From Dactylorhiza incarnata (taxonomy: Eukaryota; Streptophyta; Magnoliopsida; Asparagales; Orchidaceae): DNA of 64,000 nucleotides. Of the stretch, positions 1-64,000 are shown piece by piece. The stretch spans positions 3,162,001-3,226,000 of the forward strand of contig JAWHQI010000185.1 of assembly GCA_033032865.1 (NCBI GenBank). The letters run 5' to 3'. The position numbers and the translations under genes are program-made. The notes below the pieces were generated by a model that saw only the letters and a program-made list of their open reading frames with translations, was not told where the DNA came from and did no database searches. The number at the start of each line of letters is the position of its first letter. Positions within the stretch are counted from its first letter, which is position 1.

Positions 1-127
1 GTTTGGCCGGCAGGATAGGCGTCTTGTGGGGGAGGCTAGCTCGTGTGCTGGCACTTCCGCAAGGCGGCTGTCCTGGGCATAAGACTCCCCTCGACCGTGT
101 CTTGTGTTCCGGGAGGGGGGTCTTACA
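1..127 (+). repeat. E1 5' LTR, terminal fragment
   Basis: These bases match the end of the E1 3' LTR (about 14309-14434), with a few substitutions such as cttgtggggg versus cttgttgggg. The fragment ends in the LTR terminus tcttaca. The rest of the LTR is outside the window. Confidence 0.9.
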
Positions 128-129
128 AA

Positions 130-141
130 TGGTATCAGCTT
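130..141 (+). other. E1 primer-binding site (initiator Met tRNA, degenerate)
   Basis: TGGTATCAGCTT lies two bases after the LTR end. It matches the first nine bases of the plant initiator-Met primer site TGGTATCAGAGC and then diverges. Confidence 0.8.
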
Positions 142-2680
142 GCAACGATCCTGAGATAAAGAAGTCCATTAACCCACTAGGCCACCCCTGCTAGCTAAAT
201 CAGTTTGCGGACAAACTGATGCAGCGGAAGCGGTGGTGTGCCCATGTGTGATTCACATTAAGTATGTCCTCTGTTTCCTACAGAAAGTGCCATCCTAAGC
301 CGAACTCGTACGCTTACATACAAATGCTGGCTCACCCCGAGACAGTAATTGGTATTCCCATTCCAACCATTAGAGTTGGTTTGGCATAATATTGATGCCA
401 ACCTAACTAGGATACCATTTTTGGCCGACTTAGCAGGATATGTCGTGACATACCCAAACCTTATACTGATCTTGGGGATGATTGGACCAAGCAATAAGTG
501 AACTTGATTGACTAAGGGAAGAGTTTAACGTGAGAGTAGATGCTAGAGACTCACACCCTGAGATTTCTATCCCAGATATGGAGTAATATTATCACCTTAC
601 CCAAAATATTAGGGCAATCTCAATGAGATTGGTGCCTGAAATCTATCATCAGCTTAGTAAGAGGCCACCAAGCATATCTTTTATACTGTATATGGATACC
701 TCTCACTTATATTTATGTAGAAGGTTTCATATGGAGAAGTTACGATAAGAATTCGGATCCAGAGAAGGCTCATTTTGGGACGAATGTGTTATGTTGATGG
801 TAGAAGAAACTCAGTCGAAGAGATATGGGGGCTTATCTCTTCATTTATTGGGCTAGCTATGTACCATCTTGGATCCCTTGAGGAGTTAGAATCCTTGTAA
901 TTTTATATATTGGATGTTTTGATCCTTGAGAGTTAATTCACCTTAAGCAAGGCAAACTGCTAAGGCCGTGTTTGGGTTGATAGAAATTTTATTAGCGGAA
1001 TATGAGAGGAAAAGCATTTTTGAAGATGACATTTTCTCTATATTGTCCCAAAATTATGTAGATAAGTTACGAGGGGAGTAGAAAATTTACACTTTGGGGA
1101 TATGCAGCGATGTTGTGATAACATTATAACTGGGGAGTTAATGAAATTTTATGCATGCATTGCGGGTATGATGAGACACTACCCCTCTTGGTGAACATTC
1201 CCTTAGTGTTATAAATACCTGACATTGGGAAATTAATAAATGTTAAGCGATGGAGTCAACAAGATTAATATGACTTGATTGATGATCTAAAATCCTAAAA
1301 GTTTTTATAAAATAAACATGCATGCCATGGATGATCGTTGGCAGGGATGGTAGGGCGCTTGGAATGGATTTGATTTAGTTTATCATATTGTGAAGTATGC
1401 CATACTTTTGGTAGTCTACATAACTCGTGTCGAAGGGAAATCATCCTGAGCCTTGCACCTTGGCTCTTGTTAAGTTCAAACATATATAAATGTACCAGGT
1501 GATTGGATGTTATTTGCACATGCTCTCATTACAATGAGATGCAGTTGGTCATCGTCGTAAAATTTAAATTTCTACATCACGGCTGGTATATGAGTGCGTC
1601 GATACGGGGATCTATAGGGTAAGAACTCTAAGTCGAGGAAGATATGTCCCTATGGTTGTGCTCATATGTGAGATGAATGTACCATATGGGCGGTGGAAGA
1701 AATTTTAGTCCAAAAATGTACGGGGGCTTGTCCCTTCATTTATTGGCCAATTTACGTGCCGACTTCGTTTTCCCGTAGATCCTATTTATTCGAATAGTAC
1801 GTGAATGATGATGATTGAATTCGTGATAACCTCTCAATACGGGTGAGCGCGTCAAGGGTGTTGAGACACGCCGTGAAGTGAACACGTGAATGGAATATTG
1901 AGGATAAGATGCATTTACTTATTTAAGAAGAGATGAATGTCTCTATACGTACAGGTAGGTGTACGTGTAATTGTATTGCCTCGACAAGGCAGTCTTCTAA
2001 ATGCTCTGTGCCGAAACCCAACCATTGGATAAGATTTATGTTCACGGTTTAGGAGCCCTTAAATGAAATGAATTAAATCACGAGATAAAAGTAGCACAAA
2101 TTTTTGAATCCGGTGCAAATCTAAGTTGAACTGGGAGTAGACAAAAGTAACAATTGACTCGAGGTCATGCGCTATTAGAAGGGTATGATGTGATTATAAC
2201 CCATGCAAGGTGTAGAGTCATGGATTCAACTTACTTTGAGCCTCGTTAGCGATTCGTAATATCACCAGAACCAATTGATAAGCATTATCAGATGATCGCA
2301 TGCGGAATTTGGAAACTATTTTGAAACATAAAAGCTTTCCGAGCTTAAACCCTTGAGCTGGTAATGTCATTTTTGGTAGTTGATGGGTTGAAAGGGCATA
2401 ATGTCATGGCAAGTACGGTGGGGCAATTGCCTCGGATGAGATAACATTGATGGAAGCGATTGATAATGATATGGATAATGATGGTTGTACTAGAAGATGA
2501 CATAAATGCTTGCTTCTACTTTTTTGTATATACATAAGAGAGACGATCTTGCGGGTACAATAACTGTTTGGGTATTTGAGGTTTGACCCAAGGATATGAC
2601 ATCGTGAATTTTATGGTTGATCACCCGTTTGACTTTGGCTACACGTTATTTGTATAACGATGCTTGGGATTGGAGGATTC
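142..2680 (+). mobile_element. E1 internal region, 5' part, non-coding
   Basis: No open frame longer than about 75 codons occurs here and no domain is recognisable. The region is relic internal sequence related to the E2 internal region: both contain gggggcttgtcc next to TTTATTGG-type motifs (about 830-852 and 1726-1746 here, 31507-31562 in E2). The last five bases, gattc at 2676-2680, are the left target duplication of W. Confidence 0.75.
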
Positions 2681-3903
2681 TGAAAGTGGAGTGTTTTAGT
2701 TCTTATTTACTTTATTAAATGATCTTGTTTAAGTTTTGTTTCCAAAATAATGATATAAATATGTATAAGAGTGCTGATTGCTGTAGGAGTGATATACACC
2801 AATAGTTTGAAGTGCATAAATAATAGACAGTAAAAGAAATAAAACAAACAAAACAAGAAGCACAATCCAGATAACACAAGATGTATAGTAGTTCCCCTCA
2901 ACTGGGTACATCTACTCTTCTACCCACTGGTAGGATTCCACTATGAGGTTGTTGATAAGGTGCCCTCACACCAGGTGAGCTGTTGATAAGGTGCTCTAAC
3001 CAAACTGCAGGTTTTTGCTAAGGTGCCCTGTCACCGAGAGTTAACTTTTGAAGGGAGTTATAACCTTGTACAAGAGAGGTAAGAAGGAGTGAAAAAGGGA
3101 AACAGAAAGTTTTGATGTTCTTCTCTGAATAAGAAGACTCTTGAAGATCCTATTGTGATGTTGAATGGATCTGAATTTTTATGTTGAAGAGCTCCCCCTG
3201 TCTGATATAGATTGATGACAGTTCTGGAGATCTCTCCTCTTGGTTGTATACGGCTTCCTTTTTTTTTATGCAGTGGTGATCTTCTCTATTTCTTTCTCCT
3301 TTTGCTTCTCCTTTATAATCTGAGGACCCTTGCCCTTAATTTGAAATCTTCTCTCGGGAAGAAGGAAAGAGCTTAGGTCTCCATCAATGATTTGACTCCT
3401 CGAGAAGATATCCTGCCGTTTCTGTTCATTAAAGCTGATATGCAACGGCTATAATATTTATTGATCTGCAACGACTAAGTTTAAATATTATAAAGAAAGA
3501 TGGCAGAGTGAAACAGTATTAGTCGAGCTCTGGATCGAATCTGTCGAGCGTCGTTCGACATTTGTCGAGCGCCGTTCGACATTTGTCGAGCGCCTTGTGC
3601 TGAGCAATTGTCTTCACTCGTTGACGGCTGAGACTGGCTGGATTTTGTCGAGCGCCGTTCGTTATTTGTCGAACGCTGAGACTGGCTGTCTGGAGAGCGG
3701 TTAAAGAATTGACAAATTCGTCTAACGTCGTTCGACAAATGTCGAGCTCCGTTCGACGAAATTAGAGAATAAATATTTTAGTTTATTTTATTTTCTCCGA
3801 TTCGATCACATTGTATTTAATTGAAATTACCTTGATGAAATTCAAGTTATTAGATAGATTTGAAGAATTGATCCTAACTCAAATCAAACCTAAGGTTCCA
3901 ACA
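2681..3903 (-). repeat. W LTR copy a (1223 bp)
   Basis: This is the outer 3' LTR on the minus strand. A TATA-like GATTATAAAG lies at 3311-3320. An array of TCGAACG/TCGAGC palindromic motifs lies upstream of it (about 3522-3761). Confidence 0.93.
3522..3761 (-). promoter_or_regulatory. W LTR motif array upstream of TATA box
   Basis: Repeated GTCGAGCG, GTTCGAC and CGCTGAGAC motifs form short inverted repeats about 200 bp upstream of the TATA-like site at 3311-3320 (minus strand). The array recurs in the other two LTRs. LTR copy c has lost about 21 bp, one motif repeat. It resembles the arrays in the U and T LTRs. Confidence 0.6.
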
Positions 3904-3915
3904 ATCTCCCCCTAT
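3904..3915 (-). other. W polypurine tract (unit a)
   Basis: On the minus strand ATAGGGGGAGAT directly abuts the LTR start. It is the usual plus-strand primer of Sireviruses. A second copy lies at 6809-6820 next to LTR b. Confidence 0.88.
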
Positions 3916-4604
3916 TTGAGTTGGGATCAAATCAAAACTAGTGACCTGGTAATCTTAAAATGGTTTTTAGAATTTTCAGTTGCAGCAGCTCATTTTTCAG
4001 CCTATTTAAAATTTCTAATTGCAGCAACCTTTATACAGATTTAAGTTTCGTTTGAGATTTGTGTTTCTCATTATCTTTCTCACTTGGCTTCTCTGATGTT
4101 CTCCTTTTCTCTCTCACTAGGTTTAAGTTTTCAATTTTCTTCTGTAGACTCTTTAAGTTATTTTATTTAAGCAACTCATTTGATCTAGATTTGAGTTAAT
4201 ATGTTTTTAGTATCTTGAATTGCTACAGCTGTTAATGGATTTTAAGGAATGTTTTAGATAAAAACATTGCAGACATTTTCTTTCTCATAGAATCCCCTTA
4301 TCAGAAGAGACTCACACTCAGTGCTATGATCAATACTGATCAATGCAGCTACAGTAGAATGCTCAAACTGACTTGGAGAAGTCTGTAAGAATACAAAGTT
4401 GTCTTACCATAGTTTTTATGATGGAAACAATCCATGTAAATTTTAGATTTAGGGTTTAGGGTGGGATGGAGTTTAATGGTGAGAAATTAATTAGACAGCT
4501 TCTTTGAATTTTATTAGAGTTGAAAGGTGTAGCAGTTTTAGCCTTTTTATTTCATTAAAATATAAATTTGAAAATTTTTCTTGAAATTGTTGAACATAAT
4601 CAAT
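3916..4604 (-). mobile_element. W internal non-coding segment, unit a
   Basis: This is AT-rich 3' untranslated sequence between the gag-like frame and the polypurine tract. No frame or domain is seen. The same segment recurs in unit b at about 6821-7509. Confidence 0.75.
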
Positions 4605-5420
4605 CTATCTTTCTTTAAAAAAATGTTTAAGTTTATGTTTTAAAAAGTCATTTTGTTCTTCTTTAGGTTTGTTATGTTCGGAAATCAAATGATTTATATT
4701 TGTTGACTTCTTTATTTTTATGTTACATTTTATTAAATTGGTAAAAGTTATTTTAAAAGAAGATTTGTAATTTTTAGAGGTAGGATTTTGAATTAATATT
4801 ACCTCATTTACCTTTTCTACTTCTGCTTCTGCATCTGGGATTTGATGTGAACCACCATATATGGCCATCATGCAGAAAGCTCTAGCTCTGAGTTCTTCTT
4901 CTTCTTCTTCTTCTTCACTTAGGTTTGTTGATGTTTCTGCATCAAAAATACAATTAGTTGAAGAGATGAAAGACGGTTTATTTACCATCTTGGAAAGGGA
5001 TGTCCAGATTCCTCTTGCAGAGGTGCAGTCTTCAAGCTTTTGAAGAATGTCTTTTGACACTGACTGAGTCAAGATCTGCATGGCTTTGGCATCTGCTTCT
5101 AAGGATGGAGAAGTTTCTGTAGATGGGGAGGGTTCTTTATGTTTATCAGTCCGCCCATCATCAGCACCAATTTTTAATTTATCTGGCTTCATTTTGCAAA
5201 CACGGGCAGTGACATCAGTTTTTCTGTTGCCACGTTTTATTTCGGTAGTTTTCTTTGAAGAAGATATATCAGCGCCAACATAAGCAGGCCCTGTCACAAT
5301 AGATTTGTAAATTTCTTCATCTATGGCATTCATATATAATTTAATTCTAACTTGTCATAAAGAGATACTATCCAACTTAAATATAGGTGGGTCTGAAAAC
5401 AGAAGGATTTCTTGTGCCAT
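4605..5420 (-). pseudogene. W gag-like protein, unit a (UBN2/copia gag type, nonsense)
   Basis: The frame starts at an ATG (5418-5420) with a short leader like that of U gag (MAQ start). It has the hallmark LYMNAIDEEIY motif, then AKAMQILTQSVSKDILQKL and CTSARGIWTSLSKMV, as in Sirevirus gag. A TGA at 5355-5357 replaces the conserved tryptophan codon of the LWKARI-type motif. The zinc knuckle and C-terminal half are missing. A glutamate run is encoded by a GAA microsatellite (about 4890-4917). The product would be at most a partial capsid-like protein and is probably not functional. Confidence 0.85.
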
Positions 5421-5571
5421 TTTGAAAAACCCTTTCAAAAAAATAAGAACTAAGTGATCTTTGTGATTTCAGGTGTTAGCCTTTGTGAAAAATCAACTTC
5501 TCTAATACTGATTGAAAACAGGAGTTTTTAGTAGCATTAGACACTAGGAATTGAAATGGTAAAATCAACGC

Positions 5572-5583
5572 CCTCTGATACCA
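5572..5583 (-). other. W primer-binding site, unit a
   Basis: On the minus strand TGGTATCAGAGG lies two bases after the end of LTR b. It is an initiator-Met-type primer site. Confidence 0.9.
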
Positions 5584-5585
5584 AT

Positions 5586-6808
5586 TGAAAGTGGAGTGTT
5601 TTAGTTCTTATTTACTTTATTAAATGATCTTGTTTAAGTTTTTTTTCCAAAATAATGATATAAATATGTATAAGAGTGTTGATTGCTGTAGGAGTGATAT
5701 ACACCAATAGTTTGAAGTGCATAAATAATAGACAGTAAAAGAAATAAAACAAACAAAACAAGAAGCACAATCCAGATAACACAAGATGTATAGTAGTTCC
5801 CCTCAACTGGGTACATCTACTCTTCTACCCACTGGTAGGATTCCACTATGAGGTTGTTGATAAGGTGCCCTCACACCAGGTGAGCTGTTGATAAGGAGCT
5901 CTAACCAAACTGCAGGTTTTTGCTAAGGTGCCCTGTCACCGAGAGTTAACTTTTGAAGGGAGTTATAACCCTGTACAAGAGAGGTAAGAAGGAGTGAAAA
6001 AGGGAAACAGAAACTTTTGATGTTCTTCTCTGAATAAGAAGACTCTTGAAGATCCTATTGTGATGTTGAATGGATCTGAATTTTTATGTTGAAGAGCTCC
6101 CCCTGTCTGATATAGATTGATGACAGTTCTGGAGATCTCTCCTCTTGGTTGTATACGGCTTCCTTTTTTTTTATGCAGTGGTGATCTTCTCTATTTCTTT
6201 CTCCTTTTGCTTCTCCTTTATAATCTGAGGACCCTTGCCCTTAATTTGAAATCTTCTCTCGGGAAGAAGGAAAGAGCTTAGGTCTCCATCAATGATTTGA
6301 CTCCTCGAGAAGATATCCTGCCGTTTCTGTTCATTAAAGCTGATATGCAACGGCTATAATATTTATTGATCTGCAACGACTAAGTTTAAATATTATAAAG
6401 AAAGATGGCAGAGTGAAACAGTATTAGTCGAGCTCTGGATCGAATCTGTCGAGCGTCGTTCGACATTTGTCGAGCGCCGTTCGACATTTGTCGAGCGCCT
6501 TGTGCTGAGCAATTGTCTTCACTCGTTGACGGCTGAGACTGGCTGGATTTTGTCGAGCGCCGTTCGTTATTTGTCGAACGCTGAGACTGGCTGTCTGGAG
6601 AGCGGTTAAAGAATTGACAAATTCGTCTAACGTCGTTCGACAAATGTCGAGCTCCGTTCGACGAAATTAGAGAATAAATATTTTAGTTTATTTTATTTTC
6701 TCCGATTCGATCACATTGTATTTAATTGAAATTACCTTGATGAAATTCAAGTTATTAGATAGATTTGAAGAATTGATCCTAACTCAAATCAAACCTAAGG
6801 TTCCAACA
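5586..6808 (-). repeat. W LTR copy b (1223 bp, shared middle LTR)
   Basis: This copy is almost identical to copy a. It is flanked on its right by a polypurine tract (6809-6820) and on its left by a primer site (5572-5583). It therefore serves as the 5' LTR of one internal unit and the 3' LTR of the other. Confidence 0.93.
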
Positions 6809-7509
6809 ATCTCCCCCTATTTGAGTTGGGATCAAATCAAAACTAGTGACCTGGTAATCTTAAAATGGTTTTTAGAATTTTCAGTTGCAGCAGCTCATTT
6901 TTCAGCCTATTTAAAATTTCTAATTGCAGCAACCTTTATACAGATTTAAGTTTCGTTTGAGATTTGTGTTTCTCATTATCTTTCTCACTTGGCTTCTCTG
7001 ATGTTCTCCTTTTCTCTCTCACTAGGTTTAAGTTTTCAATTTTCTTCTGTAGACTCTTTAAGTTATTTTATTTAAGCAACTCATTTGATCTAGATTTGAG
7101 TTAATATGTTTTTAGTATCTTGAATTGCTACAGCTGTTAATGGATTTTAAGGAATGTTTTAGATAAAAACATTGCAGACATTTTCTTTCTCATAGAATCC
7201 CCTTATCAGAAGAGACTCACACTCAGTGCTATGATCAATACTGATCAATGCAGCTACAGTAGAATGCTCAAACTGACTTGGAGAAGTCTGTAAGAATACA
7301 AAGTTGTCTTACCATAGTTTTTATGATGGAAACAATCCATGTAAATTTTAGATTTAGGGTTTAGGGTGGGATGGAGTTTAATGGTGAGAAATTAATTAGA
7401 CAGCTTCTTTGAATTTTATTAGAGTTGAAAGGTGTAGCAGTTTTAGCCTTTTTATTTCATTAAAATATAAATTTGAAAATTTTTCTTGAAATTGTTGAAC
7501 ATAATCAAT

Positions 7510-8322
7510 CTATTTTTCTTTAAAAAAATGTTCAAGTTTATGTTTTAAAAAGTCATTTTGTTCTTCTTTAGGTTTGTTATGTTCGGAAATCAAATGATTT
7601 ATATTTGTTGACTTCTTTATTTTTATGTTACATTTTATTAAATTGGTAAAAGTTATTTTAAAAGAAGATTTGTAATTTTTAGAGGTAGGATTTTGAATTA
7701 ATATTACCTCATTTACCTTTTCTACTTCTGCTTCTGCATCTGGGATTTGATGTGAACCACCATATATGGCCATCATGCAGAAAGCTCTAGCTCTGAGTTC
7801 TTCTTCTTCTTCTTCTTCACTTAGGTTTGTTGATGTTTCTGCATCAAAAATACAATTAGTTGAAGAGATGAAAGACGGTTTATTTACCATCTTGGAAAGG
7901 GATGTCCAGATTCCTCTTGCAGAGGTGCAGTCTTCAAGCTTTTGAAGAATGTCTTTTGACACTGACTGAGTCAAGATCTGCATGGCTTTGGCATCTGCTT
8001 CTGAGGATGGAGAAGTTTCTGTAGATGGGGAGGGTTCTTTATGTTTATCAGTCCGCCCATCATCAGCACCAGTTTTTAATTTATCTGGCTTCATTTTGCA
8101 AACACGGGCAGTGACATCAGTTTTTCTGTTGCCACGTTTTATTTCGGTAGTTTTCTTTGAAGAAGATATATCAGCGCCAACATAAGCAGGCCCTGTCACA
8201 ATAGATTTGTAAATTTCTTCATCTATGGCATTCATATATAATTTAATTCTAACTTGTCATAAAGAGATACTATCCAACTTAAATATAGGTGGGTCTGAAA
8301 ACAGAAGGATTTCTTGTGCCAT
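7510..8322 (-). pseudogene. W gag-like protein, unit b
   Basis: This second copy of the gag-like frame differs from unit a by a few residues and one fewer codon in the glutamate run (GAA microsatellite about 7797-7820). The same TGA (8257-8259) interrupts it at the conserved tryptophan position, so the nonsense change predates the tandem duplication. The start ATG is at 8320-8322. The same Sirevirus gag motifs are visible and the zinc knuckle is again absent. Confidence 0.85.
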
Positions 8323-8473
8323 TTTGAAAAACCCTTTCAAAAAAATAAGAACTAAGTGATCTTTGTGATTTCAGGTATTAGCCTTTGTGAAAAATCAACT
8401 TCTCTAATACTGATTGAAAACAGGAGTTTTTAGTAGCATTAGACACTAGGAATTGAAATGGTAAAATCAACGC

Positions 8474-8485
8474 CCTCTGATACCA
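8474..8485 (-). other. W primer-binding site, unit b
   Basis: On the minus strand TGGTATCAGAGG lies two bases after LTR c, the outer 5' LTR. Confidence 0.9.
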
Positions 8486-8487
8486 AT

Positions 8488-9689
8488 TGAAAGTGGAGTG
8501 TTTTAGTTCTTATTTACTTTATTAAATGATCTTGTTTAAGTTTTTTTTCCAAAATAATGATATAAATATGTATAAGAGTGCTGATTGCTGTAGGAGTGAT
8601 ATACACCAATAGTTTGAAGTGCATAAATAATAGACAGTAAAAGAAATAAAACAAACAAAACAAGAAGCACAATCCAGATAACACAAGATGTATAGTAGTT
8701 CCCCTCAACTGGGTACATCTACTCTTCTACCCACTGGTAGGATTCCACTATGAGGTTGTTGATAAGGTGCCCTCACACCAGGTGAGCTATTGATAAGGAG
8801 CTCTAACCAAACTGCAGGTTTTTGCTAAGGTGCCCTGTCACCGAGAGTTAACTTTTGAAGGGAGTTATAACCCTGTACAAGAGAGGTAAGAAGGAGTGAA
8901 AAAGGGAAACAGAAACTTTTGATGTTCTTCTCTGAATAAGAAGACTCTTGAAGATCCTATTGTGATGTTGAATGGATCTGAATTTTTATGTTGAAGAGCT
9001 CCCCCTGTCTGATATAGATTGATGACAGTTCTGGAGATCTCTCCTCTTGGTTGTATACGGCTTCCTTTTTTTTTATGCAGTGGTGATCTTCTCTATTTCT
9101 TTCTCCTTTTGCTTCTCCTTTATAATCTGAGGACCCTTGCCCTTAATTTGAAATCTTCTCCCGGGAAGAAGGAAAGAGCTTAGGTCTCCTTCAATAATTT
9201 GACTCCTCGAGAAGATATCCTGCCGTTTCTGTTCATTAAAGCTGATATGAAACGGCTATAATATTTATTGATCTGCAACGGCTAAGTTTAAATATTATAA
9301 AGAAAGATGGCAGAGTGAAACAGTATTAGTCGAGCTCTGGATCGAATCTATCGAGCGCCGTTCGACATTTGTCGAGCGCCTTGTGCTGAGCAATTGTCTT
9401 CACTCGTTGACGGCTGAGACTGGCTGGATTTTGTCGAGCACCGTTCGTTATTTGTTGAACGCTGAGACTGGCTGTCTGGAGAGCGGTTAAAGAATTGACA
9501 AATTCGTCTAACGTCGTTCGACAAATGTCGAGCTCCGTTCGACGAAATTAGAGAATAAATATTTTAGTTTATTTTTTTTTCTCTGATTCGATCACATTGT
9601 ATTTAATTGAAATTACCTTGATGAAATTCAAGTTATTAGATAGATTTGAAGAATTGATCCTAACTCAAATCAAACCTAAGGTTCCAACA
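8488..9689 (-). repeat. W LTR copy c (1202 bp, outer 5' LTR)
   Basis: This is homologous to copies a and b but about 21 bp shorter, because one repeat of the TCGAGCG array is missing. It also has several private substitutions. The right end is ccaaca at 9689, followed by the target duplication gattc (9690-9694). Confidence 0.92.
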
Positions 9690-9694
9690 GATTC

Positions 9695-10634
9695 AATTAA
9701 TTTTTGCAAACCTAAAGCACATGACTCCTTTGGTGGAGGATTCTAAATTTTATCTGGAGGCACGAGTAGTAACCTCATGTGTATCGGGGTCACCGATCTT
9801 AAGGGGTTTAAATCAAAGGTGCAATGAGAGTTGGCTTATTAAGCAAGAAAACTGTCTCTCCTTCCCCTTTGTTCCTTGTTTGAGATGGTTATGATTTGTT
9901 ATTCTAGGCTGGATTCACATTGGGTTGTTGCATATAGTCTTATGAAATTTTGTTTGGGGGCTGCTATATGAAATTTTATTTGGGGTTGGTTTGTATAATC
10001 CCAGTTAGGGGCTGCTATATAACATTCCTGTTTGGATTTATCTTGGGGCTGCTTCCTATATATATAATTCCAGCTGGAGGTTTGGGGGCTGCTATATTTA
10101 TAATTCTATTTTGGGTTGTTAGGGGCTGTTATATATAATTCCAGTTGGATTTGTTAGGGGCTGCTTTGCATCATTCATGTTTGGATTATTCTGTTTGGGC
10201 TGCCTTTTATAAATTCTATTGGGGTATGCTTAAGTATTTGGAATTTATTTAGAAATTCATGGCTAGTGGCTGTATGGGTTAGCTCCAGGAAATTTCTTTC
10301 ATTAAAAATCTCATCATGTTGGTGTTGTCAAGGCACTACCCAATATTTGTGCTAGAAAGTCCTTCCAGATACATGATCTACATTGCCTACAGGTTTCTTC
10401 CAGGTTTTCTTTGTTTTATCTTTTATGCTAGAAACTTTTTGGGAAATATGTTGGTGACTGTTAGGTTTTAGTGTTAAAGAATTTCCCTAGTTTCATGCTA
10501 AAATAAATCCCCTGATTTATGAATTTCTGGAGTATGTGCTAAAGTGTACACCAATGGCTTTTGTGATCTAAACTTAAACCCCCTATCCTCAACTTAAATT
10601 TCGGGGACGAAATTGTTTCTTCGTTTATTGGATT
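9695..10634 (+). mobile_element. E1 internal region, 3' part, non-coding, with degenerate tandem repeat
   Basis: This segment holds no gene. Between about 9905 and 10245 a unit of roughly 30-45 bp is repeated about eight times with decay (core ggggctgctatat and attccagttgg). It ends with the inverted repeat AATTTCG-GGGA-CGAAATT (10597-10614) and cgtttattgg just before the LTR. No ordinary polypurine tract is present. Confidence 0.7.
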
Positions 10635-13600
10635 TGTAACATCCCCATCAGCGCTAGACCCCTCGGGTGACATGTGTCACTTAGAGTTGCATGAACTAGA
10701 AATTTATTAGATTCTGAATCTGGGTAAGGCGCGCAGCTGGGTTCAAGTCACTTTTTAGGCATGACCCAGCAGGATTCAGACCTCGGGCTCAACATTGAAG
10801 TTGTAGCCCTCGAAAATACCTTTCGAACGACTGGTTGTACGTTTTCTGGAGGTCTGTGTAGCTCACTAGGATTGAAAATCAAAACTGCTATATTTTGATC
10901 TCTGTCGCTAGCGCCCGGCGGTATCGCTACCGCCGGCGCTAGCGAATCGTCTTAGCGGCCGTCGAGATGACCGAATTGTCTCAGCGGTGCCGTCGAGATG
11001 GCTGAGAAGGGCTAGCGCCCGGCAGTAGTTCTACCACCGGCGCTAGCGGCCGTGTAAGAGTCGCGGGATTTCGGTTTGGTGGTGGCTTAAAATGCATAGG
11101 ATAAAGCTCCTGGTGGAGTTTAGGACCAATAGGAAGCTGACATTTATTGGTAGAGTTTCAAGATTATTCTTGGGGATAGGTTTACCATTAATGCAACCTT
11201 AAACTAATCCCACTACTTCATTCTCCCTAAAGAGCTGAACCCTCCCAATCAGATGGGATTGTTCATCTTCTCCTTCCTCTCTCTTCTTCTTCTTCTTTTA
11301 CTCCCTCTTCATTTTCCAACCTCCCCTCAAGATTTTGACCTAGGGTTTTGAAGGAGCAAGCTTGGAGGAGGATTTCAGCTAGTCCAACCGCCGCCATGCC
11401 GCCGAGGAGACAACCGCGATCGTTGGCCGGAAATCAGGTGACTTCCTCCCCTCTCCCTTGGTGCTAGATCGTAGAGAAAATTAGGATAGGTGTTGAGCTC
11501 AAAAGAGCTTGGCTTGTGAGTTAATGGAGTTTCCTAGGAAAAGACCAAACCGGATCTTTCTTGTTAGGGCACCGATTACCGCGAAAGTTCCTTCAATCAC
11601 TTCTTCTCTTCAAAAGGAAGATATAGGATTTGATTTTGTTGAAATCCATGGTCAATGGAGGGAGTATCGGGTGGGAGAAGTTGTAATGACCTAACCCTTG
11701 TTTTGGGGGAAGATGTTGAATAGTTTCCTGTTCAGTAGGATGTTAATTTATTTAATTAGGTGAAAAGATGTTGAGTGATTCTCTGTTAAAAACCCCCTAT
11801 TAATTAGGGTTGTTAATTATATAATTGTGTGGTAAAAGTAATGATAGCCCCTTGCTAAAGAAAGTCAAATTATATCATTGCACTTGGTTGTTAAGGGAAA
11901 ATTGTGCGCAGCTGGGTTCGAGCCAATTTTTAGGCTTGATCCCACTGGAATTATACCTCGGACTCAACATGGAAGTTGTAGCCCTCGGAAAGAGCGTTCC
12001 AACGATAGATTGCCCGTTTTCTGAAGTGACATGTAGCTCCCTAAAGGTCCAGTCGAGTGGACTCTCCAGAAAGCTGGATTGGGTTTAGTGCTCCTGTTTT
12101 TGCTGTCCAGATTTCTGCAGGTGACTTCATAGCAGATTTTAGGTAGGATCCACTTGGATCTGGGTTTAGAACTCAACATGAATGTTGTAGTCCTTGATGA
12201 TAGCTTTCCAAAATGTTGTGGCACATAATTTGGGGTGGAGTAGAACTCCCAGAAATCCAGTTTTAGTAAACTGTGTCATTACACTTCCGATCTCAGTATT
12301 TTGTGGATTTCTCTTATTATATTGGTGGAATGCTCATGAAAATTGGTGGAGACATAGGTGATAACAATATGTACATCCCTGTTGAAATTCTTAATTTGTG
12401 ATTAAGTAGTATTAAAGTTATTGCCGTGTTATTTCACAACTTGAAAGGGATATAAATGTTGAAGGTGAAGCCTGTTTGGGCCGGAATTTTGTATGAATCA
12501 TGAATATGCTAGCATTGGCTTGTGATAATGATTTCAGATTTATTTCTGTTAAGATGACCCCTCGAATGAACCTTCAATTTTAGATTTATGTGGAATCGTA
12601 AAAAGGACATGAATGAATTAATATTCACATTGCCCGATAATCTATTGGATGATGTAGATTGGTGATGACCTCCACATAAGCTTGATAGCTTTAATCGTGT
12701 TAAATCACGTTGTGATTTGTACTTAAGACGATTGAGTATTGGTGATATGTTGGGGATTACATATTTAGTAAAATATGAATATGACACCATACACAAGTAG
12801 TCCTACAGATTTTCATTGAGTAATTTCCATGATATACACTCACCACCGCAAAAGAGTTATGATAACTCTGTATGGTTAGCATTGATGGCTTGGGGTGGAT
12901 TATAAGGTATGGTTATATCTTGCGGTGATATGTTAAGGACCCTGTTGTTGGGGGCCTTGGATGCTAGTTAGAATCAGTTGACTGGTATGATGTGAAAGGT
13001 AAGAAGGCTCCGCTGTGTGTTCTTAGCGTCGAGCAGTAGGCAGGGTCTCCGCTGTGTGTTCTTAGCGTCGAGGCGTACAGAGGCCTAGGACTGGTTGAGT
13101 CCTTGGGTGCTTGATAGCACAGTTTATGCATGGGAATTATATGAATATGCATGGTTCACACATGGTGGTGTAGTGATCCTGGTTGGAGGATACTTTTGGC
13201 GGGTCTACGGGCTTGCTAGTCGTGACACCGACAGAAGCTGGCAGTTAGACTCTAGACCGGTTGGGTTGGACTCTTGGTGCACACCTACCCAAGTCCCCTT
13301 CTGTATCCTTGGAGGCTTCGTTGTGTGCTCTTAGCGTCGAGCAGTATGCAGGGTCTCCGCTGTGTGTTCTTAGCGTCGAGGTGTAGAGAGGCCTAGGACT
13401 GGTACTGTTCATACCCTCCTAGTAGTGGAGGAGCTCGTTCCACTGTCTCCGTCTGGCCACGACGGGAGATGCCTGAGCGGTTAGCTACCCCTCAAAAAGC
13501 GAGAACTAAAGGTCTATGTCGACATAGCAAAATGCATGGGTGAGTTCATCATATCATAATCATTGCATTGCATTCATCATTCATAATCATAGCATTGCAC

Positions 13601-14434
13601 CGCATCGGGTCCATCATATAAATTAGTATGGGATCTTTTATATGATGTGTCCCAGTTTGGAAACCTTAACTTATAAGTTTGTATAGGCATTCATATAAGT
13701 TAAGGTACGATATGAACTGCTTACTTCTGTGCTATTTCACTACTTACTTATAATCTGCCATTGTCATATACTTGTTAGTTGTGCTTATTATACCTTTTAC
13801 CAGTATTTGCATTTATAACCATTGCTACTTATATACTTATGAATAGCTTAGTTAGTGCCATTGCAAGTACTTGGGTACTTATACAACCGACATATATGAT
13901 CAACCATTCCTGTCACCTGCTTGTATATACTATTGCTTATATTGCAGCTTTTCTTCCTTTCCTTCCGCCCGGTGCCTTGGAGTCGCCGGGGGAGCGGATG
14001 TGAAGACACTTAGTCTTTATGACTAACGGTTGCTACGTCCCTCTTTTTAGGAGTGTTCCTTAGAGCAGCAGTGCACGGTGCTGGAGGAGGATAGTCAGGT
14101 CAGGATGACAGGGCCGGAGACCATGATACCTTGGCTACCGTCAGTGGCTGAGGCGAGTGAGTGTTTTGAGATGTAGCCCTTGGGGCATTTAGTTTGATGC
14201 TTTGATGATTTGCAGGAGCTTGCGTAGCTTTCTGTCCTTCTTGTACTTATTGTGAATCTATGGCTTTTAATGCTTTCTTTTATTGATGGGTTGGCGCTGT
14301 TTAGTTGGTTTGGCCGGCAGGATAGGCGTCTTGTTGGGGAGGCTAGCTCGCGTGCTGGCGCTTCCGTAAGGCGGCTGTCCTGGGCATAAGATTCCCCTCG
14401 GCCGTGTATTGTGTTCCGGGAGGGGGGTCTTACA
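10635..14434 (+). repeat. E1 3' LTR (3.8 kb)
   Basis: It runs from TGTAACATCC to GTCTTACA, the same ends as the E2 LTRs, and shares blocks with them such as aactaaaggtctatg and ttagtcttt.tgactaacgg. No protein is encoded. It contains two CG-rich hairpins near its start and a duplicated segment of about 95 bp (about 13005-13100 and 13312-13405) with the motif ttcttagcgtcgag four times. Confidence 0.9.
10906..11048. promoter_or_regulatory. E1 LTR palindrome cluster
   Basis: One hairpin at 10906-10944 has arms cgctagcgcccggcggta and taccgccggcgctagcg around a 4-nt loop, with one bulged base. A decayed relative is at 11011-11048. Between them lie GTCTCAGCGGT (10978-10988) and two gccgtcgagatg motifs. 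This resembles the promoter-proximal arrays of the copia elements in this window. Confidence 0.6.
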
Positions 14435-15470
14435 GGTGTCGTCTTCAGGGAGGCGGCGGGAGGAGAAGGCAATGAATGAGGCTTCCTCTATGGAGGAGGG
14501 ATCAACCTCCTCAGAAGAGAGGATATACTCATCATTGACTTGAGCAAAATGCTCTAAGTCCTCCCAAAGTACCTGTGAAGACTCAACCTGTACAGGCTCA
14601 GATGATGAAGGGGGCCAGGAAATAAAAGAGAAGAATGACTTAAATAGTCAAAAATTGGGGGAGTGGTCCCGGTCTCACTCCCGATAGGTTGAAGCAAAAG
14701 GATATTATCGGCATCGTCAATAATGCTGCAGGGATCAGTAGGATCATTTGTGGCCTCCTCCACGATTTGGAGTTCCTCCATCGGTGCTGAGGTAGAATCC
14801 TCGTCACCCTGGAAAATATCCTCCTCCATAGGATTAGGCACAACACGCAAATCACCTCCCTTATCCTCTGAAACATCCTCAATAATGTCGTTAGAGACGA
14901 ATGTAGTAGTATGCACAAAAGGGGGAGGATAGTGCTTGGATAAAAGTCATGAACCGATTCCTCACAAAGAATCGGCTCCGTGCACGATAATATATGCATA
15001 GGGGAGATGGGCCCAGCTATGTCGGAACATACATTTGACACAACTCTGATGAGCATGTTTGCATCATTCCCTTCAATACTTGAAGGTGACACAGCTATGT
15101 AATCAGAGGTAGAATGTGTGATGTCAGAGATAGGAGTCGGGACGATCAGGATATCCGGCTCGTCATCCTCGTCCAATTGGCGAAGATAAGCATCACATTC
15201 CTTCAAGTCATGATATGTGCTCCGACAAAACAAGCACTGCCTTGCTAGCTTCTTTGGCACAACAGGTGCTGAAGCCGCAAAGAAGTATGCTAGTAAAGGC
15301 TCAGAAGAATAGCCATAGGACTTACGCGCACTATATAGAGTACCAGACGAAGTTGGTGCTCCATATACTGGGCCTTGAGTGCTAGGGCTATTATCTCCCT
15401 TTAGAGTTATATCACTAACAAGAGAGATATCTCCACACCAACAACAATGTATATTAAATGAGGCGCACAT
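14435..15470 (-). pseudogene. V: unknown acidic protein with one zinc knuckle (gag position), truncated by E1
   Basis: The frame starts at an ATG at 15468-15470, about 200 bp after the tRNA-Asp primer site, which is the gag position. A CX2CX4HX4C zinc knuckle (CLFCRSTYHDLKEC) lies near residues 80-93 and is followed by a long acidic, serine-rich tail. No Athila capsid domain is seen upstream of the knuckle, unlike in E4. At least two frameshifts are evident, one in the run of C near 14930. The frame is cut at 14435 by the E1 insertion. A second copy of the last part is at 38966-39231. I do not recognise the protein beyond the knuckle; nucleic-acid binding is inferred. Confidence 0.6.
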
Positions 15471-15665
15471 TGCATGACGATAACTAGATTCAAAAGAAAA
15501 ACACTATTGTGCAAAATACTACACCCAACAATAATTTCCTAAGGCAACCTAATATAAAACAACAAAATGGAATAACAAGAACTGAAATAAAATAAAGGAT
15601 GCAATTTACAAATGGAAGAACTTCTCTCGCAGGTTCTCCCACTCTAGAAAACTCACACGACTGTG
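15471..15665 (-). mobile_element. V 5' leader
   Basis: Untranslated sequence between the primer site and the gag-like ATG. No other feature is seen. Confidence 0.6.
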
Positions 15666-15684
15666 TTCCCCGGCAACGGCGCCA
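15666..15684 (-). other. V primer-binding site (tRNA-Asp)
   Basis: On the minus strand TGGCGCCGTTGCCGGGGAA complements the 3' end of plant tRNA-Asp. Athila/Tat Ty3/gypsy elements commonly use this primer. It lies 6 nt after the LTR end. Confidence 0.92.
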
Positions 15685-15690
15685 AAAACT

Positions 15691-17385
15691 TGATGCCCAA
15701 ATCTAGCACACCGCTATAGGCGGTAGCAAGACAGCGGCACGAAATGATAGTGTATCGATCGTTCAAGTAATATAAAATGGGAGTGATACCCAAGTATCGA
15801 ATCTTGAAGGAACACAGTAAGATGGAGTTTAATTTTGAGGAAGGACTTAAGATTGATGTCCTTTAGGTCGGGCGAATGTGCGGAAAAGGGGGTGATTTAG
15901 ATTGTGGAAAATAAAAGATAAGAACTAAACTACTCCTATGCAGGCCACTATGCGCTGCTTCACCAGGCAGATGGAAACTATGCAGGCCGCTATGCACTGC
16001 ATCGCTGGGCGGAACGACGAGAAGGCAAGCGGATGAGGTGAATGTAACTGCGGAAAGGTTTTAGGGCCGTTAGCACCTCTTAGCTAGGCGGATGGATTAT
16101 ATGGGCTGCTATGCACCGCTTCGCTAAGCGGATGGAAGAGTGGGCTTGCGGATGGAATGGTTCGCACCGGCGGAGTCCAGGTGGAATATACGGGCCGTTA
16201 GCACCACTTAGCTTGGCGGATGGAAGAGTAGTCAAACGGAATGGAACGGCGTGTTTGTGGAATATACACATATAAACAAAAGAGTAATTTCACATAGACA
16301 TGAAATAAACACTACAAAGCAAGGTTATATGTGCCACATCATCAAATAGTGAAGATGACATTCATATACATCAACACAAATAAGAGAAAAAGGCAAGAGA
16401 TACGACCGAATCCAGAGGCTTGTTGTAGGTTCACGGTAGGAATCGTCGGGTTGTCAATCTGTGTCCTAGCTCGGTCCCAACTATCGTCTGGGGTAGAGGA
16501 GGGCTGTCACTTCCTCCCAATGGACCCGTCTTCACCGGTAAAATACAATCCGGTCACATCTGCTGCGAAGAACTCTTACTTGGCGATGAAGATGGAGGTG
16601 GAATCCTCTCCTTGAAGCGCATGGATGATGGAAGTGTCCTGGAGCAAATCCCTTGTGGGAGGTGGAAGAGGAACGGAGTTGGAACTCCCTTTGCGGCGGA
16701 AAAATGGAACAATTCGGTCCCCCCCTTTAGGTTGAAATCTGCGGCTTTTATAGAAAACAATCAGGAATTTGGTCACGCACGACCGTGCATGAACCGTGTG
16801 ATATTAAAAGTAAAGCAGTTTGGACAGAAGTGTAAGATGCACCCGTTCATTTTACTCACGCACGGTCGAAGCCGACCGCGCGTAAAAATGCACGGGCAAA
16901 TTCTGAATGTACAAAAACAGACTAACGGTGGGGGGGGGGGGGGGGGGGGGGGCTCGTGCATTTTACTCATGCACGGTCGAAACCGTTCATGCGTAAAATG
17001 CACGGGCAATTCCAAATCACCATATTTCCAGCAGATAAGCACGCAGGGTCGATGTGATCGTGCTTCAAGAAAATGCACGACCGTGCGATGTATGCAGAAA
17101 TGCAATTTGGGCAAAATGGATATCTGGCCACCTTCACAGCACAATCAACAGCTGGGAAATACACCTCCAACACGAGCATTAAAGCATAAAAAGAAAGGGG
17201 AACACAAATTGCATACCCCTAACAATAAATCGCATTGTTGCACACCAAAGTGGGCCAAAACAATGCACTTAAAGTGAAAGCGCGAACGAGTAAAATATAA
17301 GCAATTAAGAACTGAAAATGAAGTGCAAATGCAGGAAAACTAGCCCGAATGAATCCGAAAATCACTATATAAATGGAACTCATCA
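15691..17385 (-). repeat. V LTR (1.7 kb), shared between two internal regions
   Basis: The ends are TGATG and CATCA, as in E4. On its left side lie the primer site and gag-like frame; on its right side lies a polypurine tract. It is therefore both the 5' LTR of one unit and the 3' LTR of another. On the minus strand a TATA box, TTCTATAAAAGCC, lies near 16745-16757, with cgcacggtcg/gcacgaccgtgc palindromes upstream (about 16775-17095). A repeat of about 50-60 bp (gctatgcaccgcttcg) recurs at 15940-16220. A 23-base G run is at 16930-16952. Confidence 0.88.
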
Positions 17386-18221
17386 CACCCCCAGACTTAA
17401 CTGTTTGCACGTCCCGAGCAAAAAAATCTTAAGCAGGCGAAAAAAAGGAATAGCTATCTTAAAATTATAAAATGGAGTACCATGTGAAGTAGCATGCTCA
17501 CGAGCATAGAAAAAATAATAGAGAAGATTTCTAATTATCCACATAGTTTATAGATTTCCAATAGAGTAAATAAATATTACTACTACTCAAAAATGGGAGT
17601 CACGGTGAATCAACTGGTCACACATACAGAGAAAGTAAAATAATCGTTCAGACGAGCATTGCTAAAGTTGGAATTCCGGACAAACTCCACCGAAATCCAT
17701 CGGTGTCAGAGACCATAAGCTCACCCGGTCACATTCTCTCCACGACACTTGATTGGTTCAAGGCGTCAGTCAGTAGGACTTTAGGTTAGAGATGGGGCTT
17801 GGGTTACAGTGAGGTAAACAAAGATAAACATGGAGGCTAAGCACACCTAACACCACATTAGCATAAGGTAGAGCTACCCGCACGAGTATTAAAAAAAACA
17901 AGTGCACCACACCCCCAGACTTGGACTTTTGCAACATAGGTGTGTGCACCGCCTACTCCCAATACAAATGTTTACAAAATTTTCAATTCAACTTTTTCAT
18001 TACAATCTTTTCATTTTCTTTTTCTTTTTCATTCTTCTTTTTCTTTCTCATTCTTCTTTTTCTTTCTTTTGTTTTTCAGCTAATTTTCAATAAACACACC
18101 CACAATTTCCACTATTAAAAATTACCACATCAACACCCCAATAATGAAAATAAGACAAGACTAAAGCTCAGATTTGGGAGTGCGACTAGGTTAGGCTTTT
18201 AGGATTTTGTGAGATATATGC
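17386..18221 (-). mobile_element. V 3' non-coding region, first piece
   Basis: This begins with the polypurine tract (17388-17396, GTCTGGGGG on the minus strand) and holds a second identical motif at 17912-17920. No coding potential is seen. It aligns by eye with 52890-53650 of E4. It ends with tatgc (18217-18221), the left target duplication of E3. Confidence 0.8.
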
Positions 18222-19270
18222 TGGTGTAGGGGTTCCGTGATTTTTAGAGATTAACACGAACAAGACGCCTTCACTACGCCTTTCAAACCTAGATCTACCG
18301 CACCTACACAAGCACCTATCATCGCAATACGTTTCGCATCTAACGCAGCACATACACCACAAAGGGAGGAATGATCGAGTCTAAAATAACGATCGGAAGA
18401 GAGTCGGATTATTCCCCAAAATTAACATAAAGGTTTTCAATCCTTTTGGAGAGCAAAATCAAGGCTATAGGCCAAGATCCGCTCAAGAAAATTGGACCTA
18501 CCTGATCCGGAAATAAAGAGATTCGATAACAATGAAATCAATTTCAAAAATTGCGAGCGGAGTATTTTAAAATCGCGTATAAAATGGTTGCTCATTCTCC
18601 ACAAATCTAAAGAGAGAGAACACAAGATGGAGGGGAAGAAGTTACCCAACCCGGTTCCAACAAACACACAAGTTAGGTGGGAGAATCACTCTCTCCATGG
18701 ATCCACCGGCGTCACACCGAATGGGGCTGCAACCTTCTTTCTTGGAGTCGCACTGAAGGAATCCTCGCCGGAGTCGCACCGAAGAGGGGAGGAGGGAGCA
18801 ATCATTGGAGTCACACCAACAAGGGGGCGGCGGGAAGGAGGTGGCTCCTCTTTGGCCGAAATTCTCAAGGGGAATTTTAGGGTTAATTCTTTCTTAATCT
18901 ATTTAATCCTCATAATTGCCTCCTTATATAGGAGTTACAAACAACATTCAACCGTTCAAGATGGAGATGTAATCTCAACCATCCGCACGGTTAAATACAC
19001 AACAAATATTTTAAATACAGGAAATAAACAATAAAAATACTCAAATGAATATAAAATTATTACCCAAACATGTAATAATTTTATATTCTCAAATTTAAAA
19101 TAAAACGCATAATAAATAGATAACTTGTTCTTCAAGCGGACTTCGCATGCCGCGGGCGAAGGTTGTAATGCTGCCTTCCGTTAGCATCAACATGGCGCCT
19201 AAAATCCTTATGTCGTTGTGCCTTGGCAACCGGATCATCATCAAGTAGTGGTGGAGGGGCCGCGCCATCA
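18222..19270 (-). repeat. E3 3' LTR (1049 bp)
   Basis: The copy runs from tggtgtagggg to gcgccatca on the + strand. On the minus strand it starts TGATGGCGC and ends CCTACACCA. A TATA-like TATATAAGG lies at about 18923-18931. The motif gagtcgcaccgaa is repeated about four times between 18705 and 18820, downstream of the TATA box on the minus strand. Confidence 0.95.
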
Positions 19271-19283
19271 ATCCTCCCCGGCT
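19271..19283 (-). other. E3 polypurine tract
   Basis: On the minus strand AGCCGGGGAGGAT directly abuts the 3' LTR start, as expected for plus-strand priming. Confidence 0.8.
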
Positions 19284-19333
19284 CAAAATCACGTATCACC
19301 GATGCGTGGTCCGAGAGATAGCGGTGGAGAAGG

Positions 19334-19886
19334 TCAACATCTAAGCGTCGAAGCTCCGTCTCGAGTACCCATGAGTCGTCCGAAGGGGGCGGTCATGCCA
19401 ACGGATGAGGAAGCGGTAGGTATCACCATCAGCAGTAGCAAGTGGCTCAACAACAAGTATTGCATCTGGAGTGAGAAATGTCTTCGGAAACTTGGGAAAC
19501 ATGTCAGCAGTAGGAATAATGAATGCAACTCACCATCCAATGATATACCTGTGTGGACCAAAAGAGAGAGATCATCCGAACTACCACTCTCCAACCCATT
19601 AGAAATTTTAGTGGAGGGAGAAGACGACAAAGTATTCAACTCTTGTGGAGGCGAAACAAACAACGTCAAATCTGAGACATTAAAAATGTGGGAGATACCC
19701 CAAATCCGTTGGCAAATCCAAAATGAAAGCATTGTCACCTAGTTTCTTTATAATCCGAAAAGGGTCGGCGCGCTTTGGTGCTAACTTTTTAACGGTGCCA
19801 GATGGCAGTCGTTCGCGAACTAACCGGACTAAAACCAGTTCGCCGACTTTAAAGTGGGACACTCTCCTATGTAGATTAGCATACAC
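19334..19886 (-). pseudogene. E3 integrase C-terminal region and tail
   Basis: After a TAA at 19899-19901 the integrase frame continues with SHFKVGELVLVRL, then DPFRIIKKLGDNAFILDLP, the usual Ty3/gypsy integrase C-terminal fold. A frame change near 19690-19740 leads into a low-complexity tail beginning FNVSDLTLF. No chromodomain (no aromatic cage pattern) is visible. Confidence 0.75.
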
Positions 19887-19898
19887 TTGATAGGACTC

Positions 19899-21098
19899 TT
19901 ATTGAGAAGTCAAGGTAGCCCGTATATGTGCATGTAGATCATGAATGTGTTGGGCGAAGGATTGTGCAAATTGACTTTCTTTGTACGTTGGGGGCAACGG
20001 AACCAAGTCAAGCGGCACAGGGGCCTTGTACCCGTGAACAATCTCATTTGGAGACATACCCGTGGACCTATTTTTCAAATTATTGTAGGCCAATTGGTCA
20101 TGGGGAAGAAGTAGGCCCCATGTGCCTTTGTGATCGCTCACAAGATATCTAAGAAGATTACCCAAACTTCGATTAACCACTTCCATCTGCCCATCGGTTT
20201 GTGGATGATAGGCGGCGGAAAACAATAATTTGGTACCCATTAAAATCCATAGTGTTTTCCAGAAATAACTCGTATACTTCACATCCCTATCCGAGACTAT
20301 TGTCTTCGGCACTCCACGATGACTAACGACTTCTTTAAAATATAATTTTGCAATGTGAGACGCATCGTCGGTCCTAGTGCACGGAATAAAATATGCCATT
20401 TTTGAGAACCTATCCACAACTAAAAAAATAGAATCGTGACGGCGTAAAGTGGTGTGTAAGCCTAAGACAAAGTCCATACTCACATCTTCCCATGGTGTGG
20501 AAGGGATAGGCAAGGGTGTATATAATCCTACATTGGTTTTGGTGCCCTTGGATACTTGACAGGTATGGCAACTACGCACTACCCTTCCCACCATCGTCTT
20601 AAGTTTAGGCCAATAAAATTTCTCCTCAACTAGTGTAACGGTCTTATCCCTACCAAAATGGCCACACAATCCTCCGATATGCAGTTCCCAGATGATATGA
20701 AGATGTAAAGATGACTGCGGAATACATAACTTTCCATGCCTAAATAGATAGCCGTCCTTAATAACAAACGTAGATATATTCATGGGGTAACTATCCTGGG
20801 TAGATAAATATGAATCCTGAAAATCTGGGCAGGTAGCATACTCATCCTTAATGCGCTCAAATCCTACCACATTAACCTCCATAGTGGAAAGTAAAAGGGT
20901 AAGGCGGCAAAGAACGTCTGCGACTCGGTTGTCAGCTCCCTTAAGGTGCTTAAGATTAAACGTGTAACCTTGTAGGAAAGCTACCCACTTAGCGTGACAC
21001 GGGCTGATTTTATGCTGGCCATTGATGAACCGCAATGCCTCGTGATCGGAGAGGATCACAAACTCCTTGGAGAGGAGATAGTGCCTCCAATCGTGCAA
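19899..21098 (-). pseudogene. E3 RNase H C-terminus and integrase
   Basis: The frame starts in the RNase H region (DHEALRFINGQHKISP, then ADNRVADVLCRL). The integrase HHCC zinc finger is near residues 135-178 and ends CHTCQ. The catalytic core follows, with the first Asp in SMDFVLGL, the second in VSDRDVKYTS, and the glutamate in GQMEVVNRSLGNLLR. The enzyme would insert element DNA into chromosomes. The frame differs from the upstream part by a frameshift near 21060-21098. It ends at a TAA (19899-19901) where related proteins usually carry glutamine or a similar residue. Confidence 0.9.
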
Positions 21099-21775
21099 AA
21101 TCTAACAACCGCATAAAACTCCCTGTCGTAGTTTGAATAATTTAACTTAGCGCCAAATAACTTCTTGCTAAAGTAACTCACAGGGTGCCCTTCCTGACTC
21201 AAAACACCTCCTATTCCCGCACCAGAAGCGTCACAAGTAAGCTCAAAGACTTTGGCAAAGTCAGGTAGACGTAAGACAGGTGCCTCAGTCATAAGCTCCT
21301 TAATGCGTTGAAAAGCATGGGTGGCGGACTTCGTCCAGGTGAACTCGCCCTTCTTCATGCAATCAGTAATGGGGGCCAAGATGCTACTGAAGTTCCGTAT
21401 AAAATGGTGGTAAAATATAGCTAACTCATGGAAACTACGCACCTCCCGTAAAGTGGTCGGCTCGGGCCAGTCCTTAATGACTTGGACTTTGCTAGGGTCA
21501 ACTCTAATGCCCTCCGATCCGACTATGTAGCCTAAAAAATCCACTTCAGGGACATAGAAAGTGCACTTCTTAAGGTTAAGAAATAATGTTTCCTTCCGCA
21601 GGGTGGAAAGAATCGCTCTCATGTGGGAGGTGTGCTCGGCAGTGGTGGTGCTATAAATCAATATGTCATCAAAGCAGACTACCACAAACCTACCCATGAA
21701 CGGCCGAAAGACGTGGGTAATCATCCATGGAAAGGTGTTGGGGCATTGGATACCCCAAAGGGAATCACAAGCCAC
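21056..21775 (-). pseudogene. E3 reverse transcriptase C-terminus and RNase H N-terminus
   Basis: It contains the RT active-site motif VCFDDILIYS (the first position is C where most relatives have Y or V) and KKCTFYVPEVDFLGYIV. The RNase H entry FELTCDASGAGIGGVLSQ and YDREFYAVV follow. A one-base frameshift near 21735-21775, in the run gccccaa, separates it from the N-terminal half. A second break lies near 21060-21098. Confidence 0.9.
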
Positions 21776-22569
21776 TCGTACAACCCATCCTTAGACTTAA
21801 ACGCAGTCTTCCATTCGTCTCCCTCGCGGATCCTAATCTGGTGATAGCCACTCCGTAAATCTAACTTCAAATAGATGGTGGCGCCAGATAAGACATCTAA
21901 TAGGTCATCTAATCGTGGAATAGGAAACCTATACTTGATGGTAATCTTGTTGATAGCATGGTTATCAACACACATCCGCCATGTACCATCCTTCTTGGGG
22001 GCAAGCAAAGCTGGTACCGCACATGAACTCATGCTAGTCCTAATGAACCCCTTCTTCAACAGGTCCTCAATTTGGGCCTGTAACTCCGTGTGGGAAGCAG
22101 GATGGAGTCGATAATGGGGCTGGTTGGGCAAGGAGGAGCCCGGGACCAGATCTATCACATGCTGGATATCCCTATGCGGGGGTAATGACAACTGTAACTC
22201 CTCAGGGTACACGTCCCTATACTCTTCCAACAGTACTCGTAACTCTCTGGGCAAATCATCCAAAACACTAGAATCAGGATTCGCACTCATAAGTACTAGT
22301 GCATACATCACTCCATCAAGAAACGGAAGCTTCACAAACTCTTTCCTACCTACTAGACTCAACGTCTTCCTCACTACTGGGATAGTGGTGTCCTTAGCCA
22401 AAAATACTGGCTCCTTCGGGATGGTCGGCCTCAACGTAATGGTTTTGCCATTGAATTTAAATTCATAAGTGTTGGCTCTACCAAAATGCGTCACATCACG
22501 GTCATAGAGCCAAGGGAGGCCTTTACACGTGACAAGCATCCATCGACAGGACATCAAACCAAACCTCAT
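21721..22569 (-). pseudogene. E3 protease end and reverse transcriptase N-terminus
   Basis: The frame picks up the protease C-terminus and linker, then the RT fingers and palm: [34 protein letters not shown] and the first catalytic Asp in [14 protein letters not shown]. It ends in [11 protein letters not shown], where the frame slips. A frameshift near 22525-22560 separates it from gag-protease. Confidence 0.9.
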
Positions 22570-23998
22570 CAGTATAGGATTTGAATGAGAGGGGAACCAG
22601 GAACCGCTTGGTGAGCGGGATGGTGATCTTGCTTATCCATGCAACCTGATATGGGGTCGGGTGTGGTTCCGTTGTCAAGTTCATACGTGTGATGGCGCTC
22701 TCAGAAATGACATTCACAAAACTACCACTATCAATAATCAGCTTGCAAAGCTTCTCACCACTCTTAAAGATCAGAGAAAATATGCCCGTCCTCTTCCAAT
22801 CATCTAACGGACGAGGAGTGGTCAATATACAACACATCACCATAAGGTGGTAATCGTCCTCTAAATCACTTAGGACCCCATCTGGGTCACTCTCCTCTTC
22901 AGCCTCATATACGTAATCAGCGGGGTCGGTAGTCGAATCTAAAAGGGCTATGACCTTAGTCTTCGTTGGGCATTTGAAGGCATAGTGACCTTGAATGCTG
23001 CAAGAATAACATGTAGTATTGGTCTTGCTAACCTTCCCTTTGGGGACACGCTCACTCGCGGGATTCCTATTGTTTCTAGCAGTGATCACTACAGACTTCG
23101 ACTCGTAGGACCTAAACTTTCCTTTATCTGGATACGTGGAGGAAGACGCTCCAACCGTGGACTTGTTCTTCGTGTGGGAATAACGAGTGTGGGCCTTTGA
23201 GGCTAGATGCTTTTCAATGTCAAGTGTGGTATTGAAAGTCATGTTCAGGTCCGTATGACCATAGCGTAGGAGCTTCCTCTGAATATCGGGTTGAAGCCCC
23301 TTACGAAATCTAGATAGGGTGACCTCGGGAATCTCCCCAAGATCACAATGCACCCTACGGTCCTTCAGCTCTCCCATATACTCAGCTACCGAATTGGAGC
23401 CCTGCCGCAGGGTGGCAAGCTCATCGAACATCTGTGTTCGGTGGTACGCAGGGACGTACTGATCGGTTAGCAAATTCTTCATCATCGGCCAACCTATAGG
23501 TGGGACTCCCTGCCCAGCGCCTAATCTCTGCTCCTCATTCAGCCAAAAAGTTTTCACACGACCCGTTAACTTCATCCTTGCAACTTGGACCTTTTGAGGG
23601 TCCGTCAGGTTGTGCCATTCGAAGTAGCATTCCATATCCACTACACAAGTAAGGAAGACCTGGGGATCTCCCAAACCATCGTAAGTGGGAGCGTCAATCT
23701 TAAAGGCCCTAGTAATATCAAAGCCACCCTCGTGGCAGTGTTCTCGAGGGGGCACTCGGGGAGAGTTACCATCGGAATCCGAATCATGGATCTGTTGGTG
23801 CCGGTCGGGCTGCCCAACATTAACGGGTGGTGGTGGCGATCCTCCTTGATTCAGAAGGATTTGTGCTAACATGGTCCTAAGCTCGGTCATCTCATTACGT
23901 AGCCCCTCTATGGCCTCAGTGTTACGATCCCCGTGCTCATTCGCAGCCATCCTAGAAGATGAAGGTGCGTTATACTCCGTTCCTAGTCTACTGCGCAT
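22523..23998 (-). pseudogene. E3 gag-protease
   Basis: The frame of 491 codons starts at an ATG (23996-23998). A retrotransposon gag domain covers about residues 85-240 (LTGRVKTFWLNEEQR, AEYMGELKDR). A CX2CX4HX4C knuckle (CYSCSIQGHYAFKC) lies near residue 330. The aspartic protease active site IIDSGSFVNVIS lies near residue 420. Gag would form the virus-like particle and the protease would mature it. The frame is intact but runs out of frame into pol near 22525. Confidence 0.92.
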
Positions 23999-24238
23999 AC
24001 AGTTTTGGACAAAAAAATAATAAGTGAATTTTGTGGTGCAGATTAAAATATATTATTTTTGGCAGAAAAATATTTTCGGGATGTTACTAAAAAGGAGAAC
24101 CTACAGAAAATTGTTTTGGATTTTTTTGACGAAAAAATAAAGATTTTAGCCCGCTATTCACAGACCACCGAAATTTTTTTTTATTAGTTTGCGCGACGGA
24201 AATGGATAACAATGTTGTATCAATTGAGAAATTGACAA

Positions 24239-24255
24239 GACCTGCTCTGATACCA
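24239..24255 (-). other. E3 primer-binding site (initiator Met tRNA)
   Basis: On the minus strand TGGTATCAGAGCAGGTC lies three bases after the 5' LTR end. Confidence 0.93.
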
Positions 24256-24258
24256 AAT

Positions 24259-25307
24259 TGGTGTAGGGGTTCCGTGATTTTTAGAGATTAACACGAACAA
24301 GACGCCTTCACTACACCTTTCAAACCTAGATCTACCGCACCTACACAAGCATCTATTGTCGCAATATGTTTCACATTTAACGCAGCACATACACCACAAA
24401 GGGAGGAATGATCGACTCTAAAATAACGATCGGAAGAGAGTCGGATTATTCCCCAAAATTAACATAAAGGTTGCCAATCCTTTTGGAGATCAAAATCAAA
24501 GCTATAGGCCAAGATTCGCTCAAGCAAATTGGACCTACCCGATCCGGAAATAAAGAGATTCGATAACAATGAAATCAATTTCAGAAATTGCGAGCGGAGT
24601 ATTTTAAAATCGCGAATAAAATGGTTGCTCGTTCTCCACAAATCTAAAGAGAGAAAACACAAGATGGAGGGGAAGAAGTTACCCAACCCGGTTCCAACAA
24701 ATACACAAGTTAGGTGGGAGAATCACTCTCTCCACGGAACCACCGGCGTCACACTGAATGAGGCTGCAACCTTCTTCCTTGGAGTCGCACCGAAGGAAGC
24801 CTCACCGGAGTCGCACCGAAGAGGGGAGGAGGGAGCAATCGTTGGAGTCACATCAACAAGGGGGCGGCGGCAAGGAGGTGGCTCCTCTTTGGCCGAAATT
24901 CTCAAGGGGAATTTTAGGGTTAATTCTTTCTTAATCTATTTAATCCTCATAATAGCCTCCTTATATAGGAGTTACAAACAACATACAACCGTTCAAGATG
25001 GAGATGTGATCTCAACCATCCGCGGGGTTAAATACACACCAAATGTTTTAAATGCAGGAAATAAACAATAAAAATACTCAAATGAATATAAAATTATTAC
25101 CCAAACATGTAATAATTTTATATTCTCAAATATAAAATAAAATGCATAATAAATAGATAACTTGGTCTTCAAGCGGACTTAGCATGCCGCGGGCAAAGGT
25201 TGTAACGCTGCCTTCCGTTAGCGTCAACATGGCGCCTAAAATCCTTATGTCGTTGTGCCTCGGCAACCGGATCATCATCAAGTAGTGGTGGAGGGGCCGC
25301 GCCATCA
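24259..25307 (-). repeat. E3 5' LTR (1049 bp)
   Basis: It has the same length and ends as the LTR at 18222-19270, with scattered substitutions. It is followed by the duplication tatgc (25308-25312). Confidence 0.95.
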
Positions 25308-25413
25308 TATGCGGAGCTGAATCAATGAAAGGGTAGGCACAAAGGGGCTAGCAAGGGTAGATGATAGGCATGAAATAAAAAGTTCAAAAGGGCCAAAATA
25401 ATGGCCTACGTCA
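25308..25413 (-). mobile_element. V 3' non-coding region, second piece
   Basis: About 100 bp of V lie between two insertions. They align with E4 around 53695-53810 (ggagctgaa, taggcacaa, tggcctac.tcatg). The last five bases, cgtca (25409-25413), are the left duplication of E2. Confidence 0.8.
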
Positions 25414-25669
25414 TGTAACATCCCCCAGACAGCTAGACCCCCCCAGGTGAATCTGTCCTGACAAGGTCATGACAAGGCCTTGGTAGAGTAGAAATCCCTT
25501 TAACTTAGGCAAGATTAGGATTGAAAGTGCCTTGGACTGCAAATAGCAATTTCTAGTGACCTAGTTTAGGGTTGGATTTTAGGGCCTCATCTTAACCATT
25601 TGGCCCCACCATAGTATCCCTAACCCTTTAGGGGTCCCCTTAGGGCACCAAGGGCACATTGGGGTCAAC

Positions 25670-26245
25670 CAAAGAGGCCAAATTGACCAAAGTCAACCCT
25701 AACCCTAAATTGGTCAAAGTAGCCTAATTAGGGTCAATTAACCCTCACCATGCCAAATTGACCACTCATCTAGGTCTAGAATATCATGAGAGACCTAGTG
25801 GGCCTAAAAGCCCCATCATGGGACCCCCAGTGGTGCAAATTGACCAAAATGCCCTTTAGGTCAAAAATGGCAATTCTTCACAAGTGCCCTAATTGACCAT
25901 CACCATGTTAAATTGACCCTACCCTTAAGGTTACCATGTCATAGGGGACCCAGTGGACCAAAAAGCCCCTTGACTGGGTCAACCCTAGGGCTCAATTTGA
26001 CCAAAGTCAACTTAGCCTATTTTGGTCAAATTAGCTTAAATTGGGTCAACCAAGACTCATGTGACCAAATTGACCCCACCAGTAGTTTCTAAACTTATTT
26101 TGGAATCCATTGGACCCAAAAGCCCCATCCTAGGGTCACCCAATTGTTCAATTTGACCAAAAGTCAAACTTGCCCAAATTAGGTCAAATCTCTTAAACCT
26201 AGCCCAATCCCTTTGGGCTAAGCCCAAATTGACCTCTTGACCAGC
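25670..26245 (+). promoter_or_regulatory. E2 LTR W-box-like array
   Basis: I count 22 TTGACC/TTGACT cores, both strands, in about 575 bp. TTGAC[C/T] is the core bound by plant WRKY factors. The array lies in the first fifth of the LTR, where U3 regulatory sequence is expected. The second copy is at about 32970-33545. Confidence 0.55.
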
Positions 26246-26746
26246 CTAGTAGACTGATATTAAACATGAGAGAGAGGTAAAAATCGGCCATGATGAGTAG
26301 GAGAGAGAAAAACCCAATTTTGGAGGAGAGAGAAGGTGGTGTTCATGGCCATTAAGAGGATACACCCCTTGGAATCCCCATTGATGTCCCATTTCATCTC
26401 CCCTGATGAATGTGGAGGGAATTCCAGGAGTTTTCTGGAGGAATTGAAGGCAGGGGGGATGCATTAGGGTGGCCGGCCATGGGGGAGTGGAGGGGTCACA
26501 TGGTGATCTCTTGATGGAGCCCTCCTCTCATTAAATTGAGGCCTCCACTAGCTTCATAAGGGGGAGAGGAGTTGAAACCCCCACTTTCCCGACCCTTTCA
26601 GTGCTCAGAGGAGGAGATTACATGGCACCCAAAGCTTGGAGAAGTAAAAATGGTGGCCGGCGATTGGAGCCACCAAAACCCCCAAACAAGGTCCGATCCT
26701 CCTCCTCCTTACTCGTGCTAGTATCTTAGATCGAATTAGGTGAGAA

Positions 26747-26767
26747 ATCGGGCTCAAAAGAGCCCGA
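26747..26767 (+). other. E2 LTR hairpin
   Basis: ATCGGGCTC-AAAA-GAGCCCGAT forms a perfect 9-bp stem. The 3' LTR copy is at 34047-34067. A related hairpin in the E1 LTR (about 11493-11510, gagctcaaaagagctt) keeps the AAAA loop. Confidence 0.55.
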
Positions 26768-29439
26768 TCGGAGAGTTGAAAATTCAGATTTTTCATGGAA
26801 ATTCACCCTCTTGAGTTCGCCGGAAACCGCCCCTCCGGCGGCCGTGCCGCCGCCCGGCGATAGCCCCCACCTCGACGATGGTGGTGGCGGTGGTGGCCGG
26901 CCAGGGAGGTGGCCGGGTGGCCGGGAAATGACCTTGGAAAATGCTACAGGAAGTGGCGTTTTTTTTGATGTTTTTCGGCCTAAGGAAGAAGATGAACAGT
27001 GCCTTGTTTTATATTAAATGTTATTAGGTGATTTTTTAGGTATTATTTTTACCAGAACTTGATTTTAATTACTAAAAATACTAGATGCCCTCTACAGAAA
27101 AAGTGCCCAACATGAAAGTTGTAGGCCTTGACCCCTAGAGTCATACAAAATTGAGTTCACCCAATTTGGAGTCCTGGTTTGACCTCAGCACCCATTTTAG
27201 TGCAAAGTTTGTCTGAACTTTGAAAGGGTGCCCACACCAATCCACTTGTCCAAATGACTTTAGATTTGGACCAGTGGTGAGTCATACCTAGGGCTATGTA
27301 ATATCCAAAAATCAGATTTTTTGGAGAAACGTTTCCTAAAGTTTTTGTAGAAATTTAATAATCCTTACATAAATTATTTGGAGGGTCAAATGACCTCCAA
27401 TCACCACCAAATTTTGGTGGAGTGTTATTAGGGTCATGATAAAACCCTGGTTAAAATGTCAACTCCTTTGAAGTTCATTTGATTAGGTTACCACTAGGCC
27501 AAAGTTTTGTCCATTTAAGGGAAAATTTGTGAATTAGGGCTATTTGGGATTTTCATGATAAACCATCTCCAAAAGGAGTGGATCCTTGTCCACTGCCCTA
27601 ATATCACCTAAGTCACCTCCAAGAGAGTTTTGGGGTCATGGGGAGTTGGTTTGCCCTAGGACTTGGGGTAGGAGTACCTTGGGGTGCAAATAGCCAAGTA
27701 GAGAATCATTGGCCGATTAGGTCCTTTGAGACTTGAGACTTCTTAGGAAGGTCAGTGGGATGAAGTTGAGACCCCATGAGGAGTTTGGTGAGCATAGGAG
27801 TTGTTTTGCTCAAGGTCATAGGGTTGATCCCTATGGGGTGGAATTTGGGGTTGTGAAGGTCATAGGGGAGTTTGTCCTTGGAGAGGGGTGTGTTGAGCTC
27901 CTCTGAGTGTTATAAGTGATATAATACCCTCACAAGAAGTTTGAGTGGAGTTGGTGAAGTTTTGACCCTAACCCTAGGTTAAACCCTAATGGGGTGCAAT
28001 TAGAGGCTAATGAAGGAAGAGGGGTCAAACCTTAATGGTTTGACTTGAAATTTTGGGGAGGTAGTCTTGGTGACCAGAGAATGCTACTGTGAGAAATTGG
28101 AGGGATTTGGAGTTGCAAATCCTAAGTAATAAACCCTTGGGTAGATTTGTAAATAATTAGGGTTTGGGGTTTTAGGAAGAAACAGTACTTATTGATTTAC
28201 CATTTTCTGTCACAAACTTGGTTTTAATGCTATTGATCTCTGGAAGAATCTGTTAGACCATGAGAAGACTTTTTGGGGTTCAAAGTGTAATATTTCACAT
28301 TGTAGACAATTTTTGGGAGGATCAATTTTAGGGTGTTAATTTACTGTAATTGCATGAAACTTTGCAGGATGTCTTTTCATACCAATATGTACCCACTGTA
28401 ATTTTCTCATAATTTATGGATTAATATTTTTGGTATCTCTAGTTCATTTTGGAATTATTTATAAATATATCCTTTGAGGAAATTACAAATGTAACTTCTG
28501 TGTTATGTGGTCAAACTTGGTAGAACTGAATATTTTAGTATGATTCACCACTGTATGAATTTGCATAAGATTGGGAGTCCATATAAGGGTACCTCCTTTG
28601 GAATTTATTGGTAATAAATGAGTTTTGGAATTTTTAAAAATAGTAAATCTTGCTGGATTTCCCTAAGATTTCATGAATACTGATTAATAGGTACTTTAGA
28701 TTTATGTAAAAATTGGGAGGGGCATTGGAAGTCAGAAAAGTGCACTTGTAGTTCAAACCCTAGGAAGTTGTCCTTGGGAAAAATGGTTTTAAATATTAAT
28801 AATATGGGAAAATTATGGAACTCTGGAATGGACCTTAAATCAGTGACATGGACCCCCAGTGAGAATACTGGGTCATAGAGTTGATTAATTAATGTACTTC
28901 CCTTCATGAGGATCAAAACGTTAAGGGTGGTCTGCGTTTAGCAAAATGGCAATTTTGGGTCTGTAGGCCAAATTGGCTTGTTTTGATTGGAGATGTGAGG
29001 GTCTAATGGTAATCATATGGATATGAGAGGACCCTTGGGGAGAATTAAGGTTTGATGGGTCCTAGGGTGGTGGGGTGCCATTCTTGGGGTAGGTTGTCAT
29101 GTGGATGACGAAAGATCTTCTTTTGTCTTTTAAGACCTAAAAGCACTTAGGTTTAGACCAGGTGAAATGTTAAGAGGGTTTCTTAAGGGTAGTAACTAAT
29201 AACATTAAGTGTCTTGGGAGTGGGAACTTTGGGGTGTCATCCCATAGTGGTTCCTAGTACCGTAGCGAGCCCCTCACAGGGTAACCCTCGGGAAGTCCAA
29301 GACTAACCCTAACTCATAGGAGTAAAACATTGTACAAGATTAACTAATAACACACTCATCCATACCCTGTGGTTTCGGAAGTTTAGTTGGATTGGTTGTC
29401 CGAGCGGTGGGCTCGGTGGCTGTTGCAGCAGACTAGTTA

Positions 29440-29600
29440 GTCTGGTGAGCTTATGGCTCGGAAGGTTATTGATGACGGGCAGGTTAGCCCGGGGAGCTTT
29501 TGGCTCGGAAGGTTATTGATGACGGGCAGGTTAGCCCGGGGAGCTTTAGGCTCGGAAGGTTATTAATGGCGGGCAGGTTAGCCCCGGGGAACTCATGGCT
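29440..29600 (+). repeat. E2 LTR 52-53-bp tandem repeat
   Basis: Three to four copies of a unit contain gctcggaaggttattgatg and gggcaggttagcccg. The same array is in the 3' LTR at about 36735-36890. Confidence 0.85.
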
Positions 29601-30766
29601 CAGAGATAGGAAGTAGAACATGTTGCATGTGCACTGAAGGTGGTGGGTCTTCGGTATTGGACGGTCGTTCACACCGACGTCAATACGTTGACTCGGCGAG
29701 TGTGGTTTTACACTTAGCCTTGATAGTCTGGCGGTCCAGTCAGCAAGAGTACGCAGACGCTCCGCGGGTATAGTGGAGGCGTACAATAGGTCTAGGTTGG
29801 GTAGTGTGAATACCAACCTAGAGGTGGGCGGGGCCCAACCCACCGCTTCCGTTTGCCACTACGGGAGTATCCTGGGAGTCTAGCTCGCTCCAAAAAGGGG
29901 GAACTAAAGGTCTATGCGCATAGAGTCGAAGTGTGTGAGTTGCACTTGTATGATCATAGCATAACAGCATACTTGCATGTCATAGCATAAACATTGCATT
30001 CAACCTACCCCTAACGTATAAGTCGGTTATGGGACTTCTTATACGGTAGGCCCTGCTAAACGACCCCTTGGTCTATAGGTTTGTATGGGCATTCCTATAA
30101 ATCAATGGTTACTTTCATATTACATTACTTGATATTATACTTACTGCTTACTGTTCTTTATATACTTGTTACCATTATTGCTTCAGTTATATACGTACAA
30201 ATGTGTAGAGTAGAATCATTTCATGTACCACTGTCACCTGCTTGTTCCCACTCTGCCTTTGGTCCTCCTTTTCACTCCTCCCCGCTCGGTGCCTAGGAGC
30301 CACGGGTTTAGGGGCGGGGGATTGTTGACTTAGTCTTTTTGACTAACGGTCGGTGGACCATATCATTTTAGGAGTTCGAGGAGACGCAGCAACACCAGAG
30401 GTCGGAGCAGACGGAGGCGGGCCGGTCTAGTACAGGAGCACAGGATTCAAGATCTGTGAGTGTTTAGTAGTTAGCTTCCGCGAGTGATCTTGTAGTGAGG
30501 AAATGATGTATAGGGCAAGAGCCCTTTTTGTTGTAACCCTTGTATCTTTTATTCAGTTAATATATGTGGACATTTACCTTTATGGTTTTAATTCATGTGA
30601 TTCTGTGGACTTGTCTTCTCTTTATTGTACTTTTCTTCGTGATCGATTCGGCCGGCAGGATCGGCGTTTTGTGGTGGCGACCTTCCCGAGTGAAGGTGTC
30701 ACCGCAAAACGGCGGTTCTGGGCCTAAGACCCGGTGGTTTTTGCAAAAAAAAAATGGGGTCTTACA

Positions 30767-32713
30767 AGTGGTATCAGAGCAAACCTCGATCCGAAGAAAA
30801 GAAGTCCACAAACCCTGGGCCACCCCGTCCGAGTTTAGTTTGAGGACAAACTAAGCAGCGGAAGCAGTGGTGTGCCCATATGGGAAATCACAGGAAAAAG
30901 TCCACTTTTAACTGAATCTTCTTAGTTAATTTCCCCCGCGAGTGTCAAGTTTTCTTTTGTAGCCTGCGGCGAACCCTGCCCCCAGCAGGGAATACCTCCG
31001 GCTGCAAAAGAACTCTTTAGATAGTACCTTAGTCAATGAGTTAGACTCAACCCCACTAGGACACGTGACTTACTAGGACAATTTATACCATGACCTAGTC
31101 TGAAATAGACCGTAGGTGTAGCTTTTGGTGAAAGTACGAGGCTACCCCAAAAAAAAAAACTAGAGAAAGAGAGATTGGCACATAAGCATAATGGTATGAG
31201 ACTCATAGGCTCAATCATCGTATTTGTGACAAGATTATATTAAGACAACCACCGCGACAAACACCGAGGGTCGGATTAGAATTCAAGTTTAGAAGATACC
31301 TGTTAGGGATTGGATGACATTTTGACCCTGATAAGGTTGTCGTAGAAGGTACCTGCAAGAGCCCAAGTTGTGGAATTCACCATTGAGCCCCAAGATAGAA
31401 CCCCAAGTCTAAGGTTGTATGCCCTAAGAATTGTTTGCATGTTTGGGATAAATATAACTTGGTGATATTGAAGACACTTCGCCCAAAGATAGATAGAGGC
31501 TAATCTTTTGTTTATTGGGGGCTTGTCCTTTGTTTATTGGGGCTTACCTTTTGTTTATTGGGCAAATTAGTGACGGACTTAGATTTCCCTTAGAAATTTT
31601 TTTTTATGTCATGAACACTATGATTTTGAAGTCGATCTTACTCGATGTTACTTGGAAGAAGGTGAGATGGTGTAACAATATGTTTGGAATGATGATCAGT
31701 AGGAATTACCAGGACAATGGTTAGACATCATTTGGGTCGGACAACAACTTGCCCTTAGTTGAATCATTGGAAATGTAAAGTCGCCAGGATTAATCATTTA
31801 AGGATGTCGATGTCCTAGGATAGAAGTTAAGGGCGGAGATTATATCTTACAAGTTGTAGTTGAAGTTCTTGTGACTTCAAGCTTTCGGAAGTGATTAACT
31901 CATGTCTTGTTAAAAATCATGCCCCGACATGGTTGAAAAATTTTGTCTACAATAATAATGCTTAGACCTTGGGAGCTTTGATGATAAATAACCAGAGATC
32001 TTAGACGATGACTTGTTAGAATTGGAATATAATGTTTGATTTCACTATGGTAAGAATGATCTAAGTTTATCTCGCTTTAGACCTTTTGAGAGTGATCAAG
32101 ACTAGCATAAGTGGAAGTGACAGGATTTTGGAGAAATAAACATGATGATATTTCCTTGATAAAAATTGAATTGTGAAAAAACCCCAAGGTATCAAAATCT
32201 TGTCGTTATGAATAGAATTTCATGAAGAAGGCGATTGAGAGTCATCTTACCATTATGATTGGTTAGCATATACTCATAAAAGTTCACAAGTGCACCCCCA
32301 ATAATATTTAAGGATGATTGGGACGCTAGCCGATTTTGATTAGTCCCATCAATAGTAAGAATTTGAATACGAGAAGAAAAATTTAGGAGGCATAAGAGTC
32401 TGCCCAGGTTAGAGTGAAAGTTCGAGAATAGATTGACCAAGGTAGCTAGGTCACCCCAGTCAGGATAGATGATTCGACGGTGTGAGTCTTGCGGCGCAAG
32501 AAGATTACAGAGGTTAAGACATGTGGTTATTTAGGGTCAGGAGGAGCACAACTTGGAGCCACCAGAGATGGTGTGGCATAGATAGTCGGTGCTCTTCGAG
32601 CCAGGAATAACTTTGACTCTTAGGGGATGTTACGTTCAGTCAGTCGCAGTGAAAACCCCGTGAGCCTAACCTGAATTTCGAGGACGAAATTATTTTTTTT
32701 GTTTATTGGGATT
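30767..32713 (+). mobile_element. E2 internal region, non-coding
   Basis: The primer site is at 30769-30780 (TGGTATCAGAGC, a perfect 12-nt match). No frame longer than 82 codons exists and no domain is seen. GTTTATTGGG occurs four times: 31510, 31532, 31553 and immediately before the 3' LTR at 32701. AATTTCG-AGGA-CGAAATT is at 32674-32691. Confidence 0.85.
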
Positions 32714-35700
32714 TGTAACATCCCCCAGACAGCTAGACCCCCCCAGGTGAATCTGTCCTGACAAGGTCATGACAAGGCCTTGGTAGAGTAGAAATCCCTT
32801 TAACTTAGGCAAGATTAGGATTGAAAGTGCCTTGGACTGCAAATAGCAATTTCTAGTGACCTAGTTTAGGGTTGGATTTTAGGGCCTCATCTTAACCATT
32901 TGGCCCCACCATAGTATCTCTAACCCTTTAGGGGTCCCCTTAGGGCACCAAGGGCACATTGGGGTCAACCAAAGAGGCCAAATTGACCAAAGTCAACCCT
33001 AACCCTAAATTGGTCAAAGTAGCCTAATTAGGGTCAATTAACCCTCACCATGCCAAATTGACCACTCATCTAGGTCTAGAATATCATGAGAGACCTAGTG
33101 GGCCTAAAAGCCCCATCATGGGACCCCCAGTGGTGCAAATTGACCAAAATGCCCTTTAGGTCAAAAATGGCAATTCTTCACAAGTGCCCTAATTGACCAT
33201 CACCATGTTAAATTGACCCTACCCTTAAGGTTACCATGTCATAGGGGACCCAGTGGACCAAAAAGCCCCTTGACTGGGTCAACCCTAGGGCTCAATTTGA
33301 CCAAAGTCAACTTAGCCTATTTTGGTCAAATTAGCTTAAATTGGGTCAACCAAGACTCATGTGACCAAATTGACCCCACCAGTAGTTTCTAAACTTATTT
33401 TGGAATCCATTGGACCCAAAAGCCCCATCCTAGGGTCACCCAATTGTTCAATTTGACCAAAAGTCAAACTTGCCCAAATTAGGTCAAATCTCTTAAACCT
33501 AGCCCAATCCCTTTGGGCTAAGCCCAAATTGACCTCTTGACCAGCCTAGTAGACTGATATTAAACATGAGAGAGAGGTAAAAATCGGCCATGATGAGTAG
33601 GAGAGAGAAAAACCCAATTTTGGAGGAGAGAGAAGGTGGTGTTCATGGCCATTAAGAGGATACACCCCTTGGAATCCCCATTGATGTCCCATTTCATCTC
33701 CCCTGATGAATGTGGAGGGAATTCCAGGAGTTTTCTGGAGGAATTGAAGGCAGGGGGGATGCATTAGGGTGGCCGGCCATGGGGGAGTGGAGGGGTCACA
33801 TGGTGATCTCTTGATGGAGCCCTCCTCTCATTAAATTGAGGCCTCCACTAGCTTCATAAGGGGGAGAGGAGTTGAAACCCCCACTTTCCCGACCCTTTCA
33901 GTGCTCAGAGGAGGAGATTCCATGGCACCCAAAGCTTGGAGAAGTAAAAATGGTGGCCGGCGATTGGAGCCACCAAAACCCCCAAACAAGGTCTGATCCT
34001 CCTCCTCCTTACTCGTGCTAGTATCTTAGATCGAATTAGGTGAGAAATCGGGCTCAAAAGAGCCCGATCGGAGAGTTGAAAATTCAGATTTTTCATGGAA
34101 ATTCACCCTCTTGAGTTCGCCGGAAACCGCCCCTCCGGCGGCCGTGCCGCCGCCCGGCGATAGCCCCCACCTCGACGAAGGTGGTGGCGGTGGTGGCCGG
34201 CCAGGGAGGTGGCCGGGTGGCCGGGAAATGACCTTGGAAAATGCTACAGGAAGTGGCGTTTTTTTTGATGTTTTTCGGCCTAAGGAAGAAGATGAACAGT
34301 GCCTTGTTTTATATTAAATGTTATTAGGTGATTTTTTAGGTATTATTTTTACCAGAACTTGATTTTAATTACTAAAAATACTAGATGCCCTCTACAGAAA
34401 AAGTGCCCAACATGAAAGTTGTAGGCCTTGACCCCTAGAGTCATACAAAATTGAGTTCACCCAATTTGGAGTCCTGGTTTGACCTCAGCACCCATTTTAG
34501 TGCAAAGTTTGTCTGAACTTTGAAAGGGTGCCCACACCAATCCACTTATCCAAATGACTTTAAATTTGGACCAGTGGTGAGTCATACCTAGGGCTATGTA
34601 ATATCCAAAAATCAGATTTTTTGGAGAAACTTTTCCTAAAGTTTTTGTAGAAATTTAATAATCCTTACATAAATTATTTGGAGGGTCAAATGACCTCCAA
34701 TCACCACCAAATTTTGGTGGAGTGTTATTAGGGTCATGATAAAATCCTGGTTAAAATCTCAACTCCTTTGAAGTTCATTTGATTAGGTTACCACTAGGCC
34801 AAAGTTTTGTCCATTTAAGGGAAAATTTGTGAATTAGGGCTATTTGGGATTTTCATGATAAACCATCTCCAAAAGGAGTGGATCCTTGTCCACTGCCCTA
34901 ATATCACCTAAGTCACCTCCAAGAGAGTTTTGGGGTCATGGGGAGTTGGTTTGCCCTAGGACTTGGGGTAGGAGTACCTTGGGGTGCAAATAGCCAAGTA
35001 GAGAATCATTGGCCGATTAGGTCCTTTGAGACTTGAGACTTCTTAGGAAGGTCAGTGGGATGAAGTTGAGACCCCATGAGGAGTTTGGTGAGCATAGGAG
35101 TTGTTTTGCTCAAGGTCATAGGGTTGATCCCTATGGGGTGGAATTTGGGGTTGTGAAGGACATAGGGGAGTTTGTCCTTGGAGAGGGGTGTGTTGAGCTC
35201 CTCTGAGTGTTATAAGTGATATAATACCCTCACAAGAAGTTTGAGTGGAGTTGGTGAAGTTTTGACCCTAACCCTAGGTTAAACCCTAATGGGGTGCAAT
35301 TAGAGGCTAATGAAGGAAGAGGGGTCAAACCTTAATGGTTTGACTTGAAATTTTGGGGAGGTAGTCTTGGTGACCAGAGAATGCTACTGTGAGAAATTGG
35401 AGGGATTTGGAGTTGCAAATCCTAAGTAATAAACCCTTGGGTAGATTTGTAAATAATTAGGGTTTGGGGTTTTAGGAAGAAACAGTACTTATTGATTTAC
35501 CATTTTCTGTCACAAACTTGGTTTTAATGCTATTGATCTCTGGAAGAATCTGTTAGACCATGAGAAGACTTTTTGGGGTTCAAAGTGTAATATTTCACAT
35601 TGTAGACAATTTTTGGGAGGATCAATTTTAGGGTGTTAATTTACTGTAATTGCATGAAACTTTGCAGGATGTCTTTTCATACCAATATGTACCCACTGTA

Positions 35701-38059
35701 ATTTTCTCATAATTTATGGATTAATATTTTTGGTATCTCTAGTTCATTTTGGAATTATTTATAAATATATCCTTTGAGGAAATTACAAATGTAACTTCTG
35801 TGTTATGTGGTCAAACTTGGTAGAACTAGTATGATTCACCACTGTATGAATTTGCATAAGATTGGGAGTCCATATAAGGGTACCTCCTTTGGAATTTATT
35901 GGTAATAAATGAGTTTTGGAATTTTTAAAAATAGTAAATCTTGCTGGATTTCCCTAAGATTTCATGAATACTGATTAATAGGTACTTTAGATTTATGTAA
36001 AAATTGGGAGGGGCATTGGAAGTCAGAAAAGTGCACTTGTAGTTCAAACCCTAGGAAGTTGTCCTTGGGAAAAATGGTTTTAAATATTAATAATATGGGA
36101 AAATTATGGAACTCTGGAATGGACCTTAAATCAGTGACATGGACCCCCAGTGAGAATACTGGGTCATAGAGTTGATTAATTAATGTACTTCCCTTCATGA
36201 GGATCAAAACGTTAAGGGTGGTCTGCGTTTAGCAAAATGGCAATTTTGGGTCTGTAGGCCAAATTGGCTTGTTTTGATTGGAGATGTGAGGGTCTAATGG
36301 TAATCATATGGATATGAGAGGACCCTTGGGGAGAATTAAGGTTTGATGGGTCCTAGGGTGGTGGGGTGCCATTCTTGGGGTAGGTTGTCATGTGGATGAC
36401 GAAAGATCTTCTTTTGTCTTTTAAGACCTAAAAGCACTTAGGTTTAGACCAGGTGAAATGTTAAGAGGGTTTCTTAAGGGTAGTAACTAATAACATTAAG
36501 TGTCTTGGGAGTGGGAACTTTGGGGTGTCATCCCATAGTGGTTCCTAGTACCATAGCGAGCCCCTCACAGGGTAACCCTCGGGAAGTCCAAGACTAACCC
36601 TAACTCATAGGAGTAAAACATTGTACAAGATTAACTAATAACACACTCATCCATACCCTATGGTTTCGGAAGTTTAGTTGGATTGGTTGTCCGAGCGGTG
36701 GGCTCGGTGGCTGTTGCAGCAGACTAGTTAGTCTGGTGAGCTTATGGCTCGGAAGGTTATTGATGACGGGCAGGTTAGCCCGGGGAGCTTTTGGCTCGGA
36801 AGGTAATTGATGACGGGCAGGTTAGCCCGGGGAGCTTTAGGCTCGGAAGGTTATTAATGGCGGGCAGGTTAGCCCCGGGGAACTCATGGCTCAGAGATAG
36901 GAAGTAGAACATGTTGCATGTGCACTGAAGGTGGTGGGTCTTCGGTATTGGACGGTCGTTCACACCGACGTCAATACGTTGACTCGGCGAGTGTGGTTTT
37001 ACACTTAGCCTTGATAGTCTGGCGGTCCAGTCAGCAAGAGTACGCAGACGCTCCGCGGGTATAGTGGAGGCGTACAATAGGTCTAGGTTGGGTAGTGTGA
37101 ATACCAACCTAGAGGTGGGCGGGGCCCAACCCACCGCTTCCGTTTGCCACTACGGGAGTATCCTGGGAGTCTAGCTCGCTCCAAAAAGGGGGAACTAAAG
37201 GTCTATGCGCATAGAGTCGAAGTGTGTGAGTTGCACTTGTATGATCATAGCATAACAGCATACTAGCATGTCATAGCATAAACATTGCATTCAACCTACC
37301 CCTAACGTATAAGTCGGTTATGGGACTTCTTATACGGTAGGCCCTGCTAAACGACCCCTTGGTCTATAGGTTTGTATGGGCATTCCTATAAATCAATGGT
37401 TACTTTCATATTACATTACTTGATATTATACTTACTGCTTACTGTTCTTTATATACTTGTTACCATTATTGCTTCAGTTATATACGTACAAATGTGTAGA
37501 GTAGAATCATTTCATGTACCACTGTCACCTGCTTGTTCCCACTCTGCCTTTGGTCCTCCTTTTCACTCCTCCCCGCTTGGTGCCTAGGAGCCACGGGTTT
37601 AGGGGCGGGGGATTGTTGACTTAGTCTTTTTGACTAACGGTCGGTGGACCATATCATTTTAGGAGTTCGAGGAGACGCAGCAACACCAGAGGTCGGAGCA
37701 GACGGAGGCGGGCCGGTCTAGTACAGGAGCACAGGATTCAAGATCTGTGAGTGTTTAGTAGTTAGCTTCCGCGAGTGATCTTGTAGTGAGGAAATGATGT
37801 ATAGGGCAAGAGCCCTTTTTGTTGTAACCCTTGTATCTTTTATTCAGTTAATATATGTGGACATTTACCTTTATGGTTTTAATTCATGTGATTCTGTGGA
37901 CTTGTCTTCTCTTTATTGTACTTTTCTTCGTGATCGATTCGGCCGGCAGGATCGGCGTTTTGTGGTGGCGACCTTCCCGAGTGAAGGTGTCACCGCAAAA
38001 CGGCGGTTCTGGGCCTAAGACCCGGTGGTTTTTGCAAAAAAAAAAAATGGGGTCTTACA
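32714..38059 (+). repeat. E2 3' LTR (5346 bp)
   Basis: It is nearly identical to the 5' LTR. By eye I find roughly fifteen to twenty substitutions, one 9-bp deletion near 35827, and a length change in the terminal A run. This indicates a recent insertion. Confidence 0.95.
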
Positions 38060-38965
38060 CGTCATTCTCACGCACTAGAACTATCCTATGCCAATGCTTC
38101 AAAGATCGCTTGGGGCAAGTTCTAGCCCCCGAGAAATATTCTCCTTTCTCCTGACTCAAGCAATATGAGTCTAACGATACTTTACACACATCCCTATGCT
38201 ACTTTTTGATTGACACCGAATTCACCATTTGACTAGAGTAAACAATATTTACACTAAAAGAAAAGCATAAAACAAAAAAATATAAAAAGAAATCTAATTT
38301 ATACAAATCCCTATACTCACATGAGTACAAGACTAGGAACACCGGAGTCAACATTTTACTCCACTACATAATTTAAATGCCAGCACAATGATTTTCCCAA
38401 TCACGCAAAGGAAATGAGTTATACTCGATACGCGCATATGGCTAAGTACACGCTCAAGTGGGTGTTGTGGTGTGCATATAAAATGAATAATACAGCTTAA
38501 GTAAAAGCTTCTAGTATGCTATGCAATAGTGCACGTGAGCGGGCATAGAAAATAGCTCTCCCCCAGACTTAAACTAAACAATCCAACACAATATATAATT
38601 ATGATATTCAAAATATACCTAGGGGAGGAGAGTACCCATTGCTCAGTAGGTGAGCATACCATAAGATGCATGTAAATCCAGGGCAAAGCAGTCATACGAA
38701 GAATCACAACCATCGCCTTCACAAATAGAAAATGCATGTAGTGGGGGTGAGCTCTGCAAAAACATGAAAGAAAAATAAAAACTGAATTAAAGAGAATGCA
38801 TATATAAAAGTAAGATAACTACTGAGGTTATTGTCCTCCCAGCACGACTTATTCAGAACTTTAAGAGTTCTAGCTAATGGGGGTATGAAAAAGGAAATAA
38901 ACAGGTAACTGTTCTAATATGCGTGTCGGTAGCGGGTACCTATACGGAGACAGAACATTTACCCC
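38060..38965 (-). mobile_element. V 3' non-coding region, third piece
   Basis: The piece starts with cgtca (38060-38064), the right duplication of E2, and aligns with E4 at about 53810-54560. A third GTCTGGGGG motif lies at 38560-38568. No coding potential is seen. Confidence 0.78.
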
Positions 38966-39231
38966 TCAACCTAAATAGTAATAATACCTGTGCGTCACAG
39001 GTAGAGGGAATAAAAAGTAAGACGAGGAGGAGGAGTACTCCTCACAAATCACACTAAAAACATCCTTGCCCAGCAAGGTGTCGTCTTCAGGGAGGCAGTA
39101 GGAGGAGAAGGCAATGAATAAGGCTTCCTCTATGGAGGAGGGATCAACCTCCTCACAAGAGAGGATACACTCATCATTGACTTGAGCAAAATGCTCAAGT
39201 CCTCCCGAAGTACCTGTGAAGACTCAACCTG
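38966..39231 (-). pseudogene. V acidic protein C-terminus, second copy, cut by U
   Basis: Bases 39079-39231 match 14435-14607 with several substitutions and a one-base deletion near 39195. They come from a second V internal region. The frame runs on past the point where E1 interrupts the other copy and ends at a TGA (38966-38968). It is broken at 39231 by the U LTR. The last five bases, acctg, are the predicted U duplication. Confidence 0.6.
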
Positions 39232-40732
39232 TGATGGAACAACCCTATTACTGATTTGGGCTAGAAATACTATGTGTTGACTAGGATGAAGTTGACCCCC
39301 ATTGTATAGTCTAAGGGTTATAGCTTTAGGCTGATAAGATAGCTAGAACTTAGGATTTCTCTTAAATTTCTGCGTTCGACGAACTCAATACTGGTTCGAC
39401 GAACTGCTCTCTGTGTTCGACGAACGGCCATCTCTCTGTGTTCGACGAACGGCTTACTCCAGTCTCAGCGGTCGACGATCTTCAGTTCTCAGCGGCTCAG
39501 CGGTCGATGAATTCTTTAGTTCGACGAACTCTAACTTGAGATCGACGAACACCATCCTGTGTTGGATGAATTCTTTATCAGATGTTCAGTTCGACGAACT
39601 CTTCCTTCAGGTCGACGAAATCTTATCTGAGCTCGACAAAATTTCTCCCAGTCTGTTCAGATCAGCTATTCTATTTCTCTGAACTCGGTTTATCTATCAG
39701 ATTCAGTTTTATTCTTCATTTGGAGTTATTCTTCCAGATAAGACATGTTTTATCTTTCCTATTAATTTTATTGGAAAAGGATATCATTTTTTATTGAAGA
39801 GGAAAGGAATTAAGATTGGTTGAATCAGTGGAAGTTCCAAGAAAAGATTTAATGCGGATTATTCTATTCCTATTCAGAGAGATTTGAAATTCAAATCAGT
39901 CGTATTCTTCCAGAAAATATAGTATACCAGAAAAGAAAAAGAAGAAAGACACAGAGATAGAAAATATCAGAGCATCTGTTGAGAGAAATTATTCAGAGAG
40001 AAAAAGAAAAGTTCATCTTCCTCAAGCAGCATCTCATTCTCTGAGAACATCTTCAAGATCAATTTCTCAGTCTTTCTGTTGCAAGTTTTCAAATCTTCTA
40101 TAGAGCAACAATAATCTGAGGAACATCTGTCTCTTAGATTCATCAGCTTATCAAGGAAGATATTTTCATTCAAGAGAAAGCTCCATCCTCAAGCTGTCAA
40201 GAATTTCAATCAGACAGGGGGAGCTTTACACCATCATCCACTAGAGTCTTCTCTCAGATTGTTGACAGAGTAGAACTTCTTAACCTCTTTATTCCATATT
40301 GTACAGGGTTCTAACTCAATTTAAAAGTTAAACTCTTGGTGGCAGGGCACCTGAACAAAAACCTGTGGTTTGGTTAGAGCAACTGATCAGAAGCTCACAT
40401 GGTGTGTGGACACCAGATCAAAAACCCCTTGGTGATAGGGCACCTGATCAAAAACCTAGTGGATCCTACCATGTGTGGTTGAAGAGTAGACGTACCCAGG
40501 ATTATTGGGGAACTACTATAAAAATCCTTGTGTCTCTGTGCTTGTGATTTTCTGTGTTGTTGTGCTGTGCTGATTTGTTTTTATTTAGTTTTTATAACTC
40601 ACTCAATATACACACATATATATATCACTATTTTAATTCCGCTATTAAATTAAGGGAAAGGTTTTTAATACTCTATTCACCCCCCCCCCCCCACCCCTCT
40701 AGAGTAACATTAAGATCTAACCTCCACTTTCA
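39232..40732 (+). repeat. U 5' LTR (1501 bp)
   Basis: It runs from TGATGGAAC to CACTTTCA. An array of TTCGACGAA-type motifs, with GTCTCAGCGGT (39462-39472), lies at about 39372-39642. A C run (40680-40692) precedes the end, as in many Sirevirus LTRs. The outer partner LTR is not in the window. Confidence 0.88.
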
Positions 40733-40734
40733 AT

Positions 40735-40746
40735 TGGTATCAGAGG
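40735..40746 (+). other. U primer-binding site
   Basis: TGGTATCAGAGG lies two bases after the LTR end. It is an initiator-Met-type site. Confidence 0.92.
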
Positions 40747-40844
40747 GTAGTTGATTCTTTACAGGCTAACACCTGAATCACAAAGATCAATTAGATCTTA
40801 AATTCTTTCAGAGTTTTTATTTCATTTATTTTGTTTAAAAACTC

Positions 40845-42532
40845 ATGGCACAAAACAAAGAATATTCTAGCACAAGACCTCCTATGTGCAATCTCAGTAA
40901 GTTTGCACTATGGAAGGCAAGGATTAGATTGTACATGAATTCTATTGATGAGGAAATCTTCAATGTGATTTTGACAGGACCTCCAGCTCTCACAACAACA
41001 ACTAGTGCAGACACCACAACTAACAACAATGTTGTTCCACCAGCTGAGTGGACTGAAGCCCAAAAGAAGCAAAGAAGTGCAGATGCAAAAGCAATGAACA
41101 TTCTAGCACAAACAATGTCTGATGACATTTTTCAAAAAGTAGTGGAATGCACCTCTGCAAGAGAAATCTATATCTCTCTCAACAATATGGTTGAAGGATC
41201 AGCTGATGAAAGAAAGGACAGAAGATCTCATCTTATTTCTCAATATAAGAATTTCAAAAAGGGAGAATCTGAGACAGTGGCTGACATGTATAATAGGCTC
41301 AGCCTCATAATTAATGAGCTGAAGACCTTGGACAAAGTGATCTCTATCACTGAAGTCAATGATAAGATCCTTATGTGCTTCCCCAGCACATGGGACTCTA
41401 GGATCTGGCCAATAAAGAAGCCAGAAGCCTTAATGAGATCTCAACTAAGAGCTTGTTAGGCAAACTCAAATCCTATGACCAGCTTATCAAAACCAGAGAA
41501 GCTGAACAATCTACTTCATCTCCAGCATCCAAGAAGGAGAGAAGCATAGCTTTTCAAGCTGAAGAAGAAGAAAAGGCTCCAAGAGATGAGGAGTTCATGA
41601 GCCTTCTAGCCAAAAGGTTCTACAAGATGGCTAAGAAGGACTTCAGAAAGAAAGACTCCAGATCAAGAGAAAAGCCAAGGTATGAAAAGTCAAATTCTAA
41701 AGAAATTATTTGTTATGGCTGCAGGAAACCTGGACATATTCTGCCAGAATGTCCAGAGAATTAGAAGAAAGAGGAGAAAAAGAACAAAGAAGAAAGAAAG
41801 CACTCCAGCAAATCTTCCTCTCACAAACACAAACAGAAGGGAAGAGGATTTGTGGCAGAAACTTGGAGTGACACTGAATCAGAATCATCATCCAGCTCAT
41901 CTGATGATGAAGAAGAATCAAAGGAGAATGATCAGTGCCTGATGGCAATTTATGACTTAAGCAGTGAGTCAGCAAGTGCATCTTCATCCAGCTTTTCTGA
42001 TGATGAAGATGATGAAGAAGAAAAGAGCTTCTGCATGATGGCTATCAATGCCTCAGCTAACAATTCAGATGAAGAAGAATCAGAATCAGTAGCTGGAAAT
42101 GATGTTGATCAGGTAATCTCTAATTTTGATTTCAATTCAGTTGGATTCAAGGTTCTTTGCTTAGACTTAATAAAATCTGAGAAGGAAGTAATCTCTCTCA
42201 GAAATAAGCTTGCTGAAATGAATAAAATAAATGAATAAAATGCTAATCTTAAGAAAGATTTGGCTGTCTATTGAGAACAAATTATTCTCATTGAGAATAA
42301 ACTTTTTGAGGCCAAGAAATTTGAAGAATCCCTAGATGGGAGAAGCATCAAACTGATGGACATTACAAGCACAGTAAATGCCAGATTAAGTGGCAAACTA
42401 GGCTTGGGTGCATCATCAAGTGAGCCACCTCTTATTAAGAAGAACTTACTTACTACACCTATAAAATTCATTTTTGCTAAGAGCAAAGAGGTTGTAGATG
42501 CCAATAAAAACATTTCAAGCAAGGCTGTCAAG
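40845..42532 (+). pseudogene. U gag (Sirevirus), frameshifted and cut
   Basis: The ATG at 40845 opens a copia gag: LSKFALWKARIRLYMNSIDE, then AKAMNILAQTMSDDIFQK and CTSAREIYISLNNMV. A one-base loss near 41430 moves the frame. The new frame holds a CX2CX4HX4C knuckle (CYGCRKPGHILPEC, ending near 41752). Stops follow at 41762-41764 (TAG), 42236-42238 (TAA) and 42272-42274 (TGA), within the long Lys/Ser/Glu-rich C-terminal extension typical of Sirevirus gag. T insertion ends it at 42532. Confidence 0.9.
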
Positions 42533-44279
42533 TGTTGGGAATAGTGCCAAACATTGTTCCTGATTTGAAGAAGTGCTCAGCTCAATGATAAGTGCAAGTT
42601 GTATTTAATGCTACATCTAGCTCACGCTTGCAGAGATCGACAAAGTACTTTAACTATTTCTGTAAGTACTATATATATTGTCAAGAAGAACAAGATTCGT
42701 CGAACGCAGAAGGAAGATCGTCGACCGCTGAGACTCAGCAAGATCGTCGAACTCATAAGGAAGATCGACGACTGTTGAGATTTGGCGTGTTCATCGAACG
42801 CAGAAGCAAGATCGTCGAACTCAGAAGGAAGATCGACGACCGATGAGATTTGGTGTGTTCGTCGAACGCAGAAGCAAGATCGTCGAACTCAGAAGGAAGA
42901 TCGTCGACCGCTGAGAATGGGCAAGATCGTCGAACGCAGAGAAGACGCAGTATCATCGACTTCATCAAAGTGGCCTTGTCGTCGAGAAAGAACAAACATC
43001 GTCGTGAAGAAGCCTTGTCGCTGAAAAGGCTAAGTATGACTGATGGCGTCGAACATCGTCGTAAAGAAGGCGTGTCGTCGAGAAATCAAGGTGGTTACGA
43101 CGACACAGTCAGAGATGGCGTATCGTCGTATATACAGAAGAGCAAGAGTATCTCATATCGTCGAGATACCAGTATGAGATGGAGAAGCAAGAACAACTAA
43201 AGATCTATCAAGGCGTAAGGGTTCGACAAAGTTATGACGTCGAGATATTGTTCATGATGTCGTAACAATGGAAGTATCGTCGAGACAGATTCAAATGTTG
43301 CAGACGCGCTGTCAGCATTTAATGTCGCCACCTGATTGTCCAATCAGCGCGTGCTCTTATGGAATGGGGCATCTGACATTAAAGGACATCACATGTTACC
43401 GTTATGTGGCTCACCTGTCCTATAAAAGGGAACAGTGATGCCCTATAAAATAACTAAGAAGAAAGAAAAAAAGAATGAGAAAGTATCTCGCTGCTACACT
43501 TCAATAGAACAGTATTCTCGGCGGAGAAGAAGAAGATCAAGTAGAGAACAAGCATCAAGTGCTCTCTAAAGAATCAGTCATCATCATCGACTAAAAAGTT
43601 GCCGATCAACACCAGGCAAAAGAAGTGAAGGCTGAAGAAGATCCAGTGCTGAATCTCCGGATTAAGAAGCTTCTTCTTCAACCTAAGGAAGCCAATCTTC
43701 ATTAGGCTAAAGTTGCCAATCTTCATCCGGCATAAGTAACAGTTATTTCTACTGTAATCTCTTGTAAAGGCTCGCGGGCCTATTTGTCTAGCTTGAGGGC
43801 AGGAGAGCTGTGAGGCTTGAGGGCCAGGGCAGGGCACTTGTGGGTGCGATTTGTCGAGCTTGCGCGCTTGGGGGCAGTAGGGGCTTGCGGGCCCAGGCTG
43901 TTGAGACTTTCGGGTCCGTGTTGTAGGGCTTGAGGGCCTGAGTGTTGAGTTTGCGGGCTCGGGGTAAGTAGGGGCCTGCGGGCCTAGGCTGTTGGACTTG
44001 CGGGTCTGAGGTGTAAGGCTTGAGGGCCTGAAGATTTGGCGGCGTTTGCCGAGCCTAGCACACTGCTAGGTAGGCGTAGAGGGAAAGAGGACTACTTAAG
44101 ACACCCTGTCTTGAAGAACCTCTATACATCGTTGTGTGTTTTCTGTGTCATGCTCTTTATTTCATAGATCTATTAATCAGGGACAAAGAACACCATAAAG
44201 GGAACAACTTAATTTGAAATATCTATTCACCCCCCCCCCCCCCCCTCTAGGTGATTAAGTAGACATCCTATAAACAACA
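42533..44279 (+). repeat. T 5' LTR (1.75 kb)
   Basis: It runs from TGTTGGGAATAG, like the S LTR start, to aaacaaca. A TCGTCGA-type motif array (about 42695-43280) lies upstream of the TATA box TATAAAAGG (43421-43429). Decayed repeats of ggcttgcgggcc/ggcttgagggcctg fill about 43770-44040, downstream of the likely transcription start. A run of 16 C is at 44230-44245. Confidence 0.9.
42695..43280 (+). promoter_or_regulatory. T LTR palindromic motif array
   Basis: More than fifteen TCGTCGA or TCGACGA motifs occur, plus ACCGCTGAGACT (42724-42735, the reverse of AGTCTCAGCGGT) and GTTACGACGACACA (43094-43107). The array ends about 140 bp upstream of the TATA box. Confidence 0.7.
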
Positions 44280-44281
44280 AG

Positions 44282-44293
44282 TTGTATCAGAGG
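44282..44293 (+). other. T primer-binding site (one mismatch)
   Basis: TTGTATCAGAGG follows the LTR by two bases. The second base is T where other copies have G. Confidence 0.8.
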
Positions 44294-44360
44294 TAGGTTG
44301 TTCAAAGAAAAGCTTAACAGCTTGAACAGATCTGCCATTGGGTGTCCAAGTATCACAGCT

Positions 44361-45836
44361 ATGGAGTCAAGGATAGTTGTTTATTCTAGAGAGAACTTTG
44401 CCCTTTGGAAAATTAGAGCAAGAACTTACATGGAGGCAATGGATCCCAGAATGTTTTTAATTACTCAAAAAGGACCCTCCATAATAAAAGTTGAGAGTCT
44501 CCTAGCCAGCCTGGACAAAGAAGCCAAAGATATTCTTGTTGATGCAGTTGACATCTCAACATTTCAGAAACTAGCTCACTGCATAACAGCAAAAGAGATG
44601 TGGGACTCCCTATCAATCCTTATGGAAGGATCAGAAGAAGAAAGAAGCAAAGCAGCTAAGAAGAAAATCAGAACACTGAATGACAGTGACTCAAGCTGTT
44701 TAGACTCAGAAGAGAAAAATCAGTTTGGACTGACTGTCCTATCTGAGTCAGAGGAAGAAGTCAAGGATGAAATCCCACCTGAACAAGTATGCATAAGAGC
44801 TCCTATATCTACTTCAGACTCAGAATCAGAGACGAGCTCATCTGGTAATGATGACTGGCCCAAGTCATACAATGACCTCTTAGAAGATGCTCAAGATGTT
44901 GTGCAAGGAGCAGGATGCAAAAATCTCCTCTCTTCAAGCAAGAAATCTTGATCTCTCAGAGAAAGCAGAAAGGCTAACTCTAGAGAATGCATAGTTTTGT
45001 CAACTCAAAAAGGACTTCAAGGCAAGCTCCAACCTTGACTTGATAGACAAATTTGGAAAAACTCTGAAGGCATTGATTGAAAGCAAAGAGCTGTGCTGCT
45101 CACTAACCAGAGAAGTAGTTCTTCTGAAGAAGGACAAATTTCATCCCAAAGTTTTGAATCTAAAAATGACAACATCAGAAGGGTGGAGAGTAAACTCCCC
45201 TTTATGGTAAAGCCTATGTCAAGCTCCTCCAAACCAGAAACCTCTCCTCTACTAGTAAATGGTTGCTGCTCCACTCAGAAAAGGGAGCAGGTATGCTTTA
45301 AGGAAGACAGATCAGGCAGACCCTGTAGGAAGAAGGCTAACTTGAGGAAGGTAAGCTCGCCCTCCAACAAGAATTCTGGGCAATCCAATCTTTGGTATTT
45401 CAAGTTTGGGAACTCCACAAGTAGAGCAAATATCATGCCAAAAACCACAAAGGTACCTCAAGAAGTCATGAGGAGGCAGAAACTTGCTAAGCCCAGAGAA
45501 GAGAAGAAATTCTCAGAAAAGACTAAATCCAGATGGAAAATAGTGAATGGTGACAGCAAACATCATATCTACCATCAGCACAGTTCACCTTCTCTGCCTC
45601 ATTCATTTGTTCACACACAAAGAACTACTGCTCATACAGTCAGACAGAAAAGAAGATATAATAGGTATGAATGTTGGTGTTGTGGAAAGACTGGGCACTT
45701 TGCAATTGATTGTTGGTACAATCCAACTGCTCCAAGGGTAACAAATGATAAACTGGCAAATAATCTTTTTCATAATCACTATGCATACCCTAGGCAGTTA
45801 TATCCAGTATGCCCGTCAAAGCTAACAATTTCCTAG
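44361..45836 (+). pseudogene. T gag (Sirevirus), internally deleted and frameshifted
   Basis: The ATG at 44361 is followed by RENFALWKIRARTYMEAMD and CITAKEMWDSLSILMEGSEE, which match the U gag N-terminus. The capsid C-terminal part after MEGSEEERSK is missing. A coiled-coil segment around 44930-45120 is readable only in other frames. The frame resumes at about 45120 and ends with the knuckle CWCCGKTGHFAIDC (about 45676-45717), the counterpart of the S knuckle. The gag stop TAA is followed by TTTTGCAGGT. Confidence 0.85.
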
Positions 45837-46091
45837 GACCCAAATTCACTAGGGTTCCTAAGGGCGTGTAATCATATTTTGCAGGTAGTCCAAGTGCCCA
45901 CCAGAAGCAAATCTGGGCCCTGGACAAGGTGGCTGTTCTGACCCACTGTCAGAACAGCAAAGTTTATTTACCAACAAAACTAATGCAGGTATCTTACTAA
46001 AAGAGGGCTAAAAGTTGGATAGGGTTGGTGCAAAAGGATAACTCCCAAGCAGAGCGAAAGAATGTCTTAGGCAGACATGTAAGGAAGAATT
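45837..46091 (+). mobile_element. T gag to env-like spacer, remnant of pol start
   Basis: The first 60 bases resemble the gag/pol junction of S (TTGCAGGT, then AGT.CAAGT, then a stretch readable as QIWALDK). The rest of pol is absent. No other gene is seen. Confidence 0.6.
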
Positions 46092-46310
46092 GACTCGTCA
46101 ATACAAGAGGTTGTTACGACGACACAATATACGTTACGACGACAAAGATTCGAGCTAGGAGGATAAGAATCCAAGGAGCATTTCGACAACAATAACCACG
46201 TCGGCAAAATATAATCGAGCTATTTTTATCAGGATTGGATAGGTCCATCGGAGCCGTCTGATCGGATTTTTATGGTACGCGCCTCTTCATCTACCGACAC
46301 TATAAATAGA
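46092..46310 (+). promoter_or_regulatory. T internal promoter candidate upstream of env-like gene
   Basis: GTTACGACGACACA (46113-46126), also present exactly in the T LTR, is followed by gttacgacgacaaa (46133-46146) and other TCGAC/CGTCG motifs. TATAAATAGA is at 46301-46310, 114 bp upstream of the env-like ATG. The order array, TATA box, gene copies the LTR promoter. Confidence 0.6.
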
Positions 46311-46414
46311 GTGAATGCTCGAAAATAAAAATTACACTATCATTTGCCCTAAGACACTTCGTCGAAAAACCCTCGCCTCCTTTATCATGCTGCTTTCTCT
46401 CTCACTCTAAATCA

Positions 46415-47664
46415 ATGGCTCCCAAGAAAGAAGAAGTGATCTCAGGTTGTGAACTTCAGCGAGGAGGCTTCAATGTCTGCTCCGACGAAATCAGATCAGT
46501 AATAGGATTGCTGGAGGCATCAGGACTAGAGTATGTCCTATGTAAACCCTCGGTTCTTCTCCACCGGGAATTGGGCGAGTTCTTTGCCGAAGCAAAATTC
46601 GACCACACTGAAACTCGGATAAGATCCATGGTGGGAGGCAAGAAGGTCAAGATATATGCAAAGAGCCTTGGAAAAGCACTGAATCTTCCAAGCATCCAAG
46701 GGGAAGAGGAAGAAGAAGAAGAGCTGACCTCTGAGGATATGTCAGCAAGCTACACATGGTGCGGACACACAGGGAAGACCTACCGGTCTATCAAGAGAGC
46801 TGAATTCAATCAGAAGGGGAAGCAGCTAGCCGACATTGTTGGCAAAGTGTTGTTGTGCAAGCCTGGTTCCCACGACCGCATATCTAAAGACATGTTTGCT
46901 GTCATGGCCAGAATAATCCACTCTAAGAAAACCAATTGGAGTGAATTCCTCTTCCTGAAAGTGAAGAACACCCTGAAGTCCCCCTCGTATAGATGAATAT
47001 TAACCCTTTTTCTTCTAAACATCAGGGTGATACATTGCATAAAAGAATTGGAGTACCTCTTCATTACTCCAAGAAATTGGATGCAAAGATGCTGGACCGA
47101 TGGGATAGGTCCATCCCCAAACCATCCTCTCATGCCAGCCTGCTCCCAAGAAACAGAAGAAACCAGCAACCCAAATAAATACCTCCGAAGAAAAAGGGTC
47201 ATCAAGCAGCTCTGATGACATTGAACCACCCCCACACCATCCCACTCCATCCGGAGGAGAAACATCCACCAAAGAAAATGCTCTTGTATCAATCCATGAA
47301 CCTGCTCCCACAGAGGTTATTGAAAATGCTGGAAACACCAACTTGGGGAGTGTTCCTGCTAAGGGGAATTCCCAACTTGGGAGCTCAGCCCAAGATGCAG
47401 AGATGTTTGATGGAGAGCTCTCAGCTGGAGGCTCATATCAGGAGAATCCACAGGTTGGGGGGGAGACCCAACTTGGGTACTCTGTCGTAGATGATCAAGG
47501 AAATGAGCCAACAGCAGACATCACTCTCTCAGACTGCCGAGAGCTAACTGTAGCAAGCAAAGTCGTGCATAGCTCCATGTGAGCCCCTGCCAGAAGGTTC
47601 TAAGGGGAAAGCCAAGGTCACAACGCACATCAGTGAGGAATACTCTGAAGATGTCAGTGAAGCA
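46415..47664 (+). pseudogene. T envelope-like protein gene, frameshifted, cut by S
   Basis: The first frame (46415-46996, 193 aa) starts MAPKKEE and contains FNQKGKQLADIVGKVLLCKP, GSHDRISKDMFAVMARIIHS and a glutamate run. The same block is found in S (FNQQGKLLSDIVGKAILCKP). Later parts (GVPLHYSKKLDAKMLDRW near 47055, and a Ser/Pro-rich stretch near 47180-47640) lie in other frames, so there are at least two frameshifts. Sirevirus elements are known to carry an env-like gene after pol; its function is unproven. No signal peptide or membrane segment is visible in what remains. Confidence 0.78.
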
Positions 47665-47939
47665 TGATAGTTTATATAGGTGTAGTCAATAATACATAGA
47701 GGGGGAGGGGATGAATAGGTTCTACTTATTTTCTTTGTTTAAACCTAATGTTTCAAGCTGCAGAAAATACAAGCACAGAAAACACACAAGGATGTATAGA
47801 GGTTCCTCAAGACAGGGTGTCTTGAGTAGTCCACTTTCCCCTTCACCTTTCTAACAATGAGTTAGACAAGGCCCACAAACTCCAATCTCGGCTCCTTGAG
47901 CTTACACCACAAGTTCCTCAGAACTTCTCAGATCAAGAG

Positions 47940-48110
47940 TGATCCTACCTCAGGCACAGTAGCCCGATACTCAGGCTCAGCAGCCCTACACCTCAGGCTC
48001 AACAGCCCTACACCTCAGGCTCAACAGCCCTACACTCAGGCTCAGCAGCCCTACACCTCAGGCTTAACAGCCCTACACCTCAGGCTCAACTGCCCTACAG
48101 CTCAGAGTTA
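47940..48110 (-). repeat. S LTR 20-22-bp tandem repeat in R/U5
   Basis: Five to six near-perfect copies (cctcaggctcaacagcccta on the + strand). The T LTR has a decayed relative at 43770-44040, so the repeat is an ancestral trait of this Sirevirus lineage. Confidence 0.85.
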
Positions 48111-48675
48111 TGAACTCCTACCACTCAGAAATCCCAAAGATTTCCTACCTCAGACCTATCAAGAAGTCCTACCACTCAAGCTGTCAACACAGCTTTACAC
48201 ACAGGCTCAACAGCCTTTTACTGAGTCAACAATGCCTTACAAAGATGTAATAGAGTTTGAGTTAGATACAAAAGACAAAAGGATTTACTCTTAGGTCTTC
48301 TGGATCCTTTCTTCAGATCTGAAAACAATAGCTTCAGATTTGTGTCCCCTTGATCTTCTCCTTCAGCAAAGCAGAAGATCAACTTGCCCTTCTTGAGTTT
48401 GTACAGGAAGAGCTAACTAATCTCCCTTAGAAGATTAACTTCAGCTGCAGAGAATGACTTCAACTGGCTGAATCGTGAATGCTCGATTGCGGCGTGTAGC
48501 AAAAGCTTCTCAATAGAACAGTACTCCTTGATGTGCCCTAACATCTTCTTTTATACCCCCAGAAGGCTTCAACGGCTATATCGATCCTCCTGACACAGTA
48601 TGGGGCTGATTTGACTTGCGTTTCGCTCTCAAATGTCATTTGCGCCAAAAGCAGATCCCGTCAAAACATTTGGAT

Positions 48676-48870
48676 CAGTCTCAGCGGTTGGGCTGAGACA
48701 GCATCCTGTCTCAGCGGTTGGGCTGAGACGGCTTCTAGTCTCAGCGGCAGCTCCAGTTCCCTTCTCAGAGGTTGCTCCAGTCTTCTTCTCAGTGGATTCG
48801 CTGAGACGGCTCCTCGTCTCAGCGGTTCTGGCCCATCGCCTCAGCGGTTATGCTGAGACAGGTCTTCATC
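48676..48870 (-). promoter_or_regulatory. S LTR palindromic motif array
   Basis: GTCTCAGCGGTT-GG-GCTGAGAC-type palindromes occur at 48678, 48708, 48738 (partial) and 48816, with degenerate copies between. The array lies about 120 bp upstream of the TATA box on the minus strand. Confidence 0.7.
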
Positions 48871-49039
48871 TCCTTGTGGATGATTTCTTCTTATCTACGG
48901 CCATGTTTGGCCCTTCCTTTTGAGTCACCTGTGCCTGTATATCCTACACAAGTATATCTTTGTTAAATACAATATGTCCTTAGCATTGAGAGTGATGCCT
49001 CTTCAAATCAAGGTAATATTGAGGGCAATATTCCCAACA

Positions 49040-49050
49040 ATCTCCCCCTA
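49040..49050 (-). other. S polypurine tract
   Basis: TAGGGGGAGAT on the minus strand abuts the 3' LTR. Further AGGGGGAG copies lie upstream at 49188-49197, 49349-49359, 51000-51010, 51047-51055 and 51094-51101. This matches the multiple polypurine tracts described for Sireviruses. Confidence 0.88.
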
Positions 49051-49546
49051 TTTGAAGAAGGCAGAACATCCCCAATGCTAAGGTCCATTAACAATAAAAC
49101 TTTTATCACAGAAAAAGGACCTAACACCCTAAGCATAAGCATTTGCACTGGCCCTTTCTCCCCTTCTCCAGCATTGGTACTAGACTTATCTCCCCCTTTC
49201 TGGCTTTTTCAACCTTAACTTACTATCTCTCCCTTCACTTGCTATGTATAGAGAGATGACATCTATAGATCCTTTTGGGATCAACCTGTAGGCTAACCTA
49301 TATAGTCTGAGCATTTGCCAACTACCCCTTAACCTGAGTAAGGAGTTTGCTCCCCCTCACTTGGAGAACTATTTTCTGTAATAGCTGATCCATTTCAATC
49401 TGAACATTCCATTTAAGCTACTGAATACTAGAGATAATAAATACAGAGTACATATATCAATAGTAACAAACACAATATTATGATCAGAATATGAAATTTC
49501 ATTTCACTTTAAATGTTCAGTACAGATATATAAAAGAAAATTCAAC
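49051..49546 (-). mobile_element. S 3' UTR
   Basis: Non-coding AT-rich sequence with two extra polypurine tracts. No gene is seen. Confidence 0.75.
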
Positions 49547-51292
49547 TTATTGTTTTTCTAAGATACCAGTACATTCAATCCAAAAAGAAATGTCAAGATT
49601 AGTTTTTTTGTAAGATTGACCCTTGGAAGAGCTTTCTCCATCTGTAGATTTTCTTTTCCTAGCTTCAGCAGCAGAATTTAGCTTCTCCTTTACTTTGAAG
49701 TACAGGAGTGGCTTGGGAAGATATCTGGAGGGAATTCTTAAAGGATTTTTCCTTCTTACCAAATTTTCTTTGAGAATCCTTTCCCTTAAAGATTCCCTTT
49801 CAAGGTGTTTTATCCACTCAGCAGCTGAATAGACATGGTCAATGTCCTTCATTGGATTTCCATGGCTCACCCAGGTATTGACAACAATTGTGTCCAACTC
49901 CAGATTGTCATGTTCATGGAGTGGATCCCCTAATCTTTCCATTCTCTTTTGTGCCATGTATTCTTCAGCAGTTTGAATACCCTCTACCCTTCTCCTCTTT
50001 GCTGCTCTCTCATCAGCAATCAGATTTGATTGACTTTGGAAGTCAAAGTCTTCATCTCTGCTAGGGTTCAAGATTGGCAGATTCAAAGCAATTCTTGTTC
50101 CTTGAAACACCTTTAAGCTTGACTCCCATTGATTATCAGTTACCTTTCTGGCCATGGTAAGGATATTTTCTTGAATAGCACTGGAAGCATTGTTGACCAC
50201 TTCCACCATTTGCTTGCTGGCTTCTTCTTGATTGGAGAGTATCAGTTTGTGGGAGGACTCCATGTTGTTATATAGCTATATGTGAGCTCCTTTCAGCTTA
50301 GCATGAAGATTGAGTATCTTCTCCTCTCCTTCTTTTCTATGTTCCACTATCTTCTTCTCAATTTCAGAAAGTTGATCCAATATGGATTGAGAGAGAGTTT
50401 GTAAGGAGCTGTCCACATCATCCAAAATGCATTCCTTTGCCTTGTCAATGTGGGACTTGACTTGGCTGCTTGATGTGTTGACCACTTGTGCCATTCTGGC
50501 AACATTTTTTCCCAGACATTCTCATTTTTGTAAAGATGATTCTTTACATATGTGATGTCCTTTGTGGAATCCCCTTGATGGTCTGCAATATTCTTCAGAA
50601 CTGTGTGCTGGGCAGCAACAGTATTTTTGGCCATTTCAAACCATCTTGTCATCTATAGAAGGATATGATCTGATGCAGTTTTGACATCATTGACCTGGGC
50701 ATTGAGCTCAGTTCTCACTTCAGCCACTCTTGAGTCCATTCTCTGCTCACTGGCCTGAATCTCCTGAGTCAATGCAGCTCTTGTTGTATGCAATTCATTC
50801 CTTATCTGGGTAGATACATCCTGGATCTTTTCAGCAACAATCTCTTTCATAGACAACATCTGACCCTCAATCATTGTTTGGATTGAGTTTAACAGGTCAG
50901 ATGTGTCCAGAGCTACAATTGGCCTTTCCTGGGCTAAATCCTTTTCAACCATCATTTCAGCTCCACTTTGAGCATTAGCCCTCTCATTATCAGGGATCTG
51001 CTCCCCCTCAGATGGGGCATTGGGTGATACCAATTCCTGTTGATGTTCTCCCCCACTAGCATACCCACCTTCTCCTTCATAGGCAGGGCTATGCTCCCCC
51101 TCACTTAGGGCATCCTTAGGAGGAGATTTTTGTCTAAGGTCACCTAAAAAATGATTGATGAATTAGACACCTAGACTATACTATTGATATAGGAAAGAGG
51201 CCTAATTGAAATCCTAATTTACCAGGGATAGGCGAATTGGGAGTTTCATCTTCAGCTTGAGGAACAGCTGGATCAGCATTCATCTGGGTTGG
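49547..51292 (-). pseudogene. S envelope-like gene, 3' part (coiled-coil half)
   Basis: Read after a 79-nt intron (51222-51144), the frame carries an acidic linker with SEGE repeats and then long heptad-rich segments (SIQTMIEGQMLSMKEIVAEK, QEIQASEQRMDSRVAEVRTE), which suggest a coiled coil. A TAG at 50653-50655, a frameshift in an A run near 50505 and a TAG at 50276-50278 break it. The C-terminal part (49547-50263) is basic (ERAAKRRRVEG, EARKRKSTDGESS), so a nuclear signal is as plausible as a membrane role. The 5' part is at 58706-59622, beyond E4. Confidence 0.78.
51144..51222 (-). other. S env-like intron (79 nt, predicted)
   Basis: On the minus strand the donor is CCTG|GTAAAT and the acceptor is ATTTTTTAG|GTGACC. 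The unspliced sequence has several stops. Removing exactly these 79 nt joins two open frames in phase, leading into the coiled-coil frame at 51033. The size and T-rich 3' end fit plant introns. Confidence 0.7.
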
Positions 51293-52889
51293 TGATGCGT
51301 GTCGGCAAGTGCACCGGTCGCTGTCAAGTAATAAATGTGGAGAGTGGCCTCCCCGAATGTCGGTCTCTTGAGGAATGCAGGTTGGGTGAACGAGATGCGT
51401 AGCGTGACTCTTGTTACACGAACGAAACACACATGAAAAAGGGGGTTTTTGGTTGGTTTGTCCTAATCTTAACAACAGTAAAAGAGATGCGGGTCGAAAG
51501 CACCGCTTCGCAAGGTGAGATGGATGCAACGGCCGCGATGCCGTGCTTCGTGAGGCGGATGGAGTGTGTTCTAGCGCGAAAGGGTGAGGGTCGTAAACAC
51601 CTCTTCACAACCGTCGTTAGCTCTTGCTAACACGGAACAAACACCTTGCGTGCGCGTGCGAAATGGAGTGAATCACAACCGAACCATGAAGAACAACAAG
51701 GAAACATTCATTTCAACAAACAACATCACAAAGTTCGAGTTTACAAAGCATAACGAGTACAATGAAAGAAAGAAGAAAGGGATAACCGATAGTGAAGACT
51801 AGCGGCCGTTCACGGCCGGAATGGTAGGTTGTCGGGCTACCTCCGGGCTCGGGCGGACTATGCTTCCGGCGTAGAGAGCTGTCACAATCTCCCTACGTAG
51901 CTCCGTCGTCTTCGACTTCAGGTTTCTTCTTCTTCTTCTCACCGGGCGGAATGAGAGAATGGTTGCTTGGAGGCTTGCGAACGATGGAGAACACTCACGG
52001 ACAATGGAGGAGGTCTTGGAATGGATGGAGGAGGCTTCCCCTTGCGTAGAAGATGAAGTGGAGGCGTCCCAAGGTGGTGGTCGGCGGCGTACGGAACAGG
52101 AACTCCGCTCCCGGCGGCTTGATAATGCCCTAAAATCGGAACAGGCGTTTATATAGGCGATGAATTAAATACTGCGCACGGTCATTGGCGCACGACCAGT
52201 GGTCGTGCGCACTGGAATTCTGCGATCGTGCGCACTACCTGGGTGGAACCTGCAAGATACAAAATTATAAAATAAAATGTTCGCACGACCAGTGGCGCAC
52301 GACCGGTGGTCGTGCGCACTAGCGTCGATGGTCATGCGCAATAGATGAAACAGAACTCATAAAATTACTGTTAAGTGCGCACGAACAGTGGCGCACGACC
52401 GGTGGTCGTGCGCACTGGAGTTGATGGTCGTGCGCACTACAGTAAACAGAACTCGGAAATTAAATGGTAAGTGCGCACGAGCAGTGGCGCACGACCGGTG
52501 GTCGTGCGCACTGGCATTGATGGTCGTGCGCACTGCACCAAACAGAACTCATGAAAAAGGTGTTAAGTGCACACGATCAGTGGCGCACGACCAATGGTCG
52601 TGCGCAATAGAACCGACGATCGTGCGCAGTGTTCCTATGCAGAATTGCACCGGGAACACTAGCACGACTCCTATTCCAGGCACAACCACAAATCTAGCCA
52701 CTGAAAGTGGCACTTAACAGCGCATGAAAACTACTAAAGACAATAAGCATAAAATCACACCAAAGTGGGCCTAGAAGTGCACCTAGCATGGATTATCAAA
52801 TATAATCTATAACAAGGCTATAGTGCGGTGAATTGACTAAATAACGGACCGGATGAGTCCATAAATGTGTATATGATCAGGACTCATCA
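51293..52889 (-). repeat. E4 3' LTR (1597 bp)
   Basis: Compared with the 5' LTR it lacks a short stretch near 51660 (gtgagtgagtgg) and has few substitutions. On the minus strand TATATAA (about 52149-52156) lies just downstream of the palindrome array at 52174-52640. Confidence 0.95.
52174..52640 (-). promoter_or_regulatory. E4 LTR palindrome array (GCGCACGACC/GGTCGTGCGC)
   Basis: About five units of roughly 100 bp each contain GCGCACGACC-(1-3 nt)-GGTCGTGCGC, a near-perfect palindrome, with half-sites between. The array ends about 20 bp upstream of the TATA box on the minus strand. The other LTR copy is at about 57990-58460. Confidence 0.75.
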
Positions 52890-54664
52890 CACCCCCAGAC
52901 TTAACTGTTTGCGCGTCCCGAGCAAACGAATCCGACAGAGTGTGAAAACGATAATTAACATAGAGAATTACACAAGGGAGTACGGTGCGAAGTAACATAC
53001 GCATGCGAGTAGAGATTCTAGCAGAAGGAGATTCTAACTATGCTAACTAATTTACATGAGTATTAAAGCGTAAGTAAAGATTTAGTTATACTCAGTTGGT
53101 GAATTATGAAGAATTTGACGATCATGCCCGGTGTGAAAGTGACAAGATACTGAGGCGGGTGTTGCAAAAGATCGGGGCTTAGGAATAACTCCGCTGAAAT
53201 CCATCAACGTCGTGAACCATACGCTTGCCCGGTCACACTCTCTCCACGGCGCTAGCAAACTCGCAAGTCAAATCAGTAGGGCTTTTAGGATTAAGACGGG
53301 GCTTAGGTTACGGTATGATATTCAAAGTTAAACACGATGGCTACGCAACCCAAGTGAGCTAAAGAACGCTGCACCACTCAAGACCAACAAACAATGCTCG
53401 TGTGACACACCCCCAGACTCATCATGAAAACCAGGTGTGCACACGGCCTACTTCACAAATACCAACAGATTTTCTATTTAGCTCGGAAGGATTTTTTCAA
53501 AATACTCTTTTTTTTTCTTTTAACATCTTTTACTTCTTTTATATATCCTCCGGTGGGTTCAAAATCACCAGATAGACTTTATTTTCTCTTCATAACACAA
53601 AGATTCCACACACCACACAAGTTGAGAATTATGAGCGTAGTTTAAAACAATTTGGTTGCGGGTGTAGGATAGGCTTCAGGCTTTGGTTGATGAAGAGGAG
53701 CTGAACAAAGGATTGGTAGGCACAAATTTGGCTTGCAACGGTGAACGAAATGGACATGGAATAACAAAGCTCAAACTAGCCAAAGGGTGGCCTACATCAT
53801 GTTTAACTCGACGAGTCCCTCTCACCCATGCTTCGAGAGTCGCTTGGGGCAAGTTCTTAGCCCACGAGAAAGGTAAACCTTCCTCCCGACTCGAGCAACA
53901 CACGACTAGTAAACGCACACACACAACACCGGGTTATCGTCAATTTCATTCAAATTCACCACTTGAGTATATTAAATCTAAATTTGCGCAGAAATACTAA
54001 ACATAGATTAGATGCATAAAGAAAATCTAGTTCTACTCAAATTCTACCATAACATGCGAAGTGACTAGAACACTACATGAGTCAACATCGCACTCCAAAT
54101 AATAATTCCTACGTTAACAATCTATTTCACATTCCGACCAAAATAGTTTAAACGGAACAACGACAAAAAGATAAGCACGCACTCAAGTGGGTGAAGTGGT
54201 GTGTGAAGCATGAAAACAATGATAATGACTGGAATAAATAAGAAACAACCTTCTAGTATGCAGTGCAACTCGTGCACAGTGGGTGACAACATACGCTCCC
54301 CCAGACTTAAGCTAAACAATATATCTAGAAATTTGAAGCAAAAAGAGGGGAGGAAGTGTTACCCAATGCTCAGAATTGAGCATACCAGACGATCGGCGTT
54401 TATGATCAAGAATAGTCCGCAGCATCCGCACCATCGAACACAAAACCTGCAAGCACAAACTCAAAACAACCAAAGCATATGCAAAAGCTAAATTAAAAGG
54501 AGTTAGATAAAAACTAAAAAATCAGGAAATCTGGGCTGTCTCCCAGTAGCGCTTTTATTTAACGTCCTTAAGCTGGACCAAATACCTGTATTAGCATTGT
54601 CTAAAAAGTGCAGAACTTAAAAAGAAATGTTCAGAAGCAGTTCACCACATCAACTAAACACAAA
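52890..54664 (-). mobile_element. E4 3' non-coding region with three polypurine-like tracts
   Basis: The functional tract GTCTGGGGG (52892-52900) abuts the LTR. Identical motifs lie at 53410-53418 and 54298-54306. The spacing (518 and 888 bp) closely matches V (524 and about 906 bp once insertions are removed). No RT, integrase or other gene is present. Confidence 0.82.
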
Positions 54665-56995
54665 TCAGCTAAAAGCGCTCTTATGGTGCGCTTCTCCCGT
54701 AGCACGTAGGCGGGAGGTGAAGGCTTTAGGGCCAGCACCGGTATCATCCAATGCTCCCCTAACCTCCGCCCTCTTGCCACAGAGAGCGGCAGCACGAGCG
54801 TCGCGCAGAAGTTTTTCTTGTTTAAGTTTGGTGACAGTCGGAGACTGCCACCGTTGAGAATTCTCAGATTTCTCCACTTTAGCGGTGGGTGGCGTCACTT
54901 CCGGTATCGCGGTGACCACCGGATCGGCCCAGGAGATGGAGCGCTTAGATAGTTCATTACAAGATTCACCACAAGAAGATAAATAATCAGCATCCCTAAC
55001 TAAATCCAAGTCAACGTTTCCCGAACTGTAGTCTTCCTCCTTCTCGGAGTCGAACTCTTTCCGGAAGTCAACCTCTTCTTCCTCATCCGACTGGAGCTCC
55101 TCCTTTCCTCCTTCACTTGTTTCTTGATCATGTTTCTTTCCTGCACAGCTTAGAAATTCATCAGAAATAACGAGAGGGGGGGGAGTGGATGTGTCGGCTG
55201 TAGCTTCGAGGAGAGTGGGCTGCGGCGCCTTGTTAGGTAGGAGAACACAACCCGTAGCGAAGTCAAGGGTGGCGCCGCTCTCCTTCAAGAACGGCACGCC
55301 CAAGATAGGGATGGATTGATTTTCCTGGGGGCCCAACACCTGAAAGTCCGCGACCACAGTCGTTCCCTCAACTATTACTTCCACATTTCTCACTTCCCCC
55401 TCAGATTGGATAATTGTCCCGTTAGCAAGAATAAGCGATTTCCTTTCCTCCGTGTTCATCTCAAGTTGTAATTTCGCAACATCTTGCAGTGCAATGACGT
55501 TGCGGGAGGAACCGGAATCGCATAGAGCTTTTGTTTCAACCTTATTGATGGAACACGAAATCACCAACTCACTTGGATCAGTCTCAACCACATTGCCAAG
55601 ACTCTTCCCTTGATCTATTGGGTTCTTTTCAGTGTTGCTAGGAAGGGTCCCCTGCGACCGCTCGGTTAGCACTTGGGCCAATTGGCCCAACTGCGTTTCC
55701 AAGTTACGCATGGATGCGGTTTGATTCACCATATTAGAGTTGGCCGCTTGCATGAACTTCTCCATCATTTCCTCCAAATTACTCTTTTTTTGGGTTGGGG
55801 GACCTTGGTTATAATCCGGGTGTGGTGGCCTCGGTTGGCTCCCGGAGGCGTAAGCATCATTTTGATGCTGCCCCGGTGCCCATCGTTGGCCAGGCGTGTT
55901 TGGGTTCCACGAGAAGTTCGGGTGACTTCTCGCTCCCGGATTTTAGGCGTTATTAAAAGGCGCCCCCTTGGATTGATTTCCTACATAATTAATAGATTCA
56001 TTAAGAGTTAGGTGAGCGAAATCACCTGCCACGTTGTTCCCTGAGCATTCATACGCGTGGTGGCCTCCGCCTCCACATCCTTCACAAGTAATGATAGCAG
56101 CAGGTGGGGATGGAGATGGGAGAGAGTCAACCATGAAGAGTCCTCGGCCGCTTCTTGGAGCGTTTCTCCCGGCAGTCCAGAAGGTACTGTGGGAAGCGGT
56201 GTCGCGCAGAATTCGAAGGGCCTCCTCAGGAGTGTGGTTCATCAGAGTACCACCAGCAGCAGCATCGACCATTGCCCGGTAGTTAGGCTCGATCGCAAAG
56301 TAGAACGTTTCAACCACATTCCAAGGTTGGAGCTCGTGGCCAGGACAACGGCGAAGGAGATCGTTGAGGCGCTCCCATGCTTCAGCAAGGGTCTCTTGGT
56401 CAAGTTGACGAAATGTCGCGATCTCCCGTCGCAAGCTCACGATCTTGTCCACAGGATGGAACTTAGCCAGGAATTTGGATGCGAGGGCATCCCAAGTTGC
56501 AGCAGTCCCGGGCGGAATGGAATGGAGCCACACCTTCGCTTTTTTGCGGAGTGAGAAGGGAAACAGTCTGAGCTTGACTGTGTCGTCAGCAATCCCTGCG
56601 TAGCGGAAGGTTCCGCAAATATCAGAAAATTCTGCCAGATGCAGATGCGGGTCTTCGCTGGCCAGCCCGGAGAATTGAGCGTTGTTCCGGATGATGTTCA
56701 AGATTGCTGGCTTAATCTCGAACTGATTATTCATAATATTTGGCCCGAACCCCGGATACACACTCCCAGCAGTTGGAGTGGTGTAGTCCCTCATCGTGCG
56801 GGGTCGAGGCCTAGCTGCCTCCTGCTCATTCCCAGGCTGATGTTCCCCCACGCCGGGCATTCTCGGATCAACATCATTTGGGTCTACCTGATCACCCATG
56901 GCCGCTTGCGCGGCAGCAGCGCGCCTTCGTGCGCGAGCGGTCCGTTCAATCTCAGGATCGAAGGGTACGAGTTCACCTGCGACCTGTCTCTGCAT
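54665..56995 (-). pseudogene. E4 gag-protease, interrupted by one TAA
   Basis: The ATG at 56993-56995 opens a basic N-terminus, then an Athila-type capsid region (NNQFEIKPAILNIIRNN, DDTVKLRLFPFSLRKKAKVW, LRREIATFRQLDQETLAEAW). A CX2CX4HX4C knuckle (CEGCGGGGHHAYEC) lies near residue 305. A single TAA (55943-55945) follows in a region that otherwise stays open in the same frame. The protease has ALCDSGSSRNVIAL near 55535 and PILGVPFLKESGATLDFATG near 55280. A long acidic tail ends the frame at 54665; I do not recognise it. Confidence 0.9.
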
Positions 56996-57073
56996 GCACT
57001 ATCACAAACAAGAAAAATCAAAAACAACTGCTCGTATGACGACAGTCACAACACGGGACGTTACACGCCTGCA

Positions 57074-57092
57074 TTCCCCGGCAACGGCGCCA
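57074..57092 (-). other. E4 primer-binding site (tRNA-Asp)
   Basis: On the minus strand TGGCGCCGTTGCCGGGGAA, identical to that of V, lies 6 nt after the 5' LTR end. Confidence 0.94.
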
Positions 57093-57098
57093 AAAACT

Positions 57099-58705
57099 TG
57101 ATGCGTGTCGGCAAGTGCACCGGTCGCTGTCAAGTAATAAATGTGGAGAGTGGCCTCCCCGAATGTCGGTCTCTTGAGGAATGCAGGTTGGGTGAACGAG
57201 ACGCGTAGCGTGACTCTTGTTACACGAACGAAACACACATGAAAAAGGGGGGTTTTGGTTGGTTTGTCCTAATCTTAACAACAGTAAAAGAGATGCGGGT
57301 CGAAAGCACCGCTTCGCAAGGTGAGATGGATGCAACGGCCGCGATGCCGTGCTTCGTGAGGCGGATGGAGTGTGTTCTAGCGCGAAAGGGTGAGGGTCGT
57401 AAACACCTCTTCACAACCGTCGTTAGCTCTTGCTAACACGGAACAAACACCTTGCGTGCGCGTGCGAGTGAGTGAGTGGAAATGGAGTGAATCACAACCG
57501 AACCATGAAGAACAACAAGGAAACATTCATTTCAACAAACAACATCACAATATTCGAGTTTACAATACATAATGAGTACAATGAAAGAGAGAAGAAAGGG
57601 ATAACCGATAGTGAAGACTAGCGGCCGTTCACGGCCGGAATGGTAGGTTGTCGGGCTACCTCCGGGCTCGGGCGGACTATGCTTCCGGTGTAGAGAGCTG
57701 TCACAATCTCCCTACGTAGCTCCGTCGTCTTCGACTTCAGGTTTCTTCTTCTTCTCACCGGGCGGAATGAGAGAATGGTTGCTTGGAGGCTTGCGGACGA
57801 TGGAGAACACTCACGGACAATGGAGGAGGTCTTGGAATGGATGGAGGAGGCTTCCCCTTGCGTAGAAGATGAAGTGGAGGCGTCCCAAGGTGGTGGTCGG
57901 CGGCGTACGGAACAGGAACTCCGCTCCGGGCGGCTTGATAATGCCCTAAAATCGGAACAGGCGTTTATATAGGCGCTGAATTAAATACTGCGCACGGTCA
58001 TTGGCGCACGACCAGTGGTCGTGCGCACTGGAATTCTGCGATCGTGCGCACTGCCTGGGTGGAACCTGCAAGATACGAAATTATAAAATAAAATGTTCGC
58101 ACGACCAGTGGCTCACGACCGGTGGTCGTGCGCACTAGCGTCGGTGGTCGTGCGCAATAGATGAAATAGAACTCATAAAATTACTGTTAAGTGCGCACGA
58201 ACAGTGGCGCACGACTGGTGGTCGTGCGCACTGGAGTTGATGGTCGTGCGCACTACAGTAAACAGAACTCGAAAATTAAATGGTAAGTGCGCACGAGCAG
58301 TGGCGCACGACCGGTGGTCGTGCGCACTGGCATTGATGGTCGTGCGCACTGCACCAAACAGAACTCATGAAAAAGGTGTTAAGTGCACACGATCAGTGGC
58401 GCACGACCACTGGTCGTGCGCAATAGAACCGGCGATCGTGCGCAGTGTTCCTGTGCAGAATTGCACTGGGAACACTCGCACGACTCCTATTCCAGGCACA
58501 ACCACAAATCTATCCACTGAAAGTGGCACTTAACAGCGCATGAAAACTACTAAAGACAATAAGCATAAAATCACACCAAAGTGGGCCTAGAAGTGCACCT
58601 AGCATGGATTATCAAATATAAGCTATAACAAGGCTATAGTGCGGTGAATTGACTAAATAACGGCCCGGATGAGTCCATAAATGTGTATATGATCAGGACT
58701 CATCA
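57099..58705 (-). repeat. E4 5' LTR (1607 bp)
   Basis: It has the same ends and palindrome array (about 57990-58460) as the 3' LTR, with few substitutions. It is followed by the duplication gttgg. Confidence 0.95.
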
Positions 58706-59622
58706 GTTGGCTCAGGATTGGGCACAACACTTCCTTGGGGCTCCTCATTTCTTCTTGTCCTGAGGACATCTTCATTATCCATGTTCATTTGGTTGCTGCC
58801 AGATCTATGATCAGACCCATGATTATCTTCATTTTCAGACCCATTTGACTTTGAGGATGAGTCTGATTTGTGCTGAGATAAATCTTTCTTCTTTTCCTTT
58901 GCCATATATGGCAGGCTCATAGGGAGCACTCTGGAGAATCTATCTAGAGTCTTAATGTCCATTCTTTTCAGATAATGGAGATTTGACCCCTTTGAGTTTG
59001 CAAAGGTTTTTGAATAACTATTCTGTAGGTACAGAGATAGTATTCTTTCCATATTGGGGGCTTGTAGAGATTCCTTTATCCTTTGAAAGATAACGTCTCC
59101 CCAGGAGGTTCTCTCGGACAGAATTATCCTTGTCATTAATTCAAACATGAACTGTGAGACAGTGTCATGTGAACCAGGCTTGCATAGAATAGCTTTGCCC
59201 ACAATATCAGACAACAGCTTCCCCTGTTGATTAAAGAACTTCCTCCTTAGACAACTGGTCTTAGTATCACTGTATCCTGTCCACTTTAGGGCAGTCCTCT
59301 TATCCTTTTCAGATATTTCCTCCTCTTCAGATTTACTACAGGGGTTTAATTTTAGCCCCTTCTCCAACCTTTAAGTAGTAATCTTTATCTTCTCACTTCC
59401 TATCTTGGACATCAGTATGCTTTTGGAAGGAGACAGTTTGACATGGTTGAACCATTCCAGAACTTCAGCTTTGAGAATGCAACATGGTTCAGACAGCATG
59501 TGCACCAAAACTTGAGCTTCCAATAGATGAATCACTTATCGTATTTCTTCAGAGGCATGAGAGAATCCATTTCTTACTATTTCATACCCCTCCAGGAGAT
59601 CTTTCGAGCTTTTTGGCACCAT
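58706..59622 (-). pseudogene. S envelope-like gene, 5' part
   Basis: The ATG at 59620-59622 is aligned with the T start. The protein shows the conserved block FNQQGKLLSDIVGKAILCKP and GSHDTVSQFMFELMTRIILS. Two in-frame TAA codons lie in the N-terminal 90 codons, where T is open. The frame passes directly into the E4 target duplication (58706-58710) and resumes at 51292 in phase. No signal peptide or transmembrane helix is seen at the N-terminus, which argues against a classical viral envelope protein. Confidence 0.8.
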
Positions 59623-59720
59623 GGAAGCAGAGAATCGATGCGATGAGACGGAAAAGAAGATGGATCGTCTCGACGGCTAAGGGTTTGGTTTTTTGGTGTG
59701 GTTTTAGGTTACAGTGTGTC

Positions 59721-60000
59721 TATTTATAGAATTTTAGTTTCGTTTTTATTAACCCTAGGCTTTTAGACTTAGTTACCTTATTGTGTTAAGGAGTTTTGGG
59801 TTAATTATCAGATTTTATATTGAACATACCCCATCTCAGCGGTTCAGCTGAGATGGAGACCTAGGCCGCTGGGATAGTAAAGTGTCAACCGCTGGGACAG
59901 TTTACTCGTCTCAGCGGTTCAGCTGGGACAGTGAACTGTCAACCGCTGGGACAGTTTCCCCATCTCAGCGGTTCAGCTGGGATTTTTCTCAGCTGATTCA
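59721..60000 (-). promoter_or_regulatory. S internal promoter candidate upstream of env-like gene
   Basis: On the minus strand TCTATAAATA (59721-59730) lies 108 bp upstream of the env-like ATG. Upstream of it (about 59829-60000) is an array of CTCAGCGGTTCAGCTGAG-type palindromes, with GTCTCAGCGGT at 59908-59918, as in the S LTR. The array lies between the end of pol (60174) and the env-like gene. Confidence 0.62.
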
Positions 60001-60173
60001 GCTGAACATACTCCTTCATTTTAGCTGATCATAGGGTTTAGACCTAATGTAGATATTTTGGCTTAAGATGGGTCCTAGTCATGTCACTAAGTTGTAGTGT
60101 ACAGTAATGTAAAGTTTGATAATTCACCATTCATAATCAACAATAGTGACAGCTATTACTCATACATTTACAA

Positions 60174-63100
60174 CTATTCTACACTAAGCATGCCAAGATC
60201 AATTTTGAAAGCATTGAATTTGGATTCATCCAGTGGCTTTGTAAAGATATCAGCTACTTGTTTGTCAGTGGGGACAAATTCAAGACAGATGTCTTTACAC
60301 TTTACATGTTCTCTAATAAAATGATATCTAATCTCTATGTGCTTAGTCCTGCTATGAGAGACAGGATTTTTAATAATAGATATTGCACTGGATGAATCAC
60401 AATACAAAGGAGATCCCCTTACCTTGAGGTTGTAATCCTCCAACTGATGCTGTGTCCAAAGGAGTTGTGCACAACAGCTACCTGCAGCAATGTATTCAGA
60501 CTCAGCTGTGGATATTGCCACACTGGTTTGTTTCTTGCTGCTCCAAGATATCAATCTTCTCCCTAGGAACTGACAAGTACCACTTGTACTCTTCCTGTCT
60601 TCTTTGCAACCTGCAAAATCTGCATCTGAAAAGCCTGTTAGTTCAAAGTCATTATTCTTAGGGTACCAAAGGCCAAGATGCAAGCTGCCCTTAAGGTATC
60701 TCAATATTCTCTTCACAGAGGTGTAGTGAGATTCCTTGGGACAGGCTTGATACCTAGCACAAACACATGTAGCATACATAATGTCTGGCCTACTAGCAGT
60801 CAAGTATAATAGGGATCCAATGATGCATCTGTACATGGACTCAACAAAGGCCTTTCCCTTTTCATCCTTTTCTAATGATACATTAGACCCCATGGGTGTT
60901 CTCATGGTGGAGGCTGATTCCATCCCAAATTTCTTGATGAGCTCCTTAGTGTACTTGGTCTGGGAGATGAAAATTCCATCATCAGACTGTTTCACTTGGA
61001 GCCCAAGGAAATATTTGAGCTCACCCATACTGCTCATTTCAAACTCCCTCTGCATTAGATTGGTAAATCTCTTGCAGAGGTTGTCATCAGTAGACCCAAA
61101 GATTATGTCATCAACATAGATTTGGACTAAGAGACACTTGCCCCTTGTTTCCCTAAGAAACAATGTGCTATCAATCTTTCCCCTCATGAACTTGTTATTG
61201 AAGAGAAAGTTGGACAAAGTCTCATACCAAGCTCTTAGAGATTACTTGAGACCATATAGTGCTTTCCTAAGAAGATAAACATGAGAAGTTAGGGTTGGAT
61301 GCACAAAACCTGAGGGTTGTTCAACATATACCTCTTCCTTCATGTCTCCATTTAGAAATGCTGATTTGACATCCATCTGGTAGACTTTGAACCCCTTGTG
61401 GGCAGCATAGGCAAGGAATAGCCTAATTGCTTCCAACCTTGCAACTGGTGCAAAGGTTTGATCAAAGTCTATACCTTCCTCTTGCCTGAATCCTTTGGCT
61501 ACCAATCTGGCCTTGTTCTTGATGATTGTACCATTCTCATCAAGCTTCTTCCTGTATACCCATTTAGTCCCAATCACATTGTGTCCCTGAGGTCTTGGCA
61601 CCAGCTTCCATACTTTGCATCTCTTGAATTGTAGGAGCTCTTCTTGCATTGCTTCAATCCAGAAGGTGTCTTGATTGGCCTCTTCAAACTTCTTGGGCTC
61701 CATTTGAGAAAGGAAGCTCAAGAATAGTGCTTCATTATGAGCTCTGCTTCTTGTCAATATTCCTTGGGTATGATCCCCAATTATTAGCTCTCTTGGATGA
61801 TCTCTTAGGTGCCTTGCAGCAGCAGGAAGAGGGTCCTCTGGTGGCTGTGTTTGTTCCATTGGTTCAGCTATGACTTCATCTTGTAGCTCTTCTTCTTCAG
61901 GAATTGCAGGAGCTGTCTTTGTGTTGCTGCTGCTGGGCTTGTCTTGGACAGTCAGCTCATGCATCCCTTCTTCATTTCCTGTCACAATAGAAGAACTAGA
62001 CCATTCTTTGTAGAGAAGGCTGGTCTCATCAAATACAACATGCATAGATTCTTCTACAACATGGGTTTTCTTATTATAAACTCTATAAGCTCTACTATGT
62101 GAGCTATATCCAACAAGAACTCCCACATTCCATTTTTCTGCAAACTTTGTTAGCTGATATTTTCCATTATTTTAAATGTAGCATTTGCAACCAAAGATCC
62201 TAAAGTAGGAAATTGTAGGTTGTTTGCCTTTCAGAATCTCATAAGGAGTTTTCCCAAGGACCTTATTGATGGAGGCTCTATTGAGAACATAACAGGCTGT
62301 ATTGACTACCTCAGCCCAGAAGTATTCTGGGAGTGAGGAGTCACTAAGCAATGTTCTCCCAACTTCTATCAAGGTCCTATTCCTCCTCTCAGCCACACCA
62401 TTTTGCTGTGGAGTCCTTGGGGAGGAGAACTCTTGGGTGATACCAAATTCTTGACAAAATTTTGTCATGGCTTCAGATTGAAATTCTGTACCATGGTCAG
62501 TTCTAGTCCTGACCACAGTACATTGTAGATTATTCTGAATAGCCTTGACATAATTTATAAAGATATGTAAGGTATCTGACTTCTTCTTAAGGAAGAATAC
62601 TCATGTATACTTTGAATGATCATCTACAATCACCAAGGTATACAACTTCCCACCTAGGCTCTGAATTGGCAAAGGACCAAACAAGTCCATGTGCAATAGA
62701 TATAAACACCATTCAGTATCCTTGGAGCCAATACTTTTAAAGGTGGTCCTAGTTTGCTTACCCATTTGGCAAGCATGACAGGGACCACTTTTAACACATT
62801 TTAGATTAGGACTATTTCTAACAAGGTGTTTAGAAAATAATCTATACATTGTCTTATAGTTAATGTGGGCAAGTCTCTTGTGCCATTGGACACAGAGAGA
62901 CTCACTTTCATTAGCTACAAGACACACAGAGGAGATAGAATAATTGCAAATGAATTCTAAGCAATAAACATTCCCACTCCTAGTGCCTGAGAGAATGGTC
63001 TCCAAGTCTTTAGACTTTTTGATCAAGCACTTGTCATTGTGGAATTCAATGACATAGCCTAAGTCACATAGTTGGCTTATGCTTACAAGGTTGTGTTGCA

Positions 63101-63323
63101 ACCCTTCAACATAAGCTACCCTTGTAATTGAGACTATGCCATTTGAAATCATACCATATCCTTTGGTGACTCCTTTTTCAGATCCACCAAAGATAACTTT
63201 GGGTCCCTTCTTCACTGGATGGTAATCCTTTAGAAGATTCTTAGTTCCTGTCATGTGCCTTGAGCACCCACTGTCCAAGTACCATATTTGGTTGAGACTG
63301 GTACTTGAACTAACCTGCAACAC
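60174..63323 (-). pseudogene. S pol polyprotein (protease, integrase, RT, RNase H) with three stop codons
   Basis: One continuous frame of about 1050 codons. Protease: YLDSGCSRHMTG. Integrase: WHKRLAH and CHAC zinc finger, catalytic Asp in HMDLFGP and RTDHGTEF, Glu in [37 protein letters not shown] and the active site IYVDDIIFGS. RNase H: GFSDADFAGC, DRKSTSGTC, STAESEYIA and DIFTKPL. Stops are TGA at 62601-62603 (tryptophan position), TAA at 62172-62174 and TAA at 61242-61244 (glutamine of LYGLKQ). There are no frameshifts. The frame differs from that of gag. Confidence 0.95.
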
Positions 63324-63328
63324 AAAAT

Positions 63329-64000
63329 TTAATGTACCTTAGGACCCCAACTGACTTTGGGTCCTAGGTTCATGTTAACACCATAGGGAATATTTCTAGA
63401 GAGGGCTGGTTTGGCTTGAGGTACAGTCCTTGCCTTTGGCACATTGCGGTTGTGCCAACAATCAATTGTAAAGTGTCCCACCTTGCCACAGCACCAACAA
63501 TCATGAATATTGTATCTCCTTTTCTGAATAGTTTTTTGAATTGGTACAGCACTTTGTACATGTTCAGCAGAAGAGATATCAGCATTCTTCATATTTCTTT
63601 CAGCAATAATGTGACTGAAGGATAATCTGTGGACAGTCTTGCTGCTCTTTGTCCTGATGGCCTCAGTTTGCATTGACTTTGCAGTCATACAAGATCTGAT
63701 GGAATCAGACACTGGGCAGCAGGTCTTGTCAACAGATTTGACAGCAGTCTTGCTTTTTGCTGAAGCAGATTTGGAAGAGCTTGCTTCCATGTTCTTGACT
63801 GATGGGGATGAGACACCAAACACAAATGGTCCAGGTTGGACCATTTGTATTTCCTCATGTGGAGCTTTCATTGCACTCAGTCCCATGCCCTTTCTATTTC
63901 CATAGCTGTGAGCATTCTTGCTCAAGTTATAGGAACTTCCATTTAGTAAGTGACCATGAATACTTTCTTGGTCATACTTGTTTGAGGGCATCAAGACCTT
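63329..64000 (-). CDS. S gag, C-terminal part (partial at window edge)
   Basis: This open frame enters from the right edge. It is Lys/Ser-rich, with the zinc knuckle CWCCGKVGHFTIDC (about 63466-63507). It ends in a TAA at 63329-63331. The T element has the matching knuckle and a stop at the same aligned position. The capsid domain lies outside the window. Pol begins 6-10 nt further on in another frame, next to a TTGCAGGT motif. Confidence 0.85.
   Translation of the reverse strand, partial: KVLMPSNKYDQESIHGHLLNGSSYNLSKNAHSYGNRKGMGLSAMKAPHEEIQMVQPGPFVFGVSSPSVKNMEASSSKSASAKSKTAVKSVDKTCCPVSDSIRSCMTAKSMQTEAIRTKSSKTVHRLSFSHIIAERNMKNADISSAEHVQSAVPIQKTIQKRRYNIHDCWCCGKVGHFTIDCWHNRNVPKARTVPQAKPALSRNIPYGVNMNLGPKVSWGPKVH

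Follow-up and report, generated by a model that had tools for sequence, protein, structure and literature searches.

The window analysed here, 64,000 nucleotides of Dactylorhiza incarnata DNA, holds two LTR retrotransposons, one inside the other. Element T, on the forward strand, is interrupted by element S, on the reverse strand, and a 5-bp duplication, AAGCA, flanks S on both sides (Table 1). The 5' LTR of S lies just beyond the window, in the fetched locus L028, and is 95.8% identical to its 3' LTR; the 3' LTR of T, also outside the window (L028 5071-6832), is 93.0% identical to its 5' LTR. The RVT_2 match in S pol scores 72.3 bits against a cut-off of 31.6, as in a Copia-type pol, and the Retrotran_gag_2 match in T gag is weak (21.5 bits, below its cut-off of 27). 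By reading, S has the PPT AGGGGGAGAT followed by TGTTGGG, so that the Sirevirus PPT AGGGGGAG stands before its 3' LTR; the PPT of T, GGGGGAGATTGTTGGG, likewise of Sirevirus type, is present in 8 of 10 fetched LTR regions. The PBS of T and of a further family, X, is TATCAGAGG, which differs from the Sirevirus TATCAGAGC in its last base. The S spacer starts past the pol stop codon and is 551 nt long. In the window copy the S env-like gene is broken by an in-frame stop and split by a nested element, in which gag-type ORFs lie between direct repeats (51293-52631 and 57099-58447). Both direct repeats of this element (51293-58447) contain 96-bp spaced tandem repeats.

Table 1. Features of elements S and T in the window (positions are those of the window; distances are relative to the env-like ATG).
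Feature	Position	Strand	Basis or remark
T 5' LTR	42533..44279	+	LTR pair comparison
T LTR array TCGWCGA	42690..43260	+	20 CGWCG in U3, plus two CCGCTGAG
T LTR TATA box CTATAAAAGG	43420..43429	+	
T gag C-terminal part, CCHC knuckle, directly before the spacer, without pol	45093..45836	+	ORF and tblastn
T spacer motif pair GTTACGACGACA	46113..46145	+	
T internal TATA box CACTATAAATAG	46298..46309	+	conserved across T copies
CGTCGA in T env leader, at about -55	46360..46365	+	25/31 copies
T env-like ORF	46415..46993	+	ORF; weak Pfam match
S 3' LTR	47667..49039	-	LTR pair comparison
S LTR TATA box GGGGTATAAAAG	48548..48559	-	
S LTR palindrome array, units CTCAGCGGTT(GG/AT)GCTGAG plus weaker ones	48676..48870	-	
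S env-like start codon	59620..59622	-	gene broken in this copy
CCGTCGA in S env leader, at -54	59670..59676	-	18/20 spacer-selected copies
S internal TATA box TCTATAAATAG	59720..59730	-	kept in other S copies
S spacer palindrome array, units CTCAGCGGTTCAGCTGRG	59829..60008	-	motif reading; pi 0.089
S pol 3' end (RT/RNase H)	60174..61217	-	ORF; Pfam RVT_2 E 5.9e-20

The T env-like protein is about 40-44% identical to those of the full-length S env copies compared and 39% identical to the S env of the window; its Pfam match, to Transposase_32, reaches 28 bits, below the 45-bit cut-off. Judged by their substitutions, both genes are under purifying selection. The median dN/dS of T env is 0.13 over 55 pairs, a value biased downward by the choice of T copies on their env protein score (of 35981 first-look candidates, the 150 best were scored); S env copies chosen by spacer DNA give pN 0.032 and pS 0.115 (pN/pS 0.28, 171 pairs). 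No in-frame stop falls in the first 570 nt of S env in 15 of 19 other fetched copies, by a count that left out inserted columns, and many of the at least 150 S env protein matches listed are open without stops. A protein search with T env and a viral contig search with S pol or T env found no relatives outside this genome. A sampling of Pfam PF20167 was left unused: its best 150 rows scored 143-162 bits against 28 for T env, and from this score and the available part of PMC11728184 we judged these rows to be Athila-type.

A preliminary description of this locus had spoken of pol-env spacers in general. In T it is gag, not pol, that precedes the spacer. A tblastn search recovered the C-terminal zinc knuckle of T gag at all 10 fetched T loci; at 9 of these a gag end could be read 449-699 nt before the env ATG, and in two of the 9 the knuckle contains a stop. 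Since the gag end is found directly before T env, the T spacer lies between gag and env. No pol lies between these genes in the sampled T copies (window 44298-46993; L029-L038), which were picked by env similarity, and pol-bearing T-like copies could exist beyond the sample. That the env-like gene is retained even without pol bears on the role of this gene.

Symmetric motifs recur in the LTR and before the env-like gene of both elements. The S arrays lie upstream of a TATA box both in the LTR and in the pol-env spacer. The word CAGCGG/CCGCTG occurs 25 times in the 64-kb window, and 11 of these occurrences fall in the two short S arrays, 6 in the spacer (59837-59966) and 5 in the LTR array (48682-48842). 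For T, a different array type, again matched between LTR and spacer, had been claimed. The types do differ, TCGWCGA in T against CAGCGG in S, but they are not cleanly separate, as the T U3 also holds the S word in two copies of CCGCTGAG. The match within T stands in part: the 14-mer GTTACGACGACACA is present both at 43094 (LTR) and at 46113 (spacer), and common 9-mers are in excess (below), but the spacer array is thin, the window copy having 4 CGWCG of which one falls in the leader, and only 2 of 8 T U3 regions contain the long 14-mer form GTTACGACGAC, although each of the 8 has 2-3 copies of the core TACGACGA. Over 31 T copies (the window, 10 fetched copies and 20 more), the spacer has a mean of 2.97 CGWCG per 420 bp, leader included, versus 0.70 when shuffled; between -420 and -125, all 31 copies have at least one and 23 at least two.

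Each spacer shares more 9-mers with its own U3 than do dinucleotide-shuffled sequences: 18 versus 1.9 in S and 16 versus 3.7 in T, values that none of 300 shuffles reached in either element. This excess depends on word length and for T is gone at k=7, where 8 (S) and 53 (T) of 300 shuffles reach the observed sharing, compared with 1 and 5 at k=8. For crossed pairs, the S spacer and the T U3 have 12 9-mers in common versus 3.6 (3/300 shuffles), an excess due in part to the CCGCTGAG of the T LTR, and the T spacer and the S U3 have 5 versus 2.2 (45/300). The palindromic array upstream of the LTR TATA box that belongs to the RM definition of Sireviruses is found in S, T and X, and further motif copies 5' of ENV in S, T (where they are thin), X and another family, Y.

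The copies compared argue, strongly for T and moderately for S, for an internal TATA box held at a fixed distance from the env ATG and conserved beyond its surroundings. Its first T is at 46301 in T, 114 nt before the ATG as previously given, and at 59728 in S, 106 nt before the ATG (59622-59620); the motifs, TATA boxes and distances given earlier for both elements proved right within 1-2 bases. CTATAAATA is found 114-117 nt before the ATG in 10 of 11 T copies (10 from the env hit list plus the window) and in 27 of the 31; one further copy has TTATAAATA, and TATAAATA stands at the expected place in 28 of 31, with 3 copies lacking it. We then considered seven copies picked for env divergence (L032-L038), which are 66-91% identical to the window over the last 350 bp, although by spacer identity L030 (0.897) is slightly more diverged than L032 (0.914), which was used. 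In these seven the TATA 12-mers rank top of the 338 windows in the last 350 bp before the ATG, with none better, and they are still the most conserved over all 31 copies. In the seven, the TATA box lies inside an invariant run of 21 bp, the next longest being 7 bp (0/5000 permutations). The T LTR TATA box, intended as a positive control, does not rank high: in 5 diverged copies 67 of 650 windows are better conserved, so that the internal TATA box stands out more and the control is not clean. The CCAAT box of the T LTR (TGTCCAATCAGC, window 43337-43348) is better conserved than the TATA box of that LTR (0.98 versus 0.88, 5 diverged copies).

The 140-bp regions upstream of env in S and T align no better than shuffles (51.5 versus 43.1, sd 8.4), and a leader homology beyond the TATA and CGTCGA words was rejected for this reason. 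Despite the unalignable upstream regions, both elements have CTATAAATAG, with the TATA box at -106 in S and -114 in T. The CGTCGA of the S leader is weaker in copies chosen by env protein (11/20).

TATAAATA lies at -105/-106 in 20 of 20 S copies chosen by spacer similarity, window included, but these copies are about 95-97% identical and their retention of the box therefore says little. It is also kept in 18 of 20 copies chosen by env protein (38 of 40 overall). In these env-selected copies, pi is 0.156 in the pol-proximal part of the spacer, near the env pS of 0.1435 (codons with several changes being counted in a simplified way); it is 0.089 in the array (0.074 outside CpG), 0.082 from the array to the TATA box, 0.059 in the TATA region (20 columns, with a wide interval of 0.015-0.112) and 0.106 in the leader. 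The stretch from -560 to -380 is more diverse than that from -380 to -1 (0/5000 permutations). By this profile the S stretch from array to ATG is under constraint and evolves more slowly than the pol-proximal stretch; within it the TATA 12-mer ranks no higher than the top tenth, behind 49 of 529 windows. The T footprint, the kept S TATA box and this constraint lend support to the internal promoter that the preliminary description had read here.

That description had also suggested an LTR origin of the spacer array, with gene conversion or recombination keeping the two in step. The S unit reads CTCAGCGGTTnnGCTGRG. Among 20 S spacers, nn is CA in 59 units and TA in one, with no GG or AT (the CC and CT counts there are one site read on the opposite strand); in 16 S LTRs it is GG in 29 units, AT in 16 and AA in one, and a weaker unit read on either strand accounts for the CC, TC and lone CA counts there. 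A second set of 20 spacers gave CA 38, CC 6, CT 2, TA 1 and CG 1, with GG and AT again absent. Sharing with the copy's own LTR did not differ significantly from sharing with the LTRs of other copies, either in S (15 copies, k = 8-10, p 0.07-0.83) or in T (8 copies, p 0.18-0.29; the window and 7 of 10 fetched copies, the other 3 dropped as having no readable U3). On the side of copying are a 16-mer, GAACCGCTGAGACGAG, common to the S spacer (59905) and the S LTR (48813), a slightly higher own-LTR sharing of S at k=10 (16.0 versus 15.3, p 0.067), and a small apparent lean of T subfamily A spacers to A LTRs and of B to B. Against these, the differing linkers in both spacer sets and the lack of a significant own-LTR preference speak against LTR-spacer gene conversion, and an array copied and kept matched in this way is very unlikely; the comparisons largely refute it at copy and family scale, although an ancient single copying event may have taken place. 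As there is no sign of exchange, selection for the same factor or an old common origin accounts for the matched arrays better than ongoing homogenisation does.

Three more groups, V, X and Y, were drawn from DNA beside S copies and are a biased sample of Sirevirus families. One X copy (5' LTR at L014 2195-3498, 3' LTR at L049 450-1762, 98.6% identical) has its gag end 421 nt before the env ATG, and the single Y copy (env ATG at L051 5752) has its gag stop 687 nt upstream; neither has pol between. X arrays are matched in LTR and spacer: the X spacer shares 38 9-mers with the X U3, versus 3 with each of the S and T U3. X and Y have the same motif, GCGTCGA/TCGACGC, and the Y spacer resembles its own U3 (27) no more than that of X (29), the Y LTR (L052, about 1650-3000) being placed only by its similarity to X and its array. 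By reading, the X palindromes TCGACGC/GCGTCGA also occur inside the gag reading frame (L014 5300-5640). No TATA is found between -160 and -60 in 21 of 21 X copies, all of which have CTTAAAAA in its place, inside a conserved block from -180 to -41. No TATAWA lies within 400 bp of the ATG in three V fragments or the Y copy; these have AGGTAC, at -19 or -21 after a pyrimidine-rich stretch (V 3/3 fragments, Y 1 copy), which looks like a splice acceptor. The V fragments (L019 1636-2500, L020 189-1100 and, on the minus strand, L022 7012-5900) show pol, a TCGA/CGTCGA array and then a non-env ORF, and the AGGTAC at -19 in all three suggests splicing. No LTR was found for V. An array thus stands before the extra gene in each of the five groups encountered, and an internal TATA box in S and T only.

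We consider the arrangement real and probably functional. With the observed position and conservation of the stretch, its motif resemblance to the LTR and the absence of exchange signs, the reading we favor, with somewhat better than even confidence, is that the env-like gene of S and T is preceded by an internal Pol II promoter that is under selection and has a factor in common with the LTR. Such a promoter would consist of upstream symmetric motifs, dense in S and thin in T, and a TATA box whose distance to the env ATG is about 105-117 nt, with a leader of about 65-90 nt. One host factor would drive transcription of the genomic RNA as well as of a separate env mRNA, and the spacer motif would resemble that of its own LTR for this reason; selection for the factor, not exchange of sequence, would keep the two alike. 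The transcription start, the factor and the separate env mRNA are what we infer here, and among the explanations that the preliminary description offered a shared transcription-factor need appears the best. Counting against an internal promoter are the lack of a TATA box in X, V and Y and motif matching that is not exclusive.

The env-like protein might be made without such a promoter, from a spliced RNA initiated in the LTR, as in retroviruses and Bagy-2, the conserved region then being splice acceptor and leader. An AG at -63, within an invariant CCCTAAG in 11 of 11 T copies, could be an acceptor, as could the AGGTAC of V and Y; but the strongest T footprint is the TATA box and not this AG, and by reading the window S has no pyrimidine tract plus AG just before its ATG, and we regard splicing as unlikely, though with a real chance of being correct. 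Translation from genomic RNA by readthrough or internal entry, with the TATA box as a chance A/T-rich remnant, has a precedent in the stop-codon suppression of SIRE1 (cited in the available text of PMC2829016). It is highly improbable here, as spacers of about 420-700 nt separate the genes (S 551; T 449-699 in 9 copies; X 421; Y 687) and the TATA box does not evolve like a remnant.

The arrays could also be structural elements of RNA or DNA (hairpins, packaging signals, silencing targets or decoys) unrelated to an internal promoter. The S spacer array, if transcribed, folds far better than shuffles (z -4.1 and -6.1 for overlapping stretches), and part of the S LTR array likewise (z -4.0); in X, diversity is mostly lower in 20-bp blocks containing palindromes than in the intervening ones. 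A 2016 study is said to have dealt with maize Sirevirus LTR palindromes and siRNA. The T spacer, however, reaches a z of only -1.6, the S arrays stand upstream of a TATA box in both places, and the S constraint extends past the array through the TATA box; we hold a purely structural role to be quite unlikely.

The arrangement had been thought undescribed, but Bousios et al. 2010 (PMC2829016) already reported palindromic repeated motifs both in the LTRs of Sireviruses and upstream of their ENV. In the available text of that paper, motifs precede ENV in nine env-containing elements and 77 of 79 linker copies; an internal promoter is argued for, with none conclusively identified, and the idea is credited to Peterson-Burch and Voytas 2002. 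The likeness to the RM described there is close: LTR motifs upstream of the TATA box, again 5' of ENV, with one consensus per element. The motifs of PMC2829016 have, in the part available, a symmetric CGG-CCG core except in Tnd-1. The cores found here are different: TCGWCGA in T, GCGTCGA/TCGACGC in X and Y, and CTCAGC/GCTGAG arms around CGGTT in S. Beyond what the available text of PMC2829016 holds, we add the conserved internal TATA box, the constraint profile and the sampled T copies without pol. A search of literature made up mostly of non-subscription papers found none that places a TATA-type promoter in front of a Sirevirus env. What is new is thus the evidence, drawn from copy comparisons, that selection appears to preserve the stretch including its TATA box; a footprint at a fixed place, and constraint from the array on, turn the 2010 proposal into a narrow positional prediction.

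Grande is a Ty3/gypsy element. In maize, its gene23 resembles the present case as an extra ORF between pol and the 3' LTR with its own promoter, but it is antisense, and the available text of PMC7264820 mentions no matching LTR motif array. The same text has the 5' LTR directing transcription of gag, pol and the env-like gene. Bagy-2 is alike in having a separate mRNA for its env-like gene, made by splicing and not from an internal promoter (as cited in the available parts of PMC2829016 and PMC7264820).

The gag-env Sireviruses without pol (T, perhaps X and Y) might be non-autonomous families that borrow pol and keep a selected env-like gene, each with its own LTR-matched internal promoter. 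The env-like product would then act preferentially on its own element, and the paired motifs of LTR and env promoter would switch together from family to family. We offer this tentatively, as a doubtful proposal.

The env-like genes of the X type fall into two classes among the at least 150 matches listed. Twenty-five have an open frame of at least 162 aa, most of them longer than 500 aa, and the other listed ones stop at 94-124 aa. The env break at L014 6349-6700 resembles a short GT...AG intron, which is absent from the open class.
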